Source: Gordonibacter sp. An230
GTDB lineage: Bacteria; Actinomycetota; Coriobacteriia; Coriobacteriales; Eggerthellaceae
Direction of reading: 5' to 3'
DNA: 64,000 bases
Assembly (NCBI RefSeq): GCF_002159915.1
Contig: NZ_NFJP01000009.1
Location: forward strand, 1 to 64,000
Part shown: positions 1-64,000 of the stretch, in pieces
Layout: every line of letters starts with the position of its first letter
Position numbering within the stretch: the stretch's first letter is position 1
Notes under the pieces: generated by a model
Databases searched by the model: none
What the model was told of the DNA's origin: nothing
The model's input: the letters and a program-made list of their open reading frames with translations, nothing else
Translations under genes and position numbers: made by a program

Positions 1-1806
1 GACTGGTCGGAGCCGTTCCCCGACCTGCTGCCCCCTTCGCAGCGCGCGGCGCGCGCCGAGGCGAACTCGGAGGGGGCCGACCTCGGCGGCGGGACGCTCC
101 ACGGACGGTTCTTCGCCCGCGCCCAGGCCGAGCCGGATGCCCCGGCGCTGCGGTGGGGAGCCGACGGCGAGGCGACCTACGGGGAGCTTGCCGGCCGCGC
201 CCTGCGCATCGCCGGGGGGCTCGCCGCCGCCGGCGTGGGCGAGGGCGACCGCGTGGCCGTCAGGCTCCCGAAGGGGCCCGGCCAGGTGGCAGCCGTGCTG
301 GGCGTGCTGGCCGCCGGGGCGGCGTACGTCCCCGTCGGCGTCTCCCAGCCCGAGGCCCGCGCGGCGCTCATCCTCGAACAGGCGGGCGCGTCCCTGTGCG
401 TCGACTCCACCGAGCTGGCCCGCCTCGAGGCGGCCGACCCCCTCCCCGCGCCCGCCGGCCCCTCCGAGCGCGCGCTGGCCTACGTGATCTACACGTCCGG
501 CTCCACCGGGGTGCCGAAGGGGGTGGCGGTGAGCCACGCCGCCGCGTGGAACACCATCGCCGATGTCGTGCGCCGATGGGGCATGGGGCCGGGAGATGCG
601 GTCCTGGGCGTGTCGGCCCTTGACTTCGACCTCTCCGTGTTCGACATCTTCGGGGCCCTCTCGTTCGGAGCCGCCGTCGTGCTGCCCGACGAGGAGGAGC
701 GCCGCGACGCATCGGCGTGGCGCGAGCTCGTCTCGTCCCGGGGCGTGACGGTGTGGAACTCGGCCCCCGCCCTGCTGGACGTGATGCTCGACGACGGCCC
801 CGGGGCCGCGGCCGGTCTGCGGTTGGCCCTCGTCTCCGGCGACTGGGTGCCGCTGGGTCTGCGCTCGAAGCTGCCCGAGGGGGTGCTGCTCGTGGCCATG
901 GGCGGCGCGACCGAGGCCGGCATATGGTCGAACTACTTCGAGGTCGGGGAGGTCGATCCGTCGTGGAGCTCGATCCCCTACGGCAGACCCCTCTCCAACC
1001 AGTCCTTCCGCGTCGTGGGCGAGGACGGCCTCGACTGCCCCGACTGGGTGCCCGGCGAGCTGTGGATCGGCGGGGGGAGCCTGGCCGACGGGTATCTGGG
1101 CGATCCGGGGAAGACGGCCGCCTCCTTCGTCGAGGACGGGGGGCGCTGGTACCGGACGGGGGACATGGGCCGCTACTGGCCCGGAGCCGTCTTGGAGTTC
1201 CTCGGTCGCAAGGATTCCCAGCAGCAGGTGAAGATACGCGGCCACAGGGTGGAGCTGGGCGAGGTCGAGGCCGCCGTGGCCGGATGCCCCGGGGTGAAGG
1301 GGGCCGTGGCCGTCGTGGCCGGCGAGCGCGAGCGCTCGGTGGTGCATGCGTTCGTGGTCGCCGACGAGGGGGCTGACGTGGATCCGGCCGGGGTGCTGTC
1401 CCGCGTGGCCGGGCTCCTTCCCTCCTACTTCGTCCCCCATGACGTGACGGTCCTAGACGAGTGGCCCTTGAGCGCGAACGGGAAGGTCGATCGAAAGGCC
1501 TTGGCCGGCATGGCCCCCGAAGCGGCCCCGTCCGCATCCTCCCTGTCCGAACCGGCCACCGAAGCGGAGCGCGCCGTGGCGTCGGTGTGGGAGGAGCTGC
1601 TCGATGCGGGGCCCGTCGGAAGGGAGTCGAACTTCTTCGAGCTGGGCGGCGACAGCCTCATGGCCATGAGAATGACGAGCGCTTTGGAAAAGCGTCTTGG
1701 ATTCAAAATTGGACTTCAAGAATTTATATCCGATCCGACTGTAGCCGGAATCTGCCAAAAGATAGATACGACATGCGGGGACACATATGAGGAGGGAACC
1801 CTATGA
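1..1806 (+). CDS. Nonribosomal peptide synthetase, C-terminal part: cysteine A domain and PCP (5' partial)
   Basis: The reading frame is open from base 1, so the gene starts outside the window. The first residues resemble the end of a Cy/C domain. An adenylation domain follows, with A3 at about residues 161-174, an A8-like region (KIRGHRVELGEVEAA) and A10 (NGKVDRKAL). A PCP follows with the phosphopantetheine serine at residue 552 (LGGDS). Reading the specificity pocket by eye against GrsA gives D-L-F-N-L-S-M-I-W, close to the cysteine code of yersiniabactin and pyochelin synthetases. There is no methyltransferase or epimerase insert between A8 and A9. The stop overlaps the next start (ATGA). 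GC drops from about 72% (541-600) to 38% (1681-1740), just after the PCP serine, as if the gene were chimaeric. Role: loads cysteine for a thiazoline ring. Confidence 0.93.
   Translation, partial: DWSEPFPDLLPPSQRAARAEANSEGADLGGGTLHGRFFARAQAEPDAPALRWGADGEATYGELAGRALRIAGGLAAAGVGEGDRVAVRLPKGPGQVAAVLGVLAAGAAYVPVGVSQPEARAALILEQAGASLCVDSTELARLEAADPLPAPAGPSERALAYVIYTSGSTGVPKGVAVSHAAAWNTIADVVRRWGMGPGDAVLGVSALDFDLSVFDIFGALSFGAAVVLPDEEERRDASAWRELVSSRGVTVWNSAPALLDVMLDDGPGAAAGLRLALVSGDWVPLGLRSKLPEGVLLVAMGGATEAGIWSNYFEVGEVDPSWSSIPYGRPLSNQSFRVVGEDGLDCPDWVPGELWIGGGSLADGYLGDPGKTAASFVEDGGRWYRTGDMGRYWPGAVLEFLGRKDSQQQVKIRGHRVELGEVEAAVAGCPGVKGAVAVVAGERERSVVHAFVVADEGADVDPAGVLSRVAGLLPSYFVPHDVTVLDEWPLSANGKVDRKALAGMAPEAAPSASSLSEPATEAERAVASVWEELLDAGPVGRESNFFELGGDSLMAMRMTSALEKRLGFKIGLQEFISDPTVAGICQKIDTTCGDTYEEGTL
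478..563 (+). repeat. 86-bp direct repeat, copy 1 (A3 core of first A domain)
   Basis: This tract is identical over 86 bases to 3792-3877. It encodes the A3 phosphate-binding loop and the residues after it (AYVIYTSGSTG through WNTIAD). About 71% of its bases are G or C, which matches its surroundings here. The flanks differ between copies on both sides. Confidence 0.95.
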
Positions 1807-4800
1807 TGGACGAGATCCGATGCCTTCTTGAAGAGATGGCAGATGCGGGAATACGTTTATGGGTCGAGGACGGAAAGCTAAAATTCAGAGCGCCATCTGG
1901 AGCCATGACGGTAGAAAGGGCTAACCTGATAAAGAAGAACAGGGATGCTGTAATCGCAGCCCTCAACGAACCTCGCCCGATAAAGCGCGAGCCCGAGAAA
2001 AGGTACGATCCTTATCCTCTTACAGACATACAGCAAGCTTATCAGCTTGGCAAGAGCGAAGCTTATCCCTACGGCGGAGTGGGATGCCAAGGGTACATGG
2101 AGATTAGCTTGGGAGGCGTTGAATTCGAGCGATTGAACAACGCATGGCGAAAAGTGGTGGCTCGGCATGACGTACTTCACTCGGTCATTTCTGAAGACGG
2201 TTATCAGCAGGTGCTGGAAGAATATGATGTGGGATTGATTGAATTCGTCGAAGCCGAATCGCGAAGCTTAGAAGAGGTCGCTTCCGAATGTCGTAGAACC
2301 ATGGATCACAAGGATTATGCAACCTCGGTCCATCCGTACGAACTGAAAGTGAGTACTGATGGGATTAAGTCAATCCTCCACATATCAGTCAACTTGGCTC
2401 TTTGTGACTTTTTGAGCATTACCATAATCCTCAATGATCTGGCTCGGGCATATGACGGCGAGCAACTAGATAGCAGCGACGAGATTTCCTTCAGAGATTT
2501 TGTCATGGATGCAAAAACCCGAGGAGTTTCCAGCCCTTCTCTAAAAGCAGATGAGGAATACTGGTCGGCACGCATTGACGAATTGCCTCCCGCCCCTATG
2601 CTTCCCATGGGGCCGAATCCTGACGTGCGAACGGGAGTTAGATTCATTAGGCACCAGATGAGCCTTACCGATAACGAATGGGCAGAATTCCGTCGCACAA
2701 GCGCAGAGAAAGGGGTTACCCCCACAGCTGCATTGGTCGCTGCATTCTCGGACACTTTGGCGCTGTGGGCGGAATCATCGGATTTCACGATCAATATGAC
2801 AATGTTGAACAGGGGGGACGACATTCCTGGAATCATGCGTACGGTCGGTGATTTCACAATGTCAAGCCTATTGGGATTGATTCGTGACGAGCGCGCGCCC
2901 TTCTTCTCCCGCGCTCGTGCAGCGCAATCACAGCTATGGTCGGAACTTGAACATAGAAGCTTCTCCGGAGTCTCCGTGCTGAGAGAGATCGCGCGACGAC
3001 GTGGACGTGCGGGCGGTGGGGCGCTCATGCCGTTCGTTTTCACGAGCAGCATCGGCCTACGCGGAGGATCGTCCTTGAGTGAAACAAGCCTCTTTCGTGG
3101 CTCTCGAGTCATCGGCGGACTTTCACAAACCCCCCAAGTATGGCTTGACTGCCAAGCGATGGAGTGGAATGGGTCTCTTGTAATCAATTGGGATGAGCGC
3201 GCTGGAGTCTTCCCTGACGGTCTGGTTTCAGATGCCTTTTCATCCTTCGAACAGACCCTTAGAAGTCTTGCCTCGAGCAAAGCGACATGGGAAGAGACAC
3301 GAATAGTCCATTTACCTCAAAAGCAGAAACTTGTTCGTATCGCAGCAAACGACACCGGCAAAGAAATAGTGTCGAGTACCCTCCACTCAGACTTTATGAA
3401 GACAGCCCTCTCTCATCCAGAGCTCCCCGCCGTGCGATTGGGAGATGAGTTTGTGACATATGCGGAGCTGAGGGCGCTTTCCCTCAAAGTGGCCCATAAG
3501 TTAAAGCGAGGAGTTCGGACTGCGATCATTCTTGAGAAGAGCATTGCACAAGTAGTTGCGGTGATCGGCTGCAGCCTTGCCGGCGCTCCCTTTATTCCTC
3601 TATCCCCTGACCATCCTCGATCAAGAGTCGACACCGTTATGGGCAATGCGGAAGTGGGCGCGGTTCTCGCCAAAGCTGAAACCCTCGAAAGGCTTGACTT
3701 GGCCGGCAAAGAAGAGGCTATGGATATCGACCTTATCCTAAGCGATGACATTTCCGCTAACTTCGAGGATCGGACTTTGCCATCTGACGAAGCCTACGTG
3801 ATCTACACGTCCGGCTCCACCGGGGTGCCGAAGGGGGTGGCGGTGAGCCACGCCGCCGCGTGGAACACCATCGCCGACATAAATTCTCGATTCAACGTTA
3901 GGCAGAGCGACAAGATCATCGGATTGGCCGAGCTAACCTTCGACCTAGCTATATATGATATATTTGGAATCCTTTCCGTCGGAGGAGAGCTTATCTTCCC
4001 CGAACCCTCATCACTTAATGATCCGTCGAGCTGGTGCGACGTAGTTGTTAAACGCAAGGTAACGATATGGAATTCTGTCCCCCAGCAGATGCAAATGCTT
4101 TCTTACTACCTTGATACGGCTCCGGATGTCCCCTCTCTTTCCTTGAGGCTCGCTCTCTTGTCTGGCGACTGGATACCCGTCTCTCTACCCAACGATATCG
4201 CAGATAAAATCCCTCACTTGAAAATGGTGAGCCTCGGCGGTGCCACCGAGGGAGGAATCTGGTCGATCTTCCACGAAATCAATCCATCGGATTCGGAAAA
4301 GGCAAGCATTCCCTACGGAAAGCCTCTTGCCAACCAGGAGTTTGATATCGTAGGACGCGAACTTGAATCGCTGCCTCTTCTCGTTCCGGGTGAAATCATC
4401 ATTAGCGGAAAGAGCCTTGCTTCGGGCTACCTCAATGACCCTGTTCGAACATCCGAGAGTTTTATAATGCGGGATGGAGTGAAATGCTATCGAACCGGCG
4501 ACATGGGCAAATACCTGGAAAACGGCGACATCGAGTTTCTCGGGCGTGCAGATCAGCAGATTAAAGTACGGGGTTACCGCGTCGAGCTAGGCGAAGTGGA
4601 AGCCGCTTTAGAAAAGGCACCGGGAGTGGACAAGGCTGTCGCATTTGCTGCCGACAACGATAAAACCGACAAGCATCTTCTCGCCGCAGTCATCGCCGAA
4701 AAGGTCAATCCCGACAAGGCAGAATCCTTGTTCAAGAGATCTACGGTCGCCATGAAAGAATGTATGAGAGATCGCTTCAGCAAAATGGCTGTCAACGAAG

Positions 4801-7196
4801 TTGCAGAGTATTGCCGCAAAGTTGACGAGGTCTGCTTGTCGGCCATGATGAATTTGATAGCAGATGCCGTTAGCAAAGATGGCTTCTCAATGGATGACAT
4901 GATGCATGGACTCAATGCCAAAGAGAGGAACAGAAGGCTCCTAGAGAGATGGGCGAAGTCTCTCGTCGACATGAAAGCGCTCAATGCAAAGGGCGACTCG
5001 TTTTGCTTCTCGGACGATTATAAGAGAGGCGACATTGAAGCTTTATGGCAACAGCTCGAATCCTTGGAACTGAAAGTCGAGTACAGCAAAGGGCTTTTGT
5101 CGTTTTTGCACACATGCATAGATTCCTTATCCGGCCTCGTGTCGGGGAAAGTGGATCATTTATCCATACTTTTTCCCGAAGGTGGTTTTGATGTAGCCGC
5201 TTCAACCTACAGGGACAACCTAGCCTCCAAAACTCTCAACTCCACACTAGTTAGCATGGTTTCGGAATTTGCGCGCATCAAGGGTGGGTTGAGAGTTCTT
5301 GAGGTCGGGGCCGGTACGGGAGGCAGCAGCGACTCGCTCATCGATGCGCTTGAGGGAACGGGGAGCACATATCTTTTTACTGACATCTCTGAATTCTTCC
5401 TCTCTGAAGCCCGAAATCGCTACGAAGGTAAAAACTGGATTGGCTACGCCATCTACGATGTCAATAAGGATGCCAGAACTCAGGGACTTGCAGACAACTC
5501 ATTTGATCTCATCGTAGGCGCAAACGTACTCCATAATTGCATCGATGTCCTTGCAGGGCTGGGGCAAATCAAATCCCTTCTTTCTCCGGGAGGCATTTTG
5601 GCCTTTATTGAGGCCACGCGCGAGAGCTTTCCCCTTATGGTCAGCATGGATTTCCAAGATGCCCTCGGGATGGAGTACTCGGATTTGCGTGCAGGAACCA
5701 GCAAGGTATTCCTTAACCTCGACGAATGGAGCGGAATCCTCGCAAAAGCAGGTTTTGGCTTGACGGACTGCTCTCCTACGAACGAAGAACCGGATCTCTT
5801 TGGCCAGCACCTGATAGTCGCACAAGCAAAGGCTGATATAGCCGCGCTTTCGGTCGATGATGTGGTATCAGCCGCACAAGAAACCCTTCCCTCATACATG
5901 ATTCCTGAAGCCATTGGGATAATCGACACCCTTCCCCTTTCGAGAAACGGAAAGGTTGACAGAGCCGAGCTTAAACGCCTACCACTGCTCGGAAGAACGC
6001 AGTCGAAAACTGCGGGCATCGGAGATGAGAGAGACAGCTACCGTAGCGATTTGGAAGCACGCCTAGCTGTAGAGTTTTCTGAAGTACTCGGAGCAGATAG
6101 CGTCAGGAGGGATGATGACTTCTTTGAGCTTGGAGGCGATTCGCTTTTGGCCACCAAACTCGCAGCCCAGATAAAGAAGAACGTAGACGAAGCGGCTGAG
6201 CTTGAATGGGAGTGGCTTTTGAGAAAGATGATGGAAAGCCCAACGGTCAGCTCACTCGCACTCGCGCTCTCCAGTACAGAAGAAGCAGAAAAGGCCGCGC
6301 CCAAAGGGCAGATGGCGCCTGTTGTCGTATTGAAAGACGGAAACGGAGATGGCGTCGTTAACGTATTGGTGCATGACGGAACAGGCACTCTTGACCCATA
6401 CCGCGACCTTATTAGCGCTTCGGGTGACAAACTCATCATCGGTGTGCAAATGCCCGACATGCAAAAAGCCTTGGATTATGACACCCGATCTCTTATAGAA
6501 ACCCTCGGAAGAGAGTATGCCGACCGCCTCTCGGAATGGAATGGATGCAGCTTTAGGATAGTGGGATACTGCATGGGAGGTTTGATCGCAACAGAGATTG
6601 CAAGAAACCTGATGGAGCAGGGAGAAACCGTTGCCGATCTCTTTGTCATCAGCTCATATGGGTTCCCGTTCAAAATCACCGAAGACGTAATGATTGAGTA
6701 TGCTTTTGCTCGCGTACTTAATGCCCCAACTGAAGACCTCGGGTATCCGAAAGACGACGAAGCCTTCGCCAACGCAATCGCTGATGCCCAGATCCGACAC
6801 CCCGGAGTATTGGATCTTCTCGATGGTGAAGGCCCTGTTGTCGAAAAACTGAAGAAGATTGCCTCCCTAGATTCGAACGAGCGCATGCGTAGGATACTTT
6901 CAACCGTGACCGCCGATAGCAACGTCGTAGAAAGATTGACCCAAATTTACAGGACGTTCAAACATAATTTGATTGCAGTAATGGAATACGAATCAAAACC
7001 CTATCTTGGCCCTATCCACTTTTTGCGAGACAGTGGAAGAATGGGGCTATTCAAGAACATCGGTGGTGATGAAACGGTTTTCTGGAACAGCGTCGCCCTC
7101 ATGGGGATAGACACCCAAGATATAGAAGGAGATCACTTTACCTGCATATCCGGAGAACACGCAAAAGATGTCGCAAAGAGAGTGGGGCTTCGATGA
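1803..7196 (+). CDS. Pyochelin-type NRPS: TubC docking-Cy-A(MT)-PCP-TE
   Basis: This 1797-residue synthetase resembles PchF. A TubC-type docking domain occupies residues 1-55, then a heterocyclisation domain from about 65 (YPLTDIQQAY, SQTPQVWLD). Its catalytic DxxxxDxxS reads N197xxxxD202xxS205, so the first aspartate is asparagine. The A domain (about 535-1395) has pocket D-L-Y-N-L-S-L-I-W, the cysteine code. A SAM methyltransferase (VLEVGAGTGGSSD, about residue 1163) is inserted between A8 and A9/A10, as in PchF. The PCP serine is S1447 and a TE fills about 1510-1797 (GYCMGG with C1590 in the nucleophile position, H1778). Expected role: second cysteine condensation and cyclisation, N-methylation and release. 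It overlaps both neighbouring genes by ATGA. Confidence 0.95.
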   Translation: MMDEIRCLLEEMADAGIRLWVEDGKLKFRAPSGAMTVERANLIKKNRDAVIAALNEPRPIKREPEKRYDPYPLTDIQQAYQLGKSEAYPYGGVGCQGYMEISLGGVEFERLNNAWRKVVARHDVLHSVISEDGYQQVLEEYDVGLIEFVEAESRSLEEVASECRRTMDHKDYATSVHPYELKVSTDGIKSILHISVNLALCDFLSITIILNDLARAYDGEQLDSSDEISFRDFVMDAKTRGVSSPSLKADEEYWSARIDELPPAPMLPMGPNPDVRTGVRFIRHQMSLTDNEWAEFRRTSAEKGVTPTAALVAAFSDTLALWAESSDFTINMTMLNRGDDIPGIMRTVGDFTMSSLLGLIRDERAPFFSRARAAQSQLWSELEHRSFSGVSVLREIARRRGRAGGGALMPFVFTSSIGLRGGSSLSETSLFRGSRVIGGLSQTPQVWLDCQAMEWNGSLVINWDERAGVFPDGLVSDAFSSFEQTLRSLASSKATWEETRIVHLPQKQKLVRIAANDTGKEIVSSTLHSDFMKTALSHPELPAVRLGDEFVTYAELRALSLKVAHKLKRGVRTAIILEKSIAQVVAVIGCSLAGAPFIPLSPDHPRSRVDTVMGNAEVGAVLAKAETLERLDLAGKEEAMDIDLILSDDISANFEDRTLPSDEAYVIYTSGSTGVPKGVAVSHAAAWNTIADINSRFNVRQSDKIIGLAELTFDLAIYDIFGILSVGGELIFPEPSSLNDPSSWCDVVVKRKVTIWNSVPQQMQMLSYYLDTAPDVPSLSLRLALLSGDWIPVSLPNDIADKIPHLKMVSLGGATEGGIWSIFHEINPSDSEKASIPYGKPLANQEFDIVGRELESLPLLVPGEIIISGKSLASGYLNDPVRTSESFIMRDGVKCYRTGDMGKYLENGDIEFLGRADQQIKVRGYRVELGEVEAALEKAPGVDKAVAFAADNDKTDKHLLAAVIAEKVNPDKAESLFKRSTVAMKECMRDRFSKMAVNEVAEYCRKVDEVCLSAMMNLIADAVSKDGFSMDDMMHGLNAKERNRRLLERWAKSLVDMKALNAKGDSFCFSDDYKRGDIEALWQQLESLELKVEYSKGLLSFLHTCIDSLSGLVSGKVDHLSILFPEGGFDVAASTYRDNLASKTLNSTLVSMVSEFARIKGGLRVLEVGAGTGGSSDSLIDALEGTGSTYLFTDISEFFLSEARNRYEGKNWIGYAIYDVNKDARTQGLADNSFDLIVGANVLHNCIDVLAGLGQIKSLLSPGGILAFIEATRESFPLMVSMDFQDALGMEYSDLRAGTSKVFLNLDEWSGILAKAGFGLTDCSPTNEEPDLFGQHLIVAQAKADIAALSVDDVVSAAQETLPSYMIPEAIGIIDTLPLSRNGKVDRAELKRLPLLGRTQSKTAGIGDERDSYRSDLEARLAVEFSEVLGADSVRRDDDFFELGGDSLLATKLAAQIKKNVDEAAELEWEWLLRKMMESPTVSSLALALSSTEEAEKAAPKGQMAPVVVLKDGNGDGVVNVLVHDGTGTLDPYRDLISASGDKLIIGVQMPDMQKALDYDTRSLIETLGREYADRLSEWNGCSFRIVGYCMGGLIATEIARNLMEQGETVADLFVISSYGFPFKITEDVMIEYAFARVLNAPTEDLGYPKDDEAFANAIADAQIRHPGVLDLLDGEGPVVEKLKKIASLDSNERMRRILSTVTADSNVVERLTQIYRTFKHNLIAVMEYESKPYLGPIHFLRDSGRMGLFKNIGGDETVFWNSVALMGIDTQDIEGDHFTCISGEHAKDVAKRVGLR
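3792..3877 (+). repeat. 86-bp direct repeat, copy 2 (A3 core of second A domain)
   Basis: Identical to 478-563. Here it is a GC-rich island (about 71%) inside a gene whose adjacent 60 bases (3901-3960) are about 48% GC. This suggests copy 2 was overwritten from copy 1. Confidence 0.95.
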
Positions 7197-8215
7197 TCGG
7201 AGTGCTTGGGTCGAGCGGGCATGTTGGATCACTGCTTGCCGACATGCTGAAAGCTAAGGGGTACGAGCTTCGCCTCGGTTCTCGCTCGGCCGGATTCATC
7301 GTCAACATGACAGACCCTAGTTCTTTGTCAAGATTTCTCGATGGATGCGATGCGGTGGTCAACTGCGCTGGCCCCGCGTATCTACTGAGCGAACCAGCAG
7401 CAAGAACCGCCATAAGCTCAGGCGTTGCATACTTTGACGTTGCCGGCTGCGAAAACCTGTGCAAAACCCTAGCTGACGAATCGGCGGAAACACCGGTTGT
7501 ATTTTCTGCAGGAATGGTGCCGGGGCTCTCGGGTCTTCTACTAAAGATGGCTATTTCCGCAAACAAAGGACAGGATATTGTTGGCTTTGCCGGGGGAGTC
7601 CAAGATATCTCTCTGGGTGCTGCGGCGGATCTAGTTTTGAGCATGTCCGATACGTCGGGATATGGCAACAATGGCTCCATGTGGCGTAGCGGCGCAGTCC
7701 GCGAACTTGACCACGATCCAACCCCCGCCCCCTCTTGCTTTCCCGAAGGGTCGTTTTGCAGAGCCTTTTTGTCAGAAGAGGCGAGAGTCATAGCCGAGAA
7801 GGAGGCACTTCCAAGACTTGAATGGTATAACGTATTTGTAGGTGATCTGTTTTGCAAGGCTCTTGTCGACGCACAGTTGTCGAAAACCCAGAGCCTCGAA
7901 GAAGCAAGCAAGAAAATCAGCATAGCCGCATCCATCGATGCTATGGGTAGACAGGCATTTTATACGTTGGCTGCAACTTCTGGAGAAATGGCCTACATTG
8001 TTAAATCGGCCGACAGCTATGAGCTAACTGCAGCAGTGGCATGCTATGCCATAGAGAGTTTCCTTGCTGGGAGCATCCCCAATGGCGTATACAACTTGCC
8101 CGATCTGCTTGATCCAGAACTGGCGATATACGGAATTCTATCTTTGTCTAAGAGTGCTCGAATCGAAATTGCACCGTCAAAGTCTTTGTTTGAAGTCGAG
8201 GAAGGCGAGTTATGA
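7193..8215 (+). CDS. Saccharopine dehydrogenase-like NAD(P)-binding oxidoreductase
   Basis: A 340-residue protein with an N-terminal Rossmann motif (GVLGSSGHVGSLLADML) and a segment (VVNCAGPAYLL...GVAYFDVAGC) typical of the saccharopine dehydrogenase NADP-binding family. It is coupled by ATGA overlaps to the NRPS upstream and the reductase downstream, so it very probably acts in the same pathway. The substrate is not evident. It could reduce a thiazoline or an acyl/imine intermediate, giving the cluster a second reductase. Opine-metallophore dehydrogenases are a loose functional parallel only. No signal peptide or membrane segment is visible. Confidence 0.8.
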   Translation: MIGVLGSSGHVGSLLADMLKAKGYELRLGSRSAGFIVNMTDPSSLSRFLDGCDAVVNCAGPAYLLSEPAARTAISSGVAYFDVAGCENLCKTLADESAETPVVFSAGMVPGLSGLLLKMAISANKGQDIVGFAGGVQDISLGAAADLVLSMSDTSGYGNNGSMWRSGAVRELDHDPTPAPSCFPEGSFCRAFLSEEARVIAEKEALPRLEWYNVFVGDLFCKALVDAQLSKTQSLEEASKKISIAASIDAMGRQAFYTLAATSGEMAYIVKSADSYELTAAVACYAIESFLAGSIPNGVYNLPDLLDPELAIYGILSLSKSARIEIAPSKSLFEVEEGEL

Positions 8216-9195
8216 AAGCCGTGGTTGTGGGGAGCACGTTCGGAAGCGTATATGCCGAGGGCATTAAGATTGCCGACGATGTAGAGCTGGCTGGTATTGT
8301 AGGCAGGGGGAGCAAGAGAAGCGCCGCCTTGGCTGCATCATACGGAGTTCCTCTGTATCAAGGGGCTAATGCCGTTCCGGCAAACATAGATCTTGCTTGT
8401 GTCGTGGTAAGATCAGCCATGGTTGGAGGAGATGGAGTTGAAATATCTCGCTCCTTCCTCGAGAAGGGCATTCACGTAATCCAAGAGCAGCCCATGCATA
8501 GCAGCGAGGTTCTTGAGCTGACCAGATGCGCTGCAGAACATGATTGCAAATTCATGCTTAACGGTTTCTATCCATATCTCGATTCGGTTAAGCGCTTCAT
8601 TGATGCCGCAGCTTCCCTTCGCAAGGAACACGAATTGCTAAGCATAGATGTGACTACATGCGTACAAGTAGCATACCCTTTTGTAGAGGTGGTTGGGAAA
8701 GTGGCCGGAAGCTTGCATCCTTTCAGATTGGAGAAGATAGCAGATGCCGGTCCTTTTGACATCCTAGTCGGAGAAGTAGGAGGAGTTCCCCTTTCCGTTC
8801 GATTCCAAAACGAAATGGATTCCAGTGACCCAGACAATAATGCCATAGCCCTGATGCGGATGGATGTTTGCTCGGATAAAGGCATTCTGTCCCTATGCGA
8901 CGTTTACGGAGATGTTCTTTGGACGCCACGGTTTCATGTCGGAAAGGCAGCAGCCGACAGCTCGAATCTCTCAACCGTCGAAAGCGCAAGTATTAACGTT
9001 CTTCATAGGAGAGCAGAGGCATATAATTCTATCCTCGCTGAACAGTGGCCGAAGGGGATTGCCAATATGCTCTCGGAGAGACTTGGAGAGCGCAACTCCC
9101 TTGCCACAACCCAATTCCAGATTTCCGCATGCCTAGCCTGGCAAGAGTTTACTTCGGCCTTAGGTGCCCCAAGCGAATTGAGGCAACGTCGTTAA
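8212..9195 (+). CDS. Thiazolinyl imide reductase (PchG/Irp3-like, Gfo/Idh/MocA fold)
   Basis: A 327-residue protein starting MKAVVVGSTFGSVYAEGI, an N-terminal nucleotide-binding fold of the Gfo/Idh/MocA type. It has the conserved IHVIQEQPMH segment that replaces the usual EKP motif in yersiniabactin Irp3 and pyochelin PchG relatives. That family uses NADPH to reduce a PCP-bound thiazoline to a thiazolidine, which the MT domain of the PchF-type synthetase can then N-methylate. The position right after such a synthetase fits this role. The start overlaps the preceding stop (ATGA) and the stop overlaps the next start (TAATG). Confidence 0.88.
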   Translation: MKAVVVGSTFGSVYAEGIKIADDVELAGIVGRGSKRSAALAASYGVPLYQGANAVPANIDLACVVVRSAMVGGDGVEISRSFLEKGIHVIQEQPMHSSEVLELTRCAAEHDCKFMLNGFYPYLDSVKRFIDAAASLRKEHELLSIDVTTCVQVAYPFVEVVGKVAGSLHPFRLEKIADAGPFDILVGEVGGVPLSVRFQNEMDSSDPDNNAIALMRMDVCSDKGILSLCDVYGDVLWTPRFHVGKAAADSSNLSTVESASINVLHRRAEAYNSILAEQWPKGIANMLSERLGERNSLATTQFQISACLAWQEFTSALGAPSELRQRR

Positions 9196-10607
9196 TGGTA
9201 GTCGAGCGAACAGCGTCATTTGGAAAGCTTCATTTAAAAGGCATTGTTGCTTCGGTAGGTTTGACCGCTGGGCTTCTCGTTTTGATATTTCCATTGCCGG
9301 AGTTGGAAAGCCCAGCACGTATTCAGCTTGCTCTCACTCTCGGTGCTTTATCGTTTTGGGCAAGCGGAGTGATGCCGGCCCCAATTACGGGCATGCTGTA
9401 TATGGGGCTACTGCTCATCACGAACTCCTCTGATCCGCTAACAGTTTTTTCTGGCTGGACGAACGAAGGAGGCGGTCTATGGCTGGTGCTTTGCGCGTTT
9501 CTCATAGCTTCTGGAGTTGAAAGGTCTGGACTTGCTAGAAGAGCAGCTCTGAGTATTTGCGCATCCGGTCAAGTCAAAGGTTTTCAATCGCTCATTGCAG
9601 CGATAGCCGTCATAGAGCTGTTGTTCGCACTGATCATTCCAAGCGCCTTTGCAAGAACATTCGTCATATTGGCAGTTGCAAAAGAAGTGTGCAAAGAAAA
9701 TAGCGTATCTGAGACGGATGCCGCTGTAATCAATTTTGCATGTTTTGCGCTTGCAGTTCCCACGACACTTATCTTTTTGACTTCGGAACCAGCCCTCAAT
9801 ACACTCGTTGTTGAATATTCCGAATTAGGGTTGAGCTGGGTTGGCTGGTTCAGCACTATAGGCATTCCCAACATCATCTACTTATTTTTAGTGACAGTTC
9901 TGTTTATAAGAGTGTTTAAGCCGTCTGGAAAGGTCTTTGTAGATGGGGTAAAAAGCCGCGCTTCGTTAGAAGACCTTGGCAGATTGAGCCCTAAAGAAAA
10001 GAAGATGGCTTTGTGGCTCTCTCTGATGATTGCATTCTGGTTGCTTTACCCTTTCATGGGAATAGGTATAGCGTGGGGAACTATGCTTCTCACATCGCTT
10101 ATGTTCCTACCTCGAATCGGAGTACTTGACGCAAAAGCTTTTGCAGACGTTCCCGTGGGAACTCTTGTATTCCTCACCTGTGCGTTGTCGATCGGATCTG
10201 TAGGCGAAGCCACAGGTATGAGCCAGTGGATTGCCGATACGGCGCTCCCAGCTTCTTTACCAAGCGATATTCTGTCAACCGTCATTTTTATATCAGCAAT
10301 ATCATTGGCCATCCATACTTTGATAGGATCAGTGTTGGCCACCGCTGTCGTTATTTTTCCCATACTGATATCGTTCGGCGATGTAGCGGGATTGGGCGTA
10401 AGCGATGCGGGCGCTGTTCTGATCGCATACCAAATGATTGCCAGCCAGTTTTTTCTTTCGATGCATCAGGCACCGATTGCCTCTGGCATGGAGCTTGCTG
10501 GGTACGGCGAAAAGACCGTAATGAAGCTTGGCGCTCCCATGACTTGCCTTGCGCTTGTTCAGCAGGTACTCGTGACTGGCTGGCTTTTTCTTGCAGACGT
10601 TTTGTAG
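9195..10607 (+). CDS. DASS/SLC13-type membrane permease
   Basis: A 470-residue, strongly hydrophobic protein with roughly a dozen membrane segments. Its general pattern (ITGMLYMGLLL, GWTNEGGGLWLVL, a second half beginning about residue 285) resembles divalent-anion:sodium symporters and the ArsB/NhaD superfamily. I chose the ATG that overlaps the preceding TAA (TAATG), because a start 150 bases upstream would lie deep inside the reductase gene. Membership of a metallophore operon suggests export of the product, uptake of a metal complex, or supply of sulphur or a carboxylate. The sequence does not decide between these. Confidence 0.82.
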   Translation: MVVERTASFGKLHLKGIVASVGLTAGLLVLIFPLPELESPARIQLALTLGALSFWASGVMPAPITGMLYMGLLLITNSSDPLTVFSGWTNEGGGLWLVLCAFLIASGVERSGLARRAALSICASGQVKGFQSLIAAIAVIELLFALIIPSAFARTFVILAVAKEVCKENSVSETDAAVINFACFALAVPTTLIFLTSEPALNTLVVEYSELGLSWVGWFSTIGIPNIIYLFLVTVLFIRVFKPSGKVFVDGVKSRASLEDLGRLSPKEKKMALWLSLMIAFWLLYPFMGIGIAWGTMLLTSLMFLPRIGVLDAKAFADVPVGTLVFLTCALSIGSVGEATGMSQWIADTALPASLPSDILSTVIFISAISLAIHTLIGSVLATAVVIFPILISFGDVAGLGVSDAGAVLIAYQMIASQFFLSMHQAPIASGMELAGYGEKTVMKLGAPMTCLALVQQVLVTGWLFLADVL

Positions 10608-10617
10608 GATCGCTCCT

Positions 10618-10624
10618 AGGAGGA
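10618..10624 (+). promoter_or_regulatory. Strong ribosome binding site deciding the thioesterase start
   Basis: AGGAGGA lies five bases before the GTG at 10630. It supports that start over an upstream ATG at 10591, which would overlap the permease gene. Confidence 0.75.
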
Positions 10625-10629
10625 CAAGC

Positions 10630-11391
10630 GTGAACAATTGGATAGTCGATCTCAATCAGAAAGAGCAAGCGAGAGGAACAGCTTTGGTATTTGTGCCCCA
10701 TGCGGGCGGAGGACCCAATGCATTCAGATCTGTCGCACGCGAGATTCGCAGGAAACTTCCTGTCTACGCTATTTGCTATCCAGGTCATGAAAATAGAATA
10801 TCGGAGCCTCTCGTAGACGATTTCTCGTTTGTAGCAGAGGGAATCGCCAAAGCAGCGTCCGCATATTTTGAAGATCGACCTTTTGCCTATTTCGGACACA
10901 GCATGGGGGCCTCCCTTGCCCATGAAGCAGCTCGAATCGCAGCGCTGGATAAACTGCATGGCCCTTCGCATTTGATAGTATCAAGCCGAGAAGCTCCTTC
11001 GAGCATCAGAGAGGCCCACGTCCACCTCTATGACGATGCCGAATTTAGGGAAGAATTGCTTCGCGTAGGCGGAATATCTCCCGAGGTGCTCGAGATAGAC
11101 GAACTCTGCGATATATTTTTGCCGATCATTCGGAACGACTACAAACTGATAGAAGAGTACGTTCCTACAGAAAATTATGAGATGGGCATCGACTGTCCCG
11201 TTACGGCTTTCTTAGGGAAGGACGATCCGGAAGCTCTGGAGAATGAAATGAGGGATTGGGCAAACGTTACGACAGGCTTCTTCGAGATGAGGCATTTCCA
11301 AGGAGGGCATTTTTACTTCATGGACGATGTTTCCCAAGTCGCCACTGCTCTAGTCGAAACGCTGCACAACAACAGACAATCCAGCGTCTAG
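10630..11391 (+). CDS. Type II (editing) thioesterase, PchC/GrsT family
   Basis: With the GTG start the protein has 253 residues. It is an alpha/beta hydrolase with LVFVPHAGGGPNAF near the N-terminus, the nucleophile elbow GHSMGA and a late GGHFYF histidine motif. These are hallmarks of stand-alone thioesterases that remove wrong or stalled acyl groups from NRPS carrier proteins. It closes the metallophore operon, 22 bases after the permease gene. Its stop lies nine bases from the stop of the convergent ABC gene. Unlike the TE at the end of the NRPS, it has the normal serine nucleophile. Confidence 0.9.
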   Translation: MNNWIVDLNQKEQARGTALVFVPHAGGGPNAFRSVAREIRRKLPVYAICYPGHENRISEPLVDDFSFVAEGIAKAASAYFEDRPFAYFGHSMGASLAHEAARIAALDKLHGPSHLIVSSREAPSSIREAHVHLYDDAEFREELLRVGGISPEVLEIDELCDIFLPIIRNDYKLIEEYVPTENYEMGIDCPVTAFLGKDDPEALENEMRDWANVTTGFFEMRHFQGGHFYFMDDVSQVATALVETLHNNRQSSV

Positions 11392-11400
11392 ATCGCCACA

Positions 11401-12882
11401 CTAACCCTCGAAAGGCACGGCGATTTCCTCCTCGCAGGTGTAGCGCGCCACTCTTTCCGCATGGGTGACAACGACAAGCGCCAAGCCCTCGTCTCGTTTC
11501 AGCTGGTTCAACGTATCGAGGATGTCCTTTTGAGTGGTGGGGTCGAGGGCGGAGGTCGATTCGTCGCAAACAAGCACCTTGGGCTCATGGGCGAGGGCCC
11601 GGGCGATGGCAACGCGCTGGGCCTGTCCACCCGAAAGCGAGCGGGGGTGCTGGCGTTTGATCTCGTCGGGCAAACGCACCAAGGCCAAAAGCTCCGAGAC
11701 CCGCTCCCTCACCTCTTTCCTCGACCAGCGAGGATGCACCCGCCTGACGGCGCGAGAAAGCTGGGTGTCCACGCAAAGCGCGGGATTGAGGCTTGTCGCA
11801 GGATCCTGCGGCACCATCTGCACGGCGGCAAGCTCGGTTTGCGACCGATCCTTGAACGAGCGCGCGAGAACATGCATATCCCCATCGCCCAAATCGAGCG
11901 CCACAGAACCTCTTTCCGCAGGGCGCTCTCCCGTGATGGCCCTGACAATCGTACTCTTGCCCGACCCCGAAGGCCCGAAAAGGGAAAGCCCCCGGCCATG
12001 ATTGATCGAAAACGCGGCATTCCTCGTTGCAACCTTGCCGTCGGGCGTCACGACATCGAAGCTTGATGCTGAAAACACAGGGGCACCGGCGGATGAATCC
12101 ATTTCATCGCCGGGACGCCGTTCAAGCCGCTGGGCGTCAACGAGTTTGCGGGCGTAATCGGTTCCAGGGTTGTTCATCAGCTCGGAATGCGAAACCGTTT
12201 CGAGAACGCAGCCCTCTTTGAGGACGGTGACGGATTCGGCGAACTTGCCGGCCACATCAAGGTCGTGGGTGATGGCGACAACGCTCATTCCCGATTCGGC
12301 GCAGATTCCCTTGATGGTGGCCACGACCTCATCGGCGGTGGCTCCGTCGAGGCCGGCAGTGGGCTCGTCGAGTATAAGCACGCGAGGTTTCGACGCGATG
12401 GCCTTGGCGATGGCCACACGTCGACGCTGCCCTCCGGAAAGCGAGCGCGGCCTCCGGTCGAGCAGCCCTTTGACACCCGAGAGGCCCACCCTGCCAAGCA
12501 AGCCGAGCGCGTCCTCGTCGTCCATCGGGACGGATTCTGACAGCAGCGCGCGCACCGTCATGTGGGGCGTGAGCGAGAGAGCGGGATCCTGCGACAGCCA
12601 CGATACCGTTTCCGCCCGGTAGCGCCTCAGCGATGAGCCTTTGAGAGAAAGCACGTTCGCCCCGTCGACGAAGATCGTTCCGGCCTCGTGGACGAGGCCG
12701 CTGCGGATGCGTCCCATGAGCGCGAGGGCGAGCGTGGTTTTGCCCGACCCCGATTCTCCGACGAGAGCGCGGTTTTCTCCGGCCAAAATCTCTATCGACA
12801 GATCGTCGATAACGCGTTTACCCCCGAGAGTTGCAATCGAAAGGCCCGCTATCTCGACAATCGCGTCCGATCCGTTCGTCAC
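11401..12882 (-). CDS. ABC transporter, fused double ATPase (OppD-OppF/NikD-NikE type)
   Basis: A 493-residue protein with two complete ATPase halves. The first has Walker A GESGSGKTT, signature LSGGQRRRVAIAKA and Walker B RVLILDEP. The second has Walker A GPSGSGKST, signature LSGGQAQRVAIARA and VLVCDES. It resembles OppD and OppF joined in one chain and should energise peptide, nickel or metallophore uptake with the two permeases and the binding protein encoded upstream. It overlaps the upstream permease gene by four bases (ATGA). It converges with the thioesterase gene, with only nine bases between stops and no obvious terminator. Confidence 0.93.
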   Translation of the reverse strand: MTNGSDAIVEIAGLSIATLGGKRVIDDLSIEILAGENRALVGESGSGKTTLALALMGRIRSGLVHEAGTIFVDGANVLSLKGSSLRRYRAETVSWLSQDPALSLTPHMTVRALLSESVPMDDEDALGLLGRVGLSGVKGLLDRRPRSLSGGQRRRVAIAKAIASKPRVLILDEPTAGLDGATADEVVATIKGICAESGMSVVAITHDLDVAGKFAESVTVLKEGCVLETVSHSELMNNPGTDYARKLVDAQRLERRPGDEMDSSAGAPVFSASSFDVVTPDGKVATRNAAFSINHGRGLSLFGPSGSGKSTIVRAITGERPAERGSVALDLGDGDMHVLARSFKDRSQTELAAVQMVPQDPATSLNPALCVDTQLSRAVRRVHPRWSRKEVRERVSELLALVRLPDEIKRQHPRSLSGGQAQRVAIARALAHEPKVLVCDESTSALDPTTQKDILDTLNQLKRDEGLALVVVTHAERVARYTCEEEIAVPFEG

Positions 12883-13694
12883 AGGTTGCTCCTTTTCCCT
12901 ATTCGATCAAGCAGAAGATTGCCCGATATGGTGATGCAGGCAATCGCGATAGTGGGAGCAAGCGCGGCCCACGGGTTCAGGCTGATGCCCGTGACGCCCG
13001 TCTGTATCATGGTTCCCCAGTCGGAGCCCGTTCCGAGGGGGTCGAACCCGAGAAAAGCGGCCGTCGCAACAAGATAGACGGAGTTGATGAACCTCATGCC
13101 CACCGTGGTTGCCAAGGGAACCGCCAAGTTCGGAAGCACCTCGCGCACAGCCGTCTTCGCCGCCGAATCGCCGGAAAGGCGCGCCGCCGTCACATAAGGC
13201 GATGCGGCCACGGGACGGACGAGCGAGCGCGTGTACCGAGCTATGTAGGGTGCCGACACCGCCGTGGTCACCACGATCATCGTCCCCACTCCCGAACCAA
13301 GCCCGAACACAAGAACCATGACTACGAGTATCGAAGGAATGACCAGCAGCAGATCGAGCAGGTACGATAACACATCGGCGAACCTGCCCTTCGCACTCAC
13401 GGCGAACCCGAGAGCCACGCCCACGGCAGCGGCGACGGCGGTGGAAACAGCGGCAACGGCGATAAGGTGCGCGCCGCCGTGCATGAGGCGCGCCAAAACA
13501 TCGCGGCCAAGCCCGTCGGTGCCCAAAGGATGCTCGGCGCTCGGAGGCATGAACGCGGCCCCCACGGTGCTTGTCCCGTCTGCCGGGGAAAGCGATCCGG
13601 CGAGCGCAAGAGCGAGAAAAGCGATGAAGAAGACGAGAAGCACAAGATCGGGCCAAGAGAGCAGCTTCTCGCTAATGCTACGCTTCGATCTCAC
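12879..13694 (-). CDS. ABC transporter permease (OppC/NikC-like)
   Basis: A 271-residue protein with about six membrane helices, the extracytoplasmic LGTDGLGRDVLARLMHGG motif of DppC/OppC/NikC proteins, and a C-terminal EAA-like loop (RYTRSLVRPVAASPYVTAAR). I chose a GTG start because AAGGAGG lies eight bases upstream. An ATG 45 bases further upstream would extend the overlap with the preceding permease gene. It works with the other permease and the double ATPase as the membrane channel of the importer. Confidence 0.9.
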   Translation of the reverse strand: MRSKRSISEKLLSWPDLVLLVFFIAFLALALAGSLSPADGTSTVGAAFMPPSAEHPLGTDGLGRDVLARLMHGGAHLIAVAAVSTAVAAAVGVALGFAVSAKGRFADVLSYLLDLLLVIPSILVVMVLVFGLGSGVGTMIVVTTAVSAPYIARYTRSLVRPVAASPYVTAARLSGDSAAKTAVREVLPNLAVPLATTVGMRFINSVYLVATAAFLGFDPLGTGSDWGTMIQTGVTGISLNPWAALAPTIAIACITISGNLLLDRIGKRSNL

Positions 13695-14655
13695 GGGACC
13701 GCCTCCTTCCCAACCCGTCGGCAATCCAGAAAGCCGCAAGCGACACCGCTATGACAACCGCCGAGCAAGCCATGAGCAAATCGGGCTCGCGGTTGAGCAC
13801 GGCGTTGACAAGAAGCGTGCCCAAGCCGGGAAAGCTGAAAAGGGATTCAATGATGACCGTGCCGCCAATAAGATAAGGTACGACCGAAGCCGCCGACTGC
13901 GCAACGGGGGCGACGATTCCGGGCAAGAGGTTTTTGACGATCACCCTTCTTTCCGGCAGACCAGAAAGTCGGGCCGATTCGACATGAAGCGTTTGGTTCT
14001 CCCGCTCGACCACGGCGCGCACCGGGCGCACAAGGGTGCAAGCCCCGATGAGGGATATGGCGACGATGGGAAGCACCATGATGATGGGCTTGTCGAACAT
14101 CGAGCCACTCCCAACGGGAAGAAGCGATACGGCGGGAAACCACCCGAGCTGCGTCGCGAACACCAAGATGAGAAAGAATCCGACAACGAACTCGGGTGTT
14201 CCCACAACAGCAAGCGCAAGCGTACTCACAATCTTGTCTGCCGCCTTGCCGCCATGAAGACCCGCGAAAATGCCACCAGCCGTGCCGACCACAATCACCA
14301 AAACAAGCGAGATCGCAAAAATCACTCCAGTTCGCGCAAGAGGGCCGACCATAGCGTCGGCTACGGGTAATCCCGACGCAAGAACGGTTCCGAAGTCGCC
14401 CTGCAGCGCATGAGCGCACCAGAGAACGAAACGATAGAGTACCGGCTTGTCGAGGCCGTATTGCTGCGTGAGCTCGGCCACACGCTCGGGAGTCGCCTGT
14501 AATCCGAGACGCTGCGTGGCGGCATCGCCGGGCAGAGCCTCAAGGGCGAGGAACACGAGCAGACACGTGAAGATCAGCGAGATCGCGAAGAGGAGAATAC
14601 GGGAGAGTATCCGCAGTGCGCGGTGCCCTCCCGTACGGTCGGCGTTCGGTGACAT
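13678..14655 (-). CDS. ABC transporter permease (OppB/NikB-like)
   Basis: A 325-residue permease starting at MSPNADRTGG. The N-terminal helix is followed by the periplasmic-facing segment (ALPGDAATQRLGLQATPERV, then QYGLDKPVLYRFVLW) typical of OppB/DppB/NikB proteins. The C-terminal half has the EAA-like loop (ENQTLHVESARLSGLPERRV) that docks with the ATPase. The start is 17 bases after the binding-protein stop. An upstream in-frame ATG would lie inside the binding-protein gene. Its 3' end overlaps the next permease gene by 17 bases. Confidence 0.9.
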   Translation of the reverse strand: MSPNADRTGGHRALRILSRILLFAISLIFTCLLVFLALEALPGDAATQRLGLQATPERVAELTQQYGLDKPVLYRFVLWCAHALQGDFGTVLASGLPVADAMVGPLARTGVIFAISLVLVIVVGTAGGIFAGLHGGKAADKIVSTLALAVVGTPEFVVGFFLILVFATQLGWFPAVSLLPVGSGSMFDKPIIMVLPIVAISLIGACTLVRPVRAVVERENQTLHVESARLSGLPERRVIVKNLLPGIVAPVAQSAASVVPYLIGGTVIIESLFSFPGLGTLLVNAVLNREPDLLMACSAVVIAVSLAAFWIADGLGRRRSREIEA

Positions 14656-14672
14656 GCCCTTCGTCCGATTCG

Positions 14673-16250
14673 CTAAGCGGAGAGGGTTGCCTTGGCGAAC
14701 AGAGGCACCGAGAGCGTGATGTCTATGCCGTCGAGGCCATCTACCTGCCCGCTCAGATCGGCGCAGTATCCCCAAACGATATCGCCGCCCTCGGCCCAGA
14801 GACGCTCCTGTGCTTGGTTGAGGAGTTCCGCCCGGTCGGCCTCATCCACTGCCGAGGTTGCTTGGGCCAAGAGGGAATCGTACTCGTCATCCTTCCACTG
14901 GCTGAAGTTGTACGGCGAGCTGCCACCGGTGTACATGACGGCCGAAGCGATATACGGGCGATTGATGAGATAGGTTGCGAAAATCTGCGCTCCGTAGATG
15001 TTGTTCATGTCGGAGAACAGCGTCGTCGGATCGATCTCCTTCACCGACACCGTGATGCCCGCCTTCTCCAGCTGGGCTTTGAGCATCTCTGCAGAATCGT
15101 TGACGCCGGTGGTGGTTTCGGCGGTCGTGATCTCGAGCTCGGTCACGCCCTTTTCTTCGAGCACCTTCTTGGCGGTGTCGAAGTCGTAAGCACGCTGCTC
15201 GAGGGAATCATTGTAGCCCGGCATACCCTGGCCAAGCACATCATTGCCAACCACACCCGCAGAGCGGAAGATGGTGTCGTTCATGGTCTGGCGGTCGACG
15301 ATAAGCTTGAGGGCCTCGCGTACCTCGGGATCATCGAAAGGCGCGGCGGACGCGTTGAGGCAGAAGCGGAAAGAACTCGAATTCTCGATGCCGCCGTTCA
15401 AAACGTTGAAGCCGGACTGGCCTTCGAGCGTGGCCGCGTTCGTCGTCGAGATTTGGTGGGCGAAGTCGACCTCGCCGCTCGTGAGCGCCGTGTACCTCGT
15501 CTCGGGATCGGTGATGGGGACGATCTCAACCGTGTCGATGGCCGGAGCGCCTCCCCAGTAATCGGCGTTCTTCTCAAGCACGGCTCCAGTGTCGGGAGAG
15601 AAGGAAACGAGCTTGAAGGGCCCGCTGCCGATGTCGCCAGAGAAATCGTCGCCGGCGCTGCCCGCCGGGAACACGAAGGTGACGGCGGAAACGACCTCGT
15701 CCCAGAAGGTGGCTTGCGGCGAGAGAAGCTGGAGCGTGAACGTGCGCTCGTCCACAACCGAGCTGCCCTCCCAATCGACGTTCGCGTAGAACGACGAGTA
15801 CATGGGTGAGGTGCCGGCGTACTGGAGGCTGTAGAGCGCATCTTCAGCCGTGACGGTCTCGCCGTCATGATACTTCACACCGTCCTTAAGGGTGACGGTC
15901 CAAGCGCTCGCATCCTCGTTGGGTTCGATGCTTTCGGCAAGCGAGTTCTCCACCACGCCGTTGCGCAGGAGGATAAGCGAGTCGTACACGTTGAGCGCAA
16001 TCGCCAACGGAAGAAGCGTGCTGAAGGTGGCTGGATCCAACGTGTCCGTCGAGCTGCCCATCATGGCAACCCGCAACGTCTTGGGCGTCTCATCCGACTG
16101 AGAAGCGCCCTCGCCGGAATCACTGGTGCCCGACGAGCAGCCAGCAAGCAGCGACCCCGTGCCCATGGCGATGGCGAAGCCTCCCATCAGCTTCACGCAG
16201 TCACGGCGAGAAAGAACCCCTTTCCCCAGCATTGTTTCATCTTGTGACAT
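14673..16250 (-). CDS. ABC transporter substrate-binding lipoprotein (family 5, Dpp/Opp/Nik type) with Tat signal
   Basis: A 525-residue extracellular solute-binding protein. The N-terminus carries a twin-arginine motif (SRRDCVK), a hydrophobic stretch and a lipobox ending LLAGC, so it should be folded before export and then lipid-anchored. TLDPATFSTLLPLAIALNVY and later blocks fit SBP family 5, which binds peptides, nickel or metal chelates. I chose the ATG preceded by GGAG at a five-base spacing over an ATG 15 bases upstream. It is the first gene of a four-gene leftward operon. The link to the metallophore cluster is inferred from adjacency. Confidence 0.9.
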   Translation of the reverse strand: MSQDETMLGKGVLSRRDCVKLMGGFAIAMGTGSLLAGCSSGTSDSGEGASQSDETPKTLRVAMMGSSTDTLDPATFSTLLPLAIALNVYDSLILLRNGVVENSLAESIEPNEDASAWTVTLKDGVKYHDGETVTAEDALYSLQYAGTSPMYSSFYANVDWEGSSVVDERTFTLQLLSPQATFWDEVVSAVTFVFPAGSAGDDFSGDIGSGPFKLVSFSPDTGAVLEKNADYWGGAPAIDTVEIVPITDPETRYTALTSGEVDFAHQISTTNAATLEGQSGFNVLNGGIENSSSFRFCLNASAAPFDDPEVREALKLIVDRQTMNDTIFRSAGVVGNDVLGQGMPGYNDSLEQRAYDFDTAKKVLEEKGVTELEITTAETTTGVNDSAEMLKAQLEKAGITVSVKEIDPTTLFSDMNNIYGAQIFATYLINRPYIASAVMYTGGSSPYNFSQWKDDEYDSLLAQATSAVDEADRAELLNQAQERLWAEGGDIVWGYCADLSGQVDGLDGIDITLSVPLFAKATLSA

Positions 16251-16782
16251 ATCCGCTCCAATCATTTTTTCATATCATCCCGTACATCAGCATCTATTCC
16301 TTTATATTTAGATAGACACTGTCCAATTAGAACAAGGACATTATAAAGATAAAAGGTTTCTATGTCTAACTTTTTTGTTGGTGGCTTTCGATTGAAACCT
16401 GCACAACCGTTCTTTTAAAGCCGTGTTTTACAAATCAGTTTTAGTTTGATTAACAGAAAAACTGGTTTGATACCCGGCTCGGCAATATGTCGTAAGCGAG
16501 TAGTAGAGAAGTGTATTTGAAGCGACGAAGGGGGTCTCCTGATATCCTCAGAATCAAATCGGTCTCTCCAGCCCACTAGCTCCCTGCACGCGCTTTTTTG
16601 CTTGCAGGTGGCAAAGATTTTTTAGCCATGTGGTCAGAAAGGCACGCTTTGCAAATAGCTTGCGATTACGCCCTCTTCTTTTTCTGATGGAGACAGTGAA
16701 AAGCATGCATCCCGGGAGCAATTCGGTTTGAGAGCAAAACAACGCAGGCGCCAAAAGGAGGTTGGCTTGAGGGAGTTCGACC
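16251..16782. promoter_or_regulatory. Divergent intergenic region between ABC operon and HTH gene
   Basis: This AT-rich stretch has no convincing gene. It must carry the promoter of the leftward ABC operon and possibly that of the rightward HTH gene. A small hyphenated palindrome (GACACTGTC, 16315-16323) lies about 65 bases upstream of the binding-protein start and could be an operator. It matches no metal-regulator box that I recognise with confidence. Confidence 0.5.
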
Positions 16783-17340
16783 TTGAAGACTAAATCCCCC
16801 AGGGCTTATTGCGCTGGCAGCGCCAACCGAGGTAGGTGCCCAGCCGTGAAGGAGGATGCCATTACTCAAAAAGTAACGGAGTGTTGCTATCGACTAAGAG
16901 ACCGCCTCTTCAAGAAGACGATGGGGAAAGCTTATGGCACTCCAGCGTCAATCGAACACGATAGCAGCGGGTCAGAAAGAGAGACAGCACCATTTTCTCT
17001 GCTTTCTGCGAAGTACGTCTTGAAGCTTGGCATTTCAAAAAGCGAGTTCTGCAGACGTACTTTGCTGTCGGAGAAAACTTACGAGCGAATCAAATATGGT
17101 CAACTTGCAGATCGTCCTAAACCAGAAACAGTGATGCAATTTTGCGTAGGCCTCGGACTCTCTTTGGAAGAATCCGAGAATCTTTTCAATGCGGCGGGTT
17201 ATTACCTTGGAGGGTGTAAGCTTCATGAGGCATACAGAGAGTTGCTGTCCATGAACGACAGCCTAACCATCTACGAGTGCAACGATGTTTTGCGTCATTT
17301 GGAGCTGCCTTTATTGGCAAGATGGATAGAGATTTCTTAG
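16783..17340 (+). CDS. Helix-turn-helix protein, putative transcriptional regulator
   Basis: A protein of up to 185 residues whose central part (ISKSEFCRRTLLSEKTYERI, then PETVMQFCVGLGLSLEESE) reads like a divergent Cro/CI-type helix-turn-helix. The start is uncertain: I give a TTG preceded by GGGAG, with in-frame alternatives at GTG 16846 and ATG 16921. The N-terminal 45 residues look poorly conserved, so a later start is possible. It lies between the ABC importer and the conjugative element. Its stop overlaps the CHAP-hydrolase stop on the other strand, so it could belong to either region. Confidence 0.62.
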   Translation: MKTKSPRAYCAGSANRGRCPAVKEDAITQKVTECCYRLRDRLFKKTMGKAYGTPASIEHDSSGSERETAPFSLLSAKYVLKLGISKSEFCRRTLLSEKTYERIKYGQLADRPKPETVMQFCVGLGLSLEESENLFNAAGYYLGGCKLHEAYRELLSMNDSLTIYECNDVLRHLELPLLARWIEIS

Positions 17341-18914
17341 AAAGAGCACGCCCCATACCCCATAATGAAAGGGCTTCCGACGCCGTAGGCGCTTCTCCTG
17401 CACGCATCGTCCGAATTGCCTTCGATGGTGCGCACGGTGGAGCCGTCGCACGACTCCACGATGCCCACGTGGTCGGAGACGCCGTCTCCGTCCCAGTCGA
17501 AGAACACGATGTCCCCAGGCGCCGGCGCGCTGCCTCCCGGCAGCCAGCGGCCTGCGGCCTTGAACCACTGCACGCCCGTGGGGCAGTAGGAGAACTTGGG
17601 CACCGCGCCCGAATCGATGTACCCGCACTCGTTCGCACACCAGCTCACGAAGCACGCGCACCATTCCACGCGGCTCTCGAACCCGTACCATGACCAGTAC
17701 GGCCTGCCGCCCACGTTGCCCAGCTGGCTCGAGGCGATCTCCACGATGTCGGCGGCGCCGCCCGCGATCCCGTGGAGTACGGCCCGCCATGCGGCGTCGT
17801 GGCGCTCGTCCAGAAGCTCGCGCAGCGTTTCGAGTTGCCCCGCGTCGAACCCGTAGGCCGACGCCATCTGCTCCGCCGTCTTGGCCGAGAGCGTGACGCG
17901 CAGCACCTTGGCGGGCGGGGCGTCTTCGCCGTCGGAATCGCTCGGCTCGGCTTCCTCTATCTCGGTTTCTATGGAGTTCATGTCCCAGAACACGGCGCGC
18001 AGCGCGCCCTGCCGCGCGGCGTCGAGCGTCAGAACGTCGAGCGGGTTCTCGGCGTCTGCCGCCAGCTTGACCGCGAACACGGCGAGGGTTTCCTTCCACG
18101 GGCTCTTGCCGCCCGAAACCGAAACCTCGTCGCATTCCGCCGACGCCTTGGCCTCCTCCACCTTGGCGGCGTGCTCGGCGTCTATCTCCGCCACCACCTC
18201 GCGGAGCGGGGGGTTGCCGTCGCCTATGTCGCCGCCCATGAGGAAGATGCCGAACGCCGAGGTGGCGACGAACGCCGCGAGGCATGTCACCACGACCACT
18301 GCGGCAGCGGACGACCCAAGACCGGTGAGCGCCGCAGTTGCCGCCCGCGCCTGGAGCGCGGCCATGCGCGCGAACCGGCCCGCGCTGCTTGCCGCCCGCC
18401 GCGCGGCGGCGTTCGCGCCCTTCGCCGTAGCTTTGCGGGATGCCCGGGCCGCGCGTGCGCGCGACGCCGCCTGCGCCCTCGTGCGCATGGCTTCTCGGGC
18501 GCGCGCGTTCGCCGGCCGGGGCGCCCTCGGCGAAGGGCTCGATGCTTCGCGGCTTGACCCGCAGGATGCCGCGCAACCCCTCGGCGTGCGACGTTCGCCG
18601 CGCTCTGCGGACGGGAAGGTCGTGCGCGCGCGTTCCTTGGGGACATTGCGCCGCCGGATTGCGCGGGCGACCCGCGCACCGTTCGCTGTGGCCGCGAAGC
18701 CCTCGTGCGCCGTTCGCTCCGATTCGCCGCGCGCCGCCGCCCAGCCGCCTTCGGCTTCATCGCCCCTTCGTTCGCGTGTGTGTGCGGGGTTTGCCGCCTT
18801 CGCCGTTTCGCCGACGCGCAGCGCTGCGGGCCGCGCCGCCTTTTGGAGAAGCGCCGCGCGGTCGAGGGTCTTCACGTTCCTGGCGACGACGCGCTCCTTG
18901 ATGTCGCTCGGCAA
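17337..18914 (-). CDS. Conjugation-associated CHAP-domain cell-wall hydrolase
   Basis: A 525-residue protein starting at TTG with AGGAGG five bases upstream. Residues 1-200 are an extraordinarily Ala/Arg-rich basic region. One membrane helix follows (about 202-227), then an extracytoplasmic part ending in a CHAP amidase domain (EWCACFVSWCANECG with the catalytic Cys, GDIVFFDWDGDGVSDHVGIV with the His). In Gram-positive type IV secretion systems this protein is the wall-degrading VirB1-like component, cutting peptidoglycan so the channel can be built. It is the last recognisable gene of the conjugative block and converges with the HTH gene, their stops sharing two bases. Confidence 0.88.
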   Translation of the reverse strand: MPSDIKERVVARNVKTLDRAALLQKAARPAALRVGETAKAANPAHTRERRGDEAEGGWAAARGESERTAHEGFAATANGARVARAIRRRNVPKERARTTFPSAERGERRTPRGCAASCGSSREASSPSPRAPRPANARAREAMRTRAQAASRARAARASRKATAKGANAAARRAASSAGRFARMAALQARAATAALTGLGSSAAAVVVVTCLAAFVATSAFGIFLMGGDIGDGNPPLREVVAEIDAEHAAKVEEAKASAECDEVSVSGGKSPWKETLAVFAVKLAADAENPLDVLTLDAARQGALRAVFWDMNSIETEIEEAEPSDSDGEDAPPAKVLRVTLSAKTAEQMASAYGFDAGQLETLRELLDERHDAAWRAVLHGIAGGAADIVEIASSQLGNVGGRPYWSWYGFESRVEWCACFVSWCANECGYIDSGAVPKFSYCPTGVQWFKAAGRWLPGGSAPAPGDIVFFDWDGDGVSDHVGIVESCDGSTVRTIEGNSDDACRRSAYGVGSPFIMGYGACSF

Positions 18915-18935
18915 GGCGGCCTCCTTTCTGCTTCG

Positions 18936-21245
18936 TCACTCCCCGGGCTTAGTGGTCATGAGGCGGTAGAGCTCGGTGTCCCTCGGGAAGCGGTTGGCGA
19001 ACGGCACGATGGCGCCGCCGTAGCGCAGGAGGCCGCAGCCCGCCTCGGCGTTGGTGATGTAGCCCATCTGCTCTCGGCTGATGTTGAGGAGTTCGCCCAG
19101 TTTCCCGCGGTCGGCGGCCGCCTGGTTGAGCATGACGATGAGCTCGGAGTTGGAGAGCATCGTGGAGGCCAAGACCGAATCGAGCAGGTACTCCACGTTC
19201 TGCGTGATGGCCGTGGGGTAGGCGTTGCGCTTGCGGAAGCGGCGCCACGCGCTGTTGAAGAACGCGCCGGAGTACTCGTTCTCGAACACCACGTGGAACT
19301 CGTCTATGAAGATGTGCGTGCGCCTGCCCGCGCGCCAGTTGTCCGTCACGCGGTTGAGCATCGCGTCGGTGATGACGAGCAGCCCCATGGTCTTGAGCTG
19401 GCGGCCCAGGTCCATGATGTCGTAGACGAGGAGCCTGTTGCGGGTGTCCACGTTGGTTGGGTGCGCGAACGCGTCCAGCGTGCCCGAGGTGAACAGCTCC
19501 AGCGAAAGCGCCAGGTCACGCGCCTGCGGCTCGGGCTGGGCGAGCAGTTTGTCGCGCAGGTGGGCGAGCGTGGGCGCCTCGCCGCCGCGCAGGTAGTCGG
19601 CGTACACCGCCGAGGTGCAGCGGTCCACGACCGACTTGGCCTGCGGCCCCAGTCCCCGGCGGTCGAGCTGCTCGAACAGTGACAGCACGAACTCGCTCTT
19701 GTCGGCCACGGGGTTGCCTCCCTCGCCGTAGCCCTCCACCATGTCCATGGCGTTGATGTGGTGGGGGCTGCCCGCCGCGATGCGCACCACCTCGCCGCCC
19801 AGTGCCTCGGCGAGCGAGGCGTACTCGCGCTCGGGGTCGCATATCACTATGTCGTCGTCGGTCGAGAGCGCAAGCATAGCTATGAGCTCCTTGGTCGAGA
19901 AGCTCTTGCCCGAGCCCGGCACGCCCAGCACGAACGCGTTGGGGTTCAGGAGCCGCGACTTGTCGCACAGGATGAGGTTGCGCGATATGGCGTTCTCGCC
20001 GAAGTACATGCCGCCCTCCTCCATGATCTCCTGCACGCGGAACGGCATGAGCACGGCGAGGCTCTCGGTGGTGAGCGTGCGCATCGCCTCGATGCGACGC
20101 ACGCCTATGGGCAGCGCGGTTGACAGCCCGTCGAGCTGCTGGAAGCGCAGGACCGAGAGGCGGCACAGGTGCTTGCGCGCGCACGAGAGCAGCGCCTCGG
20201 TGTCGGCGTCGAGCTCCTCGGGCGTGTCGGCAAAGTGGACGAGCGTCACCGTGGCGAACATCATGCGCTGGTCGCGCGACATGAGGTCGTCCAGGAACTC
20301 GCGGCTCTCCTTGCGCTGCTGCTCCATGTCGTAGGGCACGGCCACGTTATAGTTCATGTTGGCGTTCTGCCGGCGCGTCCAGTTGGTGATGTTCGTCTCC
20401 ACACCGAGCAGTCGCCGCTCCACCTCGCGCACCGCCTCGTCAGTGGGCACGGGGACGACGTCTATGGAAAGCGCCATCGCGCGCCTCGCGTCGGTAAGCT
20501 CGGCCAGAAAGCCGTCCTTGATGTAGGACGCGTAGTCGGTCAGGTACAGGGCGCGCGCCCAGCGGCCGCCCACCCGCAGGCGGTCGGCCTCAATGCCCGC
20601 GCCCTCGGGCGCAACGGCGTCCTTGAACGAGTGCCCCCGGCGCATCGAGGCGCGCACGTCGATGGGCAGGTCGTCGGCGCCGCCCCGGTAGAAGCCCCTC
20701 AGAAGCCGCAGCTTGCCCTCTGCGTCGAGCTCCTCGCAGTGCGCCCCGAGGCGCGCGAGGTGCGCGGCCGTCTCCGCCGACGCGCGGTTGAAGTAGGAGC
20801 GGGCCTCCTGGATGCTTCTCCCTCCCACGGCGATGGTAAGGTATATCTCGCGCACCATGGAATTCGCCCCCGTGGCCTTCTCTATGAGCATGGCGTTGTA
20901 CTCCTCGCGGTAGCGGTCGAGCCCGTCGCCCTTGGGCGGTATGAGGATGCGCCGCCCGAGGGCTTCGGCGTCGAGCCTGCGCACCGCCACGGTGACCTTG
21001 GCCCGCGCGTCGGAGTCGAAAGAGTTGAGCAGGTCCGAGTAGCCCAGGAACATGGCCTCCTTATCCTCCTTTGACGCCGCCGCGTAGTTCACGTCGCTCA
21101 CGCGCCAGGTCTTCGCGTACTCGCCGTCGTCGGTGAGGCACACGCCGTCGGGCCAGATGCGGCGCACGGGCACGGCGTCCTCGGCGGTTTTCGGCGGGAC
21201 GAACCGCGTGCCGCCTTTGCGCCGCCTAGCTGCGAGTGCGGCCAT
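18936..21245 (-). CDS. VirB4-type conjugation ATPase
   Basis: A 769-residue cytoplasmic ATPase of the VirB4/TraE/CagE family. Walker A is GVPGSGKSFSTKE and Walker B is RTHIFIDEFHVVF. The C-terminal arginine-rich block (AWRRFRKRNAYPTAITQN) is typical of conjugation ATPases. It powers assembly of the mating channel and works with the PrgI-, VirB6- and CHAP-type proteins next to it. The start has AAAGGAGG at good spacing. It overlaps the PrgI gene by 20 bases, as is common in this module. Confidence 0.95.
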   Translation of the reverse strand: MAALAARRRKGGTRFVPPKTAEDAVPVRRIWPDGVCLTDDGEYAKTWRVSDVNYAAASKEDKEAMFLGYSDLLNSFDSDARAKVTVAVRRLDAEALGRRILIPPKGDGLDRYREEYNAMLIEKATGANSMVREIYLTIAVGGRSIQEARSYFNRASAETAAHLARLGAHCEELDAEGKLRLLRGFYRGGADDLPIDVRASMRRGHSFKDAVAPEGAGIEADRLRVGGRWARALYLTDYASYIKDGFLAELTDARRAMALSIDVVPVPTDEAVREVERRLLGVETNITNWTRRQNANMNYNVAVPYDMEQQRKESREFLDDLMSRDQRMMFATVTLVHFADTPEELDADTEALLSCARKHLCRLSVLRFQQLDGLSTALPIGVRRIEAMRTLTTESLAVLMPFRVQEIMEEGGMYFGENAISRNLILCDKSRLLNPNAFVLGVPGSGKSFSTKELIAMLALSTDDDIVICDPEREYASLAEALGGEVVRIAAGSPHHINAMDMVEGYGEGGNPVADKSEFVLSLFEQLDRRGLGPQAKSVVDRCTSAVYADYLRGGEAPTLAHLRDKLLAQPEPQARDLALSLELFTSGTLDAFAHPTNVDTRNRLLVYDIMDLGRQLKTMGLLVITDAMLNRVTDNWRAGRRTHIFIDEFHVVFENEYSGAFFNSAWRRFRKRNAYPTAITQNVEYLLDSVLASTMLSNSELIVMLNQAAADRGKLGELLNISREQMGYITNAEAGCGLLRYGGAIVPFANRFPRDTELYRLMTTKPGE

Positions 21246-21609
21246 GATGCCCTCCTTTCTCGCGGCGGATGCCCTTCGCGCGATGCGGCGTGCAGACGGC
21301 CTCGTAGTACAGGTTCTGCGGGCGCGCGGGCAGTTCCTTGGGGGTCAAAAGCGCGTATTTGGCCCACGCCCACGCCGCGCGTTCGACCGCCATGCCGTGC
21401 CAGGTGACGAACCCCAGCGCGGCGAACGGGGCCGCTCCCGCGATGCACGCCCAGGAGAGCTCGTCCAGTCTCAGGAAGGGCGACAGCCCGAAGTAGAGCC
21501 CCACGGCGGCGACGCAGGCGAGCAGCGCGAAGACGCACTGCCGAAGCGACATGCCGAAGAACACCCCCTCGGTATACTCGCGTATCTCTCGGTTGACCTT
21601 CACTTCCAC
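21226..21609 (-). CDS. PrgI family protein (VirB3-like)
   Basis: A 127-residue protein from a GTG start (VEVKVNREIREYTEGVFFGM) with AGGAG six bases upstream. An ATG 66 bases further upstream would add only a basic, poorly coding stretch. The opening motif and two adjacent membrane helices (about 25-65) are characteristic of PrgI proteins, which sit directly before virB4 in Gram-positive conjugation modules and are thought to act like VirB3 in the inner channel complex. Confidence 0.88.
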   Translation of the reverse strand: MEVKVNREIREYTEGVFFGMSLRQCVFALLACVAAVGLYFGLSPFLRLDELSWACIAGAAPFAALGFVTWHGMAVERAAWAWAKYALLTPKELPARPQNLYYEAVCTPHRAKGIRREKGGHHGRTRS

Positions 21610-21712
21610 TTCTTGCTCCTCTCTGCCTGCGCGGCGAAGCGGGCGCGTAAAGCGCCCCGCGCGCGGCGCGGGCAATGTGTTCGTTCGGTTGTTTCGGGAA
21701 AGGGGAGGGGCG

Positions 21713-22552
21713 TCAAAGCCCCATCATCTCGCGCACCACGCGGTCGGCCATCTTGACCATGCCCGTGAGCACCAGCATGTTGAAGGCAAGCTCTCCCACG
21801 TACGACCACACCTGCGTGACCACGGGAGCCTCGGCATCCACCACCGGCGGCGCCGATGCGAACAGCGAGAATATGACGCATGCGAGCAGGATGACCGCAC
21901 CCTCGAGGCACACGGCCCCGTAGCTTTTGAGGAACGCCTTGCCGACCGACTGACTCGGCTCGCCCGCGAAGGTGGACAGGGGTATGGGCGCGAGCGCGGT
22001 GTACATGTATATCTTGAAGAACCTGCCGTACACCGCCAGTATCATGATGAACGAGAGCACCGTGACGAGCAGCCCGCCGAGCAACGTCACCGCCCACAGG
22101 GGTATGGCGTCGAGGAAGCCCACGTCCTCGATGGCCTCCACCATCTCGCCAGGCAGCGCGGCGGGCGCGGCCGACGCAAAGCCCGCAGCATCCATCATGT
22201 CGCCGATGAGCCCCTGCACCACGTCGAGGAACGCCATCATGAGCTCAAGCCCGTAGACGACGGCGGCGTGCGCCAGCACGAACCGCACGAACAGCTTCAA
22301 CACCACCTCCGGGCGCTTGGCCTCGGCGAACGAGCCGCAGGTCTTCACGAGGCCCGACAGGAAGAACAGCACGAGGAGCGCGAGCGCCACCGCCTGCACG
22401 GCGCCGTGGATGGAGAGCACCGCGTCCCATATCCCGCCGCCCCGGAAGTCGGCGGGCGACGCCGTGAGCAACCCCACGATCTCGCCCATCTTCTCGTTCC
22501 ACGTGTCGAGCGCTCCCTGGAGGTTGCTGACCACCCAGTTGTCCGAATCCAA
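21713..22552 (-). CDS. VirB6/TrbL-like conjugation membrane protein
   Basis: A 279-residue polytopic protein with about six membrane helices. It starts at TTG with AAAGGAGG upstream. Length, topology and position between the small VirB2-like protein and PrgI match the TrbL/VirB6-like (CD411-type) channel protein of Tn1549-like elements. The helix-loop region ILAVYGRFFKIYMYTALAPI is typical of that group. It probably forms the inner-membrane part of the DNA channel. Confidence 0.85.
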   Translation of the reverse strand: MDSDNWVVSNLQGALDTWNEKMGEIVGLLTASPADFRGGGIWDAVLSIHGAVQAVALALLVLFFLSGLVKTCGSFAEAKRPEVVLKLFVRFVLAHAAVVYGLELMMAFLDVVQGLIGDMMDAAGFASAAPAALPGEMVEAIEDVGFLDAIPLWAVTLLGGLLVTVLSFIMILAVYGRFFKIYMYTALAPIPLSTFAGEPSQSVGKAFLKSYGAVCLEGAVILLACVIFSLFASAPPVVDAEAPVVTQVWSYVGELAFNMLVLTGMVKMADRVVREMMGL

Positions 22553-22586
22553 CGGCCCGCCTCCTTTCGGGGCCCGCGCGACGGGC

Positions 22587-22919
22587 CTATCCGACGATGA
22601 TATCCAAGATTTCCTTCGCGAACGTGATGACCACGCCGCCCGCCAGGGTCAGGAAGCCGTTGGCGCGCTGGGACGGGTCGTGGCTCTTGAGCGACATGCC
22701 CACCTGCACCACGCCGAAGCCGAGCAGGATGAGCCCGACGCTCCTGATGAGCCCGAAGATGAACGTGGAGAGGTTGTCCACCGCCGCTATCGGGTCGGTC
22801 GCCGCGAACGCGGCGGGCGGCTCCAGCGCCAAGGCCGAAGCGGCGCAGACGGCGATTGCCGCCATGAGCCGCGCGCGGGCTGCGGGGCGGGCCTTCTTCC
22901 CCTCAGTGGTCTTTCTCAT
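22587..22919 (-). CDS. Small two-helix conjugation protein (VirB2/Maff2-like)
   Basis: A 110-residue protein from an ATG with AAAGGAG upstream. A signal-peptide-like segment (about 15-38, ending AAFAA) precedes two hydrophobic helices (LSTFIFGLIRSVGLILLGFG and GFLTLAGGVVITFAKEILDI). Size, topology and place between VirD4 and the VirB6-like gene match the Maff2/VirB2-like proteins of Firmicutes conjugative transposons, possibly a pilin-like channel subunit. The assignment rests on architecture and context more than on strong motifs. It overlaps the VirD4 gene by 17 bases. Confidence 0.8.
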   Translation of the reverse strand: MRKTTEGKKARPAARARLMAAIAVCAASALALEPPAAFAATDPIAAVDNLSTFIFGLIRSVGLILLGFGVVQVGMSLKSHDPSQRANGFLTLAGGVVITFAKEILDIIVG

Positions 22920-24723
22920 GCGTTGGTTCTCCTTTCCCGCCCGCCGCCTCCGCCGCGAGCGCTGCCTCGGCCTCCTCCCCGTCGAGCACGACGCAGCCCG
23001 CAGGCGCGGCCTGCGCGCTCGCGGGGGCAACGCCTTCGTAGGGCGCCACGGCGGCGCTTGCCAGCGGGCAGGCGCCGTGCTCGTAGGGCGGCGCGCCGCC
23101 CTCGGGGGTGAGCCGCGCGGCGGGATGCCGCGCTATGTCGAGCTTTAAGTCGATGATGGGGCGCTCGCCGCGCACGAAGAGCAGCGCGCGGGAGTTGTCG
23201 AGCATGCGCACCTCGTCGGGCGTCATGAGCTCGCGCCCCGAGATCTGCTGGTTGGTGGACCAGCTGCCGCCCCTCCCGGTGGTCCTGCCGTGCGTGTCGA
23301 GGTCGATGGTCTCCTTGCCCAGAAGCTCGCTGACGTACTTGTGGGTGGATTGCTCGTTGCCGCCCAGGTACAGGAACTCGTCGCAGTTGCCGACGATGGA
23401 CTCCCACTGCTTGTCGAACAGCGCCCGCAGCTGCGCCATGTTCTGGATGATGATCGACGCGGACACCCCGCGCCCGCGCATGGTGGAGAGTATCTTCTCA
23501 AAATCATTGGGTAAGCTCACGTTGGCGAACTCATCCATGAGGAAGTGCACGTGCACGGGCAGCTGCCCGCCGTGTTTTCCGTCCGCGAGCGCGAAAAGCT
23601 GCTGGAACAGCTGCGTGTAGAGGACGGACACCAGGAAGTTGAAACTGGTGTCGTTGTCGGGTATGACTGCGAACAGGGCCACCTTGCGCTCCCCGAGCGA
23701 CGGCAGGTCGAGCTCGTCTGTGGCGGTGAGCGACGCCAGGGCGTCGAGGTTGAACTTCTCCAGCCTGGAGGCGAGCGTCACCTGGATGGATTTGAGCGTC
23801 TTGGCCGAGCCGGAGCGGTAGCTGCGGTAGTATTTGAGCGCGATGTGGCCAGGGTCCCTCATCTCCAGCCGGTCGAACAGCTCGTCGAGCACCGAGGCGT
23901 AATCGTCGTCGTCCTCGCGCACCTCGCCGGCGCGCAGCATCTCCATGAGGGTGGCGTAGTTGCGCTCCTCGGGCGGTGCCTCGTGCACGAGGTAAAGCAG
24001 AAGCGCCAGGTGCAGCATCCCGGCGGCCGTGTCCCAGAAAGGATCCTGGCTCTGCGCGCCCTTGGGAGTCGTCGCCTTGAACAGGTTGGTGTTGAGCCGC
24101 TGCGCGTCCGCGTCCGACTCGATGTAGGAAAGCGGGTTGTAGCAGTGGGACCTCTCCATGCGCACGAGGTCGAGCACGCGCACCTCGTAGCCCCTCGATT
24201 CGAGCAGCCCGCCCACGGCGCGCACGATCTCGCCCTTCGGGTCGAGCACCACCATCGATGTGTTGGCCTGGCAGGCGTTGGGCAGGCTGAACCCGCGCGT
24301 TTTGCCTGCGCCCGAGCCGCCCACCACGAGCGTGTTCATCGAGCGCCTGTGGGCGTGGGTGTCGTAGCTCATGCGAAAATTGCGCGTGAGCAGCTTGTCG
24401 CCTGCGGGGTCGCGCCCCCGGTAGCGGTGGCAGATGCGGCGGGCGTCACCCCACCGGGCGCTGCCGTGCTCCTCGCCGGGGCGCAGGTTGCGCCGGGTGA
24501 GCAGCCACGCCGCCGCGCAGGCGGCATACAGGACCAGGAACAGCAGCGCCCATCGCGCGCCGCCCGCCGTGGGCTTCGTCGAAAAGGGATCCGAGAACGC
24601 CGCGATGAGCGAGGCGAGCGACCCCCCGCCGTCCAAGGCGGGGGCGGCGACGAACCCCGCCCACGCCGCCAGCGGCGCGGCGAGCGCGGCGGCTGCCGCC
24701 TCGCCAGCCGTCGGGGGCCTCAT
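22903..24723 (-). CDS. VirD4/TraG-type conjugation coupling protein
   Basis: A 606-residue membrane ATPase. Two N-terminal helices are followed by Walker A (VGGSGAGKTRGFSLPNA), the TraG-family block SMVVLDPKGEIVRAVG, Walker B (HFLMDEFANVSLPNDFEKIL) and RGRGVSASIIIQNMAQL. It delivers the relaxase-DNA complex to the secretion channel. I chose the ATG that overlaps the upstream stop (ATGA), which removes a 49-residue Arg-rich upstream extension. The C-terminal tail is Ala/Pro-rich. Confidence 0.95.
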   Translation of the reverse strand: MRPPTAGEAAAAALAAPLAAWAGFVAAPALDGGGSLASLIAAFSDPFSTKPTAGGARWALLFLVLYAACAAAWLLTRRNLRPGEEHGSARWGDARRICHRYRGRDPAGDKLLTRNFRMSYDTHAHRRSMNTLVVGGSGAGKTRGFSLPNACQANTSMVVLDPKGEIVRAVGGLLESRGYEVRVLDLVRMERSHCYNPLSYIESDADAQRLNTNLFKATTPKGAQSQDPFWDTAAGMLHLALLLYLVHEAPPEERNYATLMEMLRAGEVREDDDDYASVLDELFDRLEMRDPGHIALKYYRSYRSGSAKTLKSIQVTLASRLEKFNLDALASLTATDELDLPSLGERKVALFAVIPDNDTSFNFLVSVLYTQLFQQLFALADGKHGGQLPVHVHFLMDEFANVSLPNDFEKILSTMRGRGVSASIIIQNMAQLRALFDKQWESIVGNCDEFLYLGGNEQSTHKYVSELLGKETIDLDTHGRTTGRGGSWSTNQQISGRELMTPDEVRMLDNSRALLFVRGERPIIDLKLDIARHPAARLTPEGGAPPYEHGACPLASAAVAPYEGVAPASAQAAPAGCVVLDGEEAEAALAAEAAGGKGEPTHEKDH

Positions 24724-25586
24724 CTGCCCTCCGACCTGTCGCGCCGCCTTTCGGGCGGGGCCATGCGCTCCGACACGTCGCGCGCGGCCTTGCCGATCTC
24801 GCCCAAGGCGTCCCTCACCTCGCGCGCGCTCGCTTCCGGTGGCGCGGGCGCGGCGACGGCTCCCGAACATTCGAGTCCCAGGCGGCGGGCGGCTATGCCC
24901 GCCGCGAGGTCGGCCTTCGCGGCGTGCGTCTCCCTGTCGTAGGCATCGAGGCCGAGCGCCATGCTGGCATGCGCCGCCTCGACTATCAGCGCCGAGAGCA
25001 GCTGCGGCTCATCGAGCCCTCGCTGCACCCGTATGGCCCCCGAGGCGTGATCGTACTCGGCGGGGACGCCGCCGAGGTCGTCAACCGGCTCTATTCTCGT
25101 CGGCGAGCGAGCGACCAGCGCCGCGAGCGCGGCGTGAGGGTCCACTCTGCGCGGCAGGCATGGCCGCGCGGTGGTCTGCGACACGTCGAACACCTTGCGC
25201 ACGTCGTACAAGACGCCGATGCTGCCGTCGTCGCGCACGTACTCCTTGACGGGTTCGATGATGGGGATCGCCTTCTGCCCGCGCCTCACCGACGCTCCCT
25301 GCCTGCGCCAATGCTCAGCCGTGCCGACGCGCGTCGCGTTCGGTATGCGGTCGGCTATGAGCAGGATGTTCGTGGCGGAATGGTGGGGCAGCTGCGCCGC
25401 CACCCGCATGTACGTCTCCAGCGCCGCTGGATCCGAATTCGCGCGCAGCGCGGCGGCGTCGGCGCGGTCGAATGCCTCTTGGCGCTCGCTCTGCTTCCGC
25501 TCCGCCCACGCTTGCTTGTCGAACTCGCCTTCCGGCGCGAATTCCCGGCTACTGCGTTCTTCCATCATCCGGTAGATATCTTGCAT
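24720..25586 (-). CDS. ArdC-like antirestriction/ssDNA-binding protein
   Basis: A 288-residue protein. The region at about residues 55-125 (LPHHSATNILLIADRIPNAT, then RRQGASVRRGQKAIPIIEPV) is the N-terminal fold of ArdC/LtrC-type proteins, which bind single-stranded DNA and can protect incoming plasmid DNA from restriction. The C-terminal part looks like the degenerate protease-like half found in these proteins. The canonical HExxH is not obvious (EAAHASMAL at the expected place), so proteolytic activity is doubtful. It sits between PcfB and VirD4 and overlaps VirD4 by ATGA. Confidence 0.75.
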   Translation of the reverse strand: MQDIYRMMEERSSREFAPEGEFDKQAWAERKQSERQEAFDRADAAALRANSDPAALETYMRVAAQLPHHSATNILLIADRIPNATRVGTAEHWRRQGASVRRGQKAIPIIEPVKEYVRDDGSIGVLYDVRKVFDVSQTTARPCLPRRVDPHAALAALVARSPTRIEPVDDLGGVPAEYDHASGAIRVQRGLDEPQLLSALIVEAAHASMALGLDAYDRETHAAKADLAAGIAARRLGLECSGAVAAPAPPEASAREVRDALGEIGKAARDVSERMAPPERRRDRSEGR

Positions 25587-25589
25587 GCT

Positions 25590-26315
25590 CTACCTTCCTT
25601 TCTCCAGGGCGCGCGCCATGGGCTTGCGAGTCGCATGCGCTTCGCCGCTCATTTCGCGTGCCGCCGATATGGCGCGCATCTCCGCGCGCACGGACAGCCT
25701 GCCGCAGCGCTTGCGCGCTGCCTCACCATCCTTTTCTGAGAGCCGTTTTCTCGCGGATGTAGGCCCTGACGGACGGCTTTCCGCCGGGGCTTGCGCTAAA
25801 GGGGAGGCGTCGCTGTCGCCCGGCGATGCCAGCAAATCATCGAGGAGCGCCGCAGCTTGTTCGGGTGCGCGCGGCGCCTGCGCGGCGTGCGCGCGCCCAT
25901 CGTGCCGATTCCCCTCGCGCGGCTCGGGCGCTTCGCGGGCGTCGTCTCTCATGCGGCACAGGCCGAGCCTCTCCGCGATGCGGTTCACCTTGCTCGCGTC
26001 CTCGGTCCGCACCAGAAGATCGACGGATTCGCCGTCCTTCTGCTTCACGACGGCGTATGCGATGCCGTAGCGTCGGGCCTCCTTCGCGAACCCTTTCAGA
26101 TCGTCAAAGCGGATGGGGAACACGCGCAGCTCACGGCCCGATTTGAGCATCGCCGAAAGCCGCGCCCTGCCCTTGGTTTTCTCGTTGCTCGCCGCGGCCG
26201 CCAGCAGCATGGCGGCCGCGTTCTTCGCGCCGGCGCCCGTGATGCGCAGCGCCACCTCGGTTCCCTCGAGCGTCATCCTCACGATCTGCTCAGCAGCCTC
26301 GCTCGATGCGTCCAT
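25590..26315 (-). CDS. PcfB family protein (DUF3801)
   Basis: A 241-residue protein whose first 130 residues match the DUF3801/PcfB pattern (GAKNAAAMLLAAA, then GRARLSAMLKSGRELRVFPI and DLKGFAKEARRYGIAYAVVK). PcfB accompanies the relaxase of Gram-positive elements and helps recruit it to the coupling protein. The C-terminal 110 residues are charged and probably disordered. It overlaps the end of the relaxase gene by 26 bases and precedes the ArdC-like gene by three bases. Confidence 0.85.
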   Translation of the reverse strand: MDASSEAAEQIVRMTLEGTEVALRITGAGAKNAAAMLLAAAASNEKTKGRARLSAMLKSGRELRVFPIRFDDLKGFAKEARRYGIAYAVVKQKDGESVDLLVRTEDASKVNRIAERLGLCRMRDDAREAPEPREGNRHDGRAHAAQAPRAPEQAAALLDDLLASPGDSDASPLAQAPAESRPSGPTSARKRLSEKDGEAARKRCGRLSVRAEMRAISAAREMSGEAHATRKPMARALEKGR

Positions 26316-27636
26316 GACCTTCCACCTGCCTTTCCTCTCTGTTCGCTTCGGCGCCCTCGATCTGCGCGATGCGGGCCGGCAGCTCGGCGCTTCTTGCCCG
26401 GATGCGCGCGCAGGCGCGCGCCTCGCGCCTTGCGCCCCGCAGCTCCGACGCTATCTCGGCGATGCGGGGGTTTGGGGGCGCGGGGGATCCCGCCGCCTTG
26501 GAGCGCCTCGCCTCGTTGCGCAGCGCGCGGCGTTCGGCCTGCAGCGCCTCGGACTTGTCGGCCAAGGCTCTTTCGTATGCCGCCAGCTGGGATCGCGTCT
26601 CTATCCCCTCGCGCGCGAGCAGCGCGAGCTCCCCCGATATGGCTTCGAGTTCGCGCAGATCCTCGCGCAGCAGGAAATGCGCCCGCCCGCCTGGCGCCCT
26701 CTGCCTCTTCGCGCCGTTGAGCAGCGCCATGTACCTGCGGTACAGGCTCACGAGCGTGCCCTTCGGCACGGGCGGGCGCTCCTTGGGAGCGGGCCTCGGC
26801 CTGCCGAGGGGCAGGCGCTGGCGGCTGTTGGCGAGGATGCGCGCGCCGATGCCCTCCTGCGAGTACGCGTCCCCGAAATTGCGGCGCAGGCGCACGAAAC
26901 GCTCCTTGCCGGGCGGGCGCACCGATATGTCCTTGCCCACCTTCACGTCGTAGCCCATCGCGCGCAGGTTCGCGTGGAACTGGCGCATGCTCGCCGCACG
27001 CCCTACGGCCTCGTCCACGTCGGCCTTCACGAGCGAGCGCCACGTGGGGCGCCCCTCGCGCTCGGCGCGCCATTCGGCGTGGTGGCGCGCGCCGCCGCGC
27101 CCGGGGCTCTCCACCACCGAAAGACCATGCTCCCGGCACAGTTCGTCGGACGCTTCGCGCATCGCGCGGTAGCAGGCGGCGTCTCGGTGGAAGCGCCTGC
27201 CGTCGGCGAAGGACACAGAGTTGACCACGAAGTGGTTGTGGAGGTGGGCCTTGTCCAGATGGGTGGCCACCACAACCTCGAAGCGGCCGCCCCACAGCTC
27301 TTGGGCGAGGGCGACGCCCACCTCGTGGGCCGTGGCGGGGTCGGTCTCGCCGGGCGCGAACGCCTGGTATCCGTGGAAGGCCACGATGCCGCCCGTCTTG
27401 CCGTATTGGCGCTTGGTCGCGTTCATCTCTTCCAGCGCCGTGGCGGGCAGGCAGTTGACGCCGGTCACGTACAGCTGCCGCTCAGTCTTGCCGGGGTCGG
27501 CGGCGTAGAGGATGGCGGCGCCCACGCCCTGGAGCTCCCACTCGTCGGGCGAGCCTTCGGCCTTGTCCGGGTTCCCGGCGTACCCGAGCACGCGCGCCAG
27601 GCGCCCTTCGACCTTCCAAATCGACGTGACGGCCAC
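26290..27636 (-). CDS. mobA: MOBP-type relaxase (MobA-like)
   Basis: A 448-residue protein from a GTG with AAGGAGG seven bases upstream. The N-terminal nuclease domain has the histidine cluster H126..H131-x-H133-x-H135 (THLDKAHLHNHFVVNSVSF) that binds the metal ion in MOBP relaxases. Y19 is one candidate for the DNA-attacking tyrosine. The C-terminal half is helical, basic and coiled-coil-like. It nicks one strand at oriT, probably the hairpin region at 27968-28101, and pilots it to the recipient. It follows mobC with a one-base gap. Confidence 0.93.
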   Translation of the reverse strand: MAVTSIWKVEGRLARVLGYAGNPDKAEGSPDEWELQGVGAAILYAADPGKTERQLYVTGVNCLPATALEEMNATKRQYGKTGGIVAFHGYQAFAPGETDPATAHEVGVALAQELWGGRFEVVVATHLDKAHLHNHFVVNSVSFADGRRFHRDAACYRAMREASDELCREHGLSVVESPGRGGARHHAEWRAEREGRPTWRSLVKADVDEAVGRAASMRQFHANLRAMGYDVKVGKDISVRPPGKERFVRLRRNFGDAYSQEGIGARILANSRQRLPLGRPRPAPKERPPVPKGTLVSLYRRYMALLNGAKRQRAPGGRAHFLLREDLRELEAISGELALLAREGIETRSQLAAYERALADKSEALQAERRALRNEARRSKAAGSPAPPNPRIAEIASELRGARREARACARIRARSAELPARIAQIEGAEANREERQVEGHGRIERGC

Positions 27637-27637
27637 C

Positions 27638-27967
27638 TCATCGCCTCCTTCCCGGCTCTTTGACCGCCGCCACGATCTCGCGGAGCGCGGCTTCGAGCCT
27701 TCGCGCCTCGGCGTCGTAGCGGGCGGCGTCCACGGTGCCGAGGGCGTGGGCCTTGCGCGCGATCTGGTTGAGGTTGTTCCCGATGGCGTGCAGCTCGCGG
27801 GTCATCGCCAGGTAGTCGGGCGGCGGCTTCGGCCTCGGGTCGATGCCCCCTATGAGCGCGCGCAGGTACGCCTCCTGCGACCAGCCCGCCCTGCGCGCCG
27901 CCTCTTTGAGCCGCGCCAGCTCTTCCTCCGTGAGCCTCACCGTGGCCTTGCGCGTGCGCCTTTCCAT
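27638..27967 (-). CDS. mobC: MobC-like relaxosome accessory protein
   Basis: A 109-residue protein from an ATG with GGGAGG seven bases upstream. The ribbon-helix-helix-like N-terminus (RTRKATVRLTEEELARLKEA) and the C-terminal motif LHAIGNNLNQIARKAHALG are diagnostic of MobC, which binds oriT and helps the relaxase open and nick DNA. An upstream in-frame ATG would begin inside the hairpin-rich region preceding the gene and is not credible. Confidence 0.9.
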   Translation of the reverse strand: MERRTRKATVRLTEEELARLKEAARRAGWSQEAYLRALIGGIDPRPKPPPDYLAMTRELHAIGNNLNQIARKAHALGTVDAARYDAEARRLEAALREIVAAVKEPGRRR

Positions 27968-28101
27968 TCGCCGCCTCCCTTCGCGGGGTTGCAGGGGGTG
28001 CCCCCTGCGTCTGCCGAGCGCCAGCGCTCGGCGTTGCTTGCTGGTACGCGACGGTTTTCCGCCGCCTCGGCGGCGGACTTCGCAACCCGCCGAAAGAAAG
28101 A
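27968..28101. other. Candidate origin of transfer (oriT)
   Basis: The 134-base gap between mobC and the primase gene contains three successive perfect hairpins: arms 27991-27998/28001-28008 (GCAGGGGG), 28013-28021/28024-28032 (GCCGAGCGC) and 28058-28066/28069-28077 (TCCGCCGCC). Between the second and third lies GTTGCTTGCTGGTACGCG. Dense hairpins directly upstream of mobC-mobA is the usual position for oriT in this element family. The nick site is not identified. Confidence 0.6.
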
Positions 28102-29070
28102 TCACCTTCCCCTGTCGGGCGCTCGGCCTCTGGAGCGGCGGGCCAAGAGGAACTCATTCACGTCCTTACCCTCCGGGGGAGGCTCCATCGACGCCGCCAC
28201 GCCGCGAGAAGCGGCTGCGCGCGCGATCTCGCGGGCGGCCCGCCTGCCCGCCTCGTCGTTGTCGAGATGCAAGGCCAACGAGGCGATGTATGGGCGGTCG
28301 TCAAGATGCTGCGCGAGGGCGAGCGGCAGCTTCGGGGCTCCGTTGCGCGCATGGGGGACCGACACCCCGCCGAGGGACAGCATCCCCAAGCTGGCCGTCT
28401 GCTTGCCCTCGTGCTCGAGGATGGTCGCGTAGGAAAGCGCGTCTATGGCGCTCTCGAAAACATGGAGCACGCCGTTGTTTCGGACGCTTTGCAGGGAGAA
28501 CGCGAAGCGCTTGTCGGATCTGGGAGCCTCGCCCTTGAAGCCTCCCTCGCACGAGCGCAAGGCCGCGTACCTCGGAACGCCCGTGCGGTCCCTGCCGACG
28601 AACACCGCGCACGCGACCCCGCCGCGCATGGTGCCGTAGACGTCTCCGGCATCCACGAGGCCCTTCAGCAGGCTGCGCGAGATGCCGCGCGATTCGAGGT
28701 ACCGCATCGCATCGTCGTCGGCGCACCGGCGTGGGAGGCGAAACGCCGGGCGCGGCGCGCTCGCCGGTGGGGCGGCATGCGCGGGCGGGGATGCTCTCGC
28801 AACGGCAGGGCGGTCGGCCCGCAGATGCTCCACGGCGTCGAGGAAGGCCATGTCGCGCACTTTGACGAGGAAGTCGAGCGCGCTCCTGCCGCCGAGATCC
28901 CGGCTCCACCAGAACCACTTGCCGTTGGAGATCTTAAGGCTGTCGTGTTCCTTCGTGCAGTAGACGCCGGGCGAAATGCGCACCAGCTCGTCGGGTTCGC
29001 GCTCTTGCAGGTAAGTAAGCAGGTCAACCCGCTTCACTTCAGCGATGATTTCAGGGTCGACGTATGGCAT
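28102..29070 (-). CDS. DNA primase-like protein (DUF3991/Toprim)
   Basis: A 322-residue protein starting at MPYVDPEIIAEVKRVD with AAGGA seven bases upstream. An N-terminal CHC2-like zinc/ssDNA module (YCTKEHDSLKISNGKWFWWS) is followed by a DUF3991 segment (YLESRGISRSLLKGLVDAG) and a Toprim domain (VLHVFESAIDALSYATI with its acidic residue, then SLALHLDNDEAGRRAA). Such proteins are found in conjugative elements and probably prime the complementary strand after transfer. A longer upstream frame covers the promoter region of the opposing Abi gene and is not coding. Confidence 0.85.
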   Translation of the reverse strand: MPYVDPEIIAEVKRVDLLTYLQEREPDELVRISPGVYCTKEHDSLKISNGKWFWWSRDLGGRSALDFLVKVRDMAFLDAVEHLRADRPAVARASPPAHAAPPASAPRPAFRLPRRCADDDAMRYLESRGISRSLLKGLVDAGDVYGTMRGGVACAVFVGRDRTGVPRYAALRSCEGGFKGEAPRSDKRFAFSLQSVRNNGVLHVFESAIDALSYATILEHEGKQTASLGMLSLGGVSVPHARNGAPKLPLALAQHLDDRPYIASLALHLDNDEAGRRAAREIARAAASRGVAASMEPPPEGKDVNEFLLARRSRGRAPDRGR

Positions 29071-29208
29071 GTTTTCGTCCTTTTCTTGTCTTCGGATTTG
29101 CCTGTGGCCGCCGGAGCGGCGCGGCGTGCCCCCATTCGCCTTCGCTTCGCCATGCCGATTCGAGATGCGCGGAACGCGGCGTGCCCAAGAGACGCTGAAA
29201 GGGGTAGA

Positions 29209-30231
29209 ATGGCGGGCATGGTGAATCCGAGTGAAACATACACTGCATGGAGCATCGGGGAGGGCGCGCACGAGGTGACGGGGCTCAAGCCGATGCTGAA
29301 CCCGGAGGAGCAGGTTGCGCTTCTGAAGGCGAAAGGCGTCTCGTTCGAGCGATGCGGCGAGGAGCAAGCCGCGGACGCTTTGGCCCGCCGGGGAACCTTC
29401 GTGCACCTCGCGTCATGCCGCAGGCTGTTCCAGAAGCACGCGTCCGGCGACGACCGGGGGAAGTACGTGAGGCTTGACTTCGCCGACCTGCTGGCTCTCG
29501 ATGCGCTCGACGACGAGCTCCGCAAGGCGTTCCTAGCTGTCTCGCAAGACGTGGAGCGGCTGGCCAAGACCTCCATGGTGACGCGCGCCTCCAGGCTCGA
29601 CGACGAGGACGGCTACGGCATAGTCGCCGATTTCATGAGGGCGCAACAGAGGAGATACCGCAGCTACATCGAGCGGGATCTCTCCTCGCGCATGTCCGCC
29701 GGCATCGTCGGCGACGTTTACACCGGGCGCATCATCGGCCATTACCGAGACGCGATGCCCGTATGGGCGTTTTTGGAGGTGGTCACGTTCGGAACGGCGC
29801 TGGCCTTCTGCCTGTTCTGCTCCGAGCGATGGGACGACGCCGTCATGCGGGAGGAGCACTACATCCTCAAGGGCGTGAAGGCCGTGAGGAACTGCTGTTC
29901 CCACGGCAGCTGCATAGTCAACGGGATGGACGGCTCCAACGAGTGCGATTACGCGCTTTCCAGCCTGGTCTACGATTGGCTCGCCGAGAAAGGCGTCGGC
30001 AACAGCAAGACGCGCCGCGCCAAGTTAAGGAACCGTCGTATGCAGCAGCTCCTCGAGACGCTCGTGATGTTCGACCGATTGGGAGGGCCGGCGCTCTGTC
30101 CCCGTTCGACGGCGCTGCTGGAAGGGCTGCGCGCGAGTCTTCTCGGCACGTGCGAGAGCTACGGCGTCCAGAACGGGTTCGTGTCGTACCTGAGGTTTCT
30201 GGCGAATCTCATTGACAAGGCGCTCGGCTGA
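29209..30231 (+). CDS. Abi family protein with HEPN RNase motif (Abi_2/AbiD-AbiF-like)
   Basis: A 340-residue protein from an ATG with AAAGGGG four bases upstream (a second ATG at 29218 is possible). The fold signature of the Abi_2 family is visible: an N-terminal MLNPEEQVALLKAKGVSFE, a central RYRSYIERDLSS region, then VWAFLEVVTFG and VRNCCSHGSC. The last carries R227xxxxH232, the HEPN RNase motif. Such proteins abort phage infection by cutting RNA. It is transcribed against the element backbone and followed by strong terminators, so it looks like a self-contained defence cargo gene. Confidence 0.82.
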   Translation: MAGMVNPSETYTAWSIGEGAHEVTGLKPMLNPEEQVALLKAKGVSFERCGEEQAADALARRGTFVHLASCRRLFQKHASGDDRGKYVRLDFADLLALDALDDELRKAFLAVSQDVERLAKTSMVTRASRLDDEDGYGIVADFMRAQQRRYRSYIERDLSSRMSAGIVGDVYTGRIIGHYRDAMPVWAFLEVVTFGTALAFCLFCSERWDDAVMREEHYILKGVKAVRNCCSHGSCIVNGMDGSNECDYALSSLVYDWLAEKGVGNSKTRRAKLRNRRMQQLLETLVMFDRLGGPALCPRSTALLEGLRASLLGTCESYGVQNGFVSYLRFLANLIDKALG

Positions 30232-30253
30232 TGGCACCATAACCTCAGATTCA

Positions 30254-30307
30254 AAAACCTTCGGGTTTTGTATGGGCCAATCCCGCTGGGATTGGCTCTA
30301 GTTTTTT
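30254..30307 (+). terminator. Two tandem hairpins ending the Abi gene
   Basis: The first hairpin is AAAACC-TTCG-GGTTTT (30254-30269). The second is GCCAATCCC-GCT-GGGATTGGC (30276-30296), followed by TCTAG and a run of six T (30302-30307), a classic rho-independent terminator. Confidence 0.85.
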
Positions 30308-30412
30308 GGGCTTGGTTGGCTCTCACGTCGCTTCAACTGCGTCTTCCGAACCGACGTCCGGCAGATCGCCCTCGTTTGCCCGACGGCGGAGCTCGGTTTG
30401 GCGGTGACTTCC

Positions 30413-31324
30413 ATGAACACAAAAGGGCCGAAAAAGAAGAAGCAGCATTACGTTCCGAAGTTCTACTTGCGTGGGTTTTGCGGGAGCGGCGACACGGTGT
30501 TCGCGCTAGATAAGGAGTCGGGGGGAATATTTACACCCTCGGTTGGCGATTTCTGTGCGGAGAGGTACCTGTACGAATCCCTATCGAACGACCCCAACTG
30601 GTACAAGGGGAAATTCGTCTATCCGAACTACACTGAGGACGGCCTCTGCGAACTGGAGAGCGCTTTTGCCCCCGTCCTGAAAAGGGTGGCGGCCCTGTGC
30701 GTGCCGAACGCCCCGTTCACGTGCGTCGGCGATGACGACGCGAGAATCATCGCGTCTTTTGTGGCGAATGCGATTGCTCGCCATCCCAGCGTGTTCAAGC
30801 CCCTCCGGAATGAGCTTATGTTGTCGGCTTCGGAAGAAGACCTCTCTCCGTATCGCGACCTTATGAGGGCTCTGGGGCACGAGGGCGCGTTCGAGGGGGT
30901 GGCGGCGGAAGGCGTCACGCGCCGCCTGCTGCTAGATACGGGCGACGGGTCCTACCAAGGGCTCATCGTAGGAGAGCTGCTCGAAATGGAGGGGATCGTC
31001 CTGCGCGCGCCCGGGTGCGCCTCGTTCGCCACCGCGTCTTTCCCCGTCCTCCCCGTTGTTCGGGAAACAGGGGGGCGGGATCGCCTCTCCTCTCTGTACT
31101 GCCCTATCAGCCCGAATGCGGCCGTCATCTACGGCCCCGGCCCCCGTCGGGGGATGGGAGGTTGCGAGCTGCTCGGCGCGCGCGATGTCGTCAGGCTCAA
31201 CGCCGCCTACTTCGAGGCGGACTTCGTCCGCTTCGTCGTAGCGAAGGACAGGCGGACCCTGGAAGAGGCCCGCTCTTTCGCCGAGGCTAAACGGCCTTCT
31301 CCACCCTCTCGCCGATCCATTTGA
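30413..31324 (+). CDS. DUF4238 domain protein
   Basis: A 303-residue protein beginning MNTKGPKKKKQHYVPKFYLR. The QHYVPKFYLRGF opening is the hallmark of DUF4238, a family of unknown biochemical function often found in mobile and defence contexts. No membrane segment or signal peptide is seen. A TTG 15 bases upstream is an alternative start. It lies downstream of the Abi gene on the same strand but beyond its terminator, so it probably has its own promoter. Its 3' end overlaps the convergent methyltransferase gene by 38 bases. Role in defence is inferred from position only. Confidence 0.78.
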   Translation: MNTKGPKKKKQHYVPKFYLRGFCGSGDTVFALDKESGGIFTPSVGDFCAERYLYESLSNDPNWYKGKFVYPNYTEDGLCELESAFAPVLKRVAALCVPNAPFTCVGDDDARIIASFVANAIARHPSVFKPLRNELMLSASEEDLSPYRDLMRALGHEGAFEGVAAEGVTRRLLLDTGDGSYQGLIVGELLEMEGIVLRAPGCASFATASFPVLPVVRETGGRDRLSSLYCPISPNAAVIYGPGPRRGMGGCELLGARDVVRLNAAYFEADFVRFVVAKDRRTLEEARSFAEAKRPSPPSRRSI

Positions 31325-32630
31325 CGACCGGGACGGCCATGGCGTTTCCGAGGGCTTTGTAACGACGGCCGTCCGGAGCCGGCTTGCCGCGGAACTCCAC
31401 GTTCGTCCAGTTGTCCGGGAAGCCTTGCAGCCTCTCGCACTCCAACGGCGTGAGCCGCCTGACCGCCGGACCCTGCAGGACGTGGCTCGCCTGCTTGACG
31501 CCGGGATGCGCGGCGAGCGCGCCCACGTGGCTGCCCGACCCGCCGACGAAGCGCACCTCGTCGCGCGTGTTCTGGGCGAACGCCGCGACGGGGCCCACGC
31601 ACGACGGGGAGCCGCCCACCTTCAGCGTGCCCGCCAGGTCCACGTCGCACGCCGCGTTGGCCGCGTCCCCCGAAAGGCACGCCATGGGCGGCCCCTTGGC
31701 GGCGTTCGCCGTGAGGCACCCGCACAGGCCGTCGCCCACGTGCGCGTTCGCATGGGTGGACGCGAGGCACAGGGCCTCGCGCGGCGGCCCGCCCGCAGGC
31801 AGGGCCACGGCGTGGCGGTCGGCGGCGGTGAGGGTGTACATGCCTTTCTCGTCGGGGTCGCAGAAGCCCGCGCCATTGCCCCCGTTTTCAGGCTTTCGGC
31901 CTATGGAGTTGCCAACGATGCCGTAGACGGCGGGCGCGTGCCAGTCGGCCGTGAGGGTGGGCGATTGCTCGGCGGCGTGGCCTACCGACCCGCTGGCGGG
32001 GGCGGCGGAGTACTTGAAGCCTGCCGTTCGAGCGCCTCCTCCAGCTGCGGCGGCAAGGAGCGCCCTCTTCTCCTTGCCCGGCGGATGATCCCAGCGCATG
32101 CAGTGGGGCTCAAATAGTACCTCGCAGGCACGGGCGGCGCTTCCAAGCACTCCGACAAGAAAGACACGCTCGCGTCGCTGGGCCAAGCCGAAGAATTGCG
32201 CGTCCAGAATTCTCCATGCCAGACCGTACCCGACCTCATCCATCGCCCGGAGCAGGCATCGGAAAGCCTCCCCGTTCTCGCTCGAGAGCGCTCCCGGGAC
32301 GTTCTCCCAGACAAAGCATCTCGGCATGACCTCACGTACAGCTCGAATAAATTCGAGCATGAGGCCCGACTCGCCTTTGAGCCCCGTTCTCTTTCCGGCG
32401 ACGGAAAAGCTCTGGCACGGGCTTCCGCCGATGACAACGTCGATCTCGCCACGCATCTCCTTCCACTCGACCTTCGATATATCTCCCAGGTTGGGCACGC
32501 TCGGGAAGCGAGTAGCGAGAACCGCGTTGCAGAACGGGTCGATCTCGCTGAAGGCGACCGCCTCCCAGCCGAGCGGCCCCCACGCGCAGCTCGCCGCCTC
32601 TATGCCTGAGAAAAGGCTCACGTACCTCAC
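31287..32630 (-). CDS. DNA (cytosine-5) methyltransferase, Dcm type
   Basis: A 447-residue protein from a GTG that overlaps the upstream stop (GTGA). Motif I is YVSLFSGIEAASCAW, motif IV GGSPCQSFS (catalytic Cys), motif VI VWENVPGAL and motif VIII QRRERVFLVG. Motifs IX/X (RRLTPLECERLQGFPDNWT, KALGNAMAVPVV) close the protein. The roughly 150-residue variable region before motif IX should hold the target recognition domain. No restriction enzyme gene is adjacent, so it is probably an orphan enzyme protecting the element from host restriction. Confidence 0.93.
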   Translation of the reverse strand: MRYVSLFSGIEAASCAWGPLGWEAVAFSEIDPFCNAVLATRFPSVPNLGDISKVEWKEMRGEIDVVIGGSPCQSFSVAGKRTGLKGESGLMLEFIRAVREVMPRCFVWENVPGALSSENGEAFRCLLRAMDEVGYGLAWRILDAQFFGLAQRRERVFLVGVLGSAARACEVLFEPHCMRWDHPPGKEKRALLAAAAGGGARTAGFKYSAAPASGSVGHAAEQSPTLTADWHAPAVYGIVGNSIGRKPENGGNGAGFCDPDEKGMYTLTAADRHAVALPAGGPPREALCLASTHANAHVGDGLCGCLTANAAKGPPMACLSGDAANAACDVDLAGTLKVGGSPSCVGPVAAFAQNTRDEVRFVGGSGSHVGALAAHPGVKQASHVLQGPAVRRLTPLECERLQGFPDNWTNVEFRGKPAPDGRRYKALGNAMAVPVVKWIGERVEKAV

Positions 32631-33172
32631 GAAGCCCCCTTCCCGCCGCGCGCTGCGGCGTTGGCTATTGACGACACCTTGCCGGGGGCGGCGCCCTCCC
32701 CGAACACGGCGACCATGCTCGGAAAGGGCGCGGGGCCCTGAGCGACGCCGGCGAGCTCGAACCTGATGCGGCCGCGAACGAGCCTTATCTCTGCATGGCC
32801 GAGGATGTAACGGAGGAACCACTCGGTGTCCGTGCGCGCCGCCACCAGCAGCGCGACCGTCGTGCGCGGCTTGGCGCCCTCGATTGCCGCCTTGCGCGCC
32901 CATGCCCCGACGCCCCGGCCGTAGGGCGGATTCACCCACACTCTCTCGCCGCCCCAGTCAGCCGCGAGCCCGTCGTCTCGTTTGGTGAGGTGCCTTTCGC
33001 ATTTGGCGTTGGCGTCCGAGCTCGCCGCGTCAAGGGTGAAGTGGAACTCGGAATCGAGCGCCGAGAACAGCCACGCGGGGGTCTCCCAGTCGTCGCGCGC
33101 CGACGAGAAGGCCGCCCCGCCGGCGCCGGTGAAGCCGCCTGGCGGCGCTGCTGCCGCGCTTTTCACCGGCAT
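32627..33172 (-). CDS. Phage-type DNA N6-adenine methyltransferase (Dam)
   Basis: A 181-residue protein starting MPVKSAAAAPPGGF. DDWETPAWLFSALD, FTLDAASSDANAKCERHLTK and the catalytic VWVNPPYGR place it in the phage DNA adenine methyltransferase family. It is translationally coupled to both neighbours: its start lies inside the upstream gene and its stop overlaps the Dcm start. With the two cytosine methyltransferase-like genes it forms a three-gene DNA modification block. Confidence 0.9.
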   Translation of the reverse strand: MPVKSAAAAPPGGFTGAGGAAFSSARDDWETPAWLFSALDSEFHFTLDAASSDANAKCERHLTKRDDGLAADWGGERVWVNPPYGRGVGAWARKAAIEGAKPRTTVALLVAARTDTEWFLRYILGHAEIRLVRGRIRFELAGVAQGPAPFPSMVAVFGEGAAPGKVSSIANAAARGGKGAS

Positions 33173-33831
33173 AGCCCCGCCGCCTTTCGGATGGGCACCT
33201 CGCGCTCGCACACGTCAACGATGTGCAGGCACAGCCTCTCGGGGATGCGCCCGCGCTCGCGCGCGTTCGCCAGGCCCTGCGTGCCGGACTTCGACCCGCG
33301 CGGCGCCGACTCGTGGCAGGGCGCCCCGTTGCGGCACGGCGGGCAGAATCGCGGGTCGGAGGCGTTCGTGAATATGTCGGTCGGCTTCATGGCCCTCGCG
33401 CCGTATTGGCAGTAGGTGACGGTGTGGCGGGGGATGACCGCCATCATGTCCTGCTTGCGCAGGCCCGCGCGCGGGTTCTCTATGAAGTAGAGCGCCGGCC
33501 TCAGATCGCGGATGAGGCGGAGCATCGCCAGATCCACCCGGTCGCATTTGAGCGCGTAGTCGCTCACGGGGTCCAGGTTGCCGGTGTTGGCGTTCTTGCG
33601 CCTGTGGCGCGATATGCCCGCCATGGAGAACGTGGCGCAGTCCGGCGACGCCCACACCACGTCGGGCCGGCCGAATGCGCGCAGGACGTCCGGCGCTTTC
33701 AGGAACTCGATGTCGGCGTGGAGGTCGGCGGGCAGCGATTCGTCCCACTCCACCGAGAACACCTCGTGGCCCCGCTTTTCGAACGCCTCGCCGATGGAGC
33801 GCGTTCCGCTGAACAGTTCGAGCACTTTCAT
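33163..33831 (-). CDS. DNA cytosine methyltransferase-like protein
   Basis: A 222-residue protein from ATG 33831 with GGGGGA six bases upstream (ATG 33837 is too close to that site). KVLELFSGTRSIGEAFEKRG is the SAM-binding motif I. VVWASPDCATFSMAGIS carries the catalytic Cys, with Asp instead of the usual Pro before it. ALYFIENPRAGLRK replaces the ENV motif. It is shorter than full C5 methyltransferases and resembles compact phage/ICE versions. It follows the LtrC-like gene by about 110 bases. Confidence 0.85.
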   Translation of the reverse strand: MKVLELFSGTRSIGEAFEKRGHEVFSVEWDESLPADLHADIEFLKAPDVLRAFGRPDVVWASPDCATFSMAGISRHRRKNANTGNLDPVSDYALKCDRVDLAMLRLIRDLRPALYFIENPRAGLRKQDMMAVIPRHTVTYCQYGARAMKPTDIFTNASDPRFCPPCRNGAPCHESAPRGSKSGTQGLANARERGRIPERLCLHIVDVCEREVPIRKAAGLCR

Positions 33832-33944
33832 AAACATTCCCCCTTCGCGAAAAGGAATGCCCCGGCGTTGCCGCCAAGGCGCTCCATCGACCGATTCCGG
33901 TTTGCCGGCGATGAGGCGCATCTCGCGCGGCGCGGTGTGCGCCC

Positions 33945-36900
33945 TCACCGTTCGAACTCCTTTTTCTTTTCGGCACGTTCCGGCTCATGACCGTCGTCGC
34001 ACAGCTGCTCGGGGCCGCTTTTTCCCACGTCGAGCAGGGCGTCGAGCTCCGCGAGGCGGGCGGACTTCTCTTTCAGCTCGCCTTCGTGGGGAAAAGGTTT
34101 GGTGGCCTCGGTGCGCGCAGCCTCCATCTGCCTGCGGGCTTCTTCGAGGCGCGCGCGGCACTCGTCAGCCTCCGCGCCCATCTTGGCGATGGCGTTGTCC
34201 AGCCTCGTCACGGCGCCTGCCGCATCACCGCCCAGCTCGCATTTGTGCTCGGCTTCGCCGACGATGCGCATCTCGAACGCCGCGCTCATGCGGTCGAACG
34301 TCAACTCCAGGGAGAACCCCCGGTACGACCCGAGCGGCATGGCCCCCGTCTCGGTCATCTCGCCGCGCGCCGCGAGCACCGCCTCGCCTGCCGCCGCACG
34401 CTCCCGGAAGGCGGTGCCGCGCACTTCCATCGAAAATGCCTCCTTCGTCGGCGGCGGGTTCGCCCTTGCCTTCGCGACATCGGCCTCCAGCGATTCGAGG
34501 CGCGCCGACAGCGACGCCATGCGCTGCGGGTAGTCCTTGGCGGCCTTGTCCTCCAGCGCGTACTTCTGCGCTAGGTGGTCGGCCTTCAGCATCCGCAGGC
34601 GGGACACCTCGACATCGAGGCCCATGCGCTCCTTGACGAGCGGGTTTCCCGTGGCGAGCGCTTTGAGCTCGGCGTAGGAAAGCGCCGCCTCGTCAACGTC
34701 GGCGGCTGTGCGAACGGGCGACTTCGAGGTCATGACCTGCGCTATGAATCGCTGCTTTCCCTCTACGAGCTGGTAGAGGTACGCGTCGAAGGTGCCTTCG
34801 GTGACGTAGCGGTACGCCTCCACCTCGGCATTCATGTTGCCCTGGCGCTCGATGCGCCCGAGGCGCTGCTGGAGGTCGGCGGGGCGCCACGGGCAGTCGA
34901 GGTCGTGGATGGCGGCGAGCCTGCGCTGCACGTTGGTGCCCGCGCCCATCTTCTGCGTGGACCCCATGAGGATGCGCACGGCTCCGGCGTTCACCTTCCC
35001 GAAGAGGGCGAGCTTCTTCGCCTCGGTGTCGGTGTCGTGGATGAACGCCACCTCGCCCTCGGGCACGCCGCGCGCCACGAGCTTGCGGCGCAGATCGTCG
35101 TACACGTTGAAGGACCCGTCGCCCTTCGGGGTGGAGAGGTCGCAGAACACGAGCTGGGTGAGCCTTTCCTCGGCGCCGTCGCGCCATATGCGTAGCACGT
35201 TCTCGCAGCAAGCGTTCACCTTGCTGCCCTCGAAGTCGGGCAGCGCGGGGTCGGCGAGGCGTTGGTCGAGGGCTATCTTGCGGCCGTCGTTGGTGATGAG
35301 GAGCATGTTGTCCTTCTCGGCGGGCACACTGCCCGCCCTCACCGCCTCGGCGCGCTCGGCGAGCCCCGCCACCAGCTCGCGCTGGACGGGGGAGGGCTGC
35401 ACCGCCACGTTGCGCAGATGCACCTTGGGCGTGGGAAGCGCCAGCGTGTCCGCCGTCTGCACGTCGGCGACCTGTTTGAACATGGACATGAGCTCGGGTA
35501 GGTTATAGAAGCGCGAGAAGCGCGTTTTCTGCCGATAGCCCGTGCCTTCGGGGGCCAGCTCCAATGCCGTCACTGTCTCGCCGAACGTGGACGCCCAGCA
35601 GTCGAAGTGGGAAAACCCCAAGCGCTCCAGCTCGCCGTATTGCAGGTAGCGCTGCATGGTGTAGAGCTCCGCCATCGAGTTGGACACCGGCGTGCCCGTG
35701 GCGAACACCGTGCCGCGTCCGCCGGTCTGCTCGTCGAGGATGCGGCACTTCATGAACAGGTCGGAAGACTTCATGGCCTCGCTCTGGGCGATGCCGCTGA
35801 CGTTTCGCATCTTGGTGTGGAAGAACAGGTTCTTGTAGTAGTGGGCCTCGTCCACGAAGATCCGGTCGACGCCGAGCTCCTCGAACGTGAGCACGTCGTC
35901 CTTGTCGGTTTGGTCAGCGAACTTGGCGAGTCTCACGTTCAGGCGCTTCTTCGTGATCTCCATCTGCTTCACGCTGAACCGTTCGCCGTGCTGCGCCTTG
36001 ATCTCGGCTATGCCGTCGGAGAGCTCGGCGATCTGGCTCTCTATGAACGCTCGCTGACGCTCCACCGATACGGGTATCTTCTCGAACTGGGTGTGCCCCA
36101 TGATCACGCCGTCCCAGTCCCCCGAGGCGATGCGGGCGCAGAAGCGCCTGCGGTTGCGCCGCTCGAAGTCGCGCTTGGTGGCCACCAGCAAATTGGCGGC
36201 GGGGTAGAGCCTCAGCCATTCCGACGCCCACTGCCCCGTGAGGTGGTTCGGCACGACGAACAGGGGCTTGGAGCAAAGCCCTATGCGCCGCAATTCCATG
36301 GCGGCCGCCGCCATGGTGAATGTCTTGCCCGCTCCCACCTCGTGGGCGAGAAGCGCGTTTTTCCCGTAGAGGATGCGGGCGACGGCGTTTCTCTGGTGCG
36401 GCCTCAGCTCTATCTCGGGGTTCATGCCGGGAAACGCCAGGTGCGAGCCGTCGAACTCGCGCGGGCGGATGGCGTTGAACCGCTCGTTGTAGGCGGCGAC
36501 CAGCCTCTCCCTGCGCGCCTGGTCTGAGAACACCCACTCCTTGAAGGCCGCCTTGATGGCCTCCTGCTTGGCGAGCGCCACCGCCGTCTCCTTCTTGTTG
36601 AGGACGGGTTTCTTCTTGCCGTTTTCGTCCTCGACGTAATCGACCACGCGCGCGTCCTTGAGGTTGAGCGTCTCCTCGATGATGTGGTAGGCGCTCATGC
36701 GGCGCGTGCCGTAGGTCGACAGCGCGCGCACGTTCGAGCCGTCGCGGCCCTTGCCCTCGATGCGCCACTGCGCCGTGGCGGCGGAATACCTCACGGCCAC
36801 CTGTTCGCGGACCCAGTAGGGCGGGTCGAGCAGGTGGAGCACGAACTCACGCACGTCGTCGGCGGGGATCCACGTCGCTCCGAGGCGCACGCTTATCTCG

Positions 36901-39900
36901 GCCGCCCCCAAATCGGGCGGCTGGGCGCAGCGCAGCGCCTCGATATTGGGAATGTACGAGGGGTCGGACGCGGCCGTCAGCTCGGCGATGCGCAGCTTCG
37001 CCCGCACGTTGCCGGAGAGGTATTCGTCGGCGGGCTGCCAGACGGGCTGCTCTCCGGTCGCCGTGGGAACGCGGAATATGGCGCCTTTCAGCGCTTCGGC
37101 CAGTTCGTTTTCCCCCATTCCGGTCAACCTCGCCATGTAGGGCAGATCGACCCGTCCGCGTTCAGACAGCGAGGCAGCCAGCGCCGCCTGGGGGTCGTCG
37201 GCGTGCGTCACGGGCGCGTTGGGCCGTATCGTGCGCTTGGAGAACATGTCCGCCTTGCGCTCGAAGTTCCCCTCGCCGTCGAGGATCTCCAATGCGCACA
37301 GCAGCGGGTAGGAGGAATCCTGCTTGAGCGCGGCGGCGTTCGCGCGCGAGTTCAGGATGCCGTGCTTCGCCGCGTAGGCGTCGTAGAGCGCGTTGAGCCT
37401 TGCGCGCTCAGCCTCCACCTCCGCATCGGGCGCGCCGTCCTTTTCGAGCGTTATGAGCCGTCGGGCGCAATCCCGTAGGGGGATCATTCCCCCGATTCGC
37501 TCAGCGGCCGCCTTCGAGGGATTCTGCCGGTGCATGAGGGGACCCATGCGGAAGTAGAGGGCGCCGCCAGATTCGGCGTAGGACCAGTCGCGCACGTCCG
37601 GGTCTGCGGGGATGGCGTCGCCGGGCTCGCTTTCGGGCGCATCCCATTCGGGGATGCGGGCGGTCATCTTGCCGAGGGCTTCGCGCAGCGCTTCTTCCAA
37701 GTCGGTGCCGGGCTTCGGCCTGCATTCGGAGTCCGCCCGCCCGTAGGCGTTCGTCGTCGCGGCGAGCTCGCCGAGCACCATGTCGGGGTGGGATGCGAAG
37801 TAGGAGTTCACGTCGATGCCCGCCTCGACGCGCTCGGTGTGCGCCCATTCGGGCTCGCAGACCTCGGCGCGCTCGCGCTTCTGGAGGATGACCACGTCCG
37901 CCGTGACTTCGGCATGCGGCGAGAAGGCCGTGTTGGGCAGGCGGACCGCTCCCACGAGCTCGGCGCGCTCGGCGATCCTTCTGCGGGCGGCGGGATTCTT
38001 CTTGTCGAGCGTGCCTTTGGACGTGACGAAAGCCACGATGCCTCCCGGCCTCACCAAGTCGAGCGCCCTCGCGAAGAACCAATCGTGCACGAGCAGCCCC
38101 TCGTCCCGATGGCGGGGATCGTCGACCTGGTAGCTGCCGAAGGGCACGTTTCCCACCGCGACGTCGAACGATTCGTCGTCGAGGTCTGCGTGCTCGAAGC
38201 CGCCGTGGATGATCTCCGCGGACGGATGGAGGGCGCGGGCGATGCGCGCGGTCAGGCCGTCGAGCTCCACGCCGACGAGGCGGCAGCCCGCAAGCGCCTC
38301 CGGCATGGCGGCGAAGAACGCGCCCGTGCCGCATGACGGCTCCAGCACCCTGCCGCCCGAAAGCCCCATGCCCCGGATGGCCTCCCATATGGGGCGCGCG
38401 ATCTCCTGCGGGGTGTAGAACGCCGTGAGCGTGGAGGCGCGCGCCGCCGCGTACTCCCCGTCGGAGAGCAGCTGGCGCAGCCGGGCCTTCTCGTGCGCCC
38501 ATTTCCCCGATTCCTCGTCGAACGCGTCGGCGAGGCCGCCCCAGCCCACGTAGCGCGCGAGCGCTTCGCGCTCTGCGGCGTCGGGCGGGCGGCCTTCCCC
38601 CTCGACGGCGACGAGCGCTTCGATGGCCGCGATGTTGCCGCGCAGCCGCCCGAGCGGGGTGGCGAGCTGTTCGGGATACTCATTTGCCCCATCGTCGAAC
38701 GAGAAAGCCAGCTGGCCCCGTTCGGGCGGCTTTGCCTCGGAACGGCGGGAGGCGGGCTTGTCGCCCGCCTCCCTTCGGCTTGTCTTGGTTTTCTCTTGGC
38801 CGCGCTGCTTTTCTAGGCGTACACGACCTTCATCGCCGCCGCTTCGCGGGCCGCTGCCGCCGCCTCGGCCATCTTCGCCGCCCACGCTGCCGGATCCGCC
38901 ACCTTCGCCGCTTCGTCCAACCCCCTGCTCTTCGCCACGCGGGCCGCCAGGTCGTCCGCCATCGCCTCCGCGAGGGCTTCCGTCTCGGCCAGGTGCCTCG
39001 CCAGCGCCCCCTGCGCCAGCAGGTCCGCCCGCAGCTCGGGCTTGCTCGATCTCAGGTATTCGTCCCTCATCAGCGCGAACGGCCCCAGGTTCGCCGCCGC
39101 TTCCTCTTCCGTTGCCAGGGTCGGCAGCAGAAGACCACCGCCCTCCCTGTACGCCATCTCCATCGCCTCTCCTTTCATCGGGCTCTTTTGCCGGATTATG
39201 GACGGCGGCGGCCAAGGGCGCAAACGTGCGATGGGATGCTTCCGGGGCTCTTTCCCGCATCGCGGGGGCTATCGTGCGCAGGACGGCTGCGGCGGCGCTT
39301 GCCGTGCGGCAGCCGAGCGCGTTCATCGCCCGGACCGTGCCGAACATCGGCAGGGCGTCCGCCGCGCGCGGCGTGATGAGCGCGCCGCCTTCGATGCCGC
39401 AGCGCGACGCCGCCTCGTAGGCGGCAGATGCCGCCGCGAGCTCCAGAAGCAGATCCCCGGCCTCGGGGGCTTCGAGGCGTTCCAGGCCGCTTCCGCCGCG
39501 CGCTTCCCCGATGGCCGCGACGGCCGATTCCGCGTTTTCGCGTACGGCGGCGCTCGCCGCCTCGGCGATGGCCTCGATGGTGCCTTTCCTGGCATCAGCC
39601 CCGAAGGATTCATGGAGGGCGCCGACGATGGCCGCCTCCTGCTCCGGGCCGCCAGCCCAAAGCGGCAGCGGGCGGGCGGCGCGCCCGGGCGCCGTGTCCG
39701 ACACGTCGAAGTAGTAGCGCAACCGCCCCGTTCCCGGGGCTCCGAACACGGCGATTCCGACTGATCCGCGCTTCACCCGCCGGCCGAACAGGGCATCCCA
39801 GCGCTCCAATTCCAACACCGCCTTGGCGTCCGGGCGCTGCGCGTGGACGAGCGCCTGCTCCGGGAAGGGCAGCTTGTAGTTGCGGCCCGCCGATTCGAGG

Positions 39901-39986
39901 AACGCCTTCCACGCCTCGGGGCTTTCGCTCAAAGCGACGAGGGTCGTTCGGTAGAGTTCTTCAATGGTCCGGTACGTGCTCGCCAC
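33945..39986 (-). CDS. Giant N6-methylase/SNF2-like helicase (LtrC-like ICE protein)
   Basis: A 2013-residue protein from a GTG with AGGAGG six bases upstream. Residues 1-250 are an LtrC/ArdC-like N-terminal region ([20 protein letters not shown]). Residues 255-430 are a Gly/Arg/Glu-rich low-complexity linker. Then comes an adenine-methylase-like domain ([19 protein letters not shown], with NVPFG at the NPPY position) and a DEAD/SNF2 helicase ([15 protein letters not shown] Walker [12 protein letters not shown] Walker [13 protein letters not shown] motif VI). The C-terminus is coiled-coil. Such proteins are common in Tn1549-like elements and may protect or process incoming DNA. The linker overlaps the tnpV gene in another frame. 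Confidence 0.88.
38813..39163 (-). CDS. tnpV: TnpV family protein, nested out of frame within the helicase gene
   Basis: A 116-residue reading frame on the same strand as the giant helicase gene but in another frame. It begins MEMAYREGG, with AAGGAG five bases before the ATG. It shows the TnpV pattern from start to stop: LLLPTL near the N-terminus, [18 protein letters not shown], then [13 protein letters not shown] and a C-terminal VVYA. Most codons end in G or C (24 of the first 30 by hand count), as in real genes here. The helicase frame over the same bases encodes only low-complexity Gly/Arg linker. TnpV function is unknown; it is a frequent passenger of conjugative transposons. I judge both frames translated. 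Confidence 0.75.
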
Positions 39987-40088
39987 GCGTCACCTCCTCG
40001 GAAGCTTCGTAGGTTCGCTCGCAGGCGTGATTTCCCGCGGGCCCCTTGGTTAGAATCGGCCAAATCCTCCAATAGACGGGAGTTTTTC

Positions 40089-40226
40089 ATGAGGAAGCTG
40101 CTCGCCCTGCTCAGGCTGGTGGCCGCCGTTTTCGCTCTGGCGGCTGCCGCCTACGTTTGCCTCGTCGTTTTCGGCGTTTTCTCGGCTCTCGACAGCGCGA
40201 CCTCCGGGTATTCCATCTACCGCTAG
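40089..40226 (+). CDS. Small single-pass membrane protein, unknown
   Basis: A 45-residue frame with GGGAG six bases before its ATG. Residues 3-30 form one long hydrophobic helix (LLALLRLVAAVFALAAAAYV) after a positive start (MRK), and a short polar tail follows. It lies between the helicase and SpaA genes on the opposite strand. I do not recognise a family. It could be a small toxin or membrane regulator, or a chance frame. Confidence 0.45.
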   Translation: MRKLLALLRLVAAVFALAAAAYVCLVVFGVFSALDSATSGYSIYR

Positions 40227-40277
40227 CCGGCAGGTGGCGAATGGCCCTCGCGGGCCGCCCGCCCGCCGCGCGCGTTC

Positions 40278-42569
40278 TCATCGGATCTCGGGGATTTCGC
40301 GCTCGCCGAGTTCTTCGGCGTCCTTCTCGCGGCACCGCTTCATAGCGACGGCAAGGCATCCGAAGCCGGCCGCCGCGATGGCGGCCGAGACGGCGGCCAA
40401 GGGCGCGAGGTTCACGCCGGTCTTGTCGAAGGGCTCGCCCCCTTCGACTGCGGGCGCAGGGGTCGCCTCGTCCTCCATGGTCACTGTCTGAACGTCGCCC
40501 GTGGCCTCGACCTCGAATTCAACGTCCTCCGCCAGCTCATAGCCCTCGGGCGCGCTTTCCTCGTGCAAGGTGTACGTTCCCGGCGCGAGCTTCTCTATGC
40601 GGTGGGGCTCTTCGGCGGAAACCCACTCCTCCACCACGGCGCCCTCGGCGTCGAGCACCTGCATGGCCGCCCCGGAAAGCGGCGCGCCCGTTTCCGCGTC
40701 CACCTTCTCGGCATCGACCTTGGTGAAGTCGTCCTCCATGGTCACCTTCTGGGAAACCTGGCCGGACACCACCTCGAAATCCACGCTGTTTGCGACCAGG
40801 TAGCCCTCGGGGGCGATCTCCTCGCGCAGGGTGTAGGAGCCCTCGTCGAGCACGATCTCGTGCGGCTCTTCCCCGGACACCCATTCGTCCACCACGTTGC
40901 CTTCGGCGTCGGTCACTTGGAGCGTGGCGCCCGGAAGCTCCTCGCCCGTCACGATGTCGGCTTTGGAGATGGAGACGTGCGGCTTGTCCGAGTTCACCAG
41001 CGTCCCGAGGTCGATGGTCGCGCCGTCTCGGTACACGCTCACCTCGAACGCGGGGATGAGTTCCCGGTCGGCGTTCGCCTCGCAGGGCTGCTCTTCCACG
41101 ATGTAGGCGTCATACGGCAGCGCGCCCAAGGCGTCGTCGGGCTCCCCGCCGCCGAACCACACGCCGGACTCCGCCGTGCCGCCGTTGGTGTCGGCGGTGT
41201 GGGGGTTCCACGACGCGGCGGTGGATGCGCAGCCGTTGGCGTCGGTGACGATGGTGTGGCTTTCTCCAGTGGTGGCGCTGGTGACGAGGAACGGCACGCC
41301 GGCCATGCGGCCTTGGTCGCCCTCGCCGACCTTCACGAGTTTCAAGTCGCCTCGGATGACCTGCTCAGTGAGCTCGTCGGCCACCTCGTGTTCGAAAACG
41401 GGCGATTCGCTGCCCGCCATGTCCGCTGTGACGGTTATCTCGTGGGCCTCGGGGTCGGGCAGGTAGCCGGCGGGCGCTTTCGTCTCCTTGATGGTCACGG
41501 TGCCGAGGGGGATGCCCTCGAAAGCCAGCTTCGAGTTCTCCACGACGCCCTTCGCGGTCACGTATTCGCCGCCGTGAAGGTAGGTGGCCTCGTACTCCGC
41601 GCCGTCGAGAGATGCGGCTCCCTGTGGCTCGGGCAGCAAGGTTTCGGCGTCTTTCTTGATGAGCGTGAGATTCACCGTGACGGGGGCGTCTTGCGCGTTC
41701 ACGTGAACGTTGCCGCCGGCGACCGTCACGTGGAACTCCTCCTGGGAAAGCGCGTAGCCCGCTGGCGCGCTGATCTCGCGCACGACGTAGTCGCCGTTGG
41801 GCAGCTTCTCGGAGGTCTGCCCGTGGCCGCTCTCGTCGGTGGTGAACTGCGCCACGAGGCTTCCGCCCTGGTAGACGCCGTAGACCGCGCCGGCGAGCGT
41901 GTACTCGCCGTTGCCGGCCGTCACCGACGCATCGGCGCTCGTCTTGTCGAGCGTGACGAAGCCGCCCTCGGACAGCCCCCTGTACACGGCGAAGCTGGCG
42001 TAGGTCTTGCCGTGCCCGCCGTCGATGCCCCACATGTAGTCGAATCGCACGTTGCAGGTGCCGAAGTGTTCGCTCCATGCGTGATAGACCGTTGCGCCTT
42101 CGCCCGCGATGGCGCAGTGCACGGTGGCACCCGACGCGTTGGAGAACACGATGACGTCGCCCGGCTTCACGGTTCCCGCCGCGAACGCGGCGTTGTAGTC
42201 ATCCGCCGACGAGCCGCGGAACGTCTCGTGCGCGGCGCAGAACGCCGCGATGGCGTCCGTTCCGCAGTTGCCGGGGCTTCCGCCGGGCCAGCTCAGCCCG
42301 TAGACGTTGGCGATGACCCAGCCGACGAACCCCGAGCAATCCCAGCCCGAGGTGCCTTTGCCTCCCCAGACGTAGGGCGTGCCCATCAGGTCTTCTATGC
42401 CGCCTTTCACTTCCTCCCAAGTGGCGTCGCTGAGCGAGCCGTCTGCCGCGTATGCCGCTTGGCTGCGCGAAGGAAGCCCCGCGAACACCGCCGCCGCGAC
42501 GAGGAGGGCCGCGAGCATGCAGCGGATTATCTTGCCCGCAGCGCGGCCGTTGGTTGCCTGTGCTTTCAT
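40278..42569 (-). CDS. Surface protein: NlpC/P60 domain plus SpaA/Cna-B repeats
   Basis: A 763-residue exported protein. A signal peptide (about 1-38) is followed by an NlpC/P60-like peptidase domain (GTPYVWGGKGTSGWDCSGFV with catalytic Cys, VHCAIAGEG with His). Five SpaA/Cna-B-type domains then run from about residue 205 to 700, recognisable by the GxYxLxExxAPxGY ends (DYVVREISAPAGYAL, SYTLREEIAPEGYLV, TYTLHEESAPEGYEL). The last two are near duplicates. The C-terminus has FDKTG, a hydrophobic helix and a basic stop, like a degenerate sorting signal, then an unusual acidic extension. A class B sortase gene lies just upstream. Probable role: contact or wall remodelling during mating. Confidence 0.88.
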   Translation of the reverse strand: MKAQATNGRAAGKIIRCMLAALLVAAAVFAGLPSRSQAAYAADGSLSDATWEEVKGGIEDLMGTPYVWGGKGTSGWDCSGFVGWVIANVYGLSWPGGSPGNCGTDAIAAFCAAHETFRGSSADDYNAAFAAGTVKPGDVIVFSNASGATVHCAIAGEGATVYHAWSEHFGTCNVRFDYMWGIDGGHGKTYASFAVYRGLSEGGFVTLDKTSADASVTAGNGEYTLAGAVYGVYQGGSLVAQFTTDESGHGQTSEKLPNGDYVVREISAPAGYALSQEEFHVTVAGGNVHVNAQDAPVTVNLTLIKKDAETLLPEPQGAASLDGAEYEATYLHGGEYVTAKGVVENSKLAFEGIPLGTVTIKETKAPAGYLPDPEAHEITVTADMAGSESPVFEHEVADELTEQVIRGDLKLVKVGEGDQGRMAGVPFLVTSATTGESHTIVTDANGCASTAASWNPHTADTNGGTAESGVWFGGGEPDDALGALPYDAYIVEEQPCEANADRELIPAFEVSVYRDGATIDLGTLVNSDKPHVSISKADIVTGEELPGATLQVTDAEGNVVDEWVSGEEPHEIVLDEGSYTLREEIAPEGYLVANSVDFEVVSGQVSQKVTMEDDFTKVDAEKVDAETGAPLSGAAMQVLDAEGAVVEEWVSAEEPHRIEKLAPGTYTLHEESAPEGYELAEDVEFEVEATGDVQTVTMEDEATPAPAVEGGEPFDKTGVNLAPLAAVSAAIAAAGFGCLAVAMKRCREKDAEELGEREIPEIR

Positions 42570-42662
42570 GTTCTTCTCCTTGCGTTGTCGTTTTCTGCGT
42601 TTGCGTGCCGGACGTTCGGATCGCCCTTACATTCCGTGCTCCCTTCTCTCGCTTTGAGGCCG

Positions 42663-43454
42663 TCAGCTTTCCGCGGGCTGCGCGTACACGAGCGTCCTCT
42701 CGTTCGCGTAGGTCGTGTACGAGCAGGTCACGAACGTGAACAGCTGCGAAGCGTTTTCGTCGTTCGATATGCGCACGTCGCACTCCTCGAAGCGTTGCGC
42801 GTACCAGGCGCGCATCTCGTCGGCGGATGAGAAGTCCGTCCGCTTGGCGTTTTCGCTGCCGTCGATCACGTCCACCGCCGACACGGAAAGCTCCATGGCC
42901 CCGTTGGGAGTTTGCAGCTCGATGGTCGGATGCGAGCGCGCGAACGCCTCGTCCGAGTAGCGCGCGAAGTCAGCGAACATCGCCACGAATCCGCCGCCCA
43001 TGTTGTGACCGAACACCACCGCGCTCATGCCGCCCACGCCGTCGCACGCCGCGTCCACGTAGGGGCATCCGTAGGGGTTCCACGAGCGGTAGATGTCGTG
43101 GCTCAGGTAGTAATCGGGGTCGCCGCCCGGCGCCTGCACGACGGCGTAGTCGATGGCGGTGCCATCGACGCTCACCCACGCGACGATCGCGGGGTTCACA
43201 ACCCGCCAGTAATCCCAATCGACCCCTTCGGCATCTGCCGCGGTGGGCGATTCGTTCGAAGCCATTGCGGAAACCGCTGCCGCTGACAGGCTTCCGAACG
43301 GCTGCCCCCTGGGGTTGGGCACCACCGACGCGGCGCTTCCGGCGGTCGATGCCTGGAAGGCGGCCATCGCCCCGCAGAGGGCGAGCAGCAGGATCCCGGC
43401 GAGAAGCCAGCCCGCCGCCCTCCGCCTCGGTCGCTTGTGGTCGGCTTCGCTCAT
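42663..43454 (-). CDS. Class B sortase
   Basis: A 263-residue protein with an N-terminal anchor helix (AAGWLLAGILLLALCGAMAA). WDYWRVVNPAIVAWVSVDGT, VVFGHNMGGG (catalytic His) and LFTFVTCSY...ERTLVYA (catalytic Cys and Arg) are the class B sortase signatures. The SpaA-type surface protein 93 bases downstream is its likely substrate and would be attached to the wall or polymerised. GGAAGGGGG precedes the ATG. A strong terminator just upstream separates it from parB, so sortase and surface protein probably form their own transcript. Confidence 0.93.
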   Translation of the reverse strand: MSEADHKRPRRRAAGWLLAGILLLALCGAMAAFQASTAGSAASVVPNPRGQPFGSLSAAAVSAMASNESPTAADAEGVDWDYWRVVNPAIVAWVSVDGTAIDYAVVQAPGGDPDYYLSHDIYRSWNPYGCPYVDAACDGVGGMSAVVFGHNMGGGFVAMFADFARYSDEAFARSHPTIELQTPNGAMELSVSAVDVIDGSENAKRTDFSSADEMRAWYAQRFEECDVRISNDENASQLFTFVTCSYTTYANERTLVYAQPAES

Positions 43455-43469
43455 TGGCTGCCCCCTTCC

Positions 43470-43507
43470 AAAACCGAAGGCGGCCCCGCAGAGCCGCCTT
43501 CGGTTTT
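43470..43507 (-). terminator. Rho-independent terminator after parB
   Basis: A 15-base perfect stem (AAAACCGAAGGCGGC with GCCGCCTTCGGTTTT) and an eight-base loop. Reading leftwards it ends in a T run, so it would stop the parA-parB transcript before the sortase gene. Its symmetry would also let it act on the other strand. Confidence 0.8.
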
Positions 43508-43679
43508 CGTTTCTCTCCGGTATGAGGTTTTATTTCCGGCAAGGTTGGTTGCCATCCCCTTCTTCGGCTGGTAATCCCCGGAAGGGGGTGGGGTGTGGGG
43601 AGGGGGAAACCCGGAAAACGCCCTGGTTGCAACATATGCTGGATCAGGGCGCACGTCCCCCTTGGCCTGTCGGTGGGCC

Positions 43680-44618
43680 TCAGCGCTCGCGGGCGCGCTT
43701 CCTCTCGTGGCGCTCTAAGAGCTCGAGCGCCTTGACTATGCGGGCCTCCACGGCCTCCCTGCTCGTGCCGGGCTTGAAGAAACGCTCTATCTTCTCGCGG
43801 GGGATGCGGAACTGTTCCACCTGGTTGGGTTTGCGCTCGCCCATGATGGACGCCATGGCTTCTCGCGACAGCGCGCCCTGCTCCGAGAGCCTGCGCATCC
43901 TGATCGCCTGGGCGTGGGACGGCGTGCACGCCTCCATCCCCATGGCGTCGAGCAGGTCGTCCTGCTCCCTTTCGGACAGATAGCTGATCTCCACGGCGGG
44001 GCGCATGGCCATCGACCCGCCGTCCACCATGTCGAGCAGATCGGGGTTGAGGTGCGTGAGGCGGACGTAGCGCTGTACTTGGCTTTTGCTCTCCCCCGAT
44101 TGTTCCGCCACAATGTCGCGCGAGCGTGCGTTGGCCAACTTGTGCCCCACTGGGGCACAAGTCAAGTCGGAGCGGTACCCCTGCCGGCTCAGAGCGTCGA
44201 TTTTCATCTTGTAGGCGAACGCTTTCTCGCTCGGCAACACGTTCTCGCGCTGGATGTTCGCGTCCACCATCGCGATGACCGCCTCGTCGTAGGTCATCTC
44301 CCGAACCACGGCGGGAAGGGCCTCCAGCCCCGCCATCTCGGCGGCGCGCTTGCGCCTGTGGCCGCTCACCATCTCGTAGCGCCCGTTCTCCTTCGGCCTC
44401 ACGAGCGCGGGCACGAGCACGCCGAATCTGGAAACGCTCTCGGCCATGTCGCGCAAGGCGTCGTCATCGACGCGGAAGGGATGGTCCGGGAAGGGATCTA
44501 TCATGTAGAGGGGGATGACCCCCACTTTCTCGCAGCCCACCTCGTCGCGCTCGGCCTGCGTGGTGAACAGGTCATCGAGCGACGGCAGGTCGATGGGTAT
44601 CGCGCTTTCTCTGGGCAT
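43680..44618 (-). CDS. parB: ParB/Spo0J-type partition protein of the mobile element
   Basis: A 312-residue DNA-binding protein. The ParB N-terminal motif is clear (PFRVDDDALRDMAESVSRFG, then MVSGHRRKRAAEMAGLEALP), followed by a helix-turn-helix (SRDIVAEQSGESKSQVQRYV). The start has GGAGGAGG upstream and overlaps the end of parA by 47 bases. It probably works with ParA to stabilise the excised or replicating element. It is distinct from the chromosomal ParB expected to bind the parS sites at 49.7-63.1 kb. Confidence 0.92.
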   Translation of the reverse strand: MPRESAIPIDLPSLDDLFTTQAERDEVGCEKVGVIPLYMIDPFPDHPFRVDDDALRDMAESVSRFGVLVPALVRPKENGRYEMVSGHRRKRAAEMAGLEALPAVVREMTYDEAVIAMVDANIQRENVLPSEKAFAYKMKIDALSRQGYRSDLTCAPVGHKLANARSRDIVAEQSGESKSQVQRYVRLTHLNPDLLDMVDGGSMAMRPAVEISYLSEREQDDLLDAMGMEACTPSHAQAIRMRRLSEQGALSREAMASIMGERKPNQVEQFRIPREKIERFFKPGTSREAVEARIVKALELLERHERKRARER

Positions 44619-45399
44619 CTTCGAGCACCTCCTCCGCCAGCTTCGCGTAGGCCGCCGCGACGGGGCTTTTCGCGTCGTGTTGGAAGATGCTCTTTCCGTA
44701 GGCGCTCGTCTCCGCAGCCCTCACCGCCAAGGGCACGGTGGCGCCGAACACGCGCAGCGTCTTCCCGTAGCCTTCGCGCAGCGAGGCCTCGATCTGCTTG
44801 GCGAGGTTCGTCCTGCCGTCAACGAGCGTCAGCAGCACGCCCTCGATTTCCAAGTGTGGGTTGATCTGCCGCTTCACGCGCCCTATCGTCTTGACGAGCT
44901 GGGTCATGCCCTTCGCGGGAAGATACTGCGCCTGCACGGGCACGATGACGGAATCGGCGGCGGCCAACGCGTTGACGGCGAGCATGCCGAGGGACGGCAT
45001 GCAGTCTATGAGGGCGTAGTCGTAGCCGCGCTTGGCCTCGTCGAGCCATGCTTTGAGCGTTCGCTCGCGGTTCATGGCGGTGACGAGCGCCACCTCTGTG
45101 CCCGACAGCTCGATGTTCGCGGGCATCAGGTCAACGCCCTCGGGGTGCTTCAATATCCCGGCATCGGGTTCCAGCGGCTCGTCGCGGGCGACCGCCTCCA
45201 AATGGGTCGCCAACGTGGTTTCCAGCTCGTCGGGATTGCGCCAGCCGAGCGATGCGGTGAGGTCGCCCTGCGGGTCGGCATCTATTAGCAGAACGCGCTT
45301 CCCGCTCATGGCGAGCGCCACGCCGAGGCTTGCGGCGGTGGTCGTCTTGCCCGTGCCGCCTTTCTGATTTGCTATCGCTACGACTTTGCACCTGCTCAT
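44572..45399 (-). CDS. parA: ParA-type partition ATPase of the mobile element
   Basis: A 275-residue protein from ATG 45399 with GGAG seven bases upstream. The deviant Walker A (NQKGGTGKTTTAASLG), LIDADPQGDLTASLGW and YALIDCMPSLGMLAVNAL are classic ParA/Soj motifs. A longer upstream frame is not credible. It overlaps parB and is the rightmost recognisable backbone gene of the conjugative element. Confidence 0.94.
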   Translation of the reverse strand: MSRCKVVAIANQKGGTGKTTTAASLGVALAMSGKRVLLIDADPQGDLTASLGWRNPDELETTLATHLEAVARDEPLEPDAGILKHPEGVDLMPANIELSGTEVALVTAMNRERTLKAWLDEAKRGYDYALIDCMPSLGMLAVNALAAADSVIVPVQAQYLPAKGMTQLVKTIGRVKRQINPHLEIEGVLLTLVDGRTNLAKQIEASLREGYGKTLRVFGATVPLAVRAAETSAYGKSIFQHDAKSPVAAAYAKLAEEVLEDAQRKRDTHRPAVAR

Positions 45400-46579
45400 A
45401 GGCGGTCTCCAATGGTTCGCAGGGCAGGTAGCGACGATGCGGCCACGAAACGAACACAAACGAAGCCCCTGTTGCATGGTCCGGCGGGGTCGAGAATGCG
45501 CACGTTCGTCAAAAGTTCGTCAAAAACGCGCGTTTCTCCTGTTTCCCGAACGGATGGAAAAACAAAGGCGTGTCGAAAAGTACGCCTTTGAACTGGTTTT
45601 TTGTGATTGTCTGTTTTGTGAGTTTCCTGAAAAATCGGGCGTGAAATTGATTGGGAAGCTCGGGCCTTACCACTTGGCGACACCCGCGAAACACCGCATG
45701 AGCGGCGCCAATCATTATAACCTACGGGGAGGAAAACCGATCGGAAAAGCTGAGGTGATTCAGAATCGCTCCATTTCAAGAGATGTCTTCGCAAGAATGC
45801 CCCAGTTCGAAAACTCATTCATCGAACCTGCTCCTTTCCATGGACGGTGGGCATCCAAAGTTCATGGAACGCAATACGGCGAAACTTGTTCAGGAGCATT
45901 TTAGGTGGCAACGGATATCTGCGGCCGCAACGAGCTCAGCGATGAAGTGCTCACGAACGCGATGAGGGAGTTGCATAGGAGCTCTTCGGAGGAGAATTGA
46001 TTACGCTGGTTTGCGAAGACCCTTCGCGTTGCAGTGCGTGAGATTCGTGGCCGTTAGCGGAAGGTGCGCCACCTACAAGGGCGCAATCTTCGCGCCGGTT
46101 GCAGATGCGCTGATTACGGGAATATCCGGCATTGCAGATTGGCAGGCTGTCCGCACGGAGATTGGCCCACTGCGACTTTGCATCGGGCAAACGAAAAGAG
46201 GGCTTTGGTTGTCAGCTTCGTTATCGCATCCGCTCTTGAGTGATAACCGGGATCGTGGTTTCGAAGCGCTCATCGAGAGTTTTGCGTTTATCGGTGTTTG
46301 CTACGCAGGTAGCATGCGATTTTGGGCGGCGATGGATATCCGTTGTTTGTCGTCTCCTCTTTTGACGGTCAAGGTGTTCTTGAGGTTCGCTCCCCTTAAC
46401 AGGGTATTGGGCGCGCATTTCTGATCGCCAGTGGCAAATCGTTCTCATCATGCGCATGGGACGCAGGCTGTGGCACTGCAGTCGCCCGATCTGCGATACC
46501 GAGATGGCATGAGACAAAGCGGGCATCGTGTTCCGTCTTGCCGCCGAGGTCATCCGGCGCCCCTCTTTTTCATTGATAT
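45400..46579. other. Non-coding region at the right end of the element
   Basis: Apart from one doubtful 31-codon frame, nothing here looks coding. It includes two exactly adjacent 11-base repeats, GTTCGTCAAAA (45504-45514 and 45515-45525), a palindrome AAACGCGCGTTT (45524-45535), and a hairpin with arms AAAGGCGT (45564-45571) and ACGCCTTT (45582-45589). These lie 100-190 bases upstream of parA and may be partition, replication or promoter sites. Confidence 0.5.
45905..46000 (+). CDS. Doubtful 31-codon reading frame
   Basis: GTG preceded eight bases upstream by AGGAG, directly after an in-frame TAG. It encodes a hydrophilic peptide ending RELHRSSSEEN. It may be a tiny gene, the tail of a lost gene, or chance. 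I recognise no family. Confidence 0.2.
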   Translation: MATDICGRNELSDEVLTNAMRELHRSSSEEN

Positions 46580-47146
46580 CTATGAGCGCCTCGTCGAGGT
46601 GCTGATGAGCGCATCCGTTTCGTCCATTCTTTCCGTCTGCGGTTCCCATGCTTCTCCGAAATCGACTTCTCTGAACAAAGCCGCAATGCCGGTGATTTGC
46701 TTGAGACGCAATATCTCGTCGCGCTCCATGCCCAGGTGCTTTGAGATCCATGCATCGGAACGACCGAGCTCATGAAGATCGGCCACGATATTGCTCATGA
46801 GATCAACGCTGTGGGAACCGCGTGCCCGGTTGTGACGGATGGTGCTGGCCATTCGACAGTCAATAGGCTTGTCGATCACCGAGACGGGCAGCATCCCTCC
46901 CTCTCGCTCGCGAATGTCGGAATGTTCGAGCATGACCCGGTAGCGATGGAATCCGTCCACGATGATGTACTCATCGGACTCCTCGTCGTGATAGCACACG
47001 ATGGGCATGGTGTACCCGTCTTCCTTGATGCTATCGTAGAGCAGCTCGAGCTCCGGCGGGGCGACCGAGTTCGGATTGTAAGTGTTCGGCTTCACTTTAT
47101 CGATAGGTACGGCAATGACGCTGTACACAGGGCTTCGAAAGGTCAT
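46580..47146 (-). CDS. ibrB: IbrB-like ParB-domain protein
   Basis: A 188-residue protein with a ParB-like nuclease fold: VPIDKVKPNTYNPNSVAPPE, DGYTMPIVCYHDEESDEYII, then VDGFHRYRV. SIRxxRxRG-type residues (TIRHNRARGSHSVDLMSNIV) and LHELGRSDAWISKHLGMERD are typical of IbrB. It overlaps the ibrA-like gene by four bases. IbrA/IbrB pairs were first described as activators of immunoglobulin-binding protein genes in Escherichia coli prophage-type loci. Their biochemical function is unknown. Relatives with PAPS-reductase-like partners often sit on mobile elements. Confidence 0.85.
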   Translation of the reverse strand: MTFRSPVYSVIAVPIDKVKPNTYNPNSVAPPELELLYDSIKEDGYTMPIVCYHDEESDEYIIVDGFHRYRVMLEHSDIREREGGMLPVSVIDKPIDCRMASTIRHNRARGSHSVDLMSNIVADLHELGRSDAWISKHLGMERDEILRLKQITGIAALFREVDFGEAWEPQTERMDETDALISTSTRRS

Positions 47147-48480
47147 ACGACCGCCTTCCTCTCAACGACTTCGGCGTACTCTCGTTTGAGTGCGTTCACG
47201 TGGTGTTGCTGCTCGCGCGTCAGCCCGAAGCCCATGAAGCGGCAGATATGGTCGTTTTTCAAGATGCAGTAGCACATGCGCTTCCAGCTGGGTATATCCT
47301 TCGTCGATTTTATGTCGTCAGTGCTGTCTGGCAGTTCGCCCACGAACACGACGCGCGAGCGTTTGTTCAGTGTGTAGTTCGACACGCCGTTGCGGCGTAT
47401 GCGGTAGCCATGATCGAGCAACTCTTGAATGACCGTCTCGTCTAAGCCGCCGCCCGTTTCATACCAAAATTGGATAGACGTCTTGAACTTGCGCACATAG
47501 TTCTCACGCAGTCGCTCTGGCAGGGTCTCCAACAGGAAGAACGTGAACGACTTCCACGTGTGCCCTTCGGGAAGTTCTAAATTTCGATAGCCCATGGCTT
47601 TCGTGCGGCTGTAGATGGCGCCGAAATTGGCCCCTTGCACGCGTCCGACGAGTTTGGACCAAATCTCGGGATCTATGACACGGTAGAGATTGAGGCTGTC
47701 TTTCGCGGAGTCTCCAAAAGGGGATGCTACGCGCATTTGGTCAGGGGACACTCCGGCTAAATAGTACAAGTCGTACAAGTGGTTGTAGTCGAAGCCGAAC
47801 TGTGCGTTAGCGTGCCATACATCGCTTACCGTCCAATCGTATAGGGGGCTAGCGCTCCAGACGTTTTTGAATTGCTCGGTGATCCAATACGCTCCTTGGT
47901 AGCCGCGCCGCTTGTTTACGATACTGCTGTAGCGGTGCAGCGATTCGTCGGCTCGGATGCCCAGCAAGCACACTGTTTTGCCGCCGCCGTGCGCCTTTCG
48001 GTACCATCGTCCAAACTGTCGAGCAAGATCCTCCTGATGCATCTTGTAGCGATACGTGGTTATCGGGTTGTTGGCGAGGTTTATCACGTATGGGCGTTTT
48101 GGCATGGAACGCACCCATGCCTCCTGTTTTTCATCATCCCAGGGATACCAGAACATCTCGTAGCTGCTGAGTGCGGTGCGCGTGGCCATAGGCAGGCACA
48201 CCCAGTACAACTCGACGCCAGGCTCGCGCTCGAGGCGGTCGAAGGTGCGTTCGACATAGGCGGTGGTGGTGCTATATTGGGCCTCGAAATCCTGATGGAA
48301 CACGCCGATACGCTTCTCGGGGCAGTGATGATTCCGGTAATCAAGAACGAGCTCGAGCAGAAGACCGCTGTCCTTGCCGCCGGAGAACGATACGAACACA
48401 TTGTCAAACTCGGAGAATGCAAAGCGCAGGCGCTCTTGAAGCGCATCGTATACCGTCTGTCCGGTGTGACGTTTGATCAT
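47143..48480 (-). CDS. ibrA: IbrA-like phosphoadenosine phosphosulfate reductase family protein (DUF3440)
   Basis: A 445-residue protein. Residues 25-45 carry the PP-loop ATP-pyrophosphatase motif (VFVSFSGGKDSGLLLEL) shared with PAPS reductases and DndC. The block KTVCLLGIRADESLHRYSSI and SPLYDWTVSDVWHANAQFGF follow. The C-terminal half (WKRMCYCILKNDHICRFMGF) is the DUF3440 part of IbrA proteins. It is coupled to ibrB by overlapping stop and start. It may adenylate or modify a substrate, conceivably DNA or RNA, but no activity is established. Confidence 0.87.
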   Translation of the reverse strand: MIKRHTGQTVYDALQERLRFAFSEFDNVFVSFSGGKDSGLLLELVLDYRNHHCPEKRIGVFHQDFEAQYSTTTAYVERTFDRLEREPGVELYWVCLPMATRTALSSYEMFWYPWDDEKQEAWVRSMPKRPYVINLANNPITTYRYKMHQEDLARQFGRWYRKAHGGGKTVCLLGIRADESLHRYSSIVNKRRGYQGAYWITEQFKNVWSASPLYDWTVSDVWHANAQFGFDYNHLYDLYYLAGVSPDQMRVASPFGDSAKDSLNLYRVIDPEIWSKLVGRVQGANFGAIYSRTKAMGYRNLELPEGHTWKSFTFFLLETLPERLRENYVRKFKTSIQFWYETGGGLDETVIQELLDHGYRIRRNGVSNYTLNKRSRVVFVGELPDSTDDIKSTKDIPSWKRMCYCILKNDHICRFMGFGLTREQQHHVNALKREYAEVVERKAVV

Positions 48481-49705
48481 CTTGCCGCTCCCCGTTGCTG
48501 CTCGACTCCGCGCTGAGGCGAACCTTGCTCGGAAGCGATCGTACGCCTGAACTCCGATTCGCGTTTAGGCGCTTGGCATTCCGCGTTTTGCTCTCAGCAC
48601 TTTGCGTTCGGCAATTTCCTCTTGAATCCGTTGTGGAAATTGTCTGCGAGATGAGCTTCCGCAAGGACGCCACTCAGTATTTACCACAAAGATCATACTT
48701 TCGTTAGAAAGATCGTCCACGTCCATTTGGGGTTTCGTCCGCCGCTCAACCGTCGTTGGCAGAGGTCGGATCGGTTCGTTGCGCCATGCTTTGCCAACGC
48801 TTCGGGAGCCTCTGCCCGTTCGGCAGGAAAGGGCTAAAGCGTCCGGTTGGAGACACTCTGCTCGAGGTCCGGCGAATGCGAGATTGTGCTCACGACGGTT
48901 TGGCGGCGGAGAATCTGGAATGCGCTAGCGAAGGAACGCGGGGGATCATGACGATTGTTGAACGAGAAGGGTCGATTTGACGTAATTCCCGCTTCGGCCT
49001 TTTGCCATGATGTTCGTCTTTGCAGCTTTGCCTCAGTTTTTGTTGGCCTCGGTAGCTGTAGGCTGTTGATGGCTTTCAGCGAGGTTCCGCCCTGTCGAGT
49101 CCAATGCGCTGCACGCTGAACTCTAGGACTCGCAGAACGGTGCTTCATGCGAAGCGAAAAGATGAAAGGAAGCAAGAGGAAGAAGAACGTGCTAAGCCAC
49201 CTTGTCTTCATTGAAATCGGCCCTGAATCATTGATGAGGATGAGACAAGGTGCCAACGATCCGCCATCCTCGCATTCCGCTGTCAAACCGAATTCGACAT
49301 GGGCCGGCGTTCATCGAGCTCCGGATAGGCTTCTTTGCGTCCAAGTCGGGTGGGGAATCTCCCATCTGGCAAGGGTCCGCCCGAACGTGGGAAGAAAAAG
49401 AGGGGCGGGGATTTGCGCGGCGGGCTTGTGGGGCATCTGCCGATTTTGGTTTAATGGCGAACCTTACAATGTCGATTGATCAAGAGGAGCGTGCGAAACG
49501 CGTTCGCTGCGAGTTTCGCATCGGCCGCATTCCAATGTCGTTAACGATTTGAACTTGCAGTCATCTTGCGCAAACGATCCTCGTCGATAACGGTCTTTCT
49601 TCGTTTGCGCCGTATCAGCTCTTGGCATTTCCGTTACTCGGTCTAGTGATGCTTCCCGTCGGTCGCGTTCGCTTTCAGATGCTGTTCGCATCCTTTTTAA
49701 GAATG

Positions 49706-49753
49706 CCTTCCCCCTTCGAATGTTTCACGTGAAACATTCGAAGGGGGAAGGCG
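49706..49753. repeat. 48-bp perfect palindrome centred on a parS site
   Basis: Arms of 24 bases pair perfectly around the centre at 49729/49730. The core, TGTTTCACGTGAAACA (49722-49737), matches the Spo0J/ParB parS consensus exactly. The outer arms add CCTTCCCCCTTCGAA on the left and its mirror on the right. It is a likely chromosomal ParB-loading site. Confidence 0.9.
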
Positions 49754-50003
49754 AGCACAGTTCTCCTGTTGAAAAGGCGTGGGGAATCATCCTAGGACGG
49801 GCACGGCCAGTGAAACCAAAAGTCAACTCGCATTTAGTCAAATTAGCGGGGGGGGGGAAGCTGCAAGAAGCGGAACGCAACAACGTGCAGCATAGGTGAG
49901 AAGCATCGAGCATCAATGCGGGCTCGTTCGCATAATGTCAGGTACGGCAACTATGTGAAAAGGCATAGGCGCTGCTTTCGAGCGCATATGTCATGTCGAA
50001 AGT

Positions 50004-50053
50004 AGGCGGATGCCCTGCGCTGCTTCGCGCGAAGCAGCGCAGGGCATCCGCCT
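50004..50053. repeat. 50-bp perfect palindrome, function unknown
   Basis: Two 25-base arms (AGGCGGATGCCCTGCGCTGC followed by TTCGC on the left) pair with no loop. No T run follows on either side, so it is not a standard terminator. It contains no parS core. Confidence 0.9.
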
Positions 50054-50302
50054 CTCGCTAGCATGTTTTGCGAGGGCCGTTCTGCGCATTGCGAGATTCA
50101 TTGCTTGCTCGTTCGTTTTCCCAGACCATATGGTCGCGTACTGATCTTGTTTGCGTAGTCGCACGTATCCTTCCTTGCGTTGTGCTTGCTCCTTTGTCTT
50201 GGCGTAGCGCAATCTCAGCCTTTTTTCGTTTCGACGCAGCGGTTAGCCGCCTTCTTGATCTTCTGCGCAGCCGACTTTTTGACGACGAGGGAGTCCATTA
50301 TG

Positions 50303-50336
50303 CGTCGAGGGCCCCTTCGTGAAGGGGCCCTCGACG
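50303..50336. terminator. 16-bp stem hairpin before the surface protein gene end
   Basis: Arms CGTCGAGGGCCCCTTC and GAAGGGGCCCTCGACG are separated by GT. On the + strand it is followed by TTTGCTTTCT. It lies 110 bases beyond the stop of the leftward surface-protein gene. It may terminate rightward transcription, or be a structural palindrome like its neighbours. Confidence 0.55.
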
Positions 50337-50445
50337 TTTGCTTTCTCATGCGCATTTGGCTTTTGCGTTCGTTAAAAGAGTGGTGCGACGCCAGCCAAGC
50401 ACGCTAGGAAAGGTCTGCGCAGGAGCGTAGTCCCGACGTGATGCA

Positions 50446-53400
50446 TCAGGCGCGACGGCTTTTTCTGAAGACATGCAGCATCGTCGCTATCGCAAGTGCA
50501 GACACCCCTCCCAAAACAAGTATGCAATACTGTGCAACCCGGTCGCCCGTAGATATAAGCGAGGTGAGTTCTTCGTCGTTGGCCTCCGGAGCTTCAGGCG
50601 TGGCATTCGACGACACTTCCTCTTTCTCGGATGGCAAAGGGTTGTCGGGATTTTCGGGATTCTCAGGACTGTTGGGAATCTGAGGATTCTCGGAAACCGG
50701 AGGGGCCGAGAAAGCCTCCACGCGCACGGAGACAGCGGGAGAGGCCTCGTTGGTCGCGTCTTCGGCCCAGCGCACTTCATACGTGCCTGCAGCCAAATTC
50801 CCGATCTCCCCGGAAGAGGCTTGGGCGGCGGTCACCGTTTGCCATCCGGTTGCGGTGCTCCGTGCGGCGGCAGTAGGGCCAACCGGAGCGATGCGCCATT
50901 CCATTCCCTGCATAACACCCTTGATCTTCCCGTCTCGTGTGTTCTCGTTCGAAGGCGAAATACCGACGAGGCCAAGAGGGGCTTCCATACGCGGGAGCTT
51001 GGATATGTCGACCGTCGTCTGCACGGGAGCGAGGTCGTACCACTTAGCCCCAGAACCGGTTAGGGACGCTGCTACCTCCACTGGTTTTCCCATGCCAACG
51101 CTATCATTGGCCATCGAGCCCGTCTCGGAGGTCTCGAGGAACACGCCGCTCTCGTCAGCGGGCAGCACGCCCGAGATAGAGGCAGATGAGGAATCGATCG
51201 CGACTAAGCAGTTCCCCGCTTCGTAAGCTCGGGAGACAGCGCTCACGCCGAGAGCTTCTACCGGACGGGGGAGCACCTCGACATTCATGGGATCGGACGT
51301 TGCAAAGGGCGCGCGGGCTGAAAGGGAATCCTGGTCGAAATAAAGCGAGAGCGTCAGTTGGTGCGCGCCAACCGGAAGAATCTTGGAATCCACCTCCATG
51401 CTCACCGTATTCTTTCCGTTGGCAACCGATCCATGGACGACAATAGCGCCGTTCTCGTCGACGACCTCGTAAAACGCGCCCTTGTCAGAGGTATGTGCCA
51501 CTTCGACGTCGATCGCGAAGCTTCCACCGTCGCCATACGTGATCTGGGAATCGGATGTCATGGTAAACTCAGCTTCCGGATCAGGGGCTTCGGGCACCTC
51601 CACATTGGCAGCAGGAGATGCCTTGTAGCTGTCGTCTTCGGCCCAGCGGATTTCGTATGTGCCCGCTTCAAGGCCTATGATGCTTCCCGGCGAAGCCTCG
51701 TTTTCCGATACGGCTTTCCATTCCTTTCCGGCCTCGCCATCTCCCGAAGGATCGGTTTCGACGACCCTCCATTCCATGCCGGTTTCAACGCCGTTGATCG
51801 ATCCGTTCGCAGCGCCCTTCCACAAGGGGGCAATCCCCGTCAATCCCTGCGGGGCATCGACGCGGGCTGCTTTTTCGATGCCGCTTGCAACCTCGAACTC
51901 GATCTCAGTTGCAGAGAGTCGGTACCATGCATCGAACGTCGTAGGAGCTATCGCGATGTCGGAGCACACCACCGTCTTCTCCCCCGCGTTGCTCGTTGCG
52001 AACTTAAAAGGCGAGCACGTTGCGCTCACTGGATCTTCGTTCTTCACGCCGGAAAGTGAGAGCGATAGCGTAGCGTTTTCCGGGACATCGATCTTTCCGT
52101 CGAAAGGCTTCGACGCGTCGCCGGAAAGAGAGGGGCTTAACACCGCCTTTTCAAGTTGGAGCGCCGGAACCGATACTTCTCCGAACGCTCCGGTCAAAGT
52201 TTCGTCTCCGCTGAACCGAACGACCAGATCGTCCCAAGAGCCAACAGCAAGCTCCTTTGCCGAAGACGGATAACGGACGGAGAAGATAACGCGATCTTCC
52301 TCGATTCGGGGCGATCCGTCCACGGATCCCAGCGCCGTTCCTCCCGAATACAAGGTTGGGGACAGATCTGCTCTTTCATCCATGGGGACTGAAACGGAAA
52401 CCACGATGTCGTCCCCGTACGTATAGAGCCCATCCGTCCGGTCGAGGGTGATGCTCGGTCGCTCGGTCGGTGCCACAATGTCCACCTGCGCGGTTTTAAC
52501 CACCTGAGGATAGTACATCCCATTCGCTTCTGCTGCGGGAAGCGTTGCCTCCAGCTGGTAACTCCCTATTGCTTGAGGCGCGCTTTCCAACGGTTTCGTT
52601 TCTCCGTTGCCTGCAAGGCTGCTCCAAGAAAGGACGACATCCTCCCTTGCATCTGTCTGACCGCGCAAAGCAAAGCTCACCACGTCAGAGGAGGAGAGCG
52701 GAGCACCGTCGTAGGGAGTTTCTATGGACTCGTCTACCAGTCCAAGTGATTGGTCTTCAATGCGCAGCACCTTCCAAGGATACGCCGGATCTTCTTCTGC
52801 GCAGCCAAACACTCCGAACCCCTCTGCCGCTGTGATTCCGTACACCGATCCGCGATCATCTGAAGAGACGAATGGGATGCCATTGCAATCCTGATGGAAC
52901 TTGCCGCCGGCAATGCGAACGACTCCGTTGGGGTCGATGTCGGGGTCGCCTATCATCGACACCTTCACGAAGCCGCCGAGAATCTCGACGGGGGTGGTGC
53001 CTCCCCCGATGCCGCGATACGACTTAGCGTTGTAAGCGTCTACGAACGCATTGCCGGAGATGACGACCTTTTCACACGTTCCTCCCCAGCCGCCAGCCCC
53101 TATGCCCGCTCCACAGGCATTACTGCCGCCAACGCCCGATCCTCCGACAGCTAGAACCCGGGCATTGCCAGAAACGGTTATGCTTCCTGTGGTGTGTCCG
53201 ATAGAGCCTCCAACGCCCGCGGCGCCTATGGCGGCCGCCTTTCCACTGTAGGCCTCCACTGTGACGTTCCCTGAGATGCTGATGTCTCCGCAATCGCTGC
53301 TCGCCCCGCAGCCAATGGCGGCTGAGGCGGATGCCATGCCTCCCCTGCTTCCTCGTGCTTCGACGCTTCCGGTTCCGGTGATGCTGAGGGGCGAATCAAC

Positions 53401-53874
53401 TCCGTTCTCGATTCCCGCTCCTCCGCCGACGCCCTCCAAAACGTTGTCTCCCTCGACCTTCAAGTCGAGGCCGCCGGCAACGGCGTGAAGGGCGGATCCT
53501 GAGGAGGGCGAGATGTTGACGTTTTCGATGGTGAGATGGGCGGTAAGAGCCCCGTCGCCATCTCCGTCTGCTTCCACATGGGTTTCAACGCGGTCGGTCG
53601 ATGCCGCTTCTGGAGTCTGCCCATGAGCCATAGAGAGGGTCATGGGTTTCTCCGACATGATGGTGACCACACCGTTTGAGTATGCGTAGTCTGTGCCTTC
53701 TTCGAGAGCGCTTCCATCGTCGCTTTCGAGCGACAGTGCTCCTGTTTCCACTGAAGGAGCTTCTGTCGTGTGAGCATGGGATGTTACCGCATACGCAGGC
53801 GCTCCAGCAGGCAACCCGCTAAGCGTCATTGTGGTTGCCAGCAAGCATGCGCATATCGAACGGCGTATAGACAT
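50446..53874 (-). CDS. Large cell-wall-anchored surface protein
   Basis: A 1142-residue exported protein with GAGGAGG before its ATG. The signal peptide is about residues 1-29. Residues about 110-300 form a Gly/Ser-rich beta-helix-like region of repeated VTVSGNARV/ISISGNVTV strands, as in carbohydrate-binding surface domains of gut Actinobacteria. Then come several immunoglobulin-like repeats, two sharing GTYEIRWAEDDSYKASPA/GTYEVRWAEDATNEASPA. The C-terminus has a sorting-like LISTGD, a hydrophobic helix and RKSRRA, so it should be linked to the wall by a sortase. Role probably adhesion or glycan binding; the ligand is unknown. Confidence 0.88.
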   Translation of the reverse strand: MSIRRSICACLLATTMTLSGLPAGAPAYAVTSHAHTTEAPSVETGALSLESDDGSALEEGTDYAYSNGVVTIMSEKPMTLSMAHGQTPEAASTDRVETHVEADGDGDGALTAHLTIENVNISPSSGSALHAVAGGLDLKVEGDNVLEGVGGGAGIENGVDSPLSITGTGSVEARGSRGGMASASAAIGCGASSDCGDISISGNVTVEAYSGKAAAIGAAGVGGSIGHTTGSITVSGNARVLAVGGSGVGGSNACGAGIGAGGWGGTCEKVVISGNAFVDAYNAKSYRGIGGGTTPVEILGGFVKVSMIGDPDIDPNGVVRIAGGKFHQDCNGIPFVSSDDRGSVYGITAAEGFGVFGCAEEDPAYPWKVLRIEDQSLGLVDESIETPYDGAPLSSSDVVSFALRGQTDAREDVVLSWSSLAGNGETKPLESAPQAIGSYQLEATLPAAEANGMYYPQVVKTAQVDIVAPTERPSITLDRTDGLYTYGDDIVVSVSVPMDERADLSPTLYSGGTALGSVDGSPRIEEDRVIFSVRYPSSAKELAVGSWDDLVVRFSGDETLTGAFGEVSVPALQLEKAVLSPSLSGDASKPFDGKIDVPENATLSLSLSGVKNEDPVSATCSPFKFATSNAGEKTVVCSDIAIAPTTFDAWYRLSATEIEFEVASGIEKAARVDAPQGLTGIAPLWKGAANGSINGVETGMEWRVVETDPSGDGEAGKEWKAVSENEASPGSIIGLEAGTYEIRWAEDDSYKASPAANVEVPEAPDPEAEFTMTSDSQITYGDGGSFAIDVEVAHTSDKGAFYEVVDENGAIVVHGSVANGKNTVSMEVDSKILPVGAHQLTLSLYFDQDSLSARAPFATSDPMNVEVLPRPVEALGVSAVSRAYEAGNCLVAIDSSSASISGVLPADESGVFLETSETGSMANDSVGMGKPVEVAASLTGSGAKWYDLAPVQTTVDISKLPRMEAPLGLVGISPSNENTRDGKIKGVMQGMEWRIAPVGPTAAARSTATGWQTVTAAQASSGEIGNLAAGTYEVRWAEDATNEASPAVSVRVEAFSAPPVSENPQIPNSPENPENPDNPLPSEKEEVSSNATPEAPEANDEELTSLISTGDRVAQYCILVLGGVSALAIATMLHVFRKSRRA

Positions 53875-54549
53875 CTTGCCTCCTCAAGAAACCAACACCA
53901 GAGTCGCTGACGTTCCTTTTCTCTTCCTGACAATAGCTGTAGGTTTAATCCCATTAAAATATAACAAGAACAAAAAAGATAAGTAATTGTTTGCTCATAT
54001 CCGGGATGCTTTTTTTCAAGTTGTCGCACTGAAAAGCGCGCTCTTGGGCATTGCGATCAGGCAACTTGCGCTTGCAAAAGAGTGCGATCTCCCGAAGCAA
54101 TGCGCATCGATTCTTAACGGCAAGGTCTCATTCGACTTCGCTTCTTCTCCAAGCTTTTTGCGGATTCGCGTGCGTTTTCGGTTTCGCTCGCGCGCAGTTT
54201 GCAAGCCGCCGTTCCCGCCGCAACGATGCCGGCACCGCCGAATTTTCGGTTTCGTCCGCGCGCAGCTTGCGAAAGGGGGGAGCTGGCGAGCGGCGTGCAA
54301 CAGCATCATCGCAAAAAGGGACACGGTGAAGAAGAGAAAGAAGGCAGCACGCTTTTGCTCCGACCGGCGGGATTGCGTAGAAGGTGCCGTTGTCCGTCGA
54401 AGTTCGAGAAGGGTGTTTCACGTGAAACGCCCTCCTACGGCAGTCTGGGTCTGTTGCGCATGCACCGCTCTTCGGCACGAGTTCAGCTGTTTCGCATCCT
54501 GAAAAACCGTGACGAATACGGTGTTTCTTCTCGAGAAATCAGAGAGTTG
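53875..54549. other. Intergenic region with parS and an imperfect direct repeat
   Basis: No convincing gene. An AT-rich stretch at 53930-53990 probably holds the promoter of the surface-protein gene. A 28-base sequence (TTTTCGGTTTCG...GCGCGCAG...TTGC) occurs at 54175-54202 and again at 54243-54270 with three mismatches. A parS-like site is listed separately. Confidence 0.5.
54414..54429. promoter_or_regulatory. parS-like ParB binding site (one mismatch)
   Basis: TGTTTCACGTGAAACG matches the parS consensus at 15 of 16 positions. It lies in a near-palindrome (GGG on the left, CCC on the right) in non-coding DNA. Confidence 0.85.
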
Positions 54550-56004
54550 CTAGGACCGTTCTTTGGGGTTCACTTTCAACATATCGAATAGTTCCTGGCG
54601 GGTGTTGATGCCGAGCTTCTCGTAGATGTGGCGTGTGTGGGCTTTGGCCGTCCCTTCGGCTATGAACAAGCTCGAAGCAACTTGGGAAAGCGATTTGCCT
54701 TGTGCGAGCAGGGCAATCACCTCCGTTTCGCGTGGGGTGAGGCCGTTTTCGGCAGCCAATTGCTCGCATAATGCTTCCTCGCGTCGCTCCGAAGCCGCGT
54801 CGCATTGCGCTTTTCCCAGCAACGTGATGCCCCATCGTGTTCCCACTTCGCGATCATTCACCAGCAGCAAAGGCAAACCGATGACAAGGGCCAGCGCCAT
54901 GAGCAACGCGATTCCTTGGGTCGGCACTCCCAACACGTCTCCCGACTGGAGCGCCGCTCCCAAAACCGTACCGCCCCATTTGAGGGGAATGAGCGTCTCT
55001 TCGATTCCGAACAGGCATAAAGCTGCGATGCCGAGACGCTTGGAGATATCGCAGAGGAACAGGAAGACAACGCAGCTGAACAACGTTGTTCCCATGGAGA
55101 CGCACAGCGCTCCCGCCACGCCGTTCGACAATCCCAAAAGGGGCAGCGCCACCAGCCCACACGCGACGATGACCACCGGAGCACGATACAGCATCGAAAG
55201 AGGAAACCGGTCGGAAAGCCAGAACACCCAGACAAACAACGCGATACCTGCCAGCAAAGTGGCCGCTGTGGAATGGGGTCCAACGAGATTGCCGTAGCTG
55301 TCTTTAATATAAGTGGCGCTCAGCCCCGACACCACTTCGTACAGGGCGACGACGGCGATGAACTTCCAAGGCACGAGGGTCCGGTACGAGGAAGCGGGGC
55401 GATCTTGAGGAGCCAGGCGGCGGTGGTAGGAGCGGTAGGCGAGTCCCGCGGACATGATGGGCAACGCTGCGAGCGCTCCGTAGAACCACGGGCCTTTGAA
55501 CCCTTCCAGCACGAACGTTAGGAACACCCCCATGATCAGCGCAAGTGCGTAGTACACTGCGGTGCGCACAGGGCTCAGGCAGCCGTATATCTCGCACCAG
55601 AGCAAAATGAGCAGCGCGGAGCCTATGCCCGAAGCTGCTGCGCACAGGGGAGCGAGCGCTGACAATGAGGGAACGAAGATCGCCGCTACGTTCGCAGCTG
55701 TCGCTCCCGTCATAAGGGCGCCTGCGAGAAAATAAGGGGATGGCCTTCCGTTCAAAGGGGACAGGCGTTTCGAAAGCAACGCCGCAACCAGGCAGGTGAC
55801 GGCGAGAACCATGTCGTAGGCAAGCTGTCCTGTCTGTTGCATCAAGGGAAGGGGATATGCGGGGCCTGCCACCGCAAGCGACACCCATGCGCGCCAGAGT
55901 GCGAATCCTAGAAACGACAAGGGCATATCGAGCAATTGCCCCAATGCCCGAAAGTCCGATGCGGACGAATCTGCAGATGCTGCCCCTTCCCTGCCCCTCG
56001 TCAT
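54550..56004 (-). CDS. Membrane-bound LuxR-family transcriptional regulator
   Basis: A 484-residue protein. Residues about 25-400 form about twelve hydrophobic helices, MFS-like in arrangement. Residues 420-480 are a LuxR-type helix-turn-helix (LTPRETEVIALLAQGKSLSQ, then IAEGTAKAHTRHIYEKLGIN). Such sensor-regulators are greatly expanded in Eggerthella and relatives, where they usually lie divergent from a Tat-exported oxidoreductase, as here. The oxidoreductase gene starts 179 bases away on the other strand, so it is the likely regulatory target, with a small molecule sensed through the membrane part. Confidence 0.92.
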   Translation of the reverse strand: MTRGREGAASADSSASDFRALGQLLDMPLSFLGFALWRAWVSLAVAGPAYPLPLMQQTGQLAYDMVLAVTCLVAALLSKRLSPLNGRPSPYFLAGALMTGATAANVAAIFVPSLSALAPLCAAASGIGSALLILLWCEIYGCLSPVRTAVYYALALIMGVFLTFVLEGFKGPWFYGALAALPIMSAGLAYRSYHRRLAPQDRPASSYRTLVPWKFIAVVALYEVVSGLSATYIKDSYGNLVGPHSTAATLLAGIALFVWVFWLSDRFPLSMLYRAPVVIVACGLVALPLLGLSNGVAGALCVSMGTTLFSCVVFLFLCDISKRLGIAALCLFGIEETLIPLKWGGTVLGAALQSGDVLGVPTQGIALLMALALVIGLPLLLVNDREVGTRWGITLLGKAQCDAASERREEALCEQLAAENGLTPRETEVIALLAQGKSLSQVASSLFIAEGTAKAHTRHIYEKLGINTRQELFDMLKVNPKERS

Positions 56005-56183
56005 CCCGCCTCCTTGCCCTCCCCTTGCGTTCGTGCGACGCGCCCGAACGTATCGTGGAAGGCATGTTTATTTCACCTGTTTACGAAAATAAACAACGAA
56101 TTCTCCATGCGGTCGATGCGAGGGCGAGGCGGTGCGTGCAAAACTGCGCTCTGTCATTAACGTCGACGACCGAGGAGGATCGT

Positions 56184-57806
56184 ATGGATCGCAAAGGCAT
56201 TTCGAATGGGATCACCCGACGTCAGATGCTCAAGATCGGTGGCTTGGCCGCTGCGGGCGCCGCAGGCGCGTCGGTTCTCGGAGGCTGCGCGCCAAAGTCC
56301 GCGGCGAACGAAACGGACGGCGCCTTTTCGGGTGGGGCGGGTGTGGACGGAGCGAGCGCGACTCCGAGCTTCCTTGCAAAGCCAGAACCCATCGCCGAGT
56401 TCGCTGAAACAAAGGAGTACGAAGTAGTGGTTGTGGGCTGCGGCGCAGCGGGCATGTCGGCGGCCCTCTCGGCCGCCGAAGCCGGGGCGCGCATCGCATG
56501 CGTGCAGAAAGAGTCCATTCCCTCGTCGCAGGGAAACATGGCCGCCGCCGTCGACCTCGGACGAACGAGCGAAGCCGGCAAGCAGGCGCTCATCAGCTAT
56601 TTGACGGTGCTCAGCCAGCATCGCAGCGACCGCTCGCTGCTGGAGGCGTGGGCCGACAACAGCTTCGAAGCCATCTCATGGTTCAAGGAACGCGCGTCGC
56701 AGTCGGGTATGGAGGTCAACGAGAACGAACCACAGGCCGACCGGGTTCTGAGCATCCATGGGTACGACGTGTATCTGCATGCGAACACCTATTTCGGCAC
56801 GGGCCACGGCGAGGTCGTGAAGGCCATGGCTCCTCTTGCCGAAGAGTCTGGCGTCGAGTTCTTCTTCGAAACGCCTGCGGTGCAGCTCGCTCTCGACGAC
56901 GGTCGCGTTACCGGGGTCGTCTGCGAACAAGATGGGAAGCACATTCTGTTCAACGCCTCCAAAGGGGTCATTCTCGCAACCGGCGATTATCAAAACGATG
57001 AGGAGATGATCGCCTACTACTGCCCCGACCTCAAAGAATTTCCCCCCAACCAAATGAACCGCACTGGAGACGGACACAAGATGGGGGTGTGGGCCGGCGG
57101 CGAGATCGAGCCGCCCGTCCACACCAAGATGATTCACGACGCGCGTGTCGGGCGCGTCGACACGCCCCATATGGTAGTGAACTATCGGGGAGAGCGCTTC
57201 ATGTGCGAAGGCCCTATGCAAGGGTATCTCAACAATTACGTTCGCGAGTACATTCACCGAGAAGGGACGTCGCAGGCGGGCAACGTCTATACCGTGTGCG
57301 ATGCGAAATGGCAGGACCAGATTGCCGAATGGAAGGCCATCGATCCCGAGATCGACGCGTCGAACTGCGCGTGGTACTACGAGGGCGCCACCGTTGAGGA
57401 GGCATGCCGGGCGATGGCGGACGACGAACAGAACGGTTATGAAGTCGATGCGCAGGCGGTGGCCGCGGCGGTTCGGCGATACAACGAGCTGTGCGCCGCC
57501 GGGGCTGATGAAGACTTCGGAAAGGACCCTGTTTTCATGCGGGCGATCGACACGCCGCCGTTCATCATCGTGCCGCACGAGTACGGTCTGGGGCTTTCCG
57601 CCGTCATCGGCGGTCTTCTGGTGAACGCTGACAACCAGGTGCTCAAGGCGGACGAGCACACCCCCATCGAGGGGCTGTACGCTGTGGGCAACGTGTCCGG
57701 CCCTTTCTACGGCGGAGTCGATTACCCCATGGACGTGCTGGGATTGTCGATCGGACGTGCCATCACCGGCGGATACCTGGCTGGAAGGCACGTGGCGGGA
57801 TTGTAG
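56184..57806 (+). CDS. Tat-exported FAD-dependent oxidoreductase (fumarate/urocanate reductase-like flavoprotein)
   Basis: A 540-residue protein from an ATG with AGGAGG five bases upstream. The Tat motif TRRQMLK, a hydrophobic stretch and a lipobox ending VLGGC indicate export of a folded, lipid-anchored enzyme. VVVVGCGAAGMSAALSAAEAG binds FAD. The C-terminal GLYAVGNVSGPFYGGVDYPM and GLSIGRAITGGYLAGRHV are typical of soluble fumarate reductase flavoproteins acting as extracytoplasmic reductases. The substrate cannot be deduced. No cytochrome gene is adjacent, so the electron donor must be encoded elsewhere. It is divergent from the LuxR gene. Confidence 0.93.
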   Translation: MDRKGISNGITRRQMLKIGGLAAAGAAGASVLGGCAPKSAANETDGAFSGGAGVDGASATPSFLAKPEPIAEFAETKEYEVVVVGCGAAGMSAALSAAEAGARIACVQKESIPSSQGNMAAAVDLGRTSEAGKQALISYLTVLSQHRSDRSLLEAWADNSFEAISWFKERASQSGMEVNENEPQADRVLSIHGYDVYLHANTYFGTGHGEVVKAMAPLAEESGVEFFFETPAVQLALDDGRVTGVVCEQDGKHILFNASKGVILATGDYQNDEEMIAYYCPDLKEFPPNQMNRTGDGHKMGVWAGGEIEPPVHTKMIHDARVGRVDTPHMVVNYRGERFMCEGPMQGYLNNYVREYIHREGTSQAGNVYTVCDAKWQDQIAEWKAIDPEIDASNCAWYYEGATVEEACRAMADDEQNGYEVDAQAVAAAVRRYNELCAAGADEDFGKDPVFMRAIDTPPFIIVPHEYGLGLSAVIGGLLVNADNQVLKADEHTPIEGLYAVGNVSGPFYGGVDYPMDVLGLSIGRAITGGYLAGRHVAGL

Positions 57807-58568
57807 GGCGTCGCCTTCGCGGTCGCAGCCTAAACGGGATCTCCGACGCTTCGAAGCGCGCGGTTCCCATCTGGTATGATCGGTGCTTTTGAAATTCCGG
57901 ACTATGCTTTCTCTGCGCCATGGCTTGTCATGGTGGCAATCGATAGGAAGCAGGCGAGAGAAGCTGCGAGCGCGCTTGGAAGGCCCTGACGAACCCCGCC
58001 AGCTCATCGGGGCCTTCCGGAAAAGCCATATGCGCGGAGGTAGCCAAGGCGCAAAGAGTGCGAAAGGCGTGAAAGGACCCTTCCGAACACTCGCCTTTTG
58101 ACAAAGCATTCGATGTGCTTTCGCCGTTCCGGTGCCGTGCGCAATGCATGGCGCATCCAGCAAAGCGCTTGCGTCATCCGATGCGGTCGGGGTGCTCGAG
58201 TTCGGCATTATTCGTTGGTGCATCTAAGTGCGTCGAAGGTGAGTTTCCTTTTGCGTTGCACGTGCGCGGTGCGCTCCGGGGTTGCGTTTGGGAAGTGCGG
58301 CGGGTTCTGTCGGCCCTATGCGTCGAGAATTTCGGCTCGACCAGCAAGGCGGTGCGCGCCGCGACCCAGACTTGGCTTCGCCGATGCGTGCGAAGCTCGG
58401 TTTGTGTTTGCTGTAGCTTCAGTTCGTTGCATGCGCAAGCGCGGCGTATTTCTCTCGCTTGTCAATGTGGCCGGCATGTGTGGCATGCGGGAAAAGCGGC
58501 ATCGATGCCTTGAGCTTCCGCAGAGCACCCTGTTCGATATACGTCGACCATGATAGGGGGGGTGCGCA
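57807..58568. other. Non-coding region after the oxidoreductase gene
   Basis: No convincing gene in about 760 bases. Two hairpin candidates could terminate the oxidoreductase transcript: GGAAGGCCC/GGGCCTTCC (57978-57986 and 58010-58018), and AAAGGCG/CGCCTTT (58063-58069 and 58092-58098), followed by one further T. Confidence 0.45.
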
Positions 58569-58901
58569 TTAGAGCGGGCGCGTATGCCGCATGTCAAGAA
58601 AAGAGGGAGAGCCACGCCTGATGCTTTCCTCGTCGATCTCGTTGTCGGGCGAGTTCAACAGCTCCTGGGGCGTTGTGTCGAGCGCGTCGGCGATGCGGAC
58701 CATCACGTCGAGGCGAGGGTTCGCAGTGCCGTCTTCTATTTTGTCGAGGAACGGTCGGCCAATGCCCACCATGAGCGCAAAGCGCTTCTTGTTGATCTTC
58801 GCCTGCTTGCGGAGACGCTGCACGTTCGCGGCGAAAACGGGTGCGAAGCGAAATCGCTCCGCACCTTCGTCCACTGCGCATTGTCTCTGCCCGAGATTCA
58901 T
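58569..58901 (-). CDS. Small XRE-family transcriptional regulator
   Basis: A 110-residue protein. Residues about 27-85 are a Cro/CI helix-turn-helix (NVQRLRKQAKINKKRFALMV, then GRPFLDKIEDGTANPRLDVM and RIADALDTTPQELLN). The C-terminal tail is short and acidic. It is a single-gene unit facing away from the LCP gene. The target is unknown. The window gives no antitoxin-type partner. Confidence 0.85.
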   Translation of the reverse strand: MNLGQRQCAVDEGAERFRFAPVFAANVQRLRKQAKINKKRFALMVGIGRPFLDKIEDGTANPRLDVMVRIADALDTTPQELLNSPDNEIDEESIRRGSPSFLDMRHTRPL

Positions 58902-59221
58902 GAAGACAGACTACCTGTGCACGCCCTCCCTCTTGTAACCGTGCGGATACGTTTCAGCACCTTTTTGAGAAATGTGGGGTTTATACTCGGGCGATGACCA
59001 TTTTATGATTCGGTCGCAGGGGTGATAGAATATTTTCCATATGCGAGAGTTCTATGCGCGCGATCTTGTGCGATGCCGCTGTTGATGAGCTGTGCAAAGC
59101 GCTGGTTCTCGATTATTCGCGACGGAGCAAGCTTCGATGTCGCGTGTTGCGTCGAAAAGGGGACGCCGATCGTAGCGGGCGAGTCGAACCGTCAAGACGC
59201 CGAAGTCGCAGAGGAGAACGT
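58902..59221. promoter_or_regulatory. Intergenic region upstream of the LCP gene
   Basis: About 320 bases between divergent genes. No credible gene. It should hold the promoters of the XRE gene (left) and the LCP gene (right). The bases just before the LCP start contain GAGGAGAACGT. Confidence 0.45.
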
Positions 59222-60613
59222 ATGACACCAAGGAATTCCCGGACGAATCATCCTGCGGGACGAACCACGCGAGATCCCCAATCGGCTCGTGCTATCCGTT
59301 CCACGGCGCATGCGGCGCAATTTGAGGACTCTGCTTCGTCTGCGTATCGGCCTGCGTATATGCCTGGCAGTCAGGGGCGTGCTGCGAACAGCGCGTATGA
59401 GCGCCAGAGTGCGGCAAGCCAGTACTCGCGCATGAATCCGAACTACACAGCGGCGTCGTCAAGGAGGGCGAGTCGGGGGAAGAAGATAGCGATCGGCGTG
59501 GTGGCTGCCGTCTTGGCAGTTGTTTTGTTCGGAGGCACGGCGTTCGCCCTGTACTTCAACTCCATCAATGATCAGCTTACCCGTGGGACGAAAACTCAGG
59601 AAGAGCTCGATGCCATTACCGACGCGCTTGCCCCGAAGACCACGAGCAATTTCACTGAGCCGTTCTACATGATGCTCATCGGCTCCGACCGGCGCGAGGA
59701 TGGCTCGGTTGAGGGTGCTCGTTCCGATACGAACATCGTTGTGCGAGTCGATCCGACGCAGAACCAGGTGACGATGGTCTCCATCCCTCGCGACACGTGC
59801 ATCGACATCGACGGGTACGGACAGAACAAGTTCAATGCCGCCTACAATTTCGGTGGAGCAGCGGCCACCATTCGCGAGGCGAGCGAGCTGTGTGATGTTG
59901 AGATATCTCATTATGCGGAGGTTAACTTCGAGGAGCTGGTGGCGCTTGTCGATGCGGTGGGCGGCGTGGATGTGGAGGTCGACGAGCGCATCGACGATCC
60001 CGACGCAGGCAATATCGTCATAGAGGCGGGCACTCAGCATCTTGACGGCGAGGCGGCGCTTGTGTTTGCTCGCAGCCGTGCATACGTCGACGGCGACTTC
60101 ACTCGTACAGCCAACCAGCGCAAGCTCATCATGGCTATCGTGGAGAAGGTCCTTGCGATGCCGGTGACCGATCTTCCGGGCGTCATACAGAGCGCCGCAC
60201 GGTGCGTGACGACGGATCTTTCGGCCACCGATATCATCTCGCTCGCTCAGCAATTCAAAGACAGCGGTGACTTGACCATCTATTCGGGAATGGTGCCGTC
60301 TACGACAGGCTACATCGGCGAGATATCGTACGTGTTCACCGATGAAGCCGCGCTCAAAGAGATGATGGAGGTAGTCGAGGCGGGCGAGGATCCCAGTGGC
60401 ATAGTCGCGTCGGGTGTTGCTCCGACGCCGGGGAGTTCGTCGTCGGGCGGGACTTCCGACTCGTACAATTATTCCTACAATGACGGTTCTGCGTATTATG
60501 GTGATTCGGGCTACACGGACAGCGGGTATTACGATCCTGATTATGGCTCCAACAGCACGGATTACGGCGCCGACACTGGTTACGGCACCGGCTATTCGGA
60601 TTCCCTCGCTTAG
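59222..60613 (+). CDS. LytR-CpsA-Psr (LCP) family cell-wall glycopolymer ligase
   Basis: A 463-residue protein. A disordered cytoplasmic N-terminus (about 1-80) precedes one membrane helix (AIGVVAAVLAVVLFGGTAFA). The LCP domain follows: FYMMLIGSDRREDG, ARSDTNIVVRVDPTQNQVTM, SIPRDTCIDIDGYGQNKFNA, and FARSRAYVDGDFTRTANQRK. The Arg and Asp residues of these motifs bind the polyprenyl pyrophosphate. LCP enzymes transfer teichoic-acid-like or capsule polymers to peptidoglycan. The tail (about 405-463) is strongly Ser/Gly/Tyr/Asp-rich, unusual and probably disordered outside the cell. Confidence 0.94.
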   Translation: MTPRNSRTNHPAGRTTRDPQSARAIRSTAHAAQFEDSASSAYRPAYMPGSQGRAANSAYERQSAASQYSRMNPNYTAASSRRASRGKKIAIGVVAAVLAVVLFGGTAFALYFNSINDQLTRGTKTQEELDAITDALAPKTTSNFTEPFYMMLIGSDRREDGSVEGARSDTNIVVRVDPTQNQVTMVSIPRDTCIDIDGYGQNKFNAAYNFGGAAATIREASELCDVEISHYAEVNFEELVALVDAVGGVDVEVDERIDDPDAGNIVIEAGTQHLDGEAALVFARSRAYVDGDFTRTANQRKLIMAIVEKVLAMPVTDLPGVIQSAARCVTTDLSATDIISLAQQFKDSGDLTIYSGMVPSTTGYIGEISYVFTDEAALKEMMEVVEAGEDPSGIVASGVAPTPGSSSSGGTSDSYNYSYNDGSAYYGDSGYTDSGYYDPDYGSNSTDYGADTGYGTGYSDSLA

Positions 60614-61324
60614 CAAATGCGGCGCCTTGGTGGAATTGTCTCGTCATCGTTAGGGCGAGCGGCTGCGGTGGTGCATGTTGTTTGCGAAGTAATGTCCGTA
60701 GACGGTCGATGCACGGAACGCTCGTACTTGATTAGTCCGGGGGCATCAAAGGCGTACGGAGGTGCATGCGTGTTGCCTGAGCCAAGGCTCTGTTTTCGTT
60801 GAGCCTTGACTGTGCGAACGTTTCTTTCATGCTGATCATGAGCGCATCTGACTCGGAGTTTCGGCTTTGTCTTGGCGCTGCAGTCAGTAGGAAGCGGCGT
60901 ATCGCGGGATTGCGCTGGCAGAAAAGGAAAGGCGCACGTATCCGGAAGCTTTGGAAACGCGCTTGTAGATGCTGACAGAACCCGCAAGCGAACGTGGCCG
61001 AATGATCGGGACGGTTCGAGTGGTGGGTCGGCTCGAGAAGGACGACGTTCGGGAAAACGCTTGAAGCGCATCCTCAGCCTCCTTCCCCTTCCCCTTCTCG
61101 TTTCCGCTTCGCCTCGCTCGAACGCGCGCCGCCCTGCTTTCGATAGCGAAAGCAGGGCGGCGGTGTATCTGGTATCTTGCGGTCTTGCAGGTTGGTTCGG
61201 AACTCGCACCCCCGCCTTTTTCCTCTTTGCTTCTTCTCGTGACCGTTGTCGCCTCAGCGATGCGGAAGGGTTTTCATGGGAGTCGGTTGGGGGCGCGACG
61301 ATGGGAAACCTCTCAGGCGCGTCT
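60614..61324. other. Convergent intergenic region with hairpins
   Basis: No convincing gene between the LCP and galE stops. A hairpin CAAGGCTC/GAGCCTTG (60783-60790 and 60801-60808) may end LCP transcription. A larger perfect hairpin lies at 61127-61162. Confidence 0.5.
61127..61162. repeat. 16-bp stem perfect hairpin
   Basis: Arms CGCCGCCCTGCTTTCG and CGAAAGCAGGGCGGCG flank an ATAG loop. No T run follows on either strand. It resembles the long palindromes at 50.0-50.3 kb in being loop-poor and intergenic. Confidence 0.85.
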
Positions 61325-62461
61325 TCACGCGGTGGCGTATCCGTCGGGGTTGGCGGACTGCCAGCGCCAACTATCGGCGCACATGCGGTCGAGGTCATAT
61401 TCAGCAACCCAGCCAAGTTCGTCGCGCGCTTTGTCGCATGACGCATAGTTCTCGGCGATGTCTCCTGCCCGACGCGGTTTGATCTCATAGGGGATCTTGT
61501 GGCCGCAGGCGCGCTCGAAGGCATGGATCACGTCGAGCACGCTCGAGCCCGTTCCCGTGCCTAGATTGAAAATGCCCACGCCTCGTCGTGTGCCGTCCTC
61601 GGCGGGCTCGCCGGCTATCGACCCTAGGCCGCGCGCCTCGCCCGTGCCCACCTTGCCGCCCATCCAGTCAAGCGCGGCCACGTGTCCTCGCGCAAGATCC
61701 ACCACGTGGATGTAGTCGCGCACGCCCGTTCCGTCGGGCGTGGGATAGTCGTCGCCGAACACGCCAACACGCGCCAGTTTGCCCACAGCCACTTGCGCCA
61801 CATAGGGTAGAAGGTTGTTCGGAATGCCCTTCGGATCCTCCCCGATGAGCCCGCTTTCATGGGCGCCAATGGGGTTGAAGTAGCGGAGCAGTACCACGTT
61901 CCATTCGTTGTCTCCCACGTACAGATCGGAAAGCACCTGCTCGAGCATGCTCTTCGTCCATCCATAGGGATTCGTAGCGTCGTGTTTGGGGCAGTTTTCG
62001 GTGATGGGGCAGAATTCAGGCTCGCCATACACGGTGGCGCTCGAGGAAAATACGATGTTCTTCACATTGTGGGCACGCGCTACGTCGCACAGCACGAGCG
62101 TGCCAGCTACGTTGTTCCAATAGTACTCGAGCGGCTTTTGCACGCTCTCGCCTACGGCTTTGAACCCGGCGAAGTGGATGATCGCGTCGATGTCATGCGC
62201 GTCGAAGACGCGAGAGAGCGCGTCACGGTCGAGGATGCTGTCTTCGTAGAATACGAGGCGGTTGTCGTCGGGGGCAAGTCCGGCGATGGTGCGCACACGC
62301 TCGAGTGCCGTCTCGCTCGAGTTGCTAAGGTCGTCCACCACCACGACACGGTACCCGCGTGCAAGCAGCTCGACCACCGTATGGCTGCCGATAAATCCTG
62401 CGCCTCCCGTCACAAGTACGCAGGTGTCGGCATGATCCTTGGCAAGGCTTCTGTTCGCCAT
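61325..62461 (-). CDS. galE: UDP-glucose 4-epimerase
   Basis: A 378-residue protein from ATG 62461 with AAGGAG upstream (an ATG 24 bases earlier lacks one). VLVTGGAGFIGSHTVVELLA binds NAD. VFSSSATVYG and NPYGWTKSMLEQ supply the catalytic Ser/Tyr-xxx-Lys. LLPYVAQVAVGKLARVGVFG, then DGTGVRDYIHVVDLARGHVA are GalE signatures. It interconverts UDP-glucose and UDP-galactose for the Leloir pathway and for cell-surface polymers, which fits the neighbouring LCP and phosphohexomutase genes. Confidence 0.96.
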   Translation of the reverse strand: MANRSLAKDHADTCVLVTGGAGFIGSHTVVELLARGYRVVVVDDLSNSSETALERVRTIAGLAPDDNRLVFYEDSILDRDALSRVFDAHDIDAIIHFAGFKAVGESVQKPLEYYWNNVAGTLVLCDVARAHNVKNIVFSSSATVYGEPEFCPITENCPKHDATNPYGWTKSMLEQVLSDLYVGDNEWNVVLLRYFNPIGAHESGLIGEDPKGIPNNLLPYVAQVAVGKLARVGVFGDDYPTPDGTGVRDYIHVVDLARGHVAALDWMGGKVGTGEARGLGSIAGEPAEDGTRRGVGIFNLGTGTGSSVLDVIHAFERACGHKIPYEIKPRRAGDIAENYASCDKARDELGWVAEYDLDRMCADSWRWQSANPDGYATA

Positions 62462-62617
62462 CGAAGCTCCTTCTCTCTTTGGCATTGACGTCGGCGCTCT
62501 ATGGGCGTCTCCCGCGAGGGTCGGTGGCTTGGCGCGTCTTATTTCGGCGGTTTTCGCCCCGACGGTTCCGCTGCCATGGTATCAGGTGAGACAAAATGCG
62601 AAAACCCGTGGCGCTGA

Positions 62618-62633
62618 TGTTTCACGTGAAACA
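62618..62633. promoter_or_regulatory. parS ParB binding site
   Basis: TGTTTCACGTGAAACA matches the consensus exactly. The symmetry extends to a 24-base perfect palindrome (62614-62637). Confidence 0.92.
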
Positions 62634-63076
62634 TCAGGAGGAGGCGGACGCAAGGGAAAACTCGCCGAGACTCCTTCGAATTTCGAACGCATCAGGGATG
62701 CTGTCATGTCGTGGATACCCTATTCCGAATCGTTTCGGCTGATCCCTGCATGGCTTCTCGTGTGCTCCGTTTATGTTCGGATCGTCATATGAAAACATCC
62801 GTTGCGTGCTTTGTGATGCGTGATCTCCGCTTCTGGGTTGTATCGCTGGATCTCAGGCCTCGATTCACTTAATCGTTCTGTCGGCTCTCGCCCTCAAGTA
62901 TGTCGGCCCGACTGCCGAAACTGCCAAAAGACTTCAATTCTGCTCGGTCAGTTCCTCCAGTTCGGCTCTGCCGGCTATCCATCTCTTTCCGTCTTGTCCA
63001 TTCGGGTACGCTCTCGTCGGCCGTCCGGCTTCGTCTGTTACGTGTTCGGGTTTTCGCTCGTTGTTGCGTACTCGGA

Positions 63077-63092
63077 TGTTTCACGTGAAACA
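63077..63092. promoter_or_regulatory. parS ParB binding site
   Basis: TGTTTCACGTGAAACA matches the consensus exactly. The symmetry extends to a 24-base perfect palindrome (63073-63096), 459 bases from the previous site. Confidence 0.92.
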
Positions 63093-63161
63093 TCCGTTCC
63101 CTCAAGCGTGCTTGGGCGCCGTACGATATACTGTGACATCATGGTGCGAGAAAGGAGCCTC

Positions 63162-64000
63162 GTGACAGACATTCATTTCGGTACCGACGGATGGCGCGCC
63201 ATCATCGGAGAGGATTTCACGAACGTCAATCTTGTGCGTGTGGTCGATGCGGCGGCGCGCATCTTCAAGGAAGACGCGCTTGCGGCGGGCCGTGCGTCTG
63301 GCATGCCGGGCACGCTGATCGTGGGGCACGACTGCCGCCGTGACGCGCACGCCTATGCGCAGCTGGCAGCTGAGGTGGCGGCGTCGCATGGCTTTCGCGT
63401 GATGCTCACGCAGGACTATTGCCCCACGCCGACGCTGTGCTGGTCGGTGGCGCAAGACGTGGATGCGGTGGGCGGCATCATGCTCACGAGCAGCCACAAC
63501 CCGGCCGAGTACCTGGGCGTGAAGCTGCGCATGGCCGACGGCGGCGCGGCAGGCAAGGACTTCACCGATCGTGTGGAAGCCGTGCTGCCCGACGGGGCGA
63601 CCGCGGCGCGCGGCACCTACGAGGAAGTGGATCTCATGACGCCGTACCTCGCTGCCCTCAAAAAGCGCGTTGACGCTGAGGCCATTCGCAACGCCGGCCT
63701 GCGCGTGGTGGTGGACCCTCTGTACGGCGCCGGTCGCCACTATCTGGCCAACCTGTTACGCGATCTGGGCGTGGAGGTGTGCGAGATCAACAACGACGCC
63801 GACCCCACGTTCGACGGCTTGCATCCCGAACCCATCCCGCCGTGGGTGGACCGCTGCATCGCGAAGGTTCCGGAGCTGGGTTTCGACGCCGGCTTCATAA
63901 ACGATGGCGACGCCGACCGTATCGGTGCGGTGGACGAACATGGCACCTTCGTGAACCCGCACCGCATCATCGCGCTTATCGTGTCCCACCTTGCAGAGGA
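63162..64000 (+). CDS. Phosphoglucomutase/phosphomannomutase family protein (3' partial)
   Basis: The frame runs off the right edge after about 279 codons. I chose GTG 63162 because AAAGGAG lies just upstream; an ATG 21 bases earlier is the alternative. IHFGTDGWRAIIGEDFT opens the first domain. GGIMLTSSHNPAEYLGVKLR contains the serine that carries the catalytic phosphate. FDAGFINDGDADRIGAVDEH is the magnesium-binding loop. The enzyme converts hexose-6- and hexose-1-phosphates and would feed nucleotide-sugar synthesis together with galE. The exact sugar cannot be told from this part. Confidence 0.92.
   Translation, partial: MTDIHFGTDGWRAIIGEDFTNVNLVRVVDAAARIFKEDALAAGRASGMPGTLIVGHDCRRDAHAYAQLAAEVAASHGFRVMLTQDYCPTPTLCWSVAQDVDAVGGIMLTSSHNPAEYLGVKLRMADGGAAGKDFTDRVEAVLPDGATAARGTYEEVDLMTPYLAALKKRVDAEAIRNAGLRVVVDPLYGAGRHYLANLLRDLGVEVCEINNDADPTFDGLHPEPIPPWVDRCIAKVPELGFDAGFINDGDADRIGAVDEHGTFVNPHRIIALIVSHLAE

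Follow-up and report, generated by a model that had tools for sequence, protein, structure and literature searches.

The window, i.e., the whole 64,000-nucleotide stretch that was analyzed (Gordonibacter sp. An230, contig NZ_NFJP01000009.1, positions 1-64,000), harbors on its minus strand a methylase/SNF2-type helicase gene (33945..39986) that starts with GTG and encodes 2013 amino acids in a single uninterrupted frame. The gene was delineated from its ORF, its Pfam matches (N6_Mtase, 43.3 bits; ResIII, 37 bits; SNF2-rel_dom, 30.6 bits) and its full-length homologues (72-73% identity over the best segment for L009 and L011, 99% for L010). From the N-terminus onward, and likewise on the minus strand, the protein displays a conserved N-terminal domain (residues 1-262; 39201..39986), defined by phmmer/HMM matches and carried by the same ORF as the methylase part, a Gly/Arg/Glu-rich linker (about residues 263-445; 38652..39200), delimited by translation, composition and GC content by codon position, an N-6 methylase domain (residues 511-706; 37869..38456; PF02384), and a SNF2/DEAD-type helicase part (residues 1191-1716; 34839..36416) with ResIII, SNF2-rel_dom and Helicase_C stretches. 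The genes beside it include a CD1110-type VirB4 (18936-21245; 968.4 bits, cut-off 325), a CD1115-type VirD4 (22903-24870; 504.4 bits, cut-off 250) and a relaxase (PF03432; 26290-27636), and the element also codes for Toprim, ParA, ParB and sortase proteins; from these conjugation genes, the host of the helicase is assigned to the Tn1549-like conjugative elements. With a methylase and a SNF2 helicase beside conjugation genes, the window helicase belongs to the class treated in PMC5512222, the polyvalent proteins or methylase-helicases of DarB and LtrC type that occur in Tn1549-like elements as well as in plasmids and phages.

Within the linker-coding stretch, a second gene can be found on the same strand. 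This gene, tnpV (38813..39163, minus strand), starts with ATG, encodes 116 amino acids in frame +1 relative to the helicase and lies wholly within the helicase ORF, where helicase residues 275-391 are its overprint. The original prediction of a full-length TnpV frame in the helicase gene is borne out by the Pfam profile PF14198, whose positions 2-110 of 111 match residues 5-113 with 70.7 bits (cut-off 27), and by homologues at the same place and in the same frame; NCBIfam returned no family for this ORF. The good ribosome site that had been claimed is a Shine-Dalgarno (SD) motif, AAAGGAG (39169..39175, minus strand), 5 nt 5' of the ATG, and an SD core is found in nested homologues as well. The GC3 bias and the Gly/Arg/Glu-rich character of the helicase frame, also part of that prediction, are equally present. 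For the three codon positions, the GC content of the overlap is 0.74/0.51/0.88 when read as TnpV and 0.88/0.74/0.51 when read as helicase, against 0.67/0.46/0.89 in the remainder of the helicase (residues 450-2013), and helicase residues 275-391 consist of 37% Gly and 57% Gly, Arg and Glu taken together. Read as TnpV, the pattern is that of a normal gene, and read as helicase it is inverted, so that it is TnpV to which the codon bias of the overlap must be ascribed. By Pfam, the protein is of the same family as TnpV of Tn4451 and of Tn6104-Tn6106, short helical proteins of mobile elements. However, the published tnpV copies are separate genes carried by mobilizable elements, as far as the available text of PMC3158075 describes them, whereas the window copy lies out of frame inside a conjugative-element helicase gene.

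An open +1 frame is not improbable here in itself. In the window alone, its probability given the helicase is 0.55, and that of an open helicase frame given TnpV is 0.31. Across the helicase ORFs with a GC content of at least 0.5, 111 other +1 segments of at least 100 codons can be found, as would be expected if the TnpV frame were open by chance owing to the high GC content of the gene. Because the window is GC-rich and such openness comes cheaply, the strong proof is comparative and comes from AT-richer relatives. Chance is refuted by the Pfam score together with conservation in AT-rich homologues, place, frame and SD being kept in genes whose ORF GC content goes down to 0.31. Moreover, when the helicase codons were reshuffled synonymously 2000 times, the highest score with a TnpV HMM was 16.0 bits, against 111.3 bits for the real frame, this HMM being built from the homologous loci plus the window and the Pfam score being the independent one. 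The probability left to a chance frame is negligible.

Distribution and relationships of nested tnpV genes

A helicase search of genome contigs confirmed 284 relatives, the best 80 of which were analyzed (L009-L088). With an HMM grown from the window TnpV, a match is found in 65 of these 80 helicase loci, although in L067 it is merely a 39-residue piece; among the 15 loci lacking a match, 14 helicase ORFs run off the contig start and the remaining one (L053) is broken. When the window and its own-genome loci are added to these best 80 of 284 and duplicates removed, 66 of 68 loci have TnpV within the helicase ORF at frame +1, the two exceptions being a split helicase ORF in which tnpV is retained (L071) and another genome of the order in which there is no helicase (L007). 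The expectation that linkers of related helicases carry an out-of-frame TnpV is thereby upheld. The nested TnpV genes occur in conjugative elements of Actinomycetota and Bacillota, their ORFs range in GC content from 0.31 to 0.71, and identity to the window TnpV is as low as 20%. The N-terminal and methylase-helicase domains share one ORF in 80 of 104 nested matches, the fetched stretch displaying one of them alone in the other 24. Counter-cases comprise nine more distant helicases without a nested ORF and 40 unique tnpV genes away from helicase domains.

The window genome itself has three TnpV matches. Contig C33 (L005) shows the same nested arrangement with a TnpV identity of 57%, and contig C56 (L006) has a divergent TnpV ahead of a helicase without the N-terminal domain. 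Among relatives of the window genome, PF14198 was found in 2 of 60 genomes, the window's own included.

In a tree of 89 TnpV rows (60 nested, 29 standalone; 114 columns), the standalone proteins do not form one clade (p-AU 0.0026, six changes), from which several moves between the nested and the standalone state can be deduced; the tree is midpoint-rooted and based on a short alignment, and does not give the order of the two states. It omits the long-branch sequences L006, L091-L094 and L103, own-genome and window duplicates, proteins shorter than 100 amino acids, near-copies, and the edge loci L017, L045, L057, L061, L080 and L220. Standalone tnpV genes are common, with 39 unique ones among the fetched loci, most of them from 16 genomes, and a standalone copy might have been inserted recently into the linker of this particular lineage. 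Yet the rows nearest to the window TnpV are all nested, the nested form spans the elements of two phyla at the low identities given above, and it is also present in several plasmid families and in phages, so that a recent insertion is scarcely credible.

Constraint on the two frames

Initiation signals of tnpV were compared in 65 nested loci, three of which were dropped because of a contig edge or the lack of a start codon. An SD core of at least 5 nt precedes the in-frame ATG in 59 of the 62 testable loci, compared with 148 of 4917 other same-frame ATGs in the same genes; the core measures 4 nt in L051, L076 and L082, and in L077 the start codon is absent at the expected tnpV position. As a separate matter, AGG was found at 55 of 55 helicase Arg codons lying under the SD site, a count that was discarded as circular since the filter demanded overlap with the SD motif, which almost forces AGG.

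TnpV could alternatively be produced as the tail of the N-terminal domain by programmed frameshifting, with no internal initiation. Such a fusion has a parallel in phage PBC5 (L221), where a TnpV-like domain forms the in-frame end of a long upstream ORF, and in PHROG 938, which has a TnpV-like domain at positions 2084-2165 of 2185; the PBC5 fusion may itself be a frameshift or a sequencing error. However, in L069 and L079 a stop in the TnpV frame directly abuts the ATG on its 5' side, which excludes a frameshift fusion in these two loci, and in 32 of 59 loci such a stop lies at most 15 codons ahead of the ATG. Together with the frequency of the SD core, this makes the frameshift tail highly improbable, and internal initiation is the simplest reading of the SD site, the ATG and the upstream stops.

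The two frames differ in the changes that they accept. Across 22 independent pairs, substitutions silent in TnpV and non-silent in the helicase numbered 413 against 193 expected (2.14x), those silent in the helicase and non-silent in TnpV 112 against 228 (0.49x), and those altering both proteins 314 against 409, the classes including 16 H-stop cells that stem from counting multiple changes per codon singly. Differences in the set from integrative conjugative elements (ICEs) are distributed as 261/155/463 over the nested codon positions. The excess of the first class over the second indicates that the constraint lies on the TnpV frame, with the linker as an overprint of it, and the synonymous-site check thus agrees with the original prediction. 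As judged from these comparisons, the linker is a spacer whose main visible constraint is the lack of stops.

This lack of stops exceeds what TnpV imposes. In a null model covering 62 unique nested loci, each TnpV protein was held fixed and its codons were redrawn from the usage of the respective helicase; 395 stops were expected in the helicase frame over tnpV and none was seen. In the third frame of the same loci, 890 stops were seen against 690 expected, and this frame is open in 0 of 62. A natural control is afforded by TnpV genes sorted solely by the presence of a helicase N or C domain alongside, frame openness not being used. Beside helicase domains, 86 of 86 unique TnpV genes have no stop in the helicase frame, compared with 0 of 40 open elsewhere (39 with 202 stops and one locus-edge case with five), in genomes picked for holding the pair and not as an unbiased census. 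The third frame is closed in every TnpV gene of this control. Most of the standalone genes come from 16 genomes with such loci, in which 63 of 74 TnpV places were fetched and pooled with other loci. At the codon level, T-ending codons preceding a stop-forming dinucleotide amount to 0 of 1896 in nested genes and 202 of 934 in standalone ones; this contrast, as well as that of 82 of 82 open against 0 of 39, is partly by construction since nested genes were here defined by a spanning open frame, the fair form of the comparison being 86 of 86 against 0 of 40. Seldom are controls as clean as here, where members of one and the same protein family, TnpV, can be compared inside and outside the overlap.

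These counts bear on whether the N-terminal domain, tnpV and the methylase-helicase could be three genes translated singly, the linker frame being open but unread. Some loci look that way: the helicase CDS is annotated from a point far beyond tnpV in L089 and from one immediately following the small gene in L223 and L225, the helicase of L006 does without the N-terminal domain while having a tnpV, and L071 retains tnpV despite its split helicase ORF. If the frame were unread, however, the absence of the 395 expected stops and the 86 open frames out of 86 would need another reason, and the presence of both domains on one ORF in most nested matches also argues against three separate genes, which we hold to be very unlikely.

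The preferred reading is that one DNA stretch codes for two same-strand proteins, tnpV being nested at +1 in the helicase gene, and we assign it a probability of about 0.9. On the evidence of the alignments, the helicase frame is kept open from the N-terminal domain to the methylase-helicase core and held free of stops over tnpV, which is a matter of stop absence and not of residue conservation, and the +1 frame is predicted to code for a structured, conserved TnpV with its own SD site and ATG. Each frame appears conserved beyond what the other one forces, as expected for dual coding. Mechanistically, ribosomes loaded at the helicase start would read through to give the giant protein, a second ribosome start at the internal site of the helicase mRNA would give TnpV, and the disordered linker would tolerate whatever the TnpV codons impose.

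Similar pairs in plasmids and phages

Helicase matches in plasmids and phages were hand-picked for diversity and do not represent random samples. Among 19 plasmid/helicase regions (L089-L107), 11 have a nested +1 ORF scored by TnpV HMMs, the Campylobacter (L100) and Enterobacter (L101) regions have an unscored +1 ORF directly ahead of the methylase domain, and six (L095-L099 and L105) have no nested ORF; HMM t5 was iterated over these same regions, so that its scores there are not independent, unlike those of Pfam and of HMM t2. In divergent Bacillota plasmids, the Pfam TnpV scores of the nested ORFs are 54.2 bits in Streptococcus suis (L091), 33.3 in Enterococcus faecalis (L093), 29.3 in Listeria (L094), 76.5 in Virgibacillus (L102) and 31.6 in Ruminococcus albus (L103), all five being above the cut-off of a profile that was not trained on these loci. 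Relatives of the small Enterobacter ORF can be found in 64 plasmid records and those of the Campylobacter ORF in 212, of which 206 are from Campylobacter. In the four plasmid regions fetched via the small protein (L223-L226), the methylase-helicase frame is open and the small ORF is +1 in every case, the chance of such openness being 0.0003 in Pseudomonas syringae, below 0.00025 (0/4000) in Citrobacter, 0.060 in Burkholderia and 0.0025 in Helicobacter. A match to the proteobacterial small protein was also obtained on a plasmid of the non-pathogen Pseudomonas putida DOT-T1E. The 16 loci classed as "other" have 0 stops against 133 expected, a figure subject to ascertainment as they were found as +1 ORFs in helicase ORFs that were already open. 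The small proteins of proteobacterial plasmids match the phage type described below (hhalign probability 46, E 2.1e-4) and not TnpV directly (probability 0.5, E 0.11; L100 and L101 are unlisted by Pfam TnpV), so that a kinship of these proteins to TnpV is tentative.

In phages, 19 viral contigs reached through helicase searches (L110-L128) comprise nine with an HMM-scored nested +1 ORF (L126 weakly), seven with an ORF at the same place and a weak score or none, and three without a nested ORF (L124, L127 and L128). With phage small proteins as the sole query, 28 loci were obtained, six of them on contigs already met via the helicase search; the small gene is nested at +1 in a giant DarB-like gene in 25, and the other three correspond to a contig-end locus across which a long ORF extends (L133), an edge locus (L146) and a degenerate helicase (L135). 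In 24 phage loci, most of them found via the small protein and one (L133) lacking codon-usage data, 0 helicase-frame stops were seen against 76.6 expected. Differences by nested codon position (542/512/638) are only weakly skewed in the phage set, far below the ICE set. A Bacteroides phage (L222) has a +1 ORF at the same place with no detectable similarity. Given this dissimilar ORF and the nine helicases without any (L095-L099, L105, L124, L127 and L128), the nested pair is not obligatory.

The phage-type protein aligns with the TnpV profile over 43 columns (hhalign probability 78, E 1.8e-5), whereas with Pfam TnpV L110 reaches 16.7 bits, short of the cut-off, and L118 is unlisted. In the predicted models, the first helices follow one another in the same order (28-40, 42-50 and 54-79 in TnpV; 3-17, 19-27 and 31-51 in the phage protein). 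A kinship between the two is likely, not proven. Fold searches with the TnpV model gave no confident match (best PDB Foldseek E 5.1; BFVD E 0.76; second-look Z 6.1), nor did those with the phage-type model (best Foldseek E 1.3, 2apl). The closest solved fold to the phage-type protein is PG0816 of Porphyromonas gingivalis (PDB 2apl; Z 7.7, rmsd 2.4 over 64 residues, next match 4.3); however, no sequence match was found, and a Z below 8 in a helical protein may reflect a common arrangement. PF08989 (DUF1896), which we take to be the family of 2apl, gave no match in any of 3 genomes, nor in the controls.

Possible roles of TnpV and annotation of the pair

A role in excision was postulated for TnpV of Tn4451 from its similarity to lambda Xis, according to the available text of PMC3158075. 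TnpV could accordingly be a recombination directionality factor (excisionase) whose nesting just couples its expression to the transfer genes, and standalone tnpV genes beside serine recombinases (L108) or after a helix-turn-helix gene (L109) would suit such a function. Yet the Tn4451 serine integrase works in both directions without a directionality factor, as reported in the portion of PMC5704250 at hand, where a paper is cited whose title has TnpX as the only transposon protein required. In addition, similar nested ORFs occur in giant phage and plasmid genes, and structure searches returned no Xis-like fold. The excisionase idea would fit the standalone copies near recombinases and is hard to reconcile with what PMC5704250 relates; overall we consider it unlikely.

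Alternatively, it can be hypothesized that TnpV, a small helical protein, works as a partner of the methylase-helicase in DNA processing or protection during transfer. This role is favored because similar ORFs recur in this gene class across conjugative elements and phages that have unrelated recombination systems, and we put it forward tentatively, at rather less than even odds. The shared message would ensure that TnpV is always inherited and induced along with the helicase, and the helicase-less copies in mobilizable elements would be the same protein on hitch-hikers. TnpV-like proteins would then be candidates for unnoticed partners of large polyvalent helicases in conjugative elements and phages. 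More broadly, the odds seem slightly better than even that this is an ancient and widespread design, in which methylase-helicase genes of the DarB/LtrC type, be they from conjugative elements, plasmids or tailed phages of several phyla, always carry at +1 and before the methylase domain a small helical protein of a single TnpV superfamily as their dedicated partner, the pair being hidden by annotation that shows one or the other.

To our knowledge, bacteria rarely have long nested genes that share a strand and are conserved between distant lineages. Here, such a two-in-one arrangement is met again and again in the mobile elements and phages of widely differing bacteria; it illustrates how a disordered linker can arise as the overprint of a neighbor gene and offers a dual-coding system amenable to tests in laboratory strains. 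A likeness exists to C within P of paramyxoviruses, where, in the consulted part of PMC3934983, a compact protein is coded in one frame and a loose spacer in the other; however, the proteins are unrelated, and the present pair, in which the constraint lies on the small protein, belongs to mobile elements of bacteria and to phages. The overlapping genes of E. coli O157:H7 (PMC4683798, PMC5960689 and PMC9927249, each in its accessible portion) are likewise long bacterial overlaps missed by annotation. Unlike the tnpV pair, which is same-strand, includes a Pfam family and is conserved across phyla, they are single cases of recent orphan or antisense genes.

No earlier report of a nested tnpV-helicase pair was found in the open-licence literature, supplements aside. 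In PMC5512222, the words "overlap", "linker" and "low-complexity" are absent from the main text, and "tnpv" does not occur either, so that under these terms, at least, the paper has no description of the nested gene. The original prediction held that the pair may be conserved and missed by annotation; conservation stood, and the second part did so incompletely, as some records annotate TnpV and trim the start of the helicase. Thus, in Monoglobus (L089), TnpV is an annotated CDS and the helicase CDS runs from 9097, despite a frame that is already open at 5986 and onward. The Cohnella record (L090) has a CDS for TnpV and none for a helicase, the helicase frame stopping early (12222) and the PLSDB table omitting pseudogenes. 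The small gene of L223 and L225 is called a hypothetical protein, and the helicase CDS begins after it. Dual coding accounts for such clashing annotations, in which either TnpV is called and the helicase trimmed or the reverse; in most of the listed Enterobacter, Citrobacter, Salmonella and Campylobacter records, the helicase alone is named at the locus.

Helicase relatives and domain layout

The helicase of Adlercreutzia hattorii (L010, 8001-14042) is 99% identical to that of the window, which suggests either that the element moved recently or that the strains are close. Among the helicase genes, the spacing between tnpV and the methylase domain differs by kilobases, e.g., in the relatives L027 and L078, which means that large inserts separate the linker from the core. 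A second occurrence of the helicase N-terminal domain can be found as a separate downstream gene of the same element in Monoglobus (L089, 18645-19556) and Cohnella (L090, 17994-18950).

Other TnpV genes and the Streptococcus elements

The genome of the window harbors a third TnpV (L006, on contig C56), which is divergent (38 bits, profile positions 21-111) and is followed on its 3' side by a helicase without the N-terminal domain. In Vescimonas fastidiosa (L109, 3733-4342), a standalone tnpV shares 41 bases (3965-4005) with the end of the upstream helix-turn-helix gene. A nested TnpV-like ORF is also present in the SNF2 genes, i.e., the ICE/plasmid helicases, of the Streptococcus elements L104 and L091. 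In two published reports, SNF2 of such Streptococcus ICEs is described as a site of integration for IMEs carrying their own tnpV (PMC9815147, PMC7168690).

Phage variants of the arrangement

In Sinorhizobium phage PBC5 (L221, 9159-15749, minus strand), a long upstream ORF ends C-terminally in an in-frame TnpV-like domain, and this domain is overlapped, from 9732 on, by the helicase ORF. The in-frame position may reflect a frameshift or a sequencing error. Comparable to this C-terminal placement, it is the tail of the phage protein family PHROG 938 that matches the phage small proteins, the products of ORFs nested in giant DarB-like genes. The DarB-like gene of Bacteroides phage BKO1-TP3 (L222) harbors a 110-aa ORF (5636-5965) in the +1 frame, immediately 5' of the methylase domain; its similarity to the other nested ORFs is not detectable, and it matches them in place and frame.
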